NCBI GenBank assembly: GCA_029448655.1 | Contig: JACCLO010000011.1 | Location: forward strand, 2,356,001-2,420,000 | Reading direction: 5' to 3' | Origin: Wolfiporia cocos | Lineage: Eukaryota > Basidiomycota > Agaricomycetes > Polyporales > Phaeolaceae | DNA: 64,000 nt | Part shown: positions 1 to 64,000 of the stretch, in pieces | Layout: every line of letters begins with the position of its first letter | Position numbering within the stretch: the stretch's first letter is position 1 | Translations under genes and position numbers: made by a program | The notes under the pieces: generated by a model | The model's database searches: none | Seen by the model: the letters and a program-made list of their open reading frames with translations, nothing else | Told to the model about the DNA's origin: nothing

Positions 1-765
1 GCCCGCCAGACTCCTGTAAGTGCTTGTCTTGCAACAGGAACGCCCGCTAGACAATAGCTTCGCTGTACACGCGGGTCAAGGCAAGGCCTCTGTGAGAATA
101 GCGGTGGTTTGCAGGGTTTTTCGATTCCTTGCTGATACTGATATCCGGACCGCCATCAGGGAAGTAGGCAGTACGCGTTCCATGTGTATCCGCCATGAGG
201 TGAGCGAGGCGGCTGAACACGACGCTGTTCAAAGCTGTGGAGTGACTCGCTGAAGATCGCGGCCAGGTCTTGCACATAGGCGAGTCTCGATGTCTCGTCG
301 GGGACTCGGACTCGGGCACCGCAGGCTTCGAGAAGCACGAGGTGGGTGGAGCTGTGGGCATGATCCGCATCCGTAAAGTGAGATAGCTGCTCCACGCTAA
401 GCCTTTCCTCAAATCCATCGGACGACAACCCAGCAGAGATTTACGTGCGACGCCATACGATGTGCCGCACCCCAGGGGTATTACTGGCCATGGCAGAGGG
501 TATGATGCAACGCGCAGATGCCCTTTACTGTAGCGCATGATGAAACTGGTCGCAGAGGAAGCTTCAAGCGCAGTCTTCTCGCACTAGCCAAGAGCACTAG
601 CCTGACCACGCGGGGCGGGTCCCGGCGCGCCCATGCAGCTGTCTGGCTGCGAGACAAACTGTAGGCTCGACGGTTCGGACATGCCTCTGAAACACCTTCT
701 CGCATCGGATGAAGTATCACCAAGGCAGTGCTTGGAATCCCGCTTGGGTCCGAGAAAGCTCGCAG
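1..765. other. Left edge, no confident gene; weak minus-strand coding trace
   Basis: On the minus strand, positions 428-156 read open for 90 codons with a composition that looks protein-like (it includes STHLVLLEACGARVRVP followed by SRLAYVQDLAAIFSESL). A second open frame continues around 200-47. I could not join these into a gene model with a start, introns and a stop, and I do not recognise a family. The 'LLEAC' stretch faintly recalls the catalytic-cysteine strand of caspase-like proteins but this is too weak to call. It may be the tail of a gene cut by the window edge, or a decayed copy. Confidence 0.2.
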
Positions 766-772
766 TATAAAG
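766..772 (+). promoter_or_regulatory. TATA box of the small secreted protein gene
   Basis: A TATAAAG sits 108 bases upstream of the chosen start codon at 880, followed by a pyrimidine-rich leader (CCTCCC, CTTCTCCC). This is the usual arrangement of a strongly expressed fungal gene. Confidence 0.5.
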
Positions 773-879
773 GTGGCGCTGTCCTGCCCCATTGTGGCTA
801 TACCCCTCCCCCCATACGTCCGATCAACCCTCCTATCTCTGTCCCCACTTCTCCCTCCTTACTACCCATCCCAGGCAAG

Positions 880-1484
880 ATGTTCATGCCATTTTCTGCA
901 TTCTTGCTGCCTTTCCTCGCGTTCGTGACCGGTGTTGTTGCACAAGCGCCGGGCACGATCAGCGCGCCCGCGAACTACACCGTGATTCAACCGGGCGGGA
1001 TCTTCAATTTCACATACAACATCCGCGCCGACTACTGCAAGTCGAGCTATTCCTACTCTGTCTACCTCGTCACGCAGCCGCCGACGTCGATGGCGCCTGC
1101 CGATCAGTTCTTTGCTGGGTACTATATGGGGCGCTATGATGCCGCGAATTATCCGGGTGCGTCCGAAGTCGTAGCCGCGTAACGCGGACAGACCGACTGA
1201 AAGAGTACAACGTAGCTGTACCCTACCCGACGAACCCCGCACCCCTCAACCTGACCATGCCGAACTTCGCCAACTCGATGGGCGGCTGGGGAACAGGGCG
1301 CACCACGACTAATGCCACGTTCTACATCATGGTTCTGGAAGAATGGGATGATTGCGCGGTGCGTGGTCCTCCTCTTACCATGGCTTATGGCGCTTATGAC
1401 GAATGTTGTACCACTTTGCAGGGGACCTTGGGCAGGAAGATCGGCATGGCAGCCAATCCCATCATTTACAACGGTACCGCCTGA
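880..1484 (+). CDS. Small secreted protein, unknown function
   Basis: Three exons: 880-1156, 1204-1358, 1422-1484, giving 164 aa. The first about 22 residues (MFMPFSAFLLPFLAFVTGVVA) form a clear signal peptide ending before QAPGTISAP. The mature protein starts with a segment reading YTVIQPGGIFNFTYN, which resembles the beta-sandwich N-terminus of many basidiomycete small secreted, sometimes GPI-anchored, proteins. There are several N-glycosylation sequons (NYT, NFT, NLT, NAT). Intron 1 (47 nt) is required to keep frame. Intron 2 (63 nt, in frame, no stop) is inferred from its gtgcgt donor and tttgcag acceptor and might be retained. No transmembrane segment or GPI signal is seen at the C-terminus. 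Function is not known; a cell-wall or apoplastic role is only inference. Confidence 0.7.
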
Positions 1485-2221
1485 AAATGAGACGATCTAG
1501 ATGCAGCCTGTAGGTGCTCGTGTCTGAGTCGTTGACATGTGGACAGCCTCGAATGGACAGCTTGGACTGTTCTCTTCTACGAATTGTAACGAAAAGACAA
1601 TTTGGCCGTAGTGTGATAGGATATAAACTGGACTGTTGTATTTTACAATGTTGTGTAGCTGATAGTTGGGTTGTTGTGGTTTTGTAGTGCTGCGACTGAC
1701 CATTACAAATGCAATTTCTCCCTAGGAAGCTCGTTTGCCACTTCGGCACGTATCATAACGACAGATTCATCTGTATTTGAGAAAACACATGCCTGCCGCC
1801 AACTATACGAGTACAGACTATTCGTGATGCAGCAGCGTAACGACCCGCGTAAGACTGCAGCCAAGCGGTACGAGTACAGTAGAGATGAGGAGCCTGCGCG
1901 AGAACGACCACATCGATAATTTGACTTGAAACCATTTCTATAGGCTAATACTGGAAGTCAGCGAAAGTCAAGTCAACGAGAGATGTCAACTTACCGATGG
2001 AGAGGGACTGGCCCACAGAATAGGACCGTCGACCAGCTCAGTCGATGCGATCTCCCACAATAATCGATGCCTCGTGCCTGAGGATGACGAGGGTCAGCAA
2101 AGAGAACGAGGGAGATCAGAGGAAGCGGCTAACCTGGCGGCATCTCCGGCACATATGTCGATCGTGGCGAACCGTCGCCAAAGACGACCGCAGACCCATG
2201 CTAAGCATACAGTCCGCACTC

Positions 2222-3080
2222 CAACGGCGCGCTCGGCACACCGATGGCTTCACAATCGCCTCATGCCCCTGGCAGCGCCAGGCTCCGAGCAATTGGGGAG
2301 AGTGGCATCCGCGTCTCGAGATGCGCCGTGCAGTCAAGAGAGGCGGGAGGGATATGGGGATAGTTGCATCCCGGATCGTGCGGACCAAGGACCTCGAGGA
2401 GTGTGCGGCTGGTCGCACATGAAGGCGAGATGCGAGAAGAGCGTAGACCCCGGTGACCATGTTAACACTGTGAAAGGAGGGCGGCTGGTGCACTGGTGAC
2501 GAGGGTAGGCGGATGGAGGGTGGCATCTGCCTCTCAGAGCGCAACGAGCAACAAAGAGAGGCGGATCATGTGGGTATCCCGAGATCGTGCGGGCCGCGCG
2601 AGAGTGCGTCAGACTTGTCGCACATGAGGACGAGATACAGGGAGAGGCAAGGGTGAGATGGGGATAGTTGCATCCCGAGATCGTGCGGGCCGCGCAGGAG
2701 TGCGTCAGACTTGTCGCACATGAAGACGAGATGCGAAGAGTGTCGACCCTGATGACCGTGCTAACACTGCGAGGTGGCGTCCGGTTGCACTGGAGATGAG
2801 GATCGGGTGGCGGTCCTCATCGAGGACCTTTTGGGTGTCGAAGGCAGCTGACCCGATCGCCAACGGCGGCCGCGGAGTCGTGATTGTCCTAGAGTTCTGG
2901 CCCCAGCGGCGCGCTCGGTGTCACCGCTGGCTTCACTGCACCCCTCATGCCCCCGGCAGCCAACAGGCGCCAGACAGGGGGAAGGGGAGAGTGGACGACT
3001 GCCTCTCCCAGCGCGCCATGCAACCTAGGAGAGGCAGGAGGAGGAGAGGGGGAGGTTGCTCCCTGGTCGTGCGGTCCGCA
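2222..3080. repeat. Degenerate direct duplication, about 680-bp spacing
   Basis: The segment around 2222-2400 (GGCGCGCTCGG, then GATGGCTTCA, CCCCTCATGCCCC, GGGGAGAGTGG, AGAGGCGGGAGG) recurs in the same order and spacing around 2904-3080 with many substitutions and small indels. Seen directly by eye; it indicates an old tandem duplication of non-coding DNA. Confidence 0.55.
2346..2776. repeat. Three diverged copies of a roughly 75-120-bp direct repeat
   Basis: Copies begin near 2346, 2566 and 2654. Shared landmarks are GGGGATAGTTGCATCCCG, GATCGTGCGG, GTCGCACATGA followed by CGAGAT, and in copies 1 and 3 a trailing GACCATGTTAACACTG-like block. Copies 2 and 3 are closest, copy 1 more diverged. 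Confidence 0.65.
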
Positions 3081-3252
3081 TGGCGTACGCGTTCGTCTGG
3101 GTCGGGTCGCTCTAGATGGCGGGAGCGGGAATCCTGTAGAGGCAAGATATTTTGGAGGGGGAGGTTGCTCCCTGGTCGGGCGGTCCGCGAGGCGTGTGGC
3201 GTGTGGCATTCGTTAGTCGGGTCGCTCTAGACGGCGGAAGCGGGCGTCCTGA
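3031..3252. repeat. Two copies of a roughly 105-115-bp direct repeat
   Basis: Both copies contain GGGGGAGGTTGCTCCCTGGT, then CGGTCCGC, then GTCGGGTCGCTCTAGA, then a GCGGGCATCCTG-like end. They lie head to tail with little spacer. They belong to the same repeat-rich tract as the copies at 2.3-2.8 kb. Confidence 0.6.
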
Positions 3253-4360
3253 ATCTGTGCGGACTCGAGGGGTGTCGCACTCGATGGCAGGATGATTTGG
3301 CATCCTAGTGACCGTGCGATGGCGCTGCCTGCACTGGATGACGAGGATGAAGAAGAAGAGGAGAGACCGTGCTGACAACAGACTGGTGGTAGTAGAGGCG
3401 TCCGTCGGCACTGGGGGCGATAGCGAGGGAATGCGGTAAGAAAGAAGGGGGGTGAGAGGAGATGGTGGCGGATTGAGAGGAAGTGCTTCGCCGAGGAATT
3501 TGGAGGAGTCCGCCAGCTTTTATGCTGCCTCCGGCTGAGGCTGACACGACCATTCATGACCTTGGTAAGCTACATTTCGTTCCATGTGATTGTCCTGATT
3601 CTGATTCTGCCCAGCACCACTGGCCAGCCACCGCCCCGCGAGGGTTGACTACGAGGGGAAGACGCTCCATATCATGTCCGCCGCATTGTGGAGATCAGAG
3701 ATGTTGTCTGCCGATTATTTGGATCGTCAGACCTAAGCACATTATTCATTACGACAGAATCGAGGGTAGTTGAGACGGAAACCATGAGCTTGCTTCCCGT
3801 GCCGTGATTCTCCCAAGCTCAGGCATTGAGATAATGGCTCATACTGTGGGCTGACTTCCTAGTGGGGTCCATACTCCACGTTCTAGGTCTGTGGTAGATG
3901 TCAATCGCGTCTGGAGCTCACGTCAGATGAAACAGCGTTTGAGGCTAACATTGGATGAATCGACCTGTTGTTGATGCTGATTCATACCGCGGAGGCTGGT
4001 ATATTCAACCCGCAGATTTCGCACTTGTACGACTGTTGTCTTGCCGGAGAGTCGGTTCCCTGGTCTTAGGCTGGAGAGTCGACGTCCGAGGCGCAATTGA
4101 CACTTGATTTACGGTGAACATAACGCCCAGATACACAGCCAACAGCAGGAACTCGGAATATAGTAGTGATACCAGTAAGGAACGGGGCAGTAGATCGATA
4201 AGCTCGACGCGTCGAAACGCGTCACTGCAGGCGTCAACACGCTCTGCGCATAAATGGTCACGTGTAGCGCGTATAAGCTCCGGCGCCTGGTTTATGCCAC
4301 TCCCCTTCGCCATCGTACGCGTATATTGGCAGTTAAGTCTTGACTTCACCACTTCACGCC

Positions 4361-5040
4361 ATGTCAAACGACTCAGCAACTATTTCCGCCGAGGACAAGG
4401 CAAAATACGATGCTGCTAAGAAAGAGTTGATGGCAGCTCTTTCAAAGCGACGGCAGGTAGACAAGGCATTGGTGCGTGAACCACATCGTCCTCACTCCCG
4501 AGCTAACTTCGCAGCCCACAGCAAGCCCTCGAAGTGCAAATATACAACCTCGAGGGGAGCTACCTTACCGAAACCGCCGCGCACAACGGTGGGAACATCG
4601 TGAACGGCTTCGAGGGCTACCTCAAGAACCAGACCGCCGCACGCAAGAAGTACGAGGTCAGCGACGCGGACCGCATTTTCTCTGGTAGCAGCGCGACGTA
4701 CAAGAAGGCATGTGGCAGCGGCGAGCACGCGCACTGCTGATTGTCTAACCTAGACCTGACCGGACAGTCACTCGAGCTGTCGGGCGAGGGTGAGGACTCG
4801 GGCGCGACGGGGGACGACCATTCGCGCATGTCCACACCAGGAATAACTACTGTGATTGTCCCACCAGCTCCACGTAACCAAGAGCTTACGGCGGCGCAGC
4901 AGAAGAAGAACAGGGATAGAGAGTATCAACGGAAGAAACGGGCAAACGCGCGGCAAACGGCCACACCGCTAAGTGACGAGGAGAGCGTCACTTCGGGAAG
5001 GAGACCGACAAAGAGGGCCAGGTTGGCTGATGATAGCTAA
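4361..5040 (+). CDS. EAF6: Eaf6, NuA4 histone acetyltransferase subunit
   Basis: Three exons, 4361-4471, 4522-4711 and 4754-5040, 195 aa. Eaf6 is a small subunit of the NuA4 and related MYST acetyltransferase complexes, nuclear. The family core is clear: an N-terminal helix with KKELMAALSKRRQVDKAL, then LEVQIYNLEGSYLTETAAH, GGNIVNGFEGYLKNQ and DADRIFSGSSATYKK. The C-terminal third is acidic then basic (KKNRDREYQRKKRANARQ and RRPTKRARL), a likely nuclear localisation region. Intron 2 is only 42 nt and was placed by reading frame (its acceptor is CTAACCTAG), so the junction residues KKA-Y-LTG are less certain. Start is the first ATG in frame with the conserved helix. Confidence 0.9.
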
Positions 5041-5166
5041 TTTGTCTGCAACGACACTATCTTGTGGTGCATCATATCTATGCGTACGTGGTGTTGTCTT
5101 AATGCTTGCCGCTGTATTGTACGTGCTATTGTAACATTATCGATACCTAATGCGACATCTCGGACA

Positions 5167-6018
5167 TTATATATCCAGAGTACCCAGAAACTTTTTGATC
5201 CCAGCCTCGTCCATACTACCACCATCCGGGTCCACCGCCTCAATGCATCGTGAAACGGCAATGATGTGTCTCGCTTCTTTTGCATTAATCCATACTCGGC
5301 CGTTGAGACCCGTGGCAGTCTCCAATGGGAATCTTGCGCCGAGCAAAGGAAGCAGAAAGAATTTGGGGTCGAGCAATCTACCACAAAATGAACATGACAT
5401 GTTGTCATAGGTGCGATGCCACTCACAGTCGACACATTTTTAGGCTGCAGTGCACAACGAAACCGCCTTTGAGCTCACCAAAGCCCTCTGCCTTGTGTGT
5501 CTGCGCGTCAAAACACTCTAACTCGGGCTCCATGTCTTTGTGCGCGAGGGAGACTCGCGCATATAGTAACGACCCAACCTTCGATGGAATCAGAAATCTG
5601 AGTACCAGCACCAGTAGAAATCCACATACCTTCAGGTTAGGCCTGTTCCGTCTCGTAGCCCCCTCGAATGCAAGACCATCCAGCGTGGCCATATGCGCAG
5701 AGCCAATGTCTACCCGCCAGTTGTCACCGCTTCGTGCAATGACCATCCCAATAACGGACTCCTGCGGGGCAGGAACATACTGTCTTCCCCTCGTTCAGTA
5801 TACCGTCTACAATCTAGCAGCACAGAAACATCACTCACCCGCCGCGAGTTGCTCTCAATCCACCATTTGCTTCGGTTTGCCGAGTGGTTGAGGTCGCCCG
5901 CGCGCGTGGCGACGATGGCGGAATCGCCGTTTGCACTGGAAAGCTGTAATAGGCCCGGTCCCAGCTTGAGATTTACGTGCTGCGCAGGGACCTGTTCGCC
6001 GGGCAGAACGAGCGTCAT
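5167..6018 (-). CDS. RRP40: Rrp40, RNA exosome cap subunit
   Basis: Four exons (5839-6018, 5630-5779, 5427-5578, 5167-5377, read on the minus strand), 230 aa. Rrp40 (EXOSC3) is one of three RNA-binding cap subunits of the nuclear and cytoplasmic 3'-5' exosome. The S1 region carries RRYVPAPQESVIGMVIARSG and FEGATRRNRPNLKVGSLLYA, then KDMEPELECFD. The C-terminal KH-like domain holds the family GxNG signature in ETATGLNGRVWINA. Start chosen at MTLVLPGEQVPAQ, which aligns with the family N-terminus; an in-frame ATG 42 codons upstream (6144) is open but looks non-conserved. All three introns (59, 51, 49 nt) restore conserved sequence exactly. Confidence 0.93.
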
Positions 6019-6401
6019 GATTGCAGGGTACAAGATCTGAATCTGTCGGACGTTCGCGTTAGTGGCTGAACGATCGGAGAGTTCGCTCTCATCGGCGCTT
6101 GAGGAAAATCCAGCGGCCTTACCCTTACCGCAAGCTGCAGGCACTCCGAGGATGCTGACTAATGCCCATGGATGACGGCCCGATGGTATTCACATAAATA
6201 TACGTACAGGAATATGGTAACGAAGGGTCAAAGGAACGAGCCAACATTCAGGGTAATCACAGCCGACGCACAGGCGACCGTTGTAGTTTAGCGGAACTTG
6301 AAGACAAGCTTCTCATCGGGCTACAGGGAGAACATGCGCAGGATATCGCTGGTGAGAAGGATATAGAAGAAACGTGTACCGTCCATAAGTAACCAACCAT
6401 C
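6019..6401. other. Intergenic, RRP40 promoter and VAP 3' region
   Basis: Between the RRP40 start and the VAP stop, both on the minus strand. No further coding signal seen; sequence should hold the RRP40 promoter and the 3' untranslated region of the VAP gene. Confidence 0.6.
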
Positions 6402-7706
6402 TCAGAAGAATAAATAGGTAGTGACGAAAACACCGAGCGCGATGACGACGACGACCTGCAGTGGGACGCCCTCCGGCTGGACCATCACCTCCTCAACAGT
6501 CGTACCAACCTCCGTCTGACCATCCCAGGAGCTGCCGTCTTCCGACGGCGACAACGGCCTGCGTCGTCTGAACTCCGTGGCACCCGACACGGTGGTTGGC
6601 GGAGCAACGCTGGGCTCTGGCATCGTCGAGATGAGATTTCTGAGACGCTCGATCTCGGCTTGCGCCTCCTCCAGCTTCACAAGGAGGTCCGGATTGGGGT
6701 CGCGTGTAGATGTTGACGGAGCAAGCGATTGTGGGGGTTGCGGGGTGTGCACGCTGACGTTCACGATTCCGACGTCCTCTTCACGGGCGTGTGCGGGGAG
6801 ATCCTCGCGGGACGAATCTCTTCCGTGCGTGATGAGCTGCTGCGGAGGCGTCGAGGGTGCATCGTGATGTATGTCCTCCTCATGATGACCTGCCCCGCTG
6901 TCGCCGCTCGGTTCCCGGACGGTCTCTGCATGTCCGTTGCCCGCTGGATGCTGGCGGACCGTACCATAGTTGGCCTTTGCTCCGGTTAGCACATGTTAAT
7001 TTATTGAATAGCACAGCAGCGAACCCACCAAATCTGAGGGCTTTCCATTTAGCGGCCCTTCCTCGGGCTCCTCAGGAACTGTCTGTCCTTCTGGCGGTAG
7101 GTATGTCACTCGGATTTTCTGTGAATGAACTTCTTCCGTGACATCGTTCCACTGGCATGCGATCCGGAATAAGAGGGGCGAAGGTGTGATGGATGAACTA
7201 TTGTTGGACGCACGATATCTTGGAGGGACATAGACTCCTTCTCGGAGGATATCAATGTGCTCTGTATCAGGAACTTGTCCTTGCATTTGACATTGAGCGG
7301 CGGTTCCTCCTTCATCGCCTGGAGCATGACTGCGCATTGGTGTTCAAACCCACTCAGCTGAGTAGCAAATCAGTGCACGTACGCACGTACCTTGAACCTC
7401 GACGGTCTCACCAGGCTCCACTCGTCCTGAGTTGGGCCGCACACAGTACGTCTATGTTCATTCGCCCTTTCACGTCAGGAATGGTAGCTCTGCTGTCAGC
7501 ATGAGTGAGCGGGCACCTTCGGCGCAGTCGTCTTGACTTTAAAGGCGACTGGCTGGTCATTATTGTTGGTAATTGCTAACGATCGCTTGACATGCTGGGT
7601 CAGAGGTCCTGGATGACCAGGCCAATGTTAACGCCAGCCTTGGTGCGGCGTACGAACACGTACTGTTGAAGCCCAGAGAATTACTCGGTGTAAGCGCGAC
7701 GGACAT
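6402..7706 (-). CDS. SCS2: VAP/Scs2 family ER membrane contact-site protein
   Basis: Six exons (7664-7706, 7517-7608, 7391-7451, 7214-7329, 7029-7151, 6402-6974), 335 aa. VAP proteins sit in the ER and recruit FFAT-motif partners to membrane contact sites, acting in lipid transfer and phosphoinositide control. The N-terminal MSP domain (about residues 3-125) shows SLGFNRPLTQHVKRSLAITN, QPVAFKVKTTAPKTYCVRPN and SGRVEPGETVEVQVMLQAM, the last being the typical groove region. A long polar linker with a predicted coiled coil (LVKLEEAQAEIERLRNLIST) follows, then a single C-terminal tail anchor of about 20 residues ending TTYLFF. Every intron restores MSP consensus. Layout and length match fungal Scs2-like proteins. 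Confidence 0.93.
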
Positions 7707-8087
7707 TTTGGCGAAGAAAGGTAATGGTAGAATACAAGGAAGAGGACAACGTGTGGGGTTGAGCGTATGATAGTGATGACGGCGCCAGAACGCGTCGGCC
7801 TGTTTTGAGCGGAGTCTCCCGAGCCTCACGCCCACCTGCTGCCTGTCGCATTCCCATCGCATTCCGTGCACAAGTCCGTCCGGATGATTGGGTATCAAAT
7901 GAACTGCGTACAATTGCCTCGTGTTGTATGCATGCGTGTGAGTACTCGTAATCTAGTAATCGTACACAAAGTGTAGAACGAGAGGAGGGGTCGTAACTGG
8001 CGGTAGCCACAAAACATTATAATGAATCGTAAAATCCAAGTACTGCATCATAAAGTTACCAAAGAAAATCCATGCGCCACCAAGTCC
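7707..8087. other. Intergenic, VAP promoter region
   Basis: Lies between the VAP start codon and the ABC transporter stop codon, both on the minus strand. No additional gene seen. Confidence 0.6.
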
Positions 8088-11000
8088 TTACTTCTTGCTG
8101 AGGGCCTGCAGTTGCACGTACTCATAATAACCCCCCTTGAGAGCGAGAAGCTCATCGTGGGTACCCGATTCGCTGACCGCACCGTCCTTGATAAAGTATC
8201 TAAAGCAAGCATTAAGTCGGACTGAACACCATTCGGAGATAGCACCGCCACGTACATGCGGTCCGCGTTCTGGATTGTTGATAGTCGATGCGCAATGGCA
8301 ATTGTGGTACGGCCCTTCGCAGCCCTGTCCAACGCCTCTTGCACGACTTTTTCGGAATTCGAGTCAAGCGCAGACGTAGCCTGCAAAATCAATTCAAAAA
8401 ATGATTAGATATGGATGCGCGATGCGGTGCATGATCCTTCCACTGACCTCATCGAGCAGCAAGACCTTGGGGTTCCGGAGCAATGCGCGCGCAATGGCGA
8501 TACGTTCTGTAAATGGTATGCATGAGCCGGGATAAAATGAGCAACCGAGATGAAAAACGTACGTTTCTGGCCACCAGAAAGCTGTGAGCCCTTGCCACCA
8601 ACCTCAGTGTCGAAACCCCTATCACACATGAGTAAGTCGACTGGTGCTACATATTGTCCCATGCCAACTTACTGAGGCAAGCTCTTGATGAAGTCTAGGA
8701 TGTTGGCGTTGCGGCAAGCTGTCTCGATCTCCTCCTGGGTAATCTCAGACTCGGGCTTGGTAGCACCCAGCATGATGTTGAAGCGGATTGTACCCGAGTA
8801 CAACGTCTGCGAGAGACAGTTAGCCGATGGTATGTCAGCTGGACGGTAAGGAACGCACAGGTTCTTGCGAGACCAACGCAATGTGCTTGCGGTATTCTGA
8901 CACATTGTACGATGTGATGGGTCGCCCGTCAAGCTGATGATAGATCCGGTGAGTGTCGAAAGGAGATACCTCATGATACAACTTACGTAGACAGTGCCAG
9001 ACAACGCATCATAGAACCGCTCGATCAGTTGGATGCTAATCCGAAGCGCGTCAGAGCAGTTCTTAACAAGCTGATCAATTCGGAACATACGTGGTACTCT
9101 TGCCGCAACCACTGGCACCAACGAGCGCGACATATGTGCCAGGCTCGACCGTCAAGTTCAGGTCGCGCAGCACGCGAACGCCAGGGCGGGTCGGGTACCG
9201 GAAGTGGACGTTCTCGAAAGTGATCTGACCCTTGACGTTAGTCGGGATCTCGCCCTCGGTCGATTCGGCATCGATCTCAGGCATCGAGTCAAGAAGCGTG
9301 ATGATGTCGGCAGCGGCGCCCTTTGCAGACGAGATATCAGGGACGAATGAGAAAACGTTGCCGGCTTGGATGGCACTGAATGTTGAGCTCTGGATTCACA
9401 TCAGCATCTGTGAATGATCCGGAAGACGTGAAGGCGTACCATGAGGCCAACGAAGAATTGGAACGTGGAGTATTCCTGAGAAGCGACAAGACGCGAGCCG
9501 TACCAGAAGATGAGAGCAATGACAAAGAACGACATAGCCTGCGACAGTGCATAAATGGCATTGCTGTACAACGCCTTGCGGTTAGAGTTCTGGAGAGGCT
9601 CTTCCAAACTCTCGCTGTACAGCCTCAAACAGTCCTCCTCCCGAGTGAGCGAAGCGACAGTCCTAATCGCGCCCGCAGCTTCGCAAGCTAGCTGAGCAGA
9701 TTGCTCGTGAGCACGCTTGTTTTGCTGATCCTTGAGGACGACAACACGCTAACGACATGACATAATCAGTTTGGGATGCAAGACTCAGCGATAGCTGCAC
9801 TCACAAGACGAATATATCCAGCAGAAACCAAGACAGGGGTACAAGCTGAGAGACGGCCCGTTCAGCGCCTTGACTAGAAGCATCAGGAACTAACATACCA
9901 AGGCCGACGAGACCAAGCTTCCAGGCGAAGACAAGACCAATGATCGAACCGGTCACAAGGGTGGAGATGGCTTGAACGATGCTATAATACTCGCATGAGT
10001 ACATATCAACCGAGCAGAAGTGAGGATACATACGCTCCAAGAGTGACGCCGGCCAATCCGTTGACCTTCTGAGGGTTGTCACTGAGGTTAGACGTGAGTT
10101 GACCGGTCTGAAGATGCATCAGTTGCTGAAACGACATCAAATAACGCATACACCCACGTTGTTCTCATCCTTGTCGAAGTACTCGACTACGAGAGGCAAG
10201 ATCAAAAACGATGCACGTATTTGAATGCAGAATCAACTCACTGTCTTGCCTGAGAATGGCGCTAAAACTCAACAAGCGGATTTTGTTCGTAAGCTGAGCA
10301 GCCGTCGACGCAAAGAAGTAGTTCTGGAAGCCGATAGCGATCGCAGAAAGAATGGCGATGATGAAGAACCAAAGAGCGACTCGGTCGCCATCGTGGCGAC
10401 GTACGTGTTCGTCCGTCTCCGAGAAACCGTCGATACCCTTGGCTAGAGAATGGACACGTTTAACGGGCCATCTGGTGAGAGTCGGGCGTGGACATACCAT
10501 AGACGATACCGAACGAGGGGTACGTTGCACCGTTACCTGTTGGAGAGCACGCTCAACCTCCCAATCTGTCCAAGGGAAAACAATGACTCACAGATAGCCG
10601 CGATGGAGCCAAACAAGTACATGACCCAGTTCTCCTTGTTGATGCCGAAGAAACGGCGCATCAGGTAGATCATACCGTAATCGCGCTCGCCAGTCTGGCC
10701 CTTCTTCTGGCGCTGCTCAAGGATCTCCGAAGCGAGCGAACGGGCGGACTTGGAGCGCGACAGGGGAATCTCCTGTTGCGCAGCCTTCTCGTAGTCCTCC
10801 TCTTCCTCCTCCTCCTCGACACCTTTCGCAGTAGCATCGTCAGCCTCCTCGTTGCCGCGCTTCTCGCGCGCGTCGCGCAGCCTCTGCGCCGCGACAAGGC
10901 GGGAGTATGGGCCGTTCTCATCCTGCAGGAGCTCGTTGTGCGTGCCAGACTCGAGCACGAGACCGTCGCCCATGACGTAAATGCAGTCGGCGTCCTTGAT

Positions 11001-13340
11001 CGTCGAGAGACGGTGCGCGATGGTGATCGTCGTGCGTCCGGCAGCGGCCTTGTCCAGCGCGTTCTGCACAATACCTTCGCTCTGCGTGTCCAGGGCACTG
11101 GTCGCCTCGTCCAAAAGCAGGATCTTGGGGTCGGAGACGATCGCGCGTGCAATAGCAATACGCTGCTTCTGACCACCGGATAGGAGGAAGCCGCGCTCAC
11201 CGACCATGGTGTCGTAACCGAGGGGGAGCTTGGTGATGAAGCCGTCCGCGTTGGCCTTGATGCAAGCTTCCTTGATCAACGCCATCTTCTCGTCCTCAGA
11301 TACGTGTTCCCACTTGGTACCGATGAGACCATGTGCGACGTTACCCTTGATAGTCGTAGCGAAGAGAGTGGGCTCTTGCGACACAAGACCAATCTGGTTA
11401 CGCAGCCACATGAGGTTGAGGTCCTTGAGGTTGTTCCCGTCAAGCTTGACAGCGCCCGACAAAGGGTCGTAGAACCGTTCGACCAGAGAGATCACAGTGG
11501 ATTTACCGGAACCAGAAGCACCCACAAGCGCGGTTGTCCTACCGGCAGGGAAGGTAATCGACAAGTTCTTCACGATGGGGACATCAGGACGGGAGGGGTA
11601 GCTGAACTTGATATTCTCGAGAGTGATCTCTCCGATGCAAGTCTCCGGACGGAGACCCTCCTCACTTCGGGAGTCAATATCGGGGATGCGGTCGATGGTG
11701 TCGTACAGCTTCGCAGCAGCACCCATACCGTGTGTAATGGCTGCAAACGTGTTGTTAAAACAAAGCACATCCATGATCGAGTGAGATAAGCCAACCTTGC
11801 ATCTCCGGCGCCAGCAAAGCGAGCGAGAAGGAACCGATGAGGATAGCCAGAATGACATTGACGACCTTTCCGGCGTTGGCTATATAGAGCATTAGAAGTG
11901 CCATTATCATCAACCGAAGCATAACATACCATAACCCTCGTCAATAAGCGTGGTACCAAAGTCGAAGGCTGCAGGGATCCTCGTCAGGTCCCATCAAGCC
12001 CACAAACGCACACAGACGCACCGAGAGCATATCCTCCATAGATGACGAAGAAGAACGTGGCGAGACCACAGCCGTGCCAAATGGCAGCCTTCATGTCCGC
12101 AACGCGGGCCTTCTGGATGTGTACGTCATACTTGTCCGAGAGAATCTTCTGGGTGCCGAAGGCTTGCGCGGTTCGAACAGTTGAGAAGACCTCCTCCGCG
12201 AGAGTTCCGCCGTCGGCCACATGCGCCAAGGACAGCCTAAATCGTGAGTTAGGACACAAAGCGCAGGACAAGACCCATATGCAGCACTTACTGCATGTAC
12301 CCGGAGATGAATCTGTTCATAATGCCACCGGTAAGGGCAATGCACGGCAGCATGGACGACAGCGCGAGCGCAAGCCGCCAAGAACGGATATAGGCGAGCA
12401 CAAAACCAGTCACGAATGCAGAAAAGAAGTTGAGCACGATGGCGACCTTCTCCGAGATACCCTGCTGCACCAAGTCTAGTCACGGGCATCAACGTCAATC
12501 CCTATACCCTATTTGGGCGCCACTCACGAGTGTCAGTTTGAATGCGGGTCGCGACCTCTCCAGCGCCGACGTTATCAAAGTAAGCAATGTCCTGTCGGAG
12601 AACAGCCTGCAGATAGCGCTCGCGAATACGTTTGGCGTTGATCTCTCCGGTGTACACCCAGGCAGTCATGTAGATGTACGTGCAGACGAACATGCCGAGA
12701 CCTAAATCAGTGTTCAACACCTCGTGGCGTGCGAATCGGCGCATAACGTACCGATGTAAACCAAATACGAGGCGTCGTTGGCGGCGGTGTGCCGGAATTC
12801 CGCCGCGGCAGCAGGCAGTGCATCCTGGGCTTGTTTAGCTGTCGCGCCAGTACCGTCCGCTGTTGCAGCTATGGTACCGAAGTTGACGAATGCTTGTACA
12901 AGATTACCGAAAAGCAGACTCATGAGGGGCTTGGGAATTATCGGTCGTCAGGATCCTACCGCCGAATCACGTCTGATAACACGCACCTGAGCTGCTCCTG
13001 CTGCAGCCGCTGCAACTAGACCAATACCGTCCATGATGAGCTCGTGTTTGGTAGAGAACCTAAGGTGGGATCAGCATATAGTCCAAGAGCGGACATGATG
13101 GACGTACCGGAAGAGAGCGAAGAACGAGACGGGCTTGATAAGTTGTGTGGCAGGCTGTCCCGCATTGTCTGGGACAGCGACCGCCCCAGGATTTGCAGCT
13201 GCAGCGGCCTTCTTTTCATCGGTGCTGTCGACGGTGCTCTGCTGCCGAGTAATATCATCCTGTTCCTTTATCGTTGGGGACCGCGACCGTGCTTCTGCGA
13301 ATTTCTCGCGCACAGAATCTGTGTCTATTGAGGTGGCCAT
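8088..13340 (-). CDS. Full-length ABCB transporter (P-glycoprotein/Pmd1 type)
   Basis: A 24-exon model (first exon 13108-13340, last 8088-8199; 23 introns of 48-67 nt) gives 1337 aa with frame kept throughout. Architecture TMD-NBD-TMD-NBD, as in multidrug efflux pumps at the plasma membrane. NBD1: Walker [10 protein letters not shown] (about residue 460), signature LSGGQKQR (about 580), [11 protein letters not shown], and switch IAHRLST. NBD2: Walker [10 protein letters not shown] (about 1125), [21 protein letters not shown]. So both sites look catalytically intact. An acidic linker ([16 protein letters not shown], about residue 705) joins NBD1 to TMD2. The N-terminus ([14 protein letters not shown]) is cytoplasmic and hydrophilic. 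Exon 9 (10592-11740, 1149 nt) alone encodes NBD1 plus linker. Substrate cannot be told from sequence; pheromone export (Ste6-like) is possible but generic drug/lipid efflux is likelier. Confidence 0.95.
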
Positions 13341-13985
13341 GACCCGAGACAACCGGGAGAGCGGAGTGGGTTGCTCAAGCCTCGTCGGAGGTTCACGACG
13401 GAGTGGTTGAAGTGGAGGAACGAAGCGAGCGCTTAGGGTGCGCGTTCTTGGGTGGGGATACTTATAATCAAATAATTGCTCGGCGCGGCGTGGATCAGGC
13501 TATGGCCGGCGTCGTAGCGTGGGGCCGCGCAAGCCCACGACAGGTCCCGGCAGTCGACGACATATGCCTCATCCCCCCGTCAGATTTTGCTCAATATCGT
13601 CTGCTATTGCTATGCAGACAAGAAGCATACGCTTGGGATACTTTTACAAGTCCGCAAGGACGACGTGAGGTGAATATGTGAACGGGCGACAGAGTCCATG
13701 TTGGGCGGAAACACTTTCCGCTTACCGGATGATGCTTACGCTAAAGCCCGTCGGGCCGATTCGAACTCCGCGACAGCGGGCGATTGCGTGGTCGTTCCTG
13801 GCCTCCTTTGGCGATCTGGTTATTTGATAGCCTCAAATCTGACCAGCAGCGGACAACAGGCCAACATAGTGTGGCTGGAGCTGTTCACCAAGCCAGCATA
13901 CGCGCACGATAGCACATCAAACCGCAAGAGCCGTTATACCTCCGGGAACCGCCACAGGTGGCGATCGGCTGCTACGATACGCACA

Positions 13986-14261
13986 TTATTTAGCCTGGAT
14001 CACGACCAAATCGGAGATCTTGTCATGTGGGGAGGTCGAGAACCAGCCAGAAAAGTATATTTGGCAACTTCCACATTGGTCGACTACGGCCAGGACGCCA
14101 GGTCCAGCCACATCGTCAGTCATAATCGCACCCGACGATGGCCCCGCATCGACGCGGGGGACAGTCTCAAATCCACTTGCGCGCTGGGACGCACAGGGGA
14201 CAAATTTGCGTTCGTCAGGCATCTCGATCGAGGCCGGGCGGCAAAATAGGTCTCCTGCCAA
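13986..14261 (-). CDS. Possible small ORF, 91 aa, unknown
   Basis: An intronless open frame with ATG and stop. Its sequence is not low in complexity and includes SGAIMTDDVAGPGVLAVVDQ and SCQIYFSGWFSTSPHDKISD, which looks more protein-like than its neighbours. No signal peptide, no family recognised, no supporting promoter. It could be an exon of a larger gene or chance. Confidence 0.25.
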   Translation of the reverse strand: MAGDLFCRPASIEMPDERKFVPCASQRASGFETVPRVDAGPSSGAIMTDDVAGPGVLAVVDQCGSCQIYFSGWFSTSPHDKISDLVVIQAK

Positions 14262-15301
14262 GCGACCGCAGCCCGCGGCGCATCAACGACGAGGCAGTTT
14301 TTGGGCATCCCTCGTCTGCTTGCGGTGACGCATCATACAGAAAGAGCACGTAAACTAAACCTCGCTTCTGCGGCTATTCATAGCCTCGGCTAGTAGTCTC
14401 ATTCACATCTCATTTTTGCGATGCCATCAGATATCCATCTCTCCAGGCGCAGTCCCGGCGCATGCGGAATATTCCACCGCTGACTCCTACTCACTCATAA
14501 TCGGCCCCGCGTTTCCCGCGGCTGTACATCTGACTAGCAGGCCAATACCCCCTTAAGCGCCTCGGAGTCGCTGACCGCCAACTGAGACCTTGAATAACCG
14601 CTGACGATGTCCACAGTGACTCTCCGAAATCCACGCCTTCGAAGATTAAGCTCCGTGAGTAATTGCAGGAGTCGCTATAGCCGCATATTCAGCAGCATGA
14701 GTCATTCGCCGCGCCGTGGAAGAGCGGTTGCGATAACATCCATCGGTCGCCGCTCTCAATCAATGACTCCGAGCGCGGGGACGGTCAGAAGCGTTCGAAG
14801 TCACCCGCAGCTGCGCAAGCGTCCACGAACTTCGCAATATTCACACGCTGTCGATAGCTTATTATACTCACAGCAATGTAGGGCGTACGCGTAACGTCGG
14901 CAACGGCGCGGTGCGAGTTAAGCGCACGGTGCATGCGCTCTGAGACTTCAACACCTGGTGGCGCGTGGGCTAGTCTTCACAGTGACTCGCCGCGTCGATT
15001 CGTATGGCAAAATTTGCCGGCTGATGCGGATGCACCTATCACCGCATCATGCATTGTGATGCTGGAATCCATGATCAAGCATCCCCGCCCAAACTCTGAC
15101 ATGATGAACAGATTACAGCCACAGCCAAGTATAGTGCGTGGCGTCGAGTCTGACGTCCATCATCTACCGCCAAGAAGTAACTGAATGTACTCACCATAAC
15201 CACTGGTCAGACTAGTAATCAATGGGATACTGACAAGCCAAGGCCAAGCGAGCGTCGATGTTAGCATGCTAATGATGTACCAGTACCACTGGTTGATTCT
15301 G

Positions 15302-15781
15302 TCACACTATGCCGAATTTGGGGTTGACGCTGCATTGCACAGTGTTATAGCGTTCACGTCTAGAGGAGCTAATTGCGACACTAGATGCATTATTATTAGC
15401 TCGCATTGACACGTTCCAAAAGACATTGACGGGCACCCTCGTCTTCGCATGCCACCCTTCGTGGGGCCTGAGGACAGAGTCAATATCGATCACTACACTG
15501 AGCGTGTTGTTGTCAGCATGACCTCAGGACGCAATGAAGACATCAAAACTAGACTAGGTGCAGAAATATATGGCAGACCGCAACACGCGAGTGCCTTGAA
15601 GGACCGTGTCTCCCGAAATAGGTAGCCAAGCCCGAACTGCCCGCAGCGTGCTGACCAACATCTCCCAGATAGCAATGACCAAACCCAATGATGAGGACAT
15701 GTGCTCTCTCACATTACTACAAGGAGAATTCTGAATACCGATGTATGTTTGATCTGAACGCACGCTCTGCGGAGTGTGCAT
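15302..15781 (-). pseudogene. Possible decayed membrane-protein fragment
   Basis: Minus-strand open pieces in different frames: 15781-15554 includes SSLGLVIAIWEMLVSTLRAV, then 15675-15493 and 15493-15302 follow. The first piece has a hydrophobic helix followed by a basic helix, as in fungus-specific seven-helix membrane proteins of unknown function. Frames shift without good splice sites, so if it was ever a gene it is likely broken. Low certainty. Confidence 0.2.
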
Positions 15782-16639
15782 GAGATGAATGAATAGTTTG
15801 TGTCAGGTGTGCCGAGTTCATGGCGAGCATTAGCTGATACAGGTTCGGATCGCTGAGAATTATGATATGTGGCGCGTCTTCAGTATGATTGAGCTTCTAC
15901 TCTGCTGCTGGAAGAGGCGTCAATGTTTTGCGCGTCAATGTCAGCCCCGGTAACACTGACACAGTCTTCATGATTTACTGAAAACGATGTGAAGAAGAAA
16001 TAGAAAGACCTTTGGCTCGTTCAACAAGTCTACCATATAGCCAACGAAGAGCATGAGTGGTTTTAGTGACCTCTTTCGATCGTTTGTTCCCCATTTGGCA
16101 GGCTACCTTCCTCCTACAGCGCGCAGTTCGCCTTATATCCGCACTGATGTAATACACCGCAGTTCGCGCTTACTGTCGGGATCAATAGAACGCACTGCGT
16201 CTAGTTGTACCGATATATACAAGCCACCGTTCGCGTTCTTGTCTAGTACTCAGACACAGAGGTGGCACTCTTACTCCAAATCGCTGTTCCATAAATAGCG
16301 GTCTCGGCAAGGTCTCCACTCTCGACGCGTTTTAAGAGCTGTGGCCAGTACAGCCACCGCACAGCTTCTGCGGTCGAGCGTCGAAGCCTTTTCGCCGAGT
16401 ATATACCCCAGTCCACAATCAAATGGGTCGTCGACGCGGAGGAAAACCAGCCGGCAAAGTCCGCACGACGACTATGGATGCCTGATCTGGAACAGCCCTG
16501 CCACGTAAGGGAATAACCCATCCCCGCGACGGGATCTTTTTGCACCTCACATCTCTATACCTCACCGCCACCTCAGAGCTGTGCTCTGTCTGTCCCCTTC
16601 GTTATCCAGCCCCTACCTGTCCTTCCCCCGCCCGCCGCA

Positions 16640-18585
16640 ATGTCTTGGAGGCCCGGCAGGAAGACAAAGTCGTCTGGCACCGCGCTGTCCGCGCCAGACG
16701 ATGCCCCGCGATCGACCACGCCTACGCCTGGCAACCCCAACGGACATTCGCTGTCGCGCTCGGGCATCCTCGCCATCCGCGTCCTCTGGGCGGAGGGGCT
16801 CGCGCTTCCCAACGGCGCCGCCCTGCCACCCGCAGTGCAGGCCGCCTTGTCGTCGCAGCAGGCCAAGGTCGCCGCGTCCGTCTCGCCGTCCAGCGTGACG
16901 CAGCAGCGGCTCGCCAACAGGAGGAGCGCACGCGACAGCGTGCAGAGGAAGCAGTGCTGGTGGCTGCCGTACCTCGTCATGGAATTCGAGGTCAACCAGG
17001 TGCTCATCACGCCTCTGGGAGGAGAGCTCGGCAAGCCGCTGTACATGTACGAGACCCACTTGTGAGTGCTGCATCCCATCACGCGTCGCTATGCAACCTC
17101 ATCTATGAACTGCCTAGCGACGTGTCGCGCTACTCGGAGATATCTATCCAGTGCTATCTGCGGACAGAAGAGCCTAAGCGCGGTGGAGACGGCATCGCGG
17201 ATGATATGGGTAACGATCTCTTCATGGGTGGTGTGCGGTTCACGCCAGACTTTGATGATCTGCCGACTGAGGACCAGTGGTATGAGCTCGTTGGCGGCAC
17301 AGGGAAGATCCAGATTGGCGTTGCCTTCCGACCGAGCAGCGGGCAGTCGCTGACCATCGACGACTTCGAGTTGATCACCGTCATCGGGAAGGGCAGCTTC
17401 GGCAAGGTCATGCAGGTCCGCAAGCGTGACACGTCGCGTATCTACGCGCTCAAGACCATCCGGAAACAACACATTGTCGAGCGCGGCGAGATCACGCACA
17501 CCCTGGCGGAGCGAATGGTCCTCGCGCGCGTGAACAATCCGTTCATTGTGCCACTGAAGTTCAGTTTCCAGTCCGAGCAGAAGCTGTACCTGGTCCTCGC
17601 CTTTGTCAACGGCGGAGAGCTGTTCCACCACCTGCAGCGGGAGCAGCGGTTCAACGAGGAGCGGAGTCGGTTCTACAGCGCAGAGCTGCTGCTGGCGCTT
17701 GAGCACCTGCACGAGCTTGATGTCGTCTACCGTGACTTGAAGCCAGAGAACATTCTCCTGGACTACACCGGTCACATTGCTCTGTGCGACTTCGGGCTGT
17801 GCAAGCTCAACATGAAGGACTCGGACACGACCAACACGTTCTGTGGTACCCCAGAGTACTTGGCGCCTGAGATCCTGAACGCGCAGGGCTACAGTGAGTT
17901 TCTCGGATGCCCATCCTCTGTTCCGCGCATTGACGTGTCCTATTAGACAAGACAATTGACTGGTGGACGCTGGGGGTGCTGTTGTACGAGATGTTGTCGG
18001 GCCTGCCTCCGTTCTACGATGGTCCGTCCCTCCATTCTATGAACCTCCGCAGCCATTGACTTGCCACGTTGCAGAGGTCACCGATAAAATGTACCAGAAG
18101 ATCCTGACGAATCCGCTCGTGTTCGGCGACGAAATTGGCCCGGAGGCTCGGAGCATCCTTACCGGGTTGCTGACGCGGGACCCCACGCAGCGCCTCGGCG
18201 TGAACGGCGCTGACGAGATCAAGCGGCACCCGTTCTTCGAGAAGAACATTGACTTCAAGAAGCTCCTCCAAAAGAAGATCCAGCCGCCTTTCAAGCCGAG
18301 TGTCTCCAGCCCTGTGGTGCGTGCCTCTCCCATGCATGTCCTCGCGGGAAAAGTATCCGCGTCGTGCTCACCCTGCTCTTGTCGAATAGGATGTGTCGAA
18401 TTTCGACACCGTGTTCACTGCCGAGGCGCCGTTGGACAGTGTCGTCGAGGGCTCGCATCTGTCGCAGACCGTCCAGGCACAGTTCGCCGGTGAGTCTATG
18501 TATTGAAACCATAACCCATGAGCGAAGGCTTATATGCGCAACAGGTTTCTCGTACGACGGCACCAACATGCCCATCGATTCCTAG
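16640..18585 (+). CDS. YPK1: AGC kinase of the Ypk1/Gad8 (SGK-like) family
   Basis: Six exons (16640-17061, 17118-17893, 17947-18021, 18075-18316, 18390-18489, 18545-18585), 551 aa. Ypk1/Gad8 acts downstream of TORC2 and Pdk1 to control membrane lipid homeostasis, cell-wall stress and growth. The N-terminal 220 residues form the C2-like region typical of fungal Ypk kinases. The catalytic domain (about 222-480) has the glycine loop [11 protein letters not shown]-type [11 protein letters not shown], and the activation segment [14 protein letters not shown] with the Pdk1-site threonine. The tail has the turn motif [13 protein letters not shown] and the hydrophobic motif QFAGFSYDG, whose serine is the expected TORC2 site. 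All key residues are present; should be fully active. Confidence 0.95.
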
Positions 18586-18944
18586 ACGTCTCTGATACGG
18601 ACTCCTGCTGCGCTCTGAGTATTTCCCACCAACTACAAAGTACCATCACTACCCCGGATCTGTGCTTGTCATATAGCTGCTCGCTCCTTGATTATTTTGT
18701 GGTATATTATCGACCTTCGTTATTTGCATTGTTATCTCGCATTACCCGCATTCATTGTCGTACATATTACATCTACATCGGTGGTATAATACGGAACAAT
18801 TATAATCTACATTATCACCCATGTCCGAGGACGATCGCTGTAAGCAACACGTTGGATCATCGACTGCCTCTAACTGTTTCCTTATACCCACTACGCGTGC
18901 CACAATTACCTGAGCATCAAGCGAGGAATTCCCGGCGGTGGTCC
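18586..18944. other. Convergent 3' region
   Basis: AT-rich tract between the stop codons of the kinase (+) and the G-patch gene (-). It should hold both polyadenylation regions; nothing else seen. Confidence 0.6.
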
Positions 18945-20126
18945 TCAGCCTGCATTGAGACTAGCCAGTAGCCGCTGCCTCGCCTCCGTTTCTGCCTTCG
19001 CCAGCCTCGCGAATCCCCTCGTGCCCCTGCCGACGAGCTTCTTCATTCTGCGCATCTCCTCGGCTTCTCGAATATGTGCTGCGAGCGCAGCAGCATTGTG
19101 CGTGACCCGCTTCTTCGACGCCTTGTACGGCCCGACGGTCTTCGCCTTCAGGCCCACGCCCAGCCGATCGGACTTGAGCACTGTGGGCAGCGGCGTGAGA
19201 AGCGCGCGGGGGTTGTGCGATGGCGGCTCGCTGCTACTCGGCGCGTCCGCGGTCGCACCGACCTCAATCTCGTCCTCGTCGTCCTCGTCGGACAGGGTAA
19301 GATCGATGACGTCCACCTTGCGTATCTCGCGCACGTCCCCGTTCGGATCGCACTGCACCTCCCGTTCCTCTTCCTTGACCACGACCCTGCCCGCGTCCTC
19401 TTCCCGCTCGACCCGCGCTCGGGGCCTGCCCTCGCTGGGCTTGCTCCGGCGGGCCACGCCGGCACCGAGTGGCTCGCCCTCGCTCCACCCGCTCTGCTGC
19501 AGCATGGCGAACCCCCTGTTCGACGGGCCGATCGCGAGGAACACCGGGGGCGTGTATGGCCGCTCCTGCGGGGGATCGCGAGAGAGGATGTCTGCGAGCG
19601 TGTGGGTGGGGGCCGGCTGCGGTGGTGGCTCCGAGCGCAGTGCTCGGGAAATGAACCAGTCTTTCTTGGTGCGGTTTTCCCGCCCGCGCGGAGTCGAGGA
19701 CGGGCTCGATGGCGAGGGGGAACCCAGAGGCAGAGAAGGAGCAGGGTCAGTGCTCGTCGCGGCATCCCGGGGCAGTGCGTCCGCGGAGGACGGACGGTGT
19801 GGCGAGGCTGGGTGAGTACGAGAGGTAGGAGCATTCACTCCTCGCGTCAGAGACCGGTACCAGCTGCTCACTTCATTCAGTGGCTGCTCCACCTTTGGCT
19901 CCGGCACGGCCGGCGGCAGACCCATCATGTCGTTGATCTCGTCATAGGACACAATGGCCGGCACGAATCGAGGCGCCGCAGCGAGGCGGCGTTGGGCACC
20001 GAATGAAGACTCGGTCTGCCATGGATCGGGCCCTTCTTCCTCTGGAGTCTGCCCAGTCTCGCGCTCGAGCCGTTCGCGTTGCGCGGGGTCATAACGCGAG
20101 TATATGTAGTGTGTCACAGTCGCCAT
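18945..20126 (-). CDS. G-patch domain protein, single exon
   Basis: Intronless, 393 aa, unusual in this intron-rich window. Start placed at MATVTHYIYSRYDPAQRERL; the open frame extends 46 codons further upstream but that part looks non-coding. The G-patch is recognisable but split: GPSNRGFAMLQQSGWSEGEP then LG, followed by a roughly 85-residue acidic, Ser-rich insertion (VDVIDLTLSDEDDEDEIEV resembles a SUMO-interacting motif), and then DRLGVGLKAKTVGPYKASKK. G-patch proteins usually activate DEAH-box RNA helicases in splicing or ribosome assembly. N-terminal part also has KKDWFISRALR. The C-terminus is a basic helix. Exact orthologue not identified. Confidence 0.75.
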   Translation of the reverse strand: MATVTHYIYSRYDPAQRERLERETGQTPEEEGPDPWQTESSFGAQRRLAAAPRFVPAIVSYDEINDMMGLPPAVPEPKVEQPLNEVSSWYRSLTRGVNAPTSRTHPASPHRPSSADALPRDAATSTDPAPSLPLGSPSPSSPSSTPRGRENRTKKDWFISRALRSEPPPQPAPTHTLADILSRDPPQERPYTPPVFLAIGPSNRGFAMLQQSGWSEGEPLGAGVARRSKPSEGRPRARVEREEDAGRVVVKEEEREVQCDPNGDVREIRKVDVIDLTLSDEDDEDEIEVGATADAPSSSEPPSHNPRALLTPLPTVLKSDRLGVGLKAKTVGPYKASKKRVTHNAAALAAHIREAEEMRRMKKLVGRGTRGFARLAKAETEARQRLLASLNAG

Positions 20127-20560
20127 TGCCCAGAGGTCTAGACGAGCTCGTGGCCGTCGAGCAGCAAGGAGTCGGAGCGATAGCCACGCAGCGCGCCTAA
20201 TCCCTACGGTGCTATCGCGCCAGATCGCTAATCGCCGATTAGTCAAGATCAAGATCGACCACAAGAATTCGTTGGAGGAGGACGAGAGAAAGACAGAGTA
20301 TTATCTGATCGTTCTGCTTGAGGAGATGCACGTCGTAGATACAGCATTTTCATCAATTAACAACTATTACAATAATATCGGGAACACGGGGAATTGGCGG
20401 ACAGATGAGAGCATTATCAAACAAAGGCAGAATCAACGTAAGGTCAGTCCTGCTGATGTTGGCAATACGAAAACATTTCGACAGGGAAATATCCGAGGGG
20501 TATATACTGTAAGTAAGGGACACGGATAGCCACTGAATCTGATGATAATCCGATGGAAGA
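20127..20560. other. Intergenic, promoter of the G-patch gene
   Basis: AT-rich 434-bp gap between the G-patch start and the F-box stop (both minus strand). No other coding signal. Confidence 0.55.
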
Positions 20561-22532
20561 TCACATCGCAGATAATTCACCCCATACGCCCGGCGCCGAT
20601 TCGCATTTGACCTCAGCGACATACATGCGCAGCCACTGAACCATCTCCTTGCTGATCTGATGGCATCGTGTCAGATTCAGTGAATCGAGTCGGTATGGCC
20701 AGCCGAGAGTTGCCAGGGTGTCACTCATACGATGAGCGGCCGGTATGCGAGAGAGAATATGAGCGTGAGCCGCATATGCCGAGGCAGAGCTAGTAGTCTT
20801 GGACACTGTTCGACTGCTCAGAGGCGGAGGCGGAGTAGCCTGGATCGCTGGCCGTCGGGGGAAGGCTTTTGTTTGCGCTGGAAGTCGAGATTCGACTACC
20901 GAACGCAGGGACTCCCAGTCGAGGGTCGTGCAGCCTTCCAGGCACAGAGTTGTGAGTTTCGGACAAGTCCATGTGTGAGAAGTAGCCGGAGTTGACAGCG
21001 TCTGTGCTAGGTGGTAAGTTCCATGCGCTGGTGACGTACGATTTGAAGCAGACCTTCAATAGATTTGGTGATATATCATCGATATCCACGAATTCCAAGG
21101 TTGTAAGCGAGGGAAGCCGCCGCAGAAGCTTCACTAACTTCAGCTCGTTTAGGAAGCTTGATTCGATCCGAAGTCGCCGCAATGGGAGACGCGATAACGA
21201 TTGGCGCAGTAACTGCTCCACCATTGGTGACACGTTGTCCAAGAAGCTGAATTCGATGCACTCGAGCGCGGGAAAAGAGAGCTTGCTGAGTACGGTCTTC
21301 GCACGGACGTTCCCGCAATAGTAAAACGAGGCCTTTGTCAGTCGTGGCAAATGAACTGTCCTAGAATCTGACACGCATGCGTATCTGTCCGATTCGGTGG
21401 AATTGACGTCCGAGTGGGAATTGACGTCGGACATATTACGAAGAGCGAGCTCTTCCAGCTGTGGACACGCGCGCAGAATATTGAGAATGACGTCAACCGA
21501 AGGCGAGAAGGCATTCCAATACCCTCCCAGCTTGAGAACTTGTAGCCTTGACACTAAGCTGAGGTCCCAGCCAAAATTGTACGATGTAAAGGAGCATGAG
21601 TGTAGCCGTGGTGTCCGGCCATCGAAAAGGGGAAGTGGTGGACTCGAGTACTGGTCTTCTTGCATGTTGGGATGACATACACGCACCGAGAACGCCTCCA
21701 ATAGAGGCGCGCGCTCTTTGCAGCGCGTCAGGACAGCATAGGCTTGTGGCCGGTTCGGAACGGTGAGGTCAAACGTCTTCCATCGCCAGATGGACGGCCG
21801 CAGCATGTCCATGGCGTTCACCAGGGTCTGCGTCGAAACGCTCCCGTACTCCATCCGAGCTCCGAAATCCACGCGTACATGGAGAGGCACGGATTTCGAC
21901 CGTTCGAGCTTCAACTGGGCCCTATCCATCGAGTGGTGAGCGCCGGCGACAACACGCGACCAGAGCATAGGTGTATTGACTGCGACATCGCGCCAGTTTC
22001 GGCAGACGAGCATCAGGTTCGCGAGCATGAGCGTATCTTCCTCCTCCCCGTCCATAACGCCGATCTCGAAGATCGCGGAGAGCAGCTCCTCCGGCAGCCG
22101 ATGTATAGGCGATTGGAGGCGTACCGCCTGCTCGAGCCTGGATTCCAGCAGCTCTCGCTCGCTCAGCAGTGACGCCATTCGCGACTCTAGACTGTGCAGT
22201 GCTTCCCGGAGATGGGGTATCGACAGACTCGGAGCCGATATGCAGCCGCGAGAGACCACATCGCCACGGGGGATGGTTCCTTGCACTACGACAGCCTCCT
22301 GCGAGCGCGGAAGCGGAGGAGTACGCACGTCCATGGCATGCGGCACGGCGGTCGGGCTTCTCCTGCACGCGTCGTACGGATCGTACGGGGGCGGAGGCGG
22401 GGACTTGTCCCGCTTCCTCGAGTATGCGTTCGATGGGCGCGGGTGCGGAGGTTCGATGTGAGGCATGGGTGCAGGATGCGCGCGGGCCTGAATGTGAGGA
22501 GTCGGGGAGTGCAAGAGAGATGTTCGGCGCAT
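20561..22532 (-). CDS. F-box protein with leucine-rich C-terminus
   Basis: Two exons (21054-22532 and 20561-21001), 639 aa. After a Pro-rich disordered head and a coiled coil (LREALHSLESRMASLLSERE), the F-box reads HRLPEELLSAIFEIGVMDGE and LMLVCRNWRDVAVNTPMLWS, the Skp1-binding layout standard in agaricomycete F-box expansions. The rest is a series of weak leucine-rich repeats (LEAFSVRVC, LQVLKLGGYW, LEELALRNMS, LRRLRIESSF, LTTLEFVDID). The 52-nt intron has a weak gtctgc donor but restores CPKLTTLCLEGCTTLDWESL. Predicted substrate receptor of an SCF ubiquitin ligase; substrate unknown. Start could be one of several nearby in-frame ATGs. Confidence 0.82.
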
Positions 22533-23392
22533 GACAGGATCTGTCAGAAGGACCGAAGGCGGCGACCGTCTTGTAGTGCGCGGTTCTTCTTGTGGCGTGC
22601 TCCTATGCGCGAAGGCTCCGCAATGCTGGCTCGATGGTCTGCTCAGGGGCTACCGCGCACTGCAAGATCTCTTATTGTGTGTCGTATCACAGGCTGAAAC
22701 AGAACATAAAGCATCGTGGCTCTATTCAGCTGCCAGGCCAGAATGCGTCGGCGAAACGGTCGGAGCGCAGACTCACCGGAGCATCAGCTTGCCTGTAGCG
22801 ACTGCACGCCGAGTCCAGGGATCGAGAGGGGACAAGTGGGGGTACGCAAGCCATGGTGATAGATTTTAAGACGGGCAGGCGATCTTACATTGATAATGGT
22901 TTTCTGAGCGGACTGGATGATGATGGACGAGCACGAGGCTGGGAGCATGCCCGAGCCATAGGTACATGCCATCCGAAGGGTTTAGACCTGACCTGCAACG
23001 TGGGATGTCGAACAACAGCTGGCAACACGAGGGAAGGAACGAGGCAGGGATGGCCGCAGAGTTCGCGCTGCATCACGCTTCGGCTCTCCAATATTTATCG
23101 CCCGGTCCCACACCAACCGGTCGAGGTTACCAAAACTCGCCGTGCCATTCCTTTTACCATGCCTCTTATGTCGATGTAGAAAGCTCCGGCTACAGTATGT
23201 AAGCTACCACTCGACTGACTGTCCATCAGAACAACGCCCTGTATTTGAAGATCAAATCCGGCAACGCCGGCAACGCGCACGATACTGTAGCGGCGCTTTG
23301 CAGTTATCTTTCGGAATGCGGGGCTCAGGGTCCTAACGAGTCTTATTCAGCGCTCTATGAAAATACATCATAGCAGTGCCGCTGCTCCAGTT
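22533..23392. other. 860-bp intergenic region
   Basis: Between the F-box start and the PQ-loop stop (both minus). Open frames on either strand are short, with no conserved sequence or splice logic. Nothing recognised. Confidence 0.5.
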
Positions 23393-24634
23393 CTACATTC
23401 CTCCTCTTTTGGAGAAACGTTGATCCGCAGCCCGATAGTAGAAGAACTGACAAATAACCTGACGGAAAGACGATGTATGCATTCGGTCAGGACCATAAAG
23501 TCAACCACACTGGGACTCACGAAGGCATCTAGGAACACAGTCAAGGCACTCCCTAACAAGGTTTCAGGAATCAAGACAATTGAGATGTACTACTGTTATG
23601 ATAGGACTTGCGTACCTGCAATCCAAGCAGCGTTGGCCACAATATGGTTCTTCTCCGTGGATGCCGTGAGGATGGATAGCACATAAGTAGAGTTTCCAGT
23701 GATCGAGTAAACGAATAGAAAGGGAGAGAGCCCTTCACATCTTGTCTCGAAATTTTTTGCTAGCCCCGCGCGACCTCAGACATTGACAGCCGTTACGGAT
23801 TAGGCAGCATGCTCACCAATTTGTGGTATGCGTGCACCCACTTTCTCTCGGTCTTAGTGATGACCACATGCGATGATGAACGGACTCACGGTACATTACG
23901 GCACTGAGCCAGCCAAGTACCTGGCTCCTCCATTCCACAATCTCTTCGGGCTTTGAGCGGGCCTGGCCCTTGCGGATGAGATCATCCACCGCCCATGCTG
24001 CGACTCCGACAACAAACACAAAGCACAGAGCACCGGCGAATCTCGCAAGCTCGCGAAGCACGGGTGTTTTTGTTTTGCCGCCTTCAGTGTCATTGTCTCT
24101 TGCCAGTAAGGGTGTCTCTTCCAGGAGATCCGAAGGGAGGGAGTCGTCGGGCACGAGGAGGGGTGCTGGTGCAGATGCTGACTTGAGATAGCGGTAGTAA
24201 TAGATTTGGAAGAGCAAAATTATATCGCACGCAGAGTACTGAGAAGGGAGCATGCAATGAATGAATCTGACATTGTAGTATCTCGTAGACTTACATAAAG
24301 TGCTAGAATGATTACAGTCGGGATCAGGTGCGCCATCAGTGCGCCAACAAGGTTACACAAGTCCCCCGCCAGCCATATTATCACGAAGAGAACGCTTAGG
24401 CCTTCACCGGACTTGCGCTGATAATTCTCAATGATCTGCGGAGTGTATACTATGAGCCTGCGCGGAATGACCCATGTCAGCGCTGGTGCAAGTCAGGAAG
24501 TCGGACCAGGGTTCACCAGCAGGCAATCGATACCCAACCCAGCTGTGATCAAAAAATTAAAGACAGCCCCATTCAGTGTTTTAAACGGTGTTGCATACAA
24601 CATTGCTTAGGTTCTCGTACTCGACGACGTGCAT
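23393..24634 (-). CDS. PQ-loop repeat membrane transporter (Ypq/Stm1-like)
   Basis: Eight exons (24599-24634, 24517-24542, 24295-24457, 23890-24238, 23817-23840, 23616-23759, 23521-23552, 23393-23458), 279 aa. PQ-loop proteins have seven helices; in fungi the Ypq members export cationic amino acids from the vacuole. Repeat 1 reads LGWVSIACWLIVYTPQIIEN followed by SGEGLS and AGDLCNLVGA. Repeat 2 reads LGARIPQIAKNFETRCEGLS, then SITGNSTYVLSILT and the last helix SALTVFLDAFVICQFFYYR. Both PQ dipeptides are present. The loop between repeats is long and polar (residues about 90-150). Exons 2 and 5 are only 26 and 24 nt, but each restores consensus exactly, including the second PQ motif. Confidence 0.92.
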
Positions 24635-24974
24635 TGTACGTGTACCGGAGGCTCCGAGGAGCTTCGAGCGCGCAACTTTCGCGAATGAATGAAAACAACG
24701 AGGCCGTATCGCGCCAAGCTCCTCTTGTCAAGCGTCTCCTCGGGAATAGCCAAGCTGCGTGAAGATAGTCTAGGAGCAGGTCCAAGAATCAAACCCAAGT
24801 TTAAGCAAGTGCGAAAGGAAAGCTGGATGATCGGCGTCGGCGCTTCAATCGCTCGAGGATAGTTCGGTCGATGCCGGCACATGCCGCTGCCGAGTTCGCA
24901 AGTGCGTCGGTACTCGCGGCACAATTCTTGACGGCCGACTCTCTCTGGTCTCCGGCCGTACTGCACAAGACGCA
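24635..24974. promoter_or_regulatory. Divergent promoter of the PQ-loop gene and PHB2
   Basis: Only 340 bp separate the two start codons, which point away from each other, so the two genes must share this control region. I see no canonical TATA box, as is usual for housekeeping pairs. Confidence 0.6.
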
Positions 24975-26348
24975 ATGAACGGCCAAGAGGCATTCCGACG
25001 ATTTGCACAACAGCTTCAACGCGCCAGCCAGGGCGGAGGCGGTGGCTCGCGCTTTCCAAACGGAAGAGGATTCACGGCCGGTGGGGGCTTGTTAGTTGCT
25101 CTGATTGGCGGTGGACTGGCGTTGAATGCGAGTTTGTTCAACGGTATGTATAACTTCAAGATCTTGTGCTTTGCTTTTAACCTCTTTGATATATGCAGTT
25201 GACGGTGGTCATCGCGCAATTAAGTACACCCGGTAAGCGCGTTCAAGGGTTGGCGGCTGCAGTTGATATAATCCTCATTTATTCCATTAGTCTGGATGGT
25301 GTCAAGTCAACCGTATATCCTGAGGGCACTCACCTTATGGTATGTTGTGATCTTGTGCTTCCGGTCTTCAACTTCACACGGGGCTTTTCCGCGTAGATCC
25401 CCTGGTTCGAGACACCCATTGTGTTCGACATTCGCGCGAAGCCGCGTAACATTGCCAGTCTTACTGGCACAAAAGGTTTATGACATATTGATTATGTCCA
25501 TTGGATGGCGTCTGCTCACTCCAATCCGCTGTAGATCTGCAAATGGTCAACATTACTTGCCGTGTCTTGTCAAGACCAGATATTCCTGCATTACCTACCA
25601 TTTACCGGGAGCTTGGCACTGACTACGACGAGCGTGTGCTCCCTTCAATTGTGAATGAGGTCCTGAAGAGCGTGGTTGCGCAGTTCAACGCCAGCCAACT
25701 GATCACCCAGCGTGAAATGGTTCGTTCACTTTTCGATCTACTCGGCCCTCGCCCCTGCGTCTCTAACCACGTTTCGAATAGGTATCACGATTAGTCCGTG
25801 AGAACTTGACACGCCGTGCTCTGCGCTTCAACCTTGTTCTCGACGATGTGTCCATTACGCATGTAGCCTTCTCGCCGGAATTCACACACGCAGTTGAAGC
25901 AAAACAAGTCCGTTGCATGGTCTAGCTCCTGATGACTTCTCACATCCGATTAGGTTGCGCAACAAACCGCGCTTCGTGCCGCGTTCCTGGTTGACCAAGC
26001 CATACAAGAAAAACAGGTATGTCTGGTTTCTTGAGTCTCTACGCACGTTGTACCCACGTTTTTCCCAGTCCATCATTGTTCGTGCTCAGGGTGAGGCGAG
26101 GAGTGCTGAGCTTATTGGAGAGGCTGTCCGGTCGAATAAAGGATTCCTTCAATTGCGACGACTCGAGGCTGCGCGCGACATCGCAAACTTGTTGGCTGCA
26201 TCAGGGAATCGTGTCATGCTGGATTCGCAGAGCTTACTCTTGAATGGTGAGCTTTCCACATTCCTCTTTATCTTTATCTAGAATATATTCTTACGATCTT
26301 CTAGTCGCGGATGATGCAAGTGAATTGTTGCATTTCAATAAGAAGTAA
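24975..26348 (+). CDS. PHB2: Prohibitin-2
   Basis: Nine exons (24975-25143, 25199-25232, 25291-25339, 25397-25475, 25535-25719, 25782-25907, 25954-26016, 26069-26246, 26305-26348), 308 aa. Prohibitins 1 and 2 form ring complexes in the inner mitochondrial membrane that stabilise new proteins and regulate the m-AAA protease. A Gly-rich head is followed by one membrane anchor ([20 protein letters not shown], about residues 36-56), the SPFH domain ([59 protein letters not shown]) and the C-terminal coiled coil ([20 protein letters not shown] and [20 protein letters not shown]). Length and order match the family exactly. Confidence 0.96.
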
Positions 26349-26680
26349 TGTAAATTTCTAGGCCTTTCTGTATGTTCTGAGCGCTCTCGTCCCGCGTGTC
26401 GTACTATCCATCTGTTTAGGAATCATCCTACGATTACTGAACAGCTTCGAATCTTTTGGATCATGTCTGATTTTAATGTCCCAGTCTCCGCGTGCGCAAA
26501 TGAATCTTTGACATGTTTGCGTTAAGATGCAAGTCGATACGATCACGTGTTTCGTGCAACGCGATCGCCGATCACTGACGCGCCGGGAGCCGCGAAGGTA
26601 CTCGCGTTCTCCCCTTCTTTCCACCACCACAACACTGCAGCACTTGACTACAGGGACCTCTTATAATACTTATACGACAC
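26349..26680. other. Intergenic, PHB2 3' end and MSH5 promoter
   Basis: 332-bp spacer between two genes on the plus strand. Nothing else seen. Confidence 0.55.
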
Positions 26681-29600
26681 ATGATGGGACGCTATCAACG
26701 ATTCAATAACAACAGCTGTAGAACTAATGCCAAACGCAAACGTGCTACGGCAGAACCAGAGATTGAGTCTGAGGAGACGCTAGAGTCTACTAATTCTAGC
26801 AAATCTGATAAGAAAGTTCGATGGGGAAACGAGGTTGAGGAAAGCGGAGAATACAGCACGGAGGAAGGGACCCTCATTGTAGACAAGGTCATTTCTGCGT
26901 TTTCGAGTCAATCGAAATGCCCATCGCGTTTTGCAGGTCTGCCTAGCAGCTTCCTGTCAATTGTACGATTGTTTACTCAATGTATGCGCCTTTGATTACT
27001 AATCCGCTTACCGGAGAGCAGTGGACGCATCGGCTGCGCGTACTATGATCCGATCAAGTGCATAATTTATGTATGCGAAGATACCCTGGAAAATCAGCAC
27101 TATGATCTGACCAAAACCTGTACGTTGCGGCCGCTCACATTTGCTATACCAGGAATGACTTACTATTTAGTTCTCGAGCAATGCGCGCCAGACATTGTCA
27201 TCACGAGCTCCAAAGCGGACGACGGATGCATTGACGTTCTGCGGGACCACAGTGAGATTGGCATATGCGCGTATATGCCATGCTAATGTTTTTCACGCAC
27301 GTTACTAGTGGAGGCTTCCGGTGGCACCTTTCAGATCAGACCACACAAGGACTTCTCGCCTGTGAAAGGCCGTGACCGCGTGCTATCTCTGCGTCTATTA
27401 TCGGAGCTTCCTGCTGAGCCCACACTTACTCATGCTTCCACCGAATCAGACTCAAATTCATATACCAGGAATGCTTACGACTTCATGAGACGCAGGAGAG
27501 AGGTGGGAGGCGATCCAGCGACGCAGAGATGGAACGCATCTATCCGACTGGCCAATTACGCATGTATAGAGAACTCGCCTCTATGTGTAAGTGATTTAGA
27601 TCGTAAAGGACAGATCATCAATCCTGATCGCTGTCCGCCAGTTGGGGTCAATTGGCGCCCTCATAGATCATCTGGCCCGCATCCGTGCGGTAGGGGAGCT
27701 GGACGATACAGCACACGACGGCCTGGACATCCGTGCAATCGAGATGTTGGCACCATCGCAAACGATGCAGATTAATGCGGATGCATTGTTCTCTTTGCAA
27801 GTCTTCGAGGACGAGAGTCATGCGTCCATTCACTCAGAGAAAACCAAGGAAGGCTTGTCGCTATTCGGCATACTGAACAATACAAAGACGATGCTCGGCA
27901 GTGCGCTCATGCGTGGCTGGCTCCTTCGCCCGTCGCTGTCGTTGTCTGTCATTAATTCCCGTCACGATGCGATTGCCTGTTTCTTGCGACCAGACAATCT
28001 TGTCACTGCGGGCACAATGCATGCTCACTTGAAGGGCATCAAGAATATTCCGCGCACCCTTGGGATTCTGAGAGCCGGAAGGGCCAAGGTAGCAGACTGG
28101 CAGGTATTAGTGAAGGTTAGCAGCGTTAGCATCATGATCTTGACGCTTTGGCTTACTCTGCATGATATTAGTTCACCTTCTATTCCCTCATGCTACGGGA
28201 CGCTCTTCTTGAGCTGAGTCATGCCAGTGGTGTAGAGGTCGTGGAAAGAGTAAGGCGGCCATCTTCATATCGCCGTACAATATGCTCAAGAGGACGCAGT
28301 TGATCGAAGTGCTAGAGGTTGCCAGTCTCAAAGAGATAGGAAGTGAAATAAATAAGACCGTGAGTTCTCTGAGCATTATGGTGTCGATATAACCGTCGCG
28401 ATCGTACTTTAGATCGACTGGGAAGACTCCGTAAACGCAGGGCGCGTATGCGTTCGAACGCATATAGACGAGGAGCTCGACAATTTGAAGCGCATATATC
28501 ATGGGATTGACAGTGTTCTCGTACGGATATTGACCTAACCACTGTCACGGTCTATAGACTAAACCCAACGTTACTACATACAGTCGAAAGTCGCTCAACA
28601 AATCTCCGCTACTGTTCCTCCGGACTACGCAACATCACTGAACGTTGTCTACTTCCCGCAACTTGGTATGGCGCCAAAAGTGGATATGTATCAATGGCAC
28701 TGATGCTTTCAAAGGTTTTCTGATATGTATACCAATGCTCGACGAATGGCAAGGCGAGGGAGGGGTCAAAGTGCTAGAAGGTTGGAGCTTTCAGGTGTGC
28801 GCCATATTTACTCTAAAAATGACTTTGTCGATCCGTTCTGTGCCATCTAGTTTTCGTCAGAGTATGTTGGACATCAAACTTTCATTGAATGTGACACATT
28901 GTATTCCTGCCTAGGTCGCACGTCTACTTCAAGTCTCAGGAGATGCACGGTGTGTCAGCTATGTCAGACCGGTACCATTGGAAAATAACGTCTCTGCTTG
29001 TCATATGTAGATATGGACGCGCATATTGGGGATCTACATTCATCCATCGTCGGTGCGTTGATCGATTCTCGCGTTCAAGAACACTCTGTCACTAATACCA
29101 CATAGATCGCGAGATTGAAATCGTGCACTCTTTGCTAGAGAAGATCATAGTTTTCGACAAGGCGCTGAGTCACATAAGCGACGTATGCACCGAACTCGAT
29201 TGCCTGCTATCTTTTGCAGAGGCTGCCCGTAGTTGCAACTATGTGCGGCCTCATATGACCGAGGGCAATATCATTGATATCAAGCAGGGAAGGTCAACCC
29301 TATTGTTTGTGTTTGTGATCTGAAGCTCAAAGCTGATGACTATTGTCATAGACACCCGTTGCAGGAGCTCGTTGTTGATACCTTCGTGCCAAATGATACA
29401 TTCGTGATAGGCGGGCAAGGTGTTGGTGTAGAGCCTGTCGGCGTCAGTGACGAGACTATTTCAGACTCGAGCAGAAAGGAATCGAACAGCATCATTATCT
29501 GCACCGGTGCAAATGCCTGCGGCAAAGTGGGTTGAGTCAAATTGCTGCGAATCATAAAAATTTGACGTTTCTCCTTCTAGAGCGTGTATTTGAAGCAGGT

Positions 29601-30898
29601 AGGTAGCTTTCCAGATCTGGCGCAAGAATTGAGAATGTATCAATCGACATCAATAGGTTGCTCTAATCCAGTATATGGCACAAGTATGTAGGATGCAACG
29701 TTAGCGTGAAATATGCTGACAAAACAGGTATAATTGTCAGATTGGAAGGTATGCACACCCAGCGAAATCCTTTTACAGCCTGACCGTCTCGTAGCTTCGT
29801 CCCAGCGGAGTCCGCCACGCTTGGTATTGTTGACAAGAGTGAGGTATTATCTTTTCTGAAGCATGCCGCTGATGAGGCTGTGTAGTTTTCACTCGCCTCC
29901 AGACTCGGGAATCCGTTTCAAGGGTATAGCCTCTTAAACTCCCCTGACATACTCTCACGATCATCTGGCGTTCCTATGCTATGCAGGTGCAGTCAGCTTT
30001 CATGATTGATCTTAATCAAGTCTCGCTTGCTTTGCGAAACGCAACAGAGCGATCACTCATATTGCTGGATGAATTCGGCAAGGGGACCATCTCTGCAGGC
30101 TAGTGACACCATATTCCGGCAGGAGCTATAACCTAAGTATTGGCTGACTGATTTTCTTTCACAAACGCTCGCTTGCACCATTCATTGTCGCCCTTGTTGG
30201 TACCATTTTATTAACAGACGGAGCTGGTCTCTTCTGCGGCGTTCTGAAGCATCTTGCTGGCCGTGGACCTATGTGTCCAAAAGTACTCGCCGCAACCCAC
30301 TTTCAAGATGTGTTCAGCAATGGCCTTATTTCACCTGATTCAGTCCCGATTAGCTTTGTGCATATGCAGATTCTTCTAACGACCGACAAAGGTGAAGTCA
30401 TTAGTGCAAGCGGTATAGGTGAACAGACGGATTTGTCAAATGCCGAAGAGTGCGACGATGGCCCTAGAAGGGTCATGCCAGGAGAACACATCACGTATTT
30501 GTATCGGTAAGTGACTCGTTATCCATGACTACCAGACATTCCTGGAAGATTTTCCCAGCGCTGCGAAGGGATTATCGCTGGACTCGCATGCAGCGTTATG
30601 TGCCGAGGTATTCGGGATCTCGCGTCATGTCGCGAAGCGCGCGCAATATGTCAGGTTTGTCTTTCGCATGCGGTTACCTGGGTACCAGCTCATAGTAGAC
30701 TGTATGCCTAGTCAACTTCTATCAACCCATGAGCTTCGTCAGCTGTTAGATGAGGAAATGCGCGAAGATGAGAGGAAAGACCTCGAGGATGCTGAGGATG
30801 TCTGTCGGCGATTCCTAGCATGGGATCTTATTGGAGACCGTGATAATGGAAGTAAGGAGGACGTGCGACGAGTGTTAGCCGAAGTTCTTGGCCGCTAA
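26681..30898 (+). CDS. MSH5: Msh5, meiotic MutS homologue
   Basis: A gene of about 20 or more exons; I traced it by conserved sequence from [11 protein letters not shown] to a stop at 30896-30898. Msh5 pairs with Msh4 as MutS-gamma, which stabilises Holliday junctions and promotes crossovers in meiosis. Landmarks: [60 protein letters not shown] then [46 protein letters not shown]; Walker [75 protein letters not shown]. There is no MutS mismatch-binding Phe-x-Glu domain, as expected for Msh5. The intron at 30099-30217 must use a GC donor (see findings). No frame break found in the parts I could follow; some small exons between 28.2 and 29.8 kb are placed only approximately. Confidence 0.9.
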
Positions 30899-31826
30899 AA
30901 GCTATTGTGTCAGTCACTGGTCGTACCTTGATGTCGCAGTACTGTTGTACTTTCTGTCTGATATTCAGTCAAACCATCGCGTTGGCGACTATCAAGCCGT
31001 TTGTTGCGCGATTATTGGGTATCCGACGCGGGAGTCCTGTAGCCTCTTCTGCTGGTCATGGGCTAGTGAACAAAGTATGCCTTCAAGGTTGCTGTCACTC
31101 ATGCCTGATGCCAACACATGACAATAAACTGACAACCTGGGGCCGGGCAAAACACCAACCTCCGGTGCGTTGCGCGCCTAAATACTTTCCCAAGCGAGCC
31201 TACCGCATCAAAGACATCCTCCCTGTGGGTCCATACTTGTACTTGTTTGTACGTTATCGCTTCGCATCTCCGATGCGAAAGTGCTTGCACAGACCCTGCA
31301 TATCCTGTGTGGCGCATATTCATGTCTGAAGAGCCTGGCTAACACTTGATTCCTAGGAGTATTGATCAATTCGTGGGCATTTTGGGATGGTAACATGGTG
31401 CGCGATCTGGGCGTCCAGAGGTGGGTGATAATTGGAGCTGTCATTCTTTCCGAGTCTTGCCGTGCCTTGCGCTGTGCCACTTGGAAGACATGAGGCGCAC
31501 CTGCCGAACCTTCCATAAGTATTTTCAAGGGGCAATATAAGGGAGGATAGCCATGGTCATTTTGGGTTTCGGGGCTCGCTGCTTCTGGCCGTATCAGATC
31601 ATCAAGAACGCCTTCCGCGTATTTGACCAGCGAGGTGAGCCCCCTCCCGTAGGGCAGTGTGTGGCGCTGCTCAGCGTGTCTGTGCACTCGAAGCATCAAC
31701 TAGCTGGTAACGTTGACGAGCGGACCCACCTTGATGTCCCCAGCTCACTGCAATCATCAGTATAGCGCGCAAGGAGTATACACCATCCCTCACCACAATC
31801 ACAGACATTCCCAGATTGTGGCACCC
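30899..31826. other. 928-bp intergenic region, no gene recognised
   Basis: Open frames exist on both strands (30907-31329 plus, 31208-31699 minus) but they overlap each other and show no conserved motif. The plus-strand part nearest 31827 is presumably the promoter of the next gene. Confidence 0.45.
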
Positions 31827-32802
31827 ATGTCGTCCCCGGCAGGATCGTCCGACGACACTCTCGTCGCAACAGAGGAGAGCGGCACGGCGCGAAGCGACTC
31901 ACCCCTCACGAGTTTGGATTCCTCACGCTGTTCGGACGACGAGAGAGCCGTTGCAAGTACGCCACAGTCGCCTCCATTAATATCTCAGTCCCGGCTGCCA
32001 TCTCCCACGCTTGTGTGTGACGATGGGCCGTTGACACCCAAATGCAACGCGCTATTCCTTGAGAAATCACCCTGGACGAAGAACCTATATATCTCGTCAC
32101 CCAGGACCCCCAGAATCCCGTATTCCCCAACCGCTTCGGACGTCGATATGATGGAGGACGCGGACCTGGAGTTGTACCATAGGTTGAAAGCAGCAAAGAT
32201 AATGCGCGTGCGACAAGGCGTTGTAGAAGGCCAGGCATCGCCCTTGGAGTCCAAGATGTCGAGAATGTCACCAACGCCAACGCACATCATCCCTTTGAAG
32301 CGGCGGAGAGTGGAGGAGGATACTTCGGAAGTGGACGTTGCAGAAGGAACCAACGCTGCGGGAGGTGAGCCGGCGAGCCTGATAATCGTTACTGCCGCGT
32401 GCGGGGGAACTTAGTCCTACATGTGTAGCGCAGCAGGCCGGACAAAGCGGCGAGGAGCCGCGGGAGAAGACCAGGGAGTTTATATCGGACTACCCCGATC
32501 TACGCGAGCTCGAAGAAACCGGCCGGTGCACGATCACTTACACACCCTCCCCGGACAAGGGAGCCTCTCATGGTGATGACAGCAAATCCGAAAAAGCGGC
32601 AGTGGTCGACCCGACTGATAACAGCGATGCCGCGGAGGACCCTATTGTCCAAGCGCTGAGCGAGATTCTCCAGGCCTATTCGGAATGCGAGCTGCACCAC
32701 ATTGACCTACAAGTGGCGCTTGTGGTGTCGCAGGTCGTGCATGCAATCGATAAGATCATGAAGGACAGGATTATAGCTCATCACAATGGAACTATACCGT
32801 AG
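31827..32802 (+). CDS. Unrecognised Ser/Pro-rich, probably nuclear protein
   Basis: Two exons (31827-32364, 32429-32802), 303 aa; the 64-nt intron was placed by frame (donor gtgagc, acceptor TGTGTAG). The N-terminal 200 residues are disordered and rich in Ser-Pro and Thr-Pro pairs (LPSPTLVCDDGPLTP, SSPRTPRIPYSPTASD), likely CDK/MAPK sites. A basic cluster PLKRRRVEE could be a nuclear signal. The C-terminal 70 residues look folded and helical (PIVQALSEILQAYSECELHH then VALVVSQVVHAIDKIMKDRI). Family not recognised. An upstream in-frame ATG at 31713 is possible; I prefer 31827 because the sequence between looks like leader. Confidence 0.65.
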
Positions 32803-33605
32803 TCGGCACCAGCGGCAAAGGACGTGGGTCGCGAACGGATTGTGGTGGCGGTGAGATGGCTCCATTGGGGGCGAGGCCGTACAATATCTAAGCATTGGAC
32901 CTAGGGTTTTAGCTCAAACATTTTCAGTAGCATTACATAACATCTACGTATGTCATCGCCATATGTTGTATGAGGATCGCATTAGATTATAACAGTATTA
33001 TGACGGTATGACAGCGTCTGTACTCACATTGGACTGTTGGAAACGAATGGTTGGGATGTCGCAGAAAATCAGACAAGCTTCAAGTCAGATGTGTGAAGGG
33101 ACAGTCGGGCGCCGCCGTCGACCTGCACGCGTGCAGACTTCATATACCAGGTGCCGTTGAAGTTTCGGAATATATATGAAGGGCGCTTAGCGTGTGAAAT
33201 CAGTATCGAGAAGTTTTTGATCGCCCGAAAAGGAAATTGGCGCTGTGGCGCCACTAGCGCGCCACAACTTCCAACATGCTCGAGCAGGGATGTTCATCCT
33301 CGGTGATATGCAAAGCACAGATCACCGTAGCAGGGCCATATTACATCTAAATATCCATCAATTAGGAGAGTGGTTCTCTATCACATCACAGTTCTACTGC
33401 ATTCGTACGGGCACCAAGTTTGCTCCCACACTGGCGGGCTCAATCGCATACCTGGCACCCAAGCTCGATATTTCCCTCCCGCGTGAATGTAACAATATGA
33501 TCTATGGATGACGCATGTCATTCAAGGGCGCGCGTAACGCAGAGAAGGAACACCCACCCCCGAGGGCACGACTGGTGAAGCCTATCTCACAATATGCGCT
33601 GGTCG
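32803..33605. other. Convergent intergenic region
   Basis: 800 bp between the ends of two converging genes. AT-rich near 32.9-33.0 kb. No coding signal supported. Confidence 0.5.
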
Positions 33606-36397
33606 TTAGCATACACGTAGCGTGATGGTAACAGTCAGCGAAAAAGTAGGAAGACGCAGAGTGGTGTGTAGCGTAGTATGGGACAGTATGCAGAACACGT
33701 TAGTGTAAAGATCAGTCAGTTTTCTATCAAAACACCAATACAAAGTAGTAGGATATACGCACAAGTAGTATACCCACTTCCGCCCAAACATCTCCACCTC
33801 CTGGTCGCACATTTTCGGATGTTCCTCTCTCAGCGCTGTTCCAACCGTTTACCAATCCCGTCAGCTTGTCTTGCTCTCCGCTACGTACAGAATACCATGC
33901 GACGGATCTCACGACACAGATATAGCGAACTCACCTGGGGCGATCCATGCATCGAATCGCCTCTCGAATCGCGACCGCCACGTACGCAGGGTACGCGCGT
34001 AGTGCGGACCAATATTCTCCACGCCCTCAACGACGAGCCGGCCCTTTGCGCCAGCGGTCATTGATGCTACAAGCAGCGCAAGTGTCGGGAGGAAGCCTCC
34101 TGGGAATACTGAGCGGATGATGGCAACAATGAGTTCTTCAGTCCACAGTTAAAAGTTCGAACTTACTCTGCATATAGATTACATAGCGGAGGCGAACGGT
34201 TAAGAATCGAGAAGACGAGAGTTGGTATGAAATGATGGTGGATACATACCCATTTCCGGAGGAAGTCCGTATCATTGACGTACGAGTCGAACCCTATGGT
34301 GAGCACAGTCCATCAATCGGTAGACATGCAATAGAAGGAAGGATTGAAGGGCGACTTACGTGCCTCGGGGAGAGTGATACTCTGTACAACGCCCGCACCT
34401 GTGTCCGGCTTAAGAGCCCAGTCAATCTGCGACCAGTACGTCTGTCCCGCAAGCACGCAGTCAGTTGTGAAAACATGAACACAAAAGACTAAACTGTGCG
34501 AAAGAACCAATCCGCGAGGATGGACATTCCTCCTCCACCTTCCTGTCCCTCCTTCTCCGACTTGCAGCTCACTTCCCACTGCGGAGATCGTAGATGGCAA
34601 AAATGAGATAAGCCCACTCACTTCCAGCCCATCCTTCCCAACAGCCTCGACCATCTCAACGCTCACCACGCGGTCAAACCTGCCCGCCCACTCCGCCGGC
34701 ATCGCGCGAAAGTCGAGCAAATGCACGCGCACCGTGCCGCGCCGGTCCTTCCCCTCCTCCATCTCTCTCTCCATACCCACGCAAGATGCTCCATTCCTCC
34801 CAGGCTTGTTGGAGGGGGGCGACGTCTCGCAGAACCCGCCGCACGTCCAGGAGCCCGGCTCCTCACCGTACCCCTCACCGTCCGCGTCGAGCCCCGCCGC
34901 GCGCACCCGCTCGCGCGCCAGGGATGCCTGCTCCTCGGAGAGCGTGAGCGTGTCGATGTGTGTGCGCGGGATCGTGCCCGCGATGAGGAGGGCGAGCGAG
35001 CCCCAGCCGGTGCCGATCTCTAGGACCTGTGTGGCACGTGGGTGTGGCGCATATGTGTGGCACGAGCGTCGCATGTGGCGCGGGATCGGGCAAGGTGTAC
35101 GGAGAATGCAGAGCGAACAAGCGCAGTAGCAAATTGGTTCACGCAGGAAGTAATATCATCAGCGGCGCGATCGAAGGAAGTATGAGAGAAGAGACGAACC
35201 CGATGCCCCGGACGGATATCCGCGCGCCGTATGATGTGCCTCAGCTTGCGCATCTGCGCATCGTGCAGCGCACGCTCCTCCTCGTCCTCCTCGTTTTCCT
35301 CTTCTTCGTCGTCCTCAGCTTCGTACCCACCAATAAAGTCCTTTCCGGGCTCCTCGCCCTCAAATGACTGGCTGGGGCGGCCGTTCGCTTGCGCATATGT
35401 GTTCGCAGAGCTAGGAGCGTGAGCAACAGCCTCAGCGTAACTATATGCGCCTGGAGGCCGGCTCGCCCTCTGGGGCGTACTGTTCCAGGGAAAATCGTGC
35501 CCTCCACTCGTAGGTGCAGAGGATAAGCTCGATGCATGCGACGTTGACGTGAGGAACGAGCGGTACGTGTATAGGTCTCCGTCGAGCTCAGGATAGATTG
35601 CACACGAGTATGTCATGTCGCGGGAGAGGAACGCTAGCGGAACAAAGTTAGCTAAGCTATATCGCCGATGTTTGATCGAGGCAAGGGAAGGCGGACAAGC
35701 AAATATACAACATGCGAGAGATATTTATCACCTACCCGAAAACATCGCGTTACTGATGTCATAATGCGCACTGATGTTTTGACGAGCTGTGGCAAGCGCG
35801 TCCACGACGCGCGCGGAGAAGAAGGATAGAGATGGCTGAACGAAGAGCTTAAGGCGGCCAGAGCGTGTCAGCGGCGACTCGAGCGCGGTAAGGCACGCGC
35901 GGTTCGCCAGCAGCAGCTATATATGCAGTCAAATCAGACCTCGATTGCAAATATTGTGTCGTAGTGATGGATGAAAACGCGCCTGAAAGAGGGCAATGAG
36001 GTCGGGACAGTCGACCTCGCCGTACACATATGCCTCCGCGAAGCCAAGGTCGCCCATCATTGCGACGCGAAACCAGAACCTCGGGTCTGCGACCTTCAGC
36101 TCCGCCGAGAGCATACTTGCATCCGCAGCCGCATCAGAAGCTGGATGGGACGGGAAGACGTGCACACCAGAAGGTGTCTCGATGGTGAGCTTTCCATGGG
36201 ACAAGTGAGACAGAGCCCTATATGCGGTGTAGTCAGCGAATAAGAGAGGACCGGTCACAAATGGATGAGAGGTGAATGCACTTTACGACGGCCTTCTCAC
36301 TGAAGGAGCAGGCTGTACTAAGAACCGCGAGCGCGGTTGGGATCAACACTCGTTCCTGCACGGAGGACCATGTTCGCTGCATGAGTGGGGTGGACAT
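33606..36397 (-). CDS. cfs1: Cyclopropane-fatty-acid-synthase-like methyltransferase (Cfs1-like)
   Basis: Ten exons: 36282-36397, 35983-36217, 35736-35916, 35200-35633, 34622-35026, 34360-34441, 34250-34293, 34167 (one base), 33935-34108, 33606-33835; 633 aa. The family uses S-adenosylmethionine to methylenate unsaturated acyl chains of phospholipids; the Coprinopsis cinerea member cfs1 is needed for fruiting-body initiation (established knowledge). Seen: GKLTIETPSG, GDLGFAEAYVYGEVDCPDLI, AHYDISNAMFSAFLSRDMTY, SAM-binding VLEIGTGWGSLALLIA, FDRVVSVEMVEAVGKDGLE, FDSYVNDTDFLRKWIFPGGF, and GRKWVYYL near the end. Two insertions enlarge it: about 105 mostly acidic/Ser-rich residues before the SAM site and about 45 within the Rossmann fold. 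Introns at 34442-34621 and 35027-35199 are unusually long for this window. C-terminal 40 residues are less certain. Confidence 0.9.
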
Positions 36398-37700
36398 ATT
36401 CACCGGGGGGCGATGCCAGTATTCAAATCCTCACTATGGTGACCATTCTATTGGTTTCCAGATGCGGGGTCCGTGCGCAGAATCGCGCTTGCCTGTCAAC
36501 CAGCGGTCGTCGAGTGTCATGCTTGGCTCCTTCCGGGCCATAGAATCTGCAGGGTCGTGGCATCACACTTCCCTTCTATGCCATTGTCACGGGCTAGACT
36601 TCAGCTGGATTTAGTAAATACACTACATACTATGTAGCCTGACGAGTTAGCCGGCGGTCATGCCATCAAAAGCTGCCTATAGTCAGCGCGGTGCGCGCTG
36701 TCAGCGGACGAGCCGAAGGTTCGATACGGTAGCAGCTAGACATATCGCGGATCACTAGGTAACTTCTGGGAGTTGAACGTTGAGTGCGTGACAGGATTGG
36801 TTATTATCTGACTTTAAAGCCTCAGCGTGCAAGCGCGTAGCTTGTACACTGATATCGATACTTCCCCACAACAGGTTCAGTTACTCTGATGTAAGCATAA
36901 CGAGTGTGAGGTTGGCTAACCTTAGACATCACCAGCTCGACACTGTATGTCATGCCAGTAGTCTAGGTTTCTAATTTTAGTCCTATAGCGATCAAGCCCT
37001 CGTCTCGTCTCACAGGCTTTTAAGTAGTCTCGATCAGATGTTCTATGCCTCGATCTCCGCTCGGCTATGTCCGTGGTGCAGCCACACCGCCGTAGAGCGT
37101 CCGACTTCCTGAAATGCGGCTTCACAAGTCGTGTGCGACGGATCCGAAAGAAACATGCAAAGCGCATGCCATGTACCCATATCTGCCTGGTGCTCGACGG
37201 CACGCACCTACCACCTCTGAGGTGATTGCATCATAAGTGATTCTGAAGCTCAAATCTTCAGAGAAGTTGAGAAGACCGCTACAACAGTACTACTTACTAG
37301 ATAGTGTGAGGTATGAATAGATCTCTTGCATTCAACCGCGCAAATCGGTTTTATTGCGTTCGGTCTAATCGCTAGTACACGGACAGAATATCTATACTGG
37401 ATCTGCACAACAGCATCGCCGTTACACCAAGCCCCGCCCAACCATAGAATTTATTCAGGCTCTTTCGAAACCACGACGACGACGGTCCAAGTCGCGGATC
37501 TGATGCGCTGATGCGCCTGATCAGTTTGATGTATGACGTACGACCGACACGCGATCATCGGTGTGCGCGCTTCGCTCGGCGCGTCTGCTTGTACTCAGCA
37601 CGCACACAAGCTTGACGTGGTTATATGCACGATGCACTGAACTTAACCCTACACTGTCCATCCTCAGCTAGTGCTTGCTTGAGCTTTATCCCAGCCCGAG
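36398..37700. other. 1.3-kb divergent intergenic region
   Basis: Between the starts of the Cfs1-like gene (minus) and NCA2 (plus). Long for this window. I see no supported gene; the minus-strand open frame at 36922-37203 is basic and irregular and looks like chance. It must contain both promoters. Confidence 0.5.
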
Positions 37701-39927
37701 ATGTCTACGTTTGTTTCGCACATTACCCAATCGCTCACCGTTAAAATACACCTGCCTGCTAGTGCGACGCCTCCCGGCACGCCAAGCCTATCATCCAACG
37801 CAGGCACGAGCGCTGACACTCTGCGGGCATTGTATCTGCGTGCAGATGACTACGAAAGCGTACCCGAATGCCTCTCTACATTAGCCAACCTCGAGTCGCT
37901 TCCGTCCACTTCTGGATCCGCCCAGGGGCGTGACGCAGAGAAGGAGACCCTTCGTAGAGCAGTTGTCGCTCGAGCAACTGTTGCTCTATATGGCCGTGCG
38001 TTGCAGGTCTATCTCGAAGAGGCCAGAGTGATAGAGAATGAGTTGGAGTGGTGGATGGAAATAGAACGTTCAGCTGCGAACGTCGCGTTATACCTGCTGC
38101 AAAGTGAGTGTTGCTATTTTTAGTGTTACGGGAGCTTCGTATTGCAACAATGAGATGTAATCTTTGTGGCCATATGCTAATCTTGTTTCACCAACCTCAG
38201 CATTTCCCAATCGTCTACTGTCTCTGGCACAAACAATCCTGGATGCTCTTCGGACTCAGCATTTGCCTCTACGCCCTTCAGTACTGACTCCCTCCTCCCT
38301 TCGGAGTCTCTTCCCTTCGCGTGGAGCATTCCGACCTCACACGCTCACTGTCGCGCTCTTCCCTCATCTTCGCGATCAGCCATATACCTTCGCCTTCCTC
38401 CCACCCTCATCCTCACAACCACGTACATCCAAAATCAACGCATGCCTTAGCGCCCTGCCGCGCCTCGCGCTCCTCCCGCTCGAGCTGGCGCGAGGCGAGT
38501 GCGCATACAAGCGCAAGACACTCGCGAAGTTGCGCGACGAGAGGGCAGAAGCGCTCGGTATGCTCGCTGGGATGCGCGACGAGCTCGCAGGGGCACTTAC
38601 TGCACCCGACCCTGTGTACCTCGCCATGTTTACGACCACGCTGCGCGGTGTTGTGCGCGCTTCCGCTGGTCCTCAGACGCCTCACGCCCAGGACGCCACT
38701 GCCGCTGCCGTTCAGTCTCTGCAGCTCATCTCGGCTCACCTATCGCCCGGTTTCGTATCTCCCCGTACGACGCTTCAGAACCGTTCCCTCGCCCGGCCGT
38801 CGCGCCTCACGCTGCTCTGGCCACGCCTTCTACTCCTTCCTCCCCTCGCGCTATATACTGTACAACGGCTGTATGCGTCGCGTGCAGAGTTGCATGAGAT
38901 GGCACAGGACGCGGTAGAGACTCTGCGCGGGTTCGTCGAAGGCTGGCTGCTCGCGCCCCTGCGCGACATCGTGCGGACAGTGCGCGCAGGTGACGCCGAT
39001 GGCGGGGTTATAATCACAAGGGAAAGTGTCAAGGCGGATCTTGATGTAAGTAGTGCGCCGACCATCTATCTCCAGCCCTACTCTAACAAATAGTGCATAC
39101 ATAGAGCCTGAAACGCATGGCGCTCGCGCTCGCTGGAGAACGGCTGAAATATGACGAAACGCAGATGGCCGCTCTCGCGGCACTGGTGCAGCGCGGTGAC
39201 CTCACGCCGGTGATGCAGCTGTATGAGGAAGACATCAAACGCCCTCTCCGCTCTGCTGTCGCGGGAACTCTCCTACGCACGCTGTTTATCCAGGTACAGA
39301 AAGCTAAGGTTAGTACTATCTAATATCTGTACTGCATCTCGATTTTGATATTGACGCCGTGCTGTGAATGTAGGTGGACATAGATCAGGCGCTTGCTGGA
39401 ATCGACAAGCTGCTCAAGTCGCAGGAGCTCACGTTCGCGTTTGTTGGTGTCGCACCTGCACTGGCGATCGTATATGTGGCCGGAGGGTACTTTCGCAGTG
39501 TGTGGCGTGGTGGCCGCGGGCGCGGTCGATATGGCGGGAAGCACCGGCTAGCGAGCGTTTGGCTCAAGATGCGGTACGTGCTCTGCCCCTGGCCGCATTT
39601 TCCTGTCTCATTGCGTGTATCCTCAGTCGCATCGAACGTCTCCTCATCTGTTCTCCCGCGTCTCCCACTTCGCACTCCTCCTCATCCGTGTCTTCCCTCC
39701 CACCGCTCACCGCGGGTCTGCTCCTCCTCTCTTCGAGCCACCTGCGGGCATACGCCGAGCAGTACCTTCCTGCGCGCTCACGCCTGCGCGAAGGCTTTCT
39801 AGAGGACGTGGGTGATCTGGAGGACCCGACGCTCGGGCGTGTAGAGAAGCTGAGGGTGGTTGAGCGTATGTGGCGCTCGTGGGGTGCAGTGCTGGGGTGG
39901 GAGAATGGGGGGGAGGTAGGTTGGTGA
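37701..39927 (+). CDS. NCA2: Nca2-family mitochondrial protein
   Basis: Five exons (37701-38103, 38201-39045, 39105-39308, 39374-39573, 39627-39927), 650 aa. Nca2 is a mitochondrial membrane protein that in yeast controls expression of the ATP synthase subunits Atp6 and Atp8. The diagnostic C-terminal half reads VEGWLLAPLRDIVRTVRAGD, SLKRMALALAGERLKYDETQ, GDLTPVMQLYEEDIKRPLRS, GTLLRTLFIQVQKAKVDIDQ and LLKSQELTFAFVGVAPALAI followed by VYVAGGYFRS, nearly the full family signature. Hydrophobic segments at RLTLLWPRLLLLPPLALYTV and the VGVAPALAIVYVAGG stretch fit two membrane spans. First intron is 97 nt, longer than the rest. Confidence 0.95.
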
Positions 39928-40431
39928 AATTGAATGAATAAGGAAGAAGTGTACGTTAGCTTGATGGTGCTGAGGCGGTGAGAGAAAATGGTAATCGAAG
40001 CACTCCTACACATAAAGGTGACATTGCGAATGTCGCATCGATTCGCAAAAGTAAGTAGCCTCATATTGGCAGCCCGGGGTTGGGCTCGCTGACTCCATAG
40101 CCTACACAGCGTGTGCATCGTAATAAGTTGAATGGTACAAATGTCCAATACTGCAATAGCATCCAAGGGTTCGGCTGCACACAGTCTGGGTTTTGTCATC
40201 TCCTTCAACGGTGGCTCCAAGTTGAGATCGGATCAGCTATCGAAGCATAATATGGGCGCTAGTCTTGCTAAGTTCCGAGCGCCGGTGAATCAACTGGAGC
40301 GAACCCGCGTTCATATGGTGAGTAGGCTACTTATGTATCCACTCTCCTTTCAGGATATCTCAACCCCAAACATATGTGGTATCAGTGTTGGTAGACCCGG
40401 GCCCAGACAGACGGGAATTCATGTTCAGTAG

Positions 40432-40445
40432 CCTAGGCCTAGGCC
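40432..40445. repeat. 14-bp perfect palindrome
   Basis: GCCTAGGCCTAGGC equals its own reverse complement; it is two overlapping CCTAGG units. It may be a binding site or a trace of an excised element. Confidence 0.5.
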
Positions 40446-40763
40446 TGCTTCGAATTTGAGGTCGGTCTGGGGCCTTCCCGTATAACATGCAGTAGGCTGC
40501 GTCGGCGGTGCAGGTGTCCTCATAAGCGGACCGGTAGGGCAGCCTCAGCCTATAGAATCTACAGGTGTGTCTACCGAGTGAGCCCGAACACCTTTTTCGG
40601 ACGGTACGATCTTAATCTGGGAAGTGGCACACCTTTTATGGCATGTGTGCGCTCCGGCTGCTACGTCTATCGGCAGAACAGATAGTCGGCCTCAGTGTAT
40701 TTGACGAGGCAGCACAAGTATTTGTCGTGCTTATTCACGAAAAATGATGGACGTACGCTGCAG

Positions 40764-40769
40764 TATAAG
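40764..40769 (+). promoter_or_regulatory. Probable TATA box of the MFS gene
   Basis: TATAAG about 160 bases before the start codon at 40930, with a pyrimidine-rich stretch downstream. Confidence 0.35.
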
Positions 40770-40929
40770 TTCTCGCCTGGGCTTCATAGCGTGGGGTACA
40801 CTACCAGTCTCCCTTGCCCTCCTAATTCACGGATCCCTGATTCCAGAGTTCCGCTCTGTCCGCGCTTCTAGTGTCTGAAGAGCTGCAGACTACGACGGGC
40901 ATTGCGCCAAGACCATTCAGCTCGTAGCA

Positions 40930-43288
40930 ATGTCCACCGCCACGCAGTCGAGAGAACACTCAATTCCCGATGATACTTTGCATCCCGACTCAGAAGCTCA
41001 ATCGGCCAGGAGTACTGCCCACGCACACGCGCCGCGACCGTTGGGTAGGGCACGAGCAATCGGGCTGATCGCAACATGCGCCACCGCAACAATCTTGAAT
41101 GTCCGTTCATTAAATGCTATCCGTACCTTCGCTTTGGCTGATCAAATCAACAGTCAGCGAACAACACAGCAGTGGCTATCTCGTTACCGACTTTGGGGAG
41201 AGATCTCGGCATCCCAGAGTATAGACTGCAGTGGGCAATCTCTGCATATGCACTCACATCGGTATGGTCTTGATACACTAGCTCGATTTTGCATCTGATT
41301 GTACTACTGTAGGGAGGTCTCCTCTTGTTCTTCGGTCGTGTAGCGGATCTGTACGGTCGAAAACGCAGCTTCCTCGCCGGTGCGCTATGCCTTGCTGCTT
41401 TCTGTCTCGGATGTGCATTTGCGAAAGGTGAGCCATTTAGCGCCCAAAGCATGCGACACAAGTATGGGTCTGATCCTGCATATGATAGATGAAATCCAAC
41501 TTGACATTCTGCGGGGATTTCAAGGCATGGGTGCAGCAGCATGCATTCCTGCTGGAGTGCGTCTCGCAACTGACAACTTGTACCCTACTCATACCTCACG
41601 TTCCATGTTGTAGCTTGGAATTCTGGCGCACGCGTTTCCCCCATCACGCATCCGCTCTGTCGCCTTCGCCACATTTGCCGCAGGAGCACCAATTGGTGCC
41701 GCGATAGGCAGCGCCATTGGAGGCATGCTTACGCAGTGGACTGAGTATGTTTTCTCCACAAAAATATTCCAAACAACCTGAGAATCTTAGACGCACACAT
41801 GCAGGCAAACGTGGCGCTCGACTTTCTACTTCTTGACGGGCATGAGCTTTCTGTGCTTTGTTGGCGCTCTTGTATGCTTCGACCCAGACCTGCCGTCCGA
41901 GGAGGAAGACAAGTACGTGTTTGAGGGTAACTATCGACGTGTGCCCGACTGATGATTGCAATGAACTGTAGACGTATAGACTGGCTGGGCGCCTTCCTCA
42001 TCACGGCCGCACTGGTCCTGATTGTGTTCGTCCTAAGTGATGGCACAATGGCGCCTGACGGTTGGAGAACTGGTTGTACGTGTGTCGCTCATCGCATATC
42101 GTGCAACTTGTTGACAGCGAGGAAAATAGACATTATCGCCCTGCTCATTCTAGGTGTCATCTTCCTAGTGCTGTACGTCCTCTGGGAGCGCTTCCTCGAG
42201 CGCGCTCAGGCAACGGGGTCTATCTCCTGGTGGACGCCGCCGCCGATCATGAAAGTCTCACTGTGGGCACGCGCAAAGGGAAAGCTCGCGGTTATCTTCG
42301 TGCTTGCGTTTCTGGAGTATGGGAGTTTCATCGTCTTCAACTTCTGGATCACGGTACGGCTCTCCGGCCTTTGTACGGAAGTGGCTTCTGACAGAGTTGC
42401 TTGTAACAGCTGTATTATCAGAACTATGTGGAGCTCTCGCCTGTGCTCACTATGATCCGCCTGCTGCCTATGTCCGTAACGGGCCTGATCTGTAACGCGC
42501 TCGTGGCGCTCTTCGTTGGGCGTGTGCCCGTCGTCTTCCTCATCAGTGCGCATTCTCAGCCTCAGTTGCATCGCACACAGCCCACTGACGACTCTCCGTG
42601 TTCCGCGCAGCATTTGGCACGGCGATGACCGCGGTGGCGAATCTGCTGTACGGCGTAATCAACCCCGCCGCACCGTACTGGGCGTTCGGCTTCCCCGCAG
42701 CGATCGTGTCCGTGTTCGGCGCGGACTTCGTGTTCGCATCCGGCACGCTGTTCGTCGCGAAGGTGTGCATGCCGCACGAGCAGAGCGTCGGCGGGGCAAT
42801 GTTCCAGACGATGACGCAGGTGCGTCCAATATGATCGATCCTTCGCTTTGTCCGGTAAGACGGCTGGCTGATTGGATGACATGAATGGGCAGCTCGGCTC
42901 GGCGATCGGGCTCGCGATCACAACTATTGTGTTCAATACGACGCTGGCGAAGACGTCGCTGAGGTATGGGGTGGTTGTGAACATTGACCAGACGAACGCG
43001 CCGAAGTCGGCGCAATTGGTGGCATATAAGGACGCGCTGTGGACCGGGTTCGCATTTGGCATCTTTGGTGCGTCGTACAATGTCCGTGAGGCTTGATGTT
43101 GACCATGCTGTCACGCAGGAACGCTTCTTGCGGTCGTGTTTCTTCGAGGCGCGGGTATCGTCGGGCACCGGAATGACCATACCGAAGATGACGCTTACGA
43201 GCTGAGTTCCGACACGAAGATCAGTGAAGTGGTTGGTCAGCAGGACAAGGACGAGAGGTCGTTCGAAATGCAGCTCGCGAGTAATTAA
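40930..43288 (+). CDS. MFS multidrug transporter, DHA2 (14-TM) type
   Basis: About 12 exons; first three are 40930-41100, 41154-41261 and 41313 onward; stop at 43286-43288. Length roughly 550-600 aa. DHA2 proteins are proton antiporters that export drugs or basic compounds, fungal relatives being Atr1-like. Seen: SANNTAVAISLPTLGRDLGI then YRLQWAISAYALTSGGLLLF, the motif-A loop GRVADLYGRKRSFLAG, FQGMGAAACIPAG, GAPIGAAIGSAIGGMLTQWT followed by WRSTFYFLTGMSF (motif-C-like helix), IDWLGAFLITAALVLIVFVL, AVIFVLAFLEYGSFIVFNFW, FGFPAAIVSVFGADFVFASG, and a C-terminal LASN. The hydrophilic head is Ser/Thr rich. Substrate unknown. No frame break seen. Confidence 0.88.
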
Positions 43289-44337
43289 GCACCAGAGCCA
43301 ACTTTGCCGCATATCACTTGCTATTCTGTATTAGAACTGCGCAAGGCGCATTACCCAACACTGTAACTTTAGCTAATAAGACTCGTACATAAACCTCATC
43401 TTCACCGGCTATGGTAACGTTGAAACTTCCGATGCGGCGCATCATACACTCCGAGTTCTCGGTGATCGATGCTAGCAAGCGCAAACGTTAACGAGTGATT
43501 GGTGATCGATCCACCCGATGCCTCCGCAGCTCTCTGCTTCCCGCACCCATCCTCCCCTTCTCTCAGCGAGGGTTTAGGCTGAGGCCCCGCCACGCAGACA
43601 CATATCTGCGCACAGCCGCTTTCATTTCACAAAGTGACGCGTTACCGCCACCCTAATACACAACCTTCGGACCCATCGTCATGCTGGCGTCTCACGGCAC
43701 CGGCTGGATCGCATGCGACTGCGCTCTCGGCAGAGGCTCTTTGGATACTGTTGACGTCTGTATGAACTGCTGATGATGGTGCTATGCTCGAACGAGCCAG
43801 CTCGGGGTAATCACAAGGACCGCCGCCGCTTCGATCTGCTTACAAACGCCGATATGTAGAGCTCGCATCTCCCCCCGTCCCCTCTTTATCCCTGCCACCC
43901 ACCTACTGTACCTAGCAGGGTCCTGCTCTGCGCCCCAGTAGCGGCAACACCACTCCGTTCTCCGTCTTTCCGCAGTTACGCAGGTTAGTGTCCTCAAGCT
44001 CGGAGTAGGTGTGCAGTGTCACATCTGACGGCGCTCGGACGGTCCACTCGCGGGCAATGCGCATTGGATCTCCTCGGTTAGCAGGACATCCGTAAGCCAT
44101 TCTTGCGTTGCCGAGGCCGGCTCAGTCTCCGTGGTCCGCTGTCCGTTATACATATATGCTCCTGTCGGGGCCTTAGTGGCATCAGCACGCGTGATATAAG
44201 ACCGGCGTCGCGCTGCCTGCGCTATCCCCTGCGTATTCTATCACAAGCCGAGCCATCAATCATTCATCCACTATACTCATCAACTAATATACCACACCGT
44301 CGCCGCATTTCACAAGCCAGCCCACAATACGCGCGCC
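43289..44337. other. 1-kb intergenic region
   Basis: Spacer between two plus-strand genes. No gene supported. Its right end is the promoter of the SH3-like gene. Confidence 0.5.
44195..44200 (+). promoter_or_regulatory. Probable TATA box of the SH3-like gene
   Basis: TATAAG 138 bases before the start codon at 44338, followed by a C/A-rich leader. Confidence 0.4.
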
Positions 44338-45452
44338 ATGTCCTCCGAGGCTCCAGTGACATCGGGACCCTCCAAAGCAATGAGCATCCGGGTGCTCACG
44401 TCGCCCACATTCTTCGACTGGCTCGCAAGTCCGACAGACTCGTCTCCCTCATCCTCTCCCACCTATCCCTTTATCCCCGGCCTCGCTTCCTCGTCTTCCA
44501 CACCCACTTCCTCCCCAGAGACCCCACTCTCTCCGCTCTCTCCCTCACCTACCCCTCCTTCGCCCTCCCCCTCGCCCTCACCCGATGAAGCCATACCTCT
44601 GCCGCTCAGCTGGCAAACCGCCGCTGCCGACGCAGCTGCGGGCATCTACTACGTGCTCGAGGCGTTCCCGTCCTCCGGCGTGTCTCTGCTTGGGCCGCCG
44701 TTCCGGAACGAGCCACTGAAGGTTCCCGCCGGCGCGCGTGTCGCGGTACTCGAAGAGGTCGGCGATCACGCGCTGCGCGTGCGCATTGTGGACACGGGCG
44801 CGGTCGGCCTACTTCCTGCGTGGGATGTCGAGGGCGCGCTCGAGCGGCTCGCGCGCCTAAATATGGAATTCAACGAGGCGGTGGGTGTCATCTCTTATCT
44901 TCCATCTTCGCAGGATTGTACTGACCTTCTGATGTCGGTGGTGATTAGGCGACGTGCCCTGAAGAGCGCAAAATTCTTGAGCGGCGGCGCGAGGCGAACA
45001 TCGGCGCCGCTGCGCCCTCGTCCGCACCACACGCTGCACCCACGCTCGTGCACCGCCATGACCGCTGCGTGTCGTTCGCGACGCGGCTCTCGTTTCGCAT
45101 GCAGGACCCGTTCCTGCAGGACCCGGACGACGACCCGGATTCGGCGAGCTCGGAGCTCGACGACTACTTCGCGCGCGCGGACCGTGAGCCCGCGCACAAG
45201 GGCCCGCGTGCGCGCAAGGCAGTTGAGTTTGCGACGGAGGACTGCCCGAAGGTGTTCCGGTACCCGCCCGAGGCGGTCTTTGCTGCTCACTATGGCAAGG
45301 AGGCGGAGGCGGAGGCGGAGGGCGCGGCGCTTGGGAAGGACGAGGAAGGCGAAAGGGAGGAAGGCGACAAGGAATGGTATTGGGCGGGGTGGGAGGAGCA
45401 TCAGTCCGCCGAACCGAGCCGCGACGAGCTGTGTGAGCTGGTAGACCGCTAG
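44338..45452 (+). CDS. SH3-like domain protein with Pro/Ser-rich head
   Basis: Two exons (44338-44880, 44949-45452), 348 aa; the 68-nt intron is phase 0. Residues 40-85 are a low-complexity Ser-Pro run. Residues about 100-175 look like a divergent SH3 fold: AGIYYVLEAFPSSGVSLLGP, a V-P-A-GARVAVLEEV strand, DHALRVRIVDTGAVGLLPAW (the 'G-L-L-P' end of SH3 domains) and a helix EGALERLARLNMEFNEA. The C-terminal half has VSFATRLSFRMQ and KAVEFATEDCPKVFRYPPEA and a Glu/Lys-rich tail. Probably a cytoplasmic scaffold of a signalling or polarity pathway; that is inference. Name of the orthologue not recognised. Confidence 0.75.
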
Positions 45453-46330
45453 CCTGCAATGGGGTTAACGCAGGCAGGGACGTGGAGTCGTCATAATCTG
45501 ATCGCATCGTGCACTCTGGTCATTATCATTATTTGTTACAATCGTATGTCGTTCTTGGATCAGGAGCCGTCGTTATGAATAGCTGTACCAGTGTCTGCAT
45601 TGTATCTTGTCTTGGCCCTTGGAGCATCGCAGATCCATCGAGCATCGTAATGACTTTGAAATGTATGTGACGCATTGCTAGATCAAAGACGGAAAAATAC
45701 AAGCCACTAAGAGCAATTACGCCAGAAAGCGCAGCTGAACTAGTGCGTATATTCGCTCGGTACGGTGCTACAGTGCTGGAGCTCGTCCAGAACGCCTAAG
45801 CGGTCGACGAAGCAAGCTGGATCGTTGATGTATCCATACTGGCCCATAATCTGTTTAGTGTAAGCTACCTGCATTGCATGTGCATACTGTGCGTTCACAA
45901 AGATCAGCAAGAGAACTACGGCTAAACGCGATAGAACAAGCATTAACATCCGTAGACGCCATAACCCAACCGCAACATCAGCCCTTGCCAGTACCGGAAA
46001 CGAAGGGAACAAATACGAGTACCCACTCTACTTAGTCGCTCTATGCCACTTCAACTCCATGCGAAGATTGTTTAAGTCCTGTCAATGCGAGTCGCTTTAA
46101 GTATGAGCGCAGGCTATCGTCAGATCAGGGGAGCGGAACTCTCACCGATCAAGACTCGAAGGGTGAACAGTACTTGCATCTCCAAAGGTTACGGTTACTT
46201 GTCTAGATACAGGTCCAGTTCTCCTGAATGCCAGCGTTGGCACGCTATGAATCGCGCCGAGATACACGGGTAGGGGTCAATGCGCTCGAGTCCTGTATTT
46301 CGCGAGCAAACGGTGCAGGAGCAGCCATGC

Positions 46331-46816
46331 TTCCTGAACGGTCGTGACCAAGTACTTCACCGACGTCAGTATCCTGACTTCGGCCTCGGGGCCGGGATCA
46401 ATATCAATCTTTAACGACCGTGTCGAGATCGATGTGAAACTTAAGCTTCAAGACCTCAAAACTCACGCATGTCAACTTCGTATTTCTGATGTTATCGTGT
46501 CAGCGCTTGACCGGCGACCGCTAGCCATGTTCCAACAGAGTACGTTAGATCATTTGCTCCCATACTAGAACTTGTGCGAGCCTGTATTGGTCGTACGGGA
46601 GTGTCGGCCATTCACATGCATGTATCTTAATGGCAGTTCATCAACAAGACAGCTGCGATTGAGCATGATAAACCTAATGATATATTCTATATCGGCATTC
46701 ATGAGAAAGACGTGAGGTTATCCGACAGCTACAGAATGCTCACCAAGCAGGTCGATCAGCGCCAACTCAAAGCCAGCAGTGACACTGATGGCTCCTATAG
46801 CTACTCAGAACAGTGA
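46331..46816 (+). pseudogene. Plus-strand coding fragments, unrecognised
   Basis: Two pieces that could be joined by an intron ending in GGCAG near 46637. The first reads TKYFTDVSILTSASGPGSIS and then IDVKLKLQDLKTHACQLRIS; the second reads FINKTAAIEHDKPNDIFYIG and VRLSDSYRMLTKQVDQRQLK and ends at a stop near 46816. Composition is protein-like but no family or good start is seen, so it may be a gene remnant or part of an unusual gene. Confidence 0.25.
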
Positions 46817-46929
46817 AATCAGATGCATAGTTGGTCCGCACAGTCTCAGCACCCCGATACCTAACGCAGAGGCTACTAGCTTGGGTATAGAGGAGAAAGT
46901 CTTGTAGACGATGGTTGTGCTGTCAACTA

Positions 46930-47433
46930 TGAAAGGCCGCACAGCCGCGTTCTTGCCTATACCCCTCGAGATAGACAGCACAAAGCACGAATCCCGAAAA
47001 CGCAAGGAATCCACCAAACGCTAGATATCCTGTAGTAAAGTCCTTCTTTCCGTCCGCCTAATCTCAGTGATCCTGTGCACAATCCACGTTGAGAACACGC
47101 CGACATAGCACAATATCCAGCGGAGGTACCAAGGCAAATAGGCACGTCTGTGTGCTGGTTCGAGATATCGCCCCTCTTCTTGTGCCTCAGCACCAGCAAT
47201 TTGTGCAGGAGATCCCAGTTCTCTTCGCTGTCAATGATTATGGGCAAGCTGAGCTCCGAGTCCTCAGATTCTGACTTCTCCTCGGCATGCAGGAACGTAG
47301 TAGTCACTTCGACCGACGCGTATGGCTGCGGGTAGGCACCTGCGGGTACCATTATCGGCGCCGAGTGGTCCGAGTTGGCAAAGCCTCTCCAGTAGCAGTT
47401 TGCCACATCCTGTGCAGTGTCCTTATCAAGCAT
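46930..47433 (-). pseudogene. Frame-broken membrane-protein-like gene, copy 1
   Basis: Read on the minus strand from 47433. Frame 1 gives ANCYWRGFANSDHSAPIMVP and LSLPIIIDSEENWDLLHKLL; near 47150 sense continues in frame 2 as YLPWYLRWILCYVGVFSTWI (hydrophobic helix); near 47040 it continues in frame 3 as GYLAFGGFLAFSGFVLCAVY (second helix) and stops at about 46930. The frame changes fall within a few bases with no splice sites, so the copy is probably broken by single-base indels. The first segment resembles the fragment at 48540-48830. Family not recognised. Confidence 0.4.
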
Positions 47434-47935
47434 TGTGACGGATGGAGTTGTACGAGATGCGAGTTCGGGTCAGACTAGCAGAGCAATCGTTGCTATTGTG
47501 TCAGATGCTGTGTTCAAGAGTCACGTAGAAATCTCAACATGATGCCAAGAGACAAGGCTCAGGAAACGGGCGGCAAAACGATGCTTAGACGCCAGCGGCT
47601 CAGTGGCACATACTGATAGCTCCGATGGGTCACTGCTCGACACAGAGACGCTTTCCCTCGCGTTGTGAAGTATGATAGAGAAAAGGGCTAAGATTAATAT
47701 ACAGCCTTTGAAGCGTTTTCATTGTGCCCATGCATGCAGTGGCACTGTGGCGCGCCACATCTAATTCAGGTGCCCTTGCAGAATATCAGATCATATGTCG
47801 TGCAGCGCTTTACCTAGAATCTCTGCAGCGACGCCAAATATCGCAGACTTTAGAACTGTGGTGTAACGATGATGCTGCAAGCGAGAAGGCTCCTTTCTCC
47901 TAATTGACACCGCAAGCAACTTAAAGCAAGCTACA

Positions 47936-47965
47936 GCTTAGGCTTACCTGCCACCTAGCCTAAGC
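47936..47965. repeat. Perfect 9-bp inverted repeat (hairpin)
   Basis: GCTTAGGCT and AGCCTAAGC are exact reverse complements separated by 12 bases. Possibly an element terminus or RNA hairpin; nearby copies of TAGCCT/AGGCTA increase the symmetry. Confidence 0.45.
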
Positions 47966-48042
47966 CACCCATCGTCATAAAGCTAGGTTACGCCAAAGGC
48001 AGGCGTTCCAGGGCATGCGATGCACAGTAATAAAGCATCATT

Positions 48043-48290
48043 CTATAAATACCTAGCCTTCGTCTCGGCCAGAGACCTCAGGTCTTGAAACTGGCCTAGA
48101 AGGGTGATAGCAACTTCGTTCTGCTTCTGTGTCCTGCGGGCTGTACGGAAAGGAGTCATGTTGATGACGGACCAAAGATGGTTCGGAAGTTCCGCACATA
48201 CAGTCTCTGTTAAGCGCTCCGACAAAAACGCTCGAAATTGTACAGCGCCGCCATAGGACCGACAACAGCCGGCGACGAGATTTGGGCTAT
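48043..48290 (-). pseudogene. Minus-strand coding fragment
   Basis: Open from about 48245 to a stop at 48043, including LSERLTETVCAELPNHLWSV and TARRTQKQNEVAITLLGQFQ. The sequence is regular and helix-like but short, with no start context. It may belong with the neighbouring fragment at 48540-48830 as parts of one decayed gene. Confidence 0.25.
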
Positions 48291-48539
48291 TGAAGATAGG
48301 TCACTCGCGCGCTCGGTTCCGTTACGCAGACAGTAATCACCTCATCTGTGGTTTTCCGAAGCGTGGTTTTCCATGCACCTAAGCGCAATGATCCTGTCAA
48401 GAGAATAATTCACAGTGAGTCCGCTGAGCGGAGAATTCGGCTGACCAAGACACATGGGCAGATCCGGATCCAAAGGTGGACGGTTCCTAAAGCACGGTCT
48501 GTTGCTCTGATGCTCCTGCACTATTACGGAGTGGAGGGG

Positions 48540-48830
48540 TTACCAGTCCTCCCACCCCTTCATTTCCTTAGGTGTTAAGCACTTTATCAAAAGTTGTGGC
48601 CCGTCTCTCCAAGTTCGAACAGAGTCGCTTATTTCGATGAGTCTGATTGGGCTGCATTTGCTCGGCCAGTCGACAGCAGGAATCAGGATGGGATTGAATG
48701 GATCAGATTCAGCATAACCTGGCCAAAAGCTGTCTGAGAGAGCCTGGAACATCTCCTGAGTAAACATAGCGGAACGTCGGAAGATTTCCAATACGTAGGT
48801 AGCAGGGGCGTATATGTTGACGGTTGGTTG
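48540..48830 (-). pseudogene. Fragment related to copy at 46930-47433
   Basis: Minus-strand open frame with EIFRRSAMFTQEMFQALSDS followed by FWPGYAESDPFNPILIPAVD and LIEISDSVRTWRDGPQLLIK. It parallels copy 1, whose sequence is YWRGFANSDHSAPIMVPAGA and LPIIIDSEENWDLLHKLL: the W-G-A-S-D-P-I-P-A and I-DS-W-LL positions agree in order and spacing. It ends early at TPKEMKGWEDW with a stop and lacks the two membrane helices. Confidence 0.35.
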
Positions 48831-49265
48831 CTATGCAATGAACTATGGCACTGCACTGGCACGCATGAGTTAGGTTGTCAGAGCCACGGAAACAAGGATT
48901 ATGCCTGTCTAGGTGCAAACAATACGTTCTGCGTGATGGAATCAATGCCAGCCGCGCTTGGAACAACTTAGACCACGCCTCACATGCACGGGGAATGCAT
49001 CCCGTGTGGGAACGTGATTTCCGTCACCCTGACCCGGGAGTTCAATGCGTAGCAACGTGACAAGTACTAGGGTGAGATATGTGGTCATTCTCGATCCTAT
49101 CACAACCACGATATGTCGAGTCACGAACGATGTGCGGCGCGACGCGACGAGACATGCCACGTGATCGCGTTTGATGTTGCGCTTGATACTAACGAGTTTA
49201 ATTACCCGCGGCTTCGCCACGGATGTCAATTGTCACTTAAGTATGATAATTAATAGAATAAGAAC

Positions 49266-49614
49266 ATGTCCGCCCAACCCGTCTCTGCCCGCTCAGCCAC
49301 TTCCGACACCTCGCTGATGCTCGGTGTCGTTGTTGCTGAGCTTGTAATCTTGTGTCCACAAATGTGGTCCCTCAAAATCTCCTGAAATTTCTGGCATGTA
49401 TCTACAGTACAGGCTATTTACGTTACAAAAGCCCGTGGCACAGCGCAGGGAGGACGCGGCTGAACGCGCGCGCCTTGCAGGCGCCGGGCGTGGGAATCCA
49501 CTGGCCAACTTCCCGGGTCGGTGGCGCGAGCCCTATGGGACGACGGACAGCACGTGGCACACGTGGAAAAGCACATGGCAGTTCCCACGCAATCCACGGC
49601 CCTTTAGTACTTAG
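49266..49614 (+). CDS. Small conserved-looking protein, 94 aa, unknown
   Basis: Two exons (49266-49343, 49408-49614) joined by a 64-nt phase-0 intron (donor gtaatc, acceptor TATCTACAG). Removing the intron makes one continuous frame from ATG to stop. Sequence begins MSAQPVSARSATSDTSLMLG, continues VVVAELYRLFTLQKPVAQRR then EDAAERARLAGAGRGNPLAN, and ends in a Trp-rich tail (GRWREPYGTTDSTWHTWKST then WQFPRNPRPFST). No signal peptide; not clearly membrane-bound. I do not recognise it. The five Trp in the last 35 residues and the clean splice make it likelier to be real than the decayed sequence to its left. Confidence 0.55.
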
Positions 49615-50429
49615 ATAGTGTACTCTGCAGGAATGAAACCGTGTTGCATGATGCGTCCAAGCACCAAATATAAACAAATGGCTTATATCTATGCACGACT
49701 TTGCCACAGGTTGCAACACCCCAAATCTAATGTCTGGCAACAGCTTCCTCACTCCAGAATGTGGCTCACACTATCAAACTGAACACTATCGACATAAGCA
49801 GAGTCGTCTCATACAGCAGTATTGATATAATTGCCAGGTGCTATGACTCGTACAACTTGGAGATTGCTTGTAACGCGAAGGACATGGAGATCGTATGTGC
49901 TTGACTATTATAGTGCTCAAAGCCGGTAGTGCGTGTATTCTACTCATGTCATAGTCACAATTGGGAAATACAGTTCCATATCATTGTTTCTGAGCACTAT
50001 CTTTCTGCTTCCATTGACGCAGATGCTTGACTCCGACCAGGGAGGGGGTTGGTTCCGAGAGTTACGGTTACGACGACAAACGAGACTCGAGAGACGCGAC
50101 CACGTGATCGTGTTTCGACTAGTGACGTCAGAGCGGGCGCGCGTCCGATGGCAGCGGCCGCGAGTAGGTGGCGCTGCATACCACACTCGACGCCATGCCG
50201 ATTCCATCGCACATCTGCCTACCTCTTCTCTCCGACTCTCACCGATTCTCTGGTCTATATAACTCCTCCTCGGCGACCTATTGTGTGCAGATTCATGCCC
50301 TCCCCTGCTCTACCGTATACCCACTAATCTAGCATTGAACGCATCCAGGCCTGTTCTACGAGGTCCAGCAAAGTAATACGGTGCCCTCATAGATAAGCAC
50401 GTAAAGTAACTCGAAAGACGCGTAAAAGC
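49615..50429. other. Intergenic, phosphate carrier promoter
   Basis: No gene supported. Contains the TATA box at 50256-50262 and a GC-rich stretch around 50.1 kb with CACGTGATCG. Confidence 0.5.
50256..50262 (+). promoter_or_regulatory. TATA box of the phosphate carrier gene
   Basis: TATATAA 168 bases before the start codon at 50430, followed by CTCCTC pyrimidine runs. Confidence 0.45.
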
Positions 50430-51849
50430 ATGTCAGGCACTTCGTTTGCTGTGCCTCAATTCACGACGAAAGACTACTCGTCCTTCTTCCTCGCTGGCGA
50501 GTAATGTAAAGCTATGATCATATTCTATGTTGACTGAATATTTAATCACTTTTAGGAGCACTATGTTGCACGTAAGCTTTCTACCATCATGCTCAGCCGA
50601 TGACACATACTGAGACGGGCCCAAGAGTCACGCATGGAGGAATGACGCGTACGTCGCACAACATCTGCGCGTATTCTATGAGAAATGAATAGCTTGGGTT
50701 TAATAGCTATTGACGTCGTCAAAACACGCATACAGATTGATCCGGCGCTCAAATCCCACTCACTACTCTCTGGTGGCCGGCTCATCGTCGCGAACGAAGG
50801 ACCCTCTGCCCTGCTCACTGGGTTTGGGCCTACTGCAGTCGGATACCTCGTACAGGTGCATAGCATTTGCATCAGATCTTGCGAGTCTTTAACTGTGTTT
50901 TGATCATGTAGGGAGGTGCAAAATTCTCCGGCTATGAATACTGGAAGAAGCAATTCGTGCAGATCGCCGGCAGTCAGGAGGCTGCGGTGAAGCATCGCAC
51001 AGCAATCTACCTTGGCGCATCGAGTGTCGCTGAGTACGTGTAGTGCTGCGGGGCGAGATTGATACATCGCTGATGGGAGGTTGTAGATTCTTCGCGGATA
51101 TCTTGCTGACACCGCTGGAGGCGACGCGTATACGACTGGTGTCGGAGCGCGGGTACGCGTCCGGGCTGACGACGGGATTTATGCGCCTCGCGCGTGAGGA
51201 AGGATTCCAGGGGCTGTATGCAGGCTTCCTCCCTATATTGTGCAAGTACGTGCCGTATGACTTTGCTAAGACATATCAGCTTGCTAATACTTGGAACGCA
51301 GACAAATTCCATACGCGATCGGCCAGTTTACAGTGAACGAGTTCTGCCACGAACTCGTGTTCCGTAACATGAGCGATGAGGCACGCGCGAAGCTCAGCGG
51401 CGGCACGAAGTTCGGTATCTCGCTGGGTAGCGGGATTATTGCAGGATTCGCTGCTGCAATCCTGAGTCAGGTGAGCATACTCCATTTTATCCCTTGCCCA
51501 TTACCACTTTCCACGCATCATCACACGATTCGCCATTGTGCAATACCCCACCGCACCGAGTCGTAACTTATCCATATCGTATGCTTTTGTACTAACACCT
51601 GCCGACCAGCCCGCAGACACTCTCCTTTCGCAGATCAACAAGGGGCACGGGCCCTCTGGCTCGATGGCGTATCGCCTCGTAACGCTCGCGCGCCAGGCAG
51701 GTGTCAGTGGCCTCTTTGCAGGACTCGGCCCACGTATGGTGATGACTGCGGGCCTGGTTTCCGGTCAATTCCTGCTGTATGGCGGGATTAAGGACGTGTT
51801 GGGCGCACCACCCGGGCTGGAGATACACAAGGAGACAAGTGCCGCGTGA
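50430..51849 (+). CDS. MIR1: Mitochondrial phosphate carrier
   Basis: Eight exons (50430-50496, 50556-50571, 50626-50648, 50707-50855, 50912-51033, 51087-51245, 51302-51470, 51610-51849), 314 aa. A member of the mitochondrial carrier family that imports phosphate with protons for ATP synthesis. The three carrier repeats show PIDVVKTRIQ, TPLEATRIRLV and QPADTLLSQINK, each matching P-x-D/E-x-x-K/R or its phosphate-carrier variant. Other family sequence: FFLAGALCCTVTHGGM, GFGPTAVGYLVQGGAKFSGY, KQIPYAIGQFTVNEFCHELV, GLFAGLGPRMVMTAGLVSGQ. Exons 2 and 3 are just 16 and 23 nt and intron 1 must use a GC donor; only this splicing yields the conserved CCTVTHGGMTPIDVV. The last intron (139 nt) is long for the window. 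Confidence 0.95.
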
Positions 51850-52130
51850 TGAGAGTATTAGGAACGAGGAACGAGGGGACGTTTCTGTGCGGTTTTGGCA
51901 ATCACACAATTATGCGAGCAGGCGATCGACAGATGTGGTTACTGTGGCTACCTGAATGCGGAAATCCGCTGACGAACTGATAAGATACGTTACCTAACTT
52001 GCCCTGATGTTTTTAAACATAGACCACTGTAGAGTACACTTCAGAATGTAGATAATGCAATGTAGGATTGCATGGACGATTGCTTATGTTTGACTGCCCT
52101 TCCGTTTACGCATCATGCATCTCACCGTAG

Positions 52131-55100
52131 TCACTCCGGGTGGAACCCGAGCTTGTCGGACAGCTTATCCAACAAAAGCCCATCAAGTTCATTGACGATC
52201 CTCTTCGCCTCCAGAATCTCTTTCAGGTCCAGAGATTCCCCATCATTCAGCAGGTCATCATAGACCTGCTTCAGCGCTTGTACATGCCGCGACGTGGGGT
52301 CCCCAGGCGAACAGCGCCGGCAAGGGGGCATTGAGGAAACCGAGTGCGACGAGTGGCGATCGAGTGGCGAGCTTGTGGCAGAGCGGCTCGGGGTCCTGCC
52401 ACGCCTCTCCTCATCCGCCGATCGCTCGGATTGCGATTCCTTCTGGCTGGACGGAATCACCTCTTTTTATTGCGTTGTACATTGTGTTGCAGAATGCGAG
52501 GATCCAGGACAGAGGCAAGGTCAGTCGCAGTCATGCATGACAAAGGGAGAGGCGTGGGAGACTGACCATCAAGCGACGGGCGACGGCCCCGGTGAACGAA
52601 TCGCTGCGCGGTCCGACCCCGCGCAGCGTGCGGCCATGGTCTCTGTTTTGCTCCAGCAGGATCGTGATCCTTGTTTCTGTCGTATCGATTGAGTGCAAGT
52701 TCGATTACTGCGGCATCGGAATCGCTGCTCTCCAATTTAATGTTGACATCGTCGTCCTGCGCGCTTCCTTCTGGACAAAGGCTCATCATCGATATCTCCA
52801 GCTAGCAGAGAGCGTACGTACCGTCCGCCAACTCATCCTGAATGCGCTCCAGAGTATCCGAACCGAGCGCTGCCTCCCACGTCGCTGGATCTTCTGAGCC
52901 AAGCTCGGGCGATAAGCCGCGCTCCTGCTGGTCCTCTTCGTCTTCAGATTCGCTGTCCGGGTCGTTCGGCGCCGTCTCAGAATGCTCAACACGCATGATG
53001 GGTGATGGAGGCGCGGGATTTGATCTTGTGCGTAGCCGCTTCTGTTTGACTTTCCCAGTGCGTGCTCTCGTAGGCGATTCGACCTGATAGTCGCTCCTTG
53101 CTGGGACAGCGCTCTTGGGCGAAGTAGACTCCTCTCGCATACGCTTCGCAGGTCGCGCACCACGCATCACACCGGTCGCCAAGGTGGACATCTCAGCGAC
53201 CTCCTCGCATTCGCCTCTCACAGGTGAGCTATCAATTTGGATCTCTGGAGAGAGTGGCGTGTGCCGGTCCGCCACATAGGGAGTCGGCACGTCAAGATCG
53301 ATGTCCTCTAGGGACCGCGGAGGACATCTCTTCGGCGTTTGGAGACTAGAGTGCGGCTCGGGATACGGTGTGGCTGGTGAATGCACTTCCTGTGGTGGCA
53401 AACCGGGTGTGGCGGAGCTACGAGGAGAGGGCGTGGCTGGCGGCAGGGTGTTGTCACGACCCATTCTGGGCGAGTAATGATCTTCGTTCCAATAGACCTC
53501 GGGCAAAGGTAACTCTGGATCGGAAGGTGCATTGCGACGTGGTGGGGTGCGTGGAGGGCCTTCAGTGGTTTCGATCATGACGGACTGTGTCTCTTCGCGG
53601 GGCGCGTTGCCATCAGCCGGATTGTGCGGTGGCGTGGACGGTTGTTGCTCGGTAGACATTGGCGCGCTGGTGAGCCCTGGGTGGTCAAAGGGAAGGAACA
53701 GACTGGGATGATCAACAGCGAGAATTGAAGGAGGTGTCTCCGGGATGATTTCCTGCAGCGCATTTTATGTAACATTATCCATCCATTGTTCATTGTTTAC
53801 ACCGCCACTCACCTCTTGCGATTGAAGCGAAGGCTGTGACTCCGACTGTGACTGTGAATCGTGAACGTACGACACGCCATCCGGCAGCGGCATGCCGATA
53901 GCATCGTGGAATGCGCTCAAGATGACTTTGAAATCGTCGGACAAAGGGAGGTTGGTTAGATCCAAGTCGTGGCGAACGATGTTCCAGAACTCTCGGAAGG
54001 CAACAAGACCTGGTCCGGGTGGCGGCTCATGATGGAATACAGAACAAAGAAACGTTTCTAGCGCGTGCAGGGTATCTGTGGTGAAACTTGAGCCTTGTAG
54101 GAAGGTGAGGATATCTCGATACAGAGTTGATACCTAGGAATCTACATCAGCTTGCCGATGTCAACTGCCGCAATTGACGTTACGCACGACGTCGTTGTAT
54201 TCTTCATCTGACAAAAGCAGTTCTTTATCACGTATCCAGATACAAAGGCCATCTGAAAGGGCGGAGACTACGGCTACAAGTTGAGCTCGAGGGCACGTCG
54301 CAAGTATCTTGGTACATAGTCGTAAAGCATCTGTGGCGTAGGATAAAGGCTTTGGTGGCGTTCTGTATAGCTCACATAGAAACTCGGCAAAATGGGAGAG
54401 AAATCGATATGACACGGTTTCTGCTACATCCATCTGAAGGTGAGTCAAGAGTGCGCAGGCAACGGCTGGTTGATCGGACAGTCTATGAGATCATTAGTAC
54501 GCGACACATTATGAAAGTGTTTCCCTTACTTCTTCGAGTTGTCTAGGATGGCAGTGACTAATGCGTCAATGACTACAGAAGAGGAGCCTGCATTGTGAAT
54601 TGCCGACTTCAGGAGTTTTTCCCAGGCATTCGTCTCCTCGATCGACATCGACATTGATCCAGAACTGGGCTCATGCGTCATTCCTTGTTTAAAGTCGCTT
54701 ATAGGCACCTTACCTGAATGGCACAGCTAAGAACACCACTATTTGTTGCCACTGTTGGTTTGGTTCTTCTTGACCCCACGTCTCTGCAAGCGTCATCCAC
54801 AAGTATCGGCCTAGATTAATCTCATCTGTCCCATCATCTCGACAAGCCAATTTGTGGAGTAAGTTAGGGTTGTCCGCAGAGATGAGGGAGGCGCAGAGCT
54901 TGCTCCAAGCACCCTTGATTTCGGCATTCGCGAGGCTATAATGCTGTTGCAAAACGACACGCAAGATCGAACCAGCAACACGAGCTGACCAAGTGCTTGA
55001 AAACACGGTTCTTGCGATCTTCCAGAGATCGGAGACAATGGTCAAGCGTGTGTACTGTTCCTCAGTATCAGGAGCAGCTCGTGAACCAGTCTGATCGCCA

Positions 55101-57130
55101 GATAGCAGAAGGCTCAAGATAACGGACACGATTCGGTCCGACGTCACAGTGTCTGTTGTGAGGTGCCCAAATTCTTGCGTGAGCTGCGCTTGCACGAGGA
55201 GGAGAGCTTGCCATACAAGCTTCAAATCAGACTACTGAAGATCAATGATCGCCCCATCGATGGAAATTGAATTGACCGCTAACCTGAAGCTCGAACGGAT
55301 GGCATGCAATTCGAATCTGTCGGCGGACGCATGTAATCCATAACTCCAGTAGAACATCCCACTGCTGCGCGATCTCCGCCTCTGTGAGTGGTCGAACCGG
55401 TTCGGCATTAGTTTGGACAAGACTCCGCATGAGCGGCGTCATGCGCTCTCCATCTTCGTTTAGGATTTTCCCGTTAACTAGTTCCGTGGCGATGATCCCG
55501 TAAGGAGACTCCGTGTGACTCCCTTCGTGAGGATTGGTCGACTGCGTAGATCCGACGGCGCTAACCAGTCGAACCAGGACGGCTTTGCCGTCTTCTTGCA
55601 CAGATGGGTCCTTATGTTCAATCATCTCCTTGAGGATCGAAATCGCATGGTCGAGATCTTCGGGGTCCTGAGACGAATCACAGCGTTGAGTGAAGCCGTC
55701 GGACAAAGGCGAGAGCAGACATGAAATAAGTGATACGCCGGACCCTCCTCTGAGCTCTTGCCTGACAACCTCAAGTGCATGATTGCAACTCTCCTTCATT
55801 GTTTTGGTCACTTTTTGCCCTGTGGCGATCGACTGCTTCAGGCGTGCGAACGTCCAAACCAGACATTTCCAGACAACTATGTGCAGCCCCACAACGAAGG
55901 GCTGCTCGTGGGAGGTTGACAGAGTGAGAGTTCTTCTGATAAGCTTCATGGTGTATGAATGGGAGAAGATATCGGTATCTGATAGCAGTATCATGCAGCC
56001 AAGGACAACCAGTGCCCAGCGTTGTCCTTGACCAGAAGCAGGTACGTCCGTGCGGGACAATGCGGTCGCAAGGGTATCTTGCAAGCGAGGTTCTGAGTCA
56101 CTAGAATGGTCACGTCGCTTCATATGAGCTCTGATGAAGTGTCGGATATGGTTCTTGATGGTACTCCAGCACAATTTGTGAAGCGCAGAGCATGACAATA
56201 GTCCATGGACGTAGCCACAGAGTATATGCGCTGCGATCGCTCGTACAGGAAGGGAAGTGTCAAGTAACCGAGGAAGAACTAGGGGTAGTACCTCCACGAA
56301 TGTGAGCAGGAATTTAGAAGGATGCGAGTATAGCAAGTTGCATATACCCTGAAACACAGGACGTCAGCCAGAGGCTGGTTCAATCAGCGAAATAGTATAG
56401 CACCTTCAGGCCGTCAAAAACGAAGATAGGATCTAGGTCACTTCCGACGACAGCTTTCAATGTTGCACTCAATTTATCGCAACTTTGTGATATTAACGAG
56501 GCAGAAAGACGTAGATAGACCAGAGCAAAGACGGAAATTGCTCGCGTTTTCGTGCTGCTTGGAGTTGGCAAATAGGCAGATAGCGCTATCTTGCAAACTA
56601 TGTCTAGCAACTCGAGAATATCTACCTCTGACAGGCATATGAATATAACTAGACATGAATGAAAAGCTCATACACCTACCAGCAAAAATCGATGATAGAG
56701 CCGGGAAGCGGAAAATGTCGGAGACCACCTGTAAGGCATGATGGCATACCGTTGAGGAATCCACCGCATATAGCAAGACATCCTCTGTTGGCTCCCAGCT
56801 CGCAGGGGACGTGAGGGTAAAAGGGCTTGAATGGGATACACCGGAAAAGGGGTCCGAAAAAGCACGATTAAGATCTCGGCGGAGACATTCGATGATCGTC
56901 GCATGATTCTGCTGGATGGACTCCAGTGCCGGGATGTCATCTTTGATGTCACAGAGTGCAATTGAGATTGCTTGAATGCGGCTTGAAAGCGTATCATAAG
57001 CATCCGAGATATCATGTAGACTGATGTGATTGTAATTGACATCTGCTACGGACTCTGCAAGGGTGAGTATAGGAGACTTGAGGAATGTCGGCGCCTGGAC
57101 CAAATCGTTACTATTGTCAGGCGTATACAT
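52131..57130 (-). CDS. RIF1: Rif1-like telomere and replication-timing regulator
   Basis: Ten exons on the minus strand (56680-57130, 56404-56627, 55284-56348, 54714-55231, 54530-54664, 54188-54482, 53813-54133, 52822-53752, 52567-52676, 52131-52460), 1459 aa, frame kept across all. Rif1 binds chromatin and recruits protein phosphatase 1 to restrain replication origins and telomere elongation. The N-terminal two thirds are alpha-helical HEAT-like repeats (EVDILELLDIVCKIALSAYL, FLLTFVEVLPLVLPRLLDTS, RWALVVLGCMILLSDTDIFS), matching the Rif1 N-terminal domain by pattern. The C-terminal 350 residues are disordered, Ser-Pro rich and basic (ARPAKRMREESTSPKS, GKVKQKRLRTRS), ending in a helix (LKEILEAKRIVNELDGLL). 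The start at MYTPDNSNDLV is uncertain: sense seems to continue upstream but in a shifted frame. Identification rests on architecture, not on a single unique motif. Confidence 0.68.
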
Positions 57131-58191
57131 GGGTCGCAGTCCCTCAATGAAAGGCAAATTGAGCCCGGGTTGCTTGCACCTCGTACGCTACTGGTAGATG
57201 CGATCTTGAAAGCTGGAAGGGAAGGGACGCGGGTGGGATGCTGAGGTAAAGGCTTGACTACAATTAGAGTCTGTGGCCCGTCATTGCGTGCTCCCTGCCT
57301 GAACAAGGCATACTGGTTTGAATATGGTTGATCAAGCACTAGTATGAGATCTGGATGGGTTTTGGCTTGACGACTGGGTCTGTATTGGTCAGGTAGCTAA
57401 CGGGCGCCCGATCTCTTGAGTGGCCACAAATAGGGGCGTGGGGATGGACCGAGATCTGATCTCGGGCCGATTGGACATCAGTGGCACATAGAGATCTGTT
57501 TTGCAGTGACGCGGATCCATGAATAAGTGAAGCATACACAAAGCATCGGCTGTGGTCAAGATACTTACAGATATTATAATGTCGCATATCATCCAGCCCG
57601 CCTACGGTGCTTCAGTCGGCTAGTCGAGATGATCGGAGATTGCCGCAGGTCTGAAGCTTCTACGAAGCACCGTTTCCCGGGAGCACATTATCGCGTAAAA
57701 TAATGTCTACCTATTTGATTTTTCATGACAGGAGGTACTTACGAATCTTTACTCTGTCAACCGATTTCTCGCGATACAGTGACGTGCCTTACACGAATGT
57801 AACCTACGGGCCAACGGGAGGCAAATGATTCTGCGTCAAAGGTCCGGCAAGCCGCTCTGGCAAGCCATACAAATATGCGCACCATGTATTCTACTTTTGT
57901 CGAGCATTACAAAATAGGTCTGCTAGGTAGTTACGATGGCGGTAGCCGTAGATACGTAAAGCGGCGTAAGTGTACTCGTAAACAAGGCATCTCTACACAA
58001 GGACGAGGACATGATGTGACGATGTCAAAAGCTCATGTGATGAATCAGTAACGAACACCAAGGCCACGTCATAAAATTTAAAACCTGTGCCCAAGACCAG
58101 AGTCATATCAGTGAGGGTATTGGACGCATCACGGGCAATAGTTCACTCACGTCAATCTGAGCAAGATGGACATCAGCCAAGGGGAGAATAG
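57131..58191. other. Intergenic, with a possible upstream exon of RIF1
   Basis: 57339-57160 (minus) is open in another frame (NQYALFRQGARNDGPQTLIV, FKIASTSSVRGASNP) and may be the true 5' coding part of the Rif1-like gene. The remainder to 58191 shows no gene. Confidence 0.4.
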
Positions 58192-61144
58192 CTAGTCACT
58201 GTTGTAAATGAAGGCCTCGCTCTTGATGCGGGTCTTCCGCCTCTGCAGTTTGTGGGACGAACCCTGATCTTCGTCATCTTCCGCGTTGCTGTTCATGCGC
58301 TTCTGACTAGATTTCGGTTTGACTGCAGCATTCGGGTGTATCGGTACCTCAGAGGAACTCGAAAGTTCATCCCATAGTTTAGCTTCGTATATTGTATCTG
58401 CCTCTCGGTCTCTCTTGTCGAGACTCTCATCATCGAGGATCTCGTCTAGAACGGCTGCATCGTCCATTTCATCAGCTATCAGATCATCCTCCATGGCATC
58501 CACGGTTGGAGGTACCGGCCAAAGCCCACGAGAGAGCGCGATATTAGGAGCTAATAACTCGTTCTTCGTTGTTGCATCTGATTGTGCAAGGCGGACTACT
58601 GGAGAGAAGATAGTGCGGTATACGGGTAAGTCGGGCAATTGGTTGAACCCGGCTGCTTCCATGTCGTCGTCGATATCTATCTGCTGATCTTCGACATCGC
58701 TCGCTCGTCCATGGGCGCCCGCAGAAGTTGCGTTTTTCCCTCCATCCTCCTCATCCGATTCTGACTGATCTAAGGGACTGGCATCTTCCGAGTCTGGTGC
58801 GGTGGAGGAGTGGCTTTCATGAGCCGAATGGCGCATGCGCTTGCGGGGAGGTCCAATTGACTCAGAACTATGATCGTCGGCATCGCCTTCCGTATCCTCG
58901 CCTTCGTTCTGGTTAATTTCCAGCCAACCGAGCAGATTCTCAAAATGAGCTTCAAGGCTGGGTTCATGGCAGCCCAGCAGTGCCATGGCGTATGCGACGT
59001 CTGCAGTTGTGATCTGTAGCGCTAAGTCGATCAGAGATATCCCAGACATAATTTCATGAACGACGAACCTGAGCACCAACAGGTTCCGGCCGCCAAATCC
59101 TTTTCGCCCAACGAGCTCGTTCACGCAACACGAGGATCACGTGTACAAGCTGGGTGGTGAAACGAATAGCATGTGCATGCAACAGCCTGATGACCTCCGC
59201 AGAAATTTGGGATCCGATATCTGAGGATTCCTCATGCAGATCGCTGTACAGTCTGGAAACCAGCGAAATGAGTATCCTTGAACAGAGCGTAACGGTTCTG
59301 CGCCGTACAGGGAACATAATTGTTTAGAACAATACATACCGCATCAACTTAGCGAGTCCTCCCGGATCGATCAAAGCGAACCCTTCGTCGTGAATCTGCT
59401 CGCTATCGAGGCCCCTTTCATAGTATTCGTTCAACATCCTGTTACGACGGCGCGCTACCGAATCTCGCCAGACGTCATCAGGTACTACTTGTCTAACAGG
59501 CTGGGTTCCTTCCTGCTTGAACGCTCGGTCACTAGTAGAGGCTTCTTGATCGGCATCCACCTCTCGTGACTGCATTCTTTCAGTAGGAGCCGTCTCCATT
59601 GAATTTTGCGCCCCAAGATGTCCCTCGTTGGGCGAGGTTTTCGGAATAGCGACTGGTCCCTTTTTCAACCTCTCCGCCGTCATGATGGCAGCTAGACCCT
59701 TCTCCTCCGCCCTTCTTTTCCGCATGTACAGCCGCTTCTGCAGGCGACGTCGTTCTTTCGCGTCCATGTGCTCATGGGGGAGGCCAGAGTCGTCTTGCTT
59801 ACGTTGGAACCTGCGTGGACCCACAGGAGCTTCGAGTAACTGCATCATCTCGTCGAAAGGAACACCCTTCGCCTGTGCCCTCTTCCTCCGCATGTAAAGT
59901 CGGGTCGCCAGACGATGCTGCTCCTTTTGGAGCGAAGGGAAGGAGGTGGAGATCTCATTATCTTCATCTGCCAAAGCCTGTACAGATTGAGGGGTTGTCG
60001 CGGGTAACGGGATCGGCTGGAATGGCGGCGAGGAGGGTTGAAATTGTGAATATGGTTCTGTGAGAGGTAGTGATGACAGAGGTTGTGAGGATGCGACTAC
60101 ACTTTCGTGTCCGCCATTCGTAACGCCGGATGACGATGCCACAGTCGCCGACGCACCCGGATGAGAGATCACTCGGAGCACGGGATCGAGCCACTCCTCG
60201 TCAATGTGTGAATTAGGACCACCGCCCACAGCTTGGCGATCTGCCGATGGATTGCTCACTGGTGTTGAAATTCCCTGACCTGGAACAACTGCATCCTCGT
60301 CCCCTCTCTCAGTCGATCCATCAGAAGGGCCAGCATCCGATTGCGCTGCATAGCCTACGAATTCGTCAGTACCACGAACTTCCTGAGCGGAAGGTGCAAC
60401 AGGAGACATCTCGCGTTCATTACGAGCTGCTTCCATGCCGCCTGCATTCTCCGGGTGCTCCTCTTGTTCCTCGTGGTACTTGAGTACCTGAGCCACTAAC
60501 TTGAGCGTGCGCGTGTCAAGTTCTCGCAAGCCATCTTCAGCCTCCCACTCTTCCTTCCTCTCCCGTAACCAGCTACGAAACTCCTTCCTCATCTCTACCC
60601 TTGCACGCCAGTCCCGTGGACCTGTAGCGTGCGGGCTGGTTTCAGGTTGTGCTCTGAGAGACGCCTTTTTCAACCGCACTTCTTCCTCATGGGCGTGTTC
60701 AAGCAGCATTGCGTCGATTTGTGGCTCGGCCTCGATGATCGATAGCGCCTTCTGCTCCTCAAACTCGATCCATTTATCCGATACCTCGATGGCAGCAGGA
60801 AAGTCTCGTCTGCTCATGGGAGCAGTAGTGCGCGCGCCCTCTTCAAGCATGTCGAGATATATGCAGACGTCCGCGACAGTCTTGGTCTTCACTTCTTCAG
60901 CGATCAAGTCGGGCCTGAGACGCGAGTGAATAGACAACGCGTGGAAGAATGCGGCCTTCTCTACGCTAGTCCAGTACGCGTATGGAGCGAAGTAGGACGG
61001 AGGAAGCGGACGATGTCCATCGTTGCCAGCGAGAACCGAGCGTGTATGTTCGATATGGTCATTGATGTGCGCGAGGTATGGGTCCTGGGAAGGGTTGACA
61101 CGATCTCCCTGGTTTGTTTCCAAGTCCAACACAGAACCTGCCAT
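58192..61144 (-). CDS. RRN5: SANT-domain protein, Rrn5-like RNA polymerase I factor
   Basis: Three exons (59340-61144, 59077-59276, 58192-59021), 944 aa. The N-terminus has a SANT/Myb-type segment PYAYWTSVEKAAFFHALSIH followed by SRLRPDLIAEEVKTKTVADV and CIYLDMLEEGA, which is the pattern of Rrn5, a subunit of the upstream activation factor that starts rRNA gene transcription. Middle: basic/acidic helices (EMRKEFRSWLRERKEEWEAE), a long disordered part, then two copies of a basic motif (RLATRLYMRRKRAQAKG and RRLQKRLYMRKRRAEEKG). The third part reads ARWAKRIWRPEPVALQITTA then DVAYAMALLGCHEPSLEAHF, followed by acidic tracts and a bipartite basic tail. Start at MAGSVLDLE. Larger than yeast Rrn5, so identity is by domain pattern. 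Confidence 0.7.
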
Positions 61145-64000
61145 GAATTGCAAGTGTATTGAATCTCTAAGAAGTATGGCGTGAGCCAGAATGCATTAGC
61201 GAGAAGCTGGACCAGACACTAGTGTCAGTGTTCCATTGTGTGTTGTGCGTGGCCGAGGCTGTATACATGTCAGCCTCAGTAATGGACGACACAATTCAGG
61301 TCACGGAGGAAACCTTGTGGCCAGAGGTCCTCCAAAGAAGCAACGCCTTGGCGGAACTTCGACTACTGTACCTACATTCTCGGTTTTCCTTCAAGTCCTT
61401 AGCAATGAACAGTATTCTCCGCGATGTCCGAGTGGTTCCAAGTATAGCCCGCGATGTGGCGAGTGTGAATAGAATATTTAGCCGAGAAACCGGGTGGAGA
61501 AAGCTATCAGTACAGCTCAGAGCGGGCCGACTGATTGCCTCGCCGACTTCCCACGGCTAGCCTCGGTCACGAGCGTGTGACCGCCGCGGCGCGTCTATAG
61601 CCTACACCGAAATGATATCCTATCTCTCCAGCATTCTGCACTTTTGGTGAGTTCATTCCATTACATCGCAAGTACTTACATTTCAGATCGCGTTTCCTTG
61701 TGGCAAAAATGCTCGGCTAGATTTTACTAGACGATTAGATGAGGGAGCGACGAACGCTGGCTTGCCTAGCAAACCATACACTAAGCAGCGGCGACTGTAC
61801 TGCTGGGGACTATGGACAGCAAGCCTCTTCGCGGCATCAGCATGGGATACACACTATGTCATCGCATGCGGATATCCGCGCCCGAGTTGGTTATTCGATG
61901 TTCCTTTCCGTCAAGTAGCCTCCGATCGTAGAGGTCTCTAGCCGCGCAGGACATCTTCCTGCTGAACAGCGCGTGCGGATCAATCCTGTATGGCTACTGT
62001 CCGCGAGTGAATGTCCACCAGCAAGTTTGTCTCCCGGGTGTTTTACAGGGCTTAATGGACGTCGACGCAAGGTAGCCGCCATTTTTGTCCCGCCAGTTCA
62101 TGCTCGCGCGCTCTGGGATCTGTAGTGAAACGGACGTGCACATACCGTGGAACCCGCGACCGCAAGGCGTTCTTCGTATGCATGGTGTCATACTGCTGTG
62201 GGAGCCAGGTAGTCATGAACGGCGCCGGACTGAGGCCTGGCCCTTCAGTGCAATACTTCGTGGCGCACTGGCTTCTCGAGTCGATGGCGCGTATAATAAG
62301 ATCAGTCAACGTTTCAACCCTCGTATGGTGTGTTCGTCGACTTATGGTGATCTGTATATATGAGTAGCTTCTCGATGCAGGCACAGCCTCTAAAGAACAA
62401 AGTAGGTCTGTTCTGCTGAATTGGGTCCTTCTCAATTGACTAATGTGGCGTCTGTCTGATTAGACTACCAGATGGTTGTGCAGCTGACAAGTAAATTTCT
62501 GGTAACTTGCTAGTGCGGGTGCGTTGTACATCGGACGGTTCCATGTATGTATGCTATGTCTACAGAATGGAATGTGTGCCAGCATGCGCCATCCTCGCAT
62601 CGCTTGCATAAGGAATGCCGCACATGGGAAGGATCGTCTAGCCTCCATTCTATTGTCATCCCGGAGGCCATCACCACCCCAGAGCCGCAAGTGTGGCATC
62701 TTTCAAGCGCGCTTTAGTGCGGTACGGAGTGGAGCTGGTGAGTCCCCCAAACTCCGAAAGACGGGATGATTGCCCAGTTTGTGGACGAACGCACCGACAA
62801 AGGTCGGACCTGCATATTGTTCACGCGACCAAAAGCTTGTCCTTCGCTCCCATGCATCGTCGCGTTGTCGTCATGCGAGGTGTCACCCGATGCTGTGCAT
62901 CCCCCCCGCTTGCGACGACATTGCACGTGTACATCTGGACGACGGCGAATAACCCACGTTCATCGCGTACTGAGTGTAAAACGCGTTGGCAACAATATCG
63001 GATACCTACGAATGCAGGCTTCCGGAGCGTGTTCAGTGTCGTCTTTCGCGTTGGTCTGTCAAGTAATGGCCTATGAAGCGCCAGCCACGTAGCGCCTTCT
63101 GCCAATTTGATATTGCGCGCTGCCGACACACACGATCGCAGCTTATCGAATCCCGTACAACATGTTTCTTCGCAGTCTGCGTCAGGTGAGCGTGTCAATA
63201 GACTTGGTACACTTTCCGATCAACGTATAGCGACGTATAGGAAGTGCAGGTGCCCACAGCGCAAGCGCCCTAAGTCAATTTGTTACCCCTGCCAACACTT
63301 TCGCTTACACGGTGAACGATCGGAGAGTCAAGTTGAGTTTGGCGAGGAAGCGAATGTCTGGTGTGCTCCCGTTCTAGCTCCATCGGTGTCGCGCTGCCCT
63401 ACGTGTGATACGCATGTTCAACGACGCGCTTTCATAAACGCTCCCGGTGTCCCGCGCTCCGTAAGGAAGACATCAGCCAAGGAAGAAATTTGTCCGTGTG
63501 AGTCACTGTGTGGATGCACAGCGGAAATGGCGTGTAACTTTCACCGAGATTGGCCGCGCAGTACGTCCCTGTCCCGCGCAGTTCTGCCCGCACATGAAAC
63601 GTCCGATGATATTCTACCAGAGATAACCTGACTACCCGTAGTGTCGGAACTGTCGGTGTTAGGCTGAACGTTGGCGCAATTGGGAGCTGATACGGCGCGG
63701 ATGAGGCAAACGTTGAGTATCTCAGCCGAAGGATGCCGCGGAGCTTGTCCCGGCGCGCGTGCCGGAAATTGCCATATATACTCAGGCCCGCGAAGCTTTA
63801 TGTTATTTGTCGCTTGCCACAGGCTGCGTGCCAAACGTTCCTTCATAAAACATAAGTACCGCATTCTCGAGGCTTTCTATGCTGCCTCTTGACCTCCATA
63901 TCGTCGCCCGCGCCCGCGCCGATAACCACTAGTCGCGAGGACACACGCAGTCAGCCGACGTAGGTGGCTCCGCCCAGATACTACTCTTTAGATCTCGCTA
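61145..64000. other. Right edge, no gene recognised
   Basis: The first few hundred bases hold the promoter of the Rrn5-like gene. Open frames (61222-61560 plus, 62052-62435 minus, 63107-63631 plus) are short, overlap others, and lack recognisable domains, start context or consistent splice sites. A Cys-rich stretch in 63107-63631 (RCPTCDTHVQRR, CPCESLCGCTAEMACNF) is the only oddity. Confidence 0.45.

What the first reader, a model, noticed from the sequence alone, without database searches (positions are those of the whole stretch)
34109..34249. A predicted exon of exactly one nucleotide in the Cfs1-like gene
On the minus strand, exon 7 ends at a TGG codon followed by gtatgt. 82 nt later comes a good acceptor (TATATGCAG), then a single A at 34167, then a perfect donor (GTAAGT), and 58 nt later an acceptor (CGCTCAG) followed by TATTCCCAGGAGG. 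Splicing both introns joins TGG-A-TATTCCC and gives RKWIFPGGFLPTLA, which is the conserved family sequence. Skipping the single base shifts the frame, and no other acceptor/donor pair restores it. One-nucleotide exons are extremely rare in any eukaryote and are missed by gene finders.
Basis: partly seen in the sequence, partly recalled or inferred. Interest (0 to 1): 0.88.

Follow-up and report, generated by a model that had tools for sequence, protein, structure and literature searches.

The report
One-nucleotide exon in mushroom cfs1 gene
A fatty-acid-modifying gene of a wood-decay mushroom very probably contains an exon of one single letter, squeezed between two ordinary introns; gene models of many other mushrooms go wrong at exactly this point, which suggests that the tiny exon is old, widely shared and usually missed.

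Summary
On the minus strand TGG is followed by an 82-nt intron, one A (34167) and a 58-nt intron, giving RKW-I-FPGG in a complete 12-exon, 615-aa Cfs1-like ORF. The claim that no other splice pair restores the frame is wrong: a donor four bases on gives RKW-VL-FPGG, as in the closest public model (Wolfiporia cocos MD-104). Comparison speaks against it. One residue precedes FPGG (or its equivalent) in 18 of 18 transcript-like proteins, 26 of 26 outgroup models, 17 bacterial genes and 3 paralogues. Of 141 listed agaricomycete genome models, 86 carry an insert exactly here and 10 are otherwise broken; at other positions where transcript-like and outgroup sequences never vary, at most 4 of 140 do. 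All 86 inserts end in L, I, F or V, as expected if one base is missing at the join. One-nucleotide exons are known (plant APC11 and VPS55, Fusarium CYP621A), so this is a new member of a known kind; my searches listed none in a basidiomycete. Class-wide conservation is inferred, since no DNA of other mushrooms and no RNA of this species could be read.

The parts
33440..36397 (-). Cfs1-like (cyclopropane-fatty-acyl-phospholipid synthase family) gene, 12 coding exons, 615 aa
   Evidence: PF02353 CMAS, E 5.2e-52
34250..34293 (-). exon 7, ends ...RKW (TGG)
   Evidence: spacing RKW|IFPGG
34168..34249 (-). intron 7, 82 nt, GTATGT...TATATGCAG; loose branch-like CTTAA/TTAAC 32-33 nt from the acceptor, no strict CTRAY
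34167..34167 (-). exon 8: the single nucleotide A, first base of the Ile codon ATA of RKW-I-FPGG
34109..34166 (-). intron 8, 58 nt, GTAAGT...CGCTCAG; loose branch-like CTGAA 29 nt from the acceptor, no strict CTRAY
33935..34108 (-). exon 9, begins TA-TTC-CCA-GGA-GGC (second and third bases of the Ile codon, then FPGG)
34109..34245 (-). rival single intron with donor +4 (GTATCC...CAG), giving RKW-VL-FPGG, the reading of the public W. cocos MD-104 model

Best explanation
The Cfs1-like gene has a constitutive one-nucleotide coding exon (A, 34167). Two short U2-type introns, 82 and 58 nt, lie one base apart. Each is recognised across the intron, as is usual in fungi (general knowledge), and they are removed one after the other, because the two splice sites around one base can hardly be occupied together. 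If the 58-nt intron with its GTAAGT donor goes first, the 82-nt intron is left with a normal acceptor followed by ATATTC; if the 82-nt intron goes first, TGGA|GTAAGT is left as a normal donor. Either order gives TGG-ATA-TTC (W-I-F). Shown: the sequence, the frame, the spacing in relatives, the site-specific failure of gene models. Inferred: that this species' mRNA contains the A, the sequential removal, and that most agaricomycetes share the arrangement.
For: The ORF is complete only with the A or with poorer sites; of 31 open single-intron models none has GTRNGT plus YAG. Transcript-like proteins (sources lgn/jgi, which I take as Logan and JGI contigs): 18 of 18 have one residue, I, between W/Y and FPGG; for P0110, P0125 and P0173 the longest contig leaves at most 183, 199 and 129 nt besides the CDS, too little for the gene's introns. 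Tremellomycetes 19 of 19 and Pucciniomycotina 7 of 7 have one residue. Three paralogues uninterrupted at this site and 17 bacterial genes have the same spacing. Of 141 listed agaricomycete genome models 62 carry one extra residue, 24 more than one, and 10 have no recognisable join; in 58 of the 62 the first residue is V or A (GTN/GCN, the donor read as a codon), and in 62 of 62 and 24 of 24 the last is L, I, F or V (NTN codons). In a positional control the two neighbouring gaps at this join hold inserts in 46 and 41 of 137 models (87 different models), against at most 4 of 140 at any other gap where transcript-like and outgroup sequences have none. A Ganoderma-like transcript-like protein (P0013) reads W-I-FPGG while two Ganoderma genome models, 89% identical to it, read W-LI-FPGG and W-LNFAV-FPGG.
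Against: No RNA of this species was seen. No genomic DNA of another agaricomycete could be read, so the two-intron structure elsewhere is inferred from protein models. For 15 of the 18 transcript-like proteins the RNA origin is likely, not shown. Fourteen agaricomycete genome models read W-I-FPGG and 31 W-V-FPGG without an insert; how those genes are built was not seen. Neither intron has a strict CTRAY branch site, which 6 of the 9 other introns of the gene have. The A at -1 of the downstream donor is not the commonest base there (general knowledge). The 141 models come from three capped hit lists and are related to each other, so the Fisher p-values overstate the independence.
Confidence: 0.92

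Rival explanations
1. One 137-nt intron with the donor shifted by four bases (34245-34109): the protein reads RKW-VL-FPGG, with one extra residue.
For: In frame; the closest public model, W. cocos MD-104, and 27 other agaricomycete models read WVLFPGG.
Against: Donor GTATCC is poor beside GTATGT four bases upstream. The extra residue is absent from 18 of 18 transcript-like proteins, 26 of 26 outgroup models, and the 17 bacterial genes and 3 paralogues read. Models of different species use different fillers at the same join (VL, VI, AI, VF, longer), which looks like gene finders coping with a frame gap.
Confidence: 0.04
2. One 140-nt intron with a non-canonical, one-base-shifted boundary (TA-AG or GT-CA), so that a G is kept and the protein reads RKW-V-FPGG.
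For: Correct spacing and a conservative residue; 31 of 45 insert-free agaricomycete models read V, and 2 of 17 bacterial genes have V.
Against: The 12 transcript-like proteins that I assign to agaricomycetes all read I (0 V of 12 against 31 V of 45 genome models, Fisher p 1.4e-5; the sequences are not independent). Such boundaries are almost unknown for U2-type introns (general knowledge). V is what results if a read aligner lays the extra transcript base against the neighbouring G, so this class may be another symptom of the missed exon (inference).
Confidence: 0.02
3. Sequencing error or pseudogene: one base was lost in the assembly or in the gene, and there is one ordinary intron.
For: Formally, a missed one-base exon looks the same as a one-base deletion.
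Against: The W. cocos MD-104 model shows the filler expected from the same frame gap, and models of many other species are disturbed at the same join; the rest of the ORF is intact over 12 exons; a consensus acceptor and donor flank exactly one suitable base.
Confidence: 0.02

Closest known systems
Fusarium CYP621A one-nucleotide exon (Nelson and Syed 2026, PMC12940212; parts 1 and 2 of 3 read)
   Same: One base between two introns in a fungal gene, required for frame inside a conserved motif; judged partly by an uninterrupted homologue; gene models mostly wrong.
   Different: Ascomycete P450; exon base G (AGGGT); confirmed there by RNA reads. Here basidiomycete cfs1, base A, no RNA of the species, wider apparent spread.
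Plant APC11 and VPS55 one-nucleotide microexons (PMC4674806, part 1 of 3; PMC8831610, passages)
   Same: Single base between two introns (A in APC11); deep conservation in land plants; missing from reference annotations; short-read mapping poor unless the exon is supplied.
   Different: Plants; unrelated genes; tested by RT-PCR and, for APC11, reporter constructs.
Fungal mitochondrial rnl one-nucleotide exon between group II introns (PMC12308204, passages)
   Same: Single A between two introns in a fungus.
   Different: Mitochondrial group II introns, not spliceosomal.
Spliceosomal twin introns (stwintrons; search listing only)
   Same: Adjacent fungal introns that need consecutive splicing.
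   Different: One intron interrupts a splice element of the other and no exonic base lies between; no such reading of this site keeps RKW and FPGG.
Zero-nucleotide recursive splice sites (recalled, no call)
   Same: Acceptor abutting a donor; sequential removal.
   Different: Here one coding base remains in the mRNA.

Membership tests
Constitutive single-nucleotide exon (APC11/CYP621A kind) | One base flanked by a canonical acceptor (AG) and donor (GT) | tested here: met
   GCAG-A-GTAAGT at 34171-34161, minus strand
Constitutive single-nucleotide exon (APC11/CYP621A kind) | Base needed for frame and for the conserved residue | tested here: met
   the residue spacing
Constitutive single-nucleotide exon (APC11/CYP621A kind) | Uninterrupted homologues show the length | tested here: met
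   3 paralogues and 17 bacterial genes, all with one residue; in the other 17 of the 34 bacterial loci the pattern was not found in frame
Constitutive single-nucleotide exon (APC11/CYP621A kind) | mRNA of the gene contains the base | not testable with these tools
   No RNA of this species found; relatives' transcript-like proteins agree in spacing, 18 of 18
Constitutive single-nucleotide exon (APC11/CYP621A kind) | Same two-intron structure in orthologous DNA | tested here: inconclusive
   Only protein models available; of 141, 86 have inserts and 10 are broken at the join
Stwintron | Internal intron splits donor or acceptor of an external intron, with a productive mRNA | tested here: not met
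   Two nested readings stay open and keep FPGG, but both remove exon 7 with RFDSYVNDTDFLRKW; branch-site-split forms were not enumerated
Cfs1 / CMAS family protein | PF02353 and similarity to fungal Cfs1-like proteins | tested here: met
   PF02353 E 5.2e-52; best hits are agaricomycete Cfs1-like proteins

The most novel reading that the evidence does not exclude
The one-nucleotide exon of cfs1 arose in the ancestor of the Agaricomycetes, or very early among them, has been kept in most mushroom-forming orders ever since, and is missed or papered over in most public gene models of this gene, including the models that read V by taking the neighbouring G.
Probability: 0.7. Interest if true: 0.78.

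Novelty: new member of a known kind. Interest (0 to 1): 0.66.

Why it matters
[quoted passage not shown] A case in basidiomycetes, in a gene reported to play an important role in Coprinopsis fruiting-body development (PMC5769442, passages), would show that fungal splicing copes with them over long times. It would also mean that about two thirds of the agaricomycete models listed here (96 of 141) carry a false residue or a broken join beside a conserved motif. The signature used (inserts confined to one join in genome models and absent from transcript-like proteins) could be scanned for in other gene families to find further tiny exons.

Tried and rejected
Searched for agaricomycete genomic DNA to read the join directly: viral contigs with a 168-aa query (none) and with alignment A1 (one 32% relative, L057, not pursued); genome contigs (34 loci, all titled as bacteria). 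No metagenome scan was allowed. A DNA search of the own genome gave one place, the gene itself; a protein search gave more distant paralogues.

Looked for similarity between the two introns as a sign of tandem duplication: local score 7, reached by 164 of 200 shuffles, so none seen. Looked for the strict branch motif CTRAY: in neither of the two introns, in 6 of the 9 others. Enumerated nested (stwintron-like) readings: two stay open and keep FPGG, both by losing exon 7.

The first classification script miscounted some rows, because its pattern caught an earlier Arg/Lys pair; one search replaces it. The 'plus1' totals printed (4 and 66) also took in labels such as plus17; the counts used here (62 with one extra residue, 24 with more, 86 in all) were recounted. 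Clades were assigned by me from the organism names in the hit tables, and the 12 transcript-like proteins taken as agaricomycete by their similarity; no tree was built.

Paper searches for such exons and for cfs1: 'single-nucleotide exon' (14 papers), '1-nt exon' with microexon (0), 'one-nucleotide exon' (2), cfs1 with cyclopropane fatty acid synthase (4), Coprinopsis with cfs1 and exon (2), '1-bp exon' (1), micro-exon with basidiomycete and 1 bp (0), six synonyms (4), a combined search (8). None of the listings pointed to a basidiomycete case; most papers were seen as listings only. Passages were read of PMC5769442, PMC7552465, PMC8831610, PMC12308204, PMC8208691 and PMC4014442; none gives the structure of cfs1. 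I recall an original Coprinopsis cfs1 paper of 2006, which was not seen, so I cannot say whether its authors noticed the exon.

Full report
What is there. The region was read on the minus strand. TGG at the end of exon 7 is followed by GTATGT; the 82-nt intron ends in TATATGCAG, then comes one A (34167), then GTAAGT, and the 58-nt intron ends in CGCTCAG before TATTCCCAGG. A full gene model built from the sequence has 12 exons between 36397 and 33440 and a 615-aa ORF. The product matches PF02353 and agaricomycete Cfs1-like proteins, best Wolfiporia cocos MD-104 with 96% identity to residues 310-610, so the window most likely comes from a Wolfiporia/Pachyma species (inference). Without the A a stop follows 13 residues after the W.

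Alternatives. GT/GC-AG introns of 40-300 nt between 34293 and 33935 were listed. Thirty-one single-intron models stay open; none combines a GTRNGT donor with a YAG acceptor; four keep FPGG, and the nearest (34245-34109) gives RKW-VL-FPGG. Of 1104 open two-intron models four have consensus sites at both introns; all use the single A, and one keeps IFPGG. Nested, stwintron-like readings with a split donor or acceptor: two stay open and keep FPGG, but both delete exon 7.

Length of the protein at this point. Three searches returned 185 distinct proteins (the tool lists only the best 120 of each). I sorted them by source and, from the organism names, by clade. Eighteen come from sources lgn or jgi without an organism name; 18 of 18 have exactly one residue, I, before FPGG. 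For P0110, P0125 and P0173 the longest contig leaves at most 183, 199 and 129 nt besides the CDS, which cannot hold the introns, so these are almost certainly cDNA; for the other 15 this is likely but not shown. Nineteen of 19 tremellomycete and 7 of 7 pucciniomycotine models have one residue too. In contiguous DNA, three paralogues in the same genome (L021 twice, L022) and 17 bacterial genes have one residue (15 I and 2 V among the bacteria). In the other 17 of the 34 bacterial loci the pattern was not found in frame, and two further pattern matches were noise.

Genome models of agaricomycetes. Of 141, 45 have one residue (31 V, 14 I), 62 have one extra, 24 have more, and 10 have no recognisable join. 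Fisher test of inserts, 0 of 12 agaricomycete transcript-like proteins against 86 of 131 resolved models: p 7e-6; the species are related, so this overstates independence. A profile of the 18 transcript-like sequences was used as a ruler along the protein, leaving out about ten positions at each end: the gaps W|I and I|F hold inserts in 46 and 41 of 137 models, 87 different models. Eight other gaps hold inserts in 20 to 122 models, but there 2 to 10 of the transcript-like sequences vary too. Among gaps where neither transcript-like nor outgroup sequences have an insert, the next highest counts are 4 of 140 and 4 of 135. The site is singled out.

What the inserts say. If TGG is followed by a donor GTNNGT and the next exon begins with TH (H = A, C or T) after a missing base, a gene finder can use the GT at positions 5-6 of the donor. 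It then writes GTN (V) or, for a GC donor, GCN (A), followed by N-T-H (L, I, F, V). Among the 62 models with one extra residue, 58 begin with V or A and 62 end with L, I, F or V; all 24 longer inserts end so as well. The W. cocos MD-104 model reads VL, exactly what the present DNA gives with the +4 donor. The V-only class is what a one-base-shifted boundary gives. The 12 transcript-like proteins that I assign to agaricomycetes read I, against 31 V of 45 insert-free genome models (p 1.4e-5), so V may often be an alignment artefact, though in single species it may be real. For plants it is reported that reads around a one-nucleotide exon are poorly mapped unless the exon is supplied (PMC8831610, passages).

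How it works. Both introns have donors, acceptors and lengths like the nine others of the gene (56-180 nt), but only loose branch-like motifs; strict CTRAY is found in 6 of the 9 others and in neither of these. They can each be recognised across the intron. Occupation of both sites of a one-base exon at once is implausible, so removal one after the other is the best account; the order is not known. This step is inference.

What is known. A constitutive one-nucleotide exon was shown in Arabidopsis APC11 (PMC4674806), conserved ones in plant APC11 and VPS55 (PMC8831610), and one in Fusarium CYP621A, called there the first for a fungal gene (PMC12940212); a single A between two group II introns is described in a fungal mitochondrial rnl gene (PMC12308204). 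The paper searches named in Tried and rejected listed none in a basidiomycete. Cfs1 is described as playing an important role in fruiting-body development of Coprinopsis (PMC5769442, passages).

Verdict. The one-nucleotide exon is very probably real (0.92). It is a new member of a known kind, with strong indirect signs of class-wide conservation (0.7). The decisive data, RNA reads of this species and the DNA of the other genomes, were out of reach.

Noticed in passing
35917-35982 (minus strand): The second intron is modelled with a GC donor (gcgcgt...atatag), which gives the spacing LFQ|LLLANR seen in relatives.
   Followed up: partly
L021 (G000:C67:659500-665500) and L022 (G000:C12:4572500-4577500): Three more distant CFA-synthase-like paralogues, two of them on opposite strands about 2 kb apart, uninterrupted at the site of the one-nucleotide exon.
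   Followed up: partly
33440-36397, compared with P0001: The public W. cocos MD-104 model lacks VDCPDLIALFQ and 78 of the 144 residues of the present exon 4, so it is probably mis-spliced at two further places.
   Followed up: partly
protein models P0042, P0059, P0067, P0097, P0108, P0157: These read W-AI-FPGG, which suggests a GC donor after TGG in these species.
   Followed up: no
protein models P0122 and P0133: These join the exon before RKW directly to FPGG, that is, they skip the neighbouring exon, perhaps as another way round the frame gap.
   Followed up: no
L057:81-1175: A contig of the viral collection (IMGVR_UViG_3300043418_000298) encodes a 32% identical relative of Cfs1.
   Followed up: no
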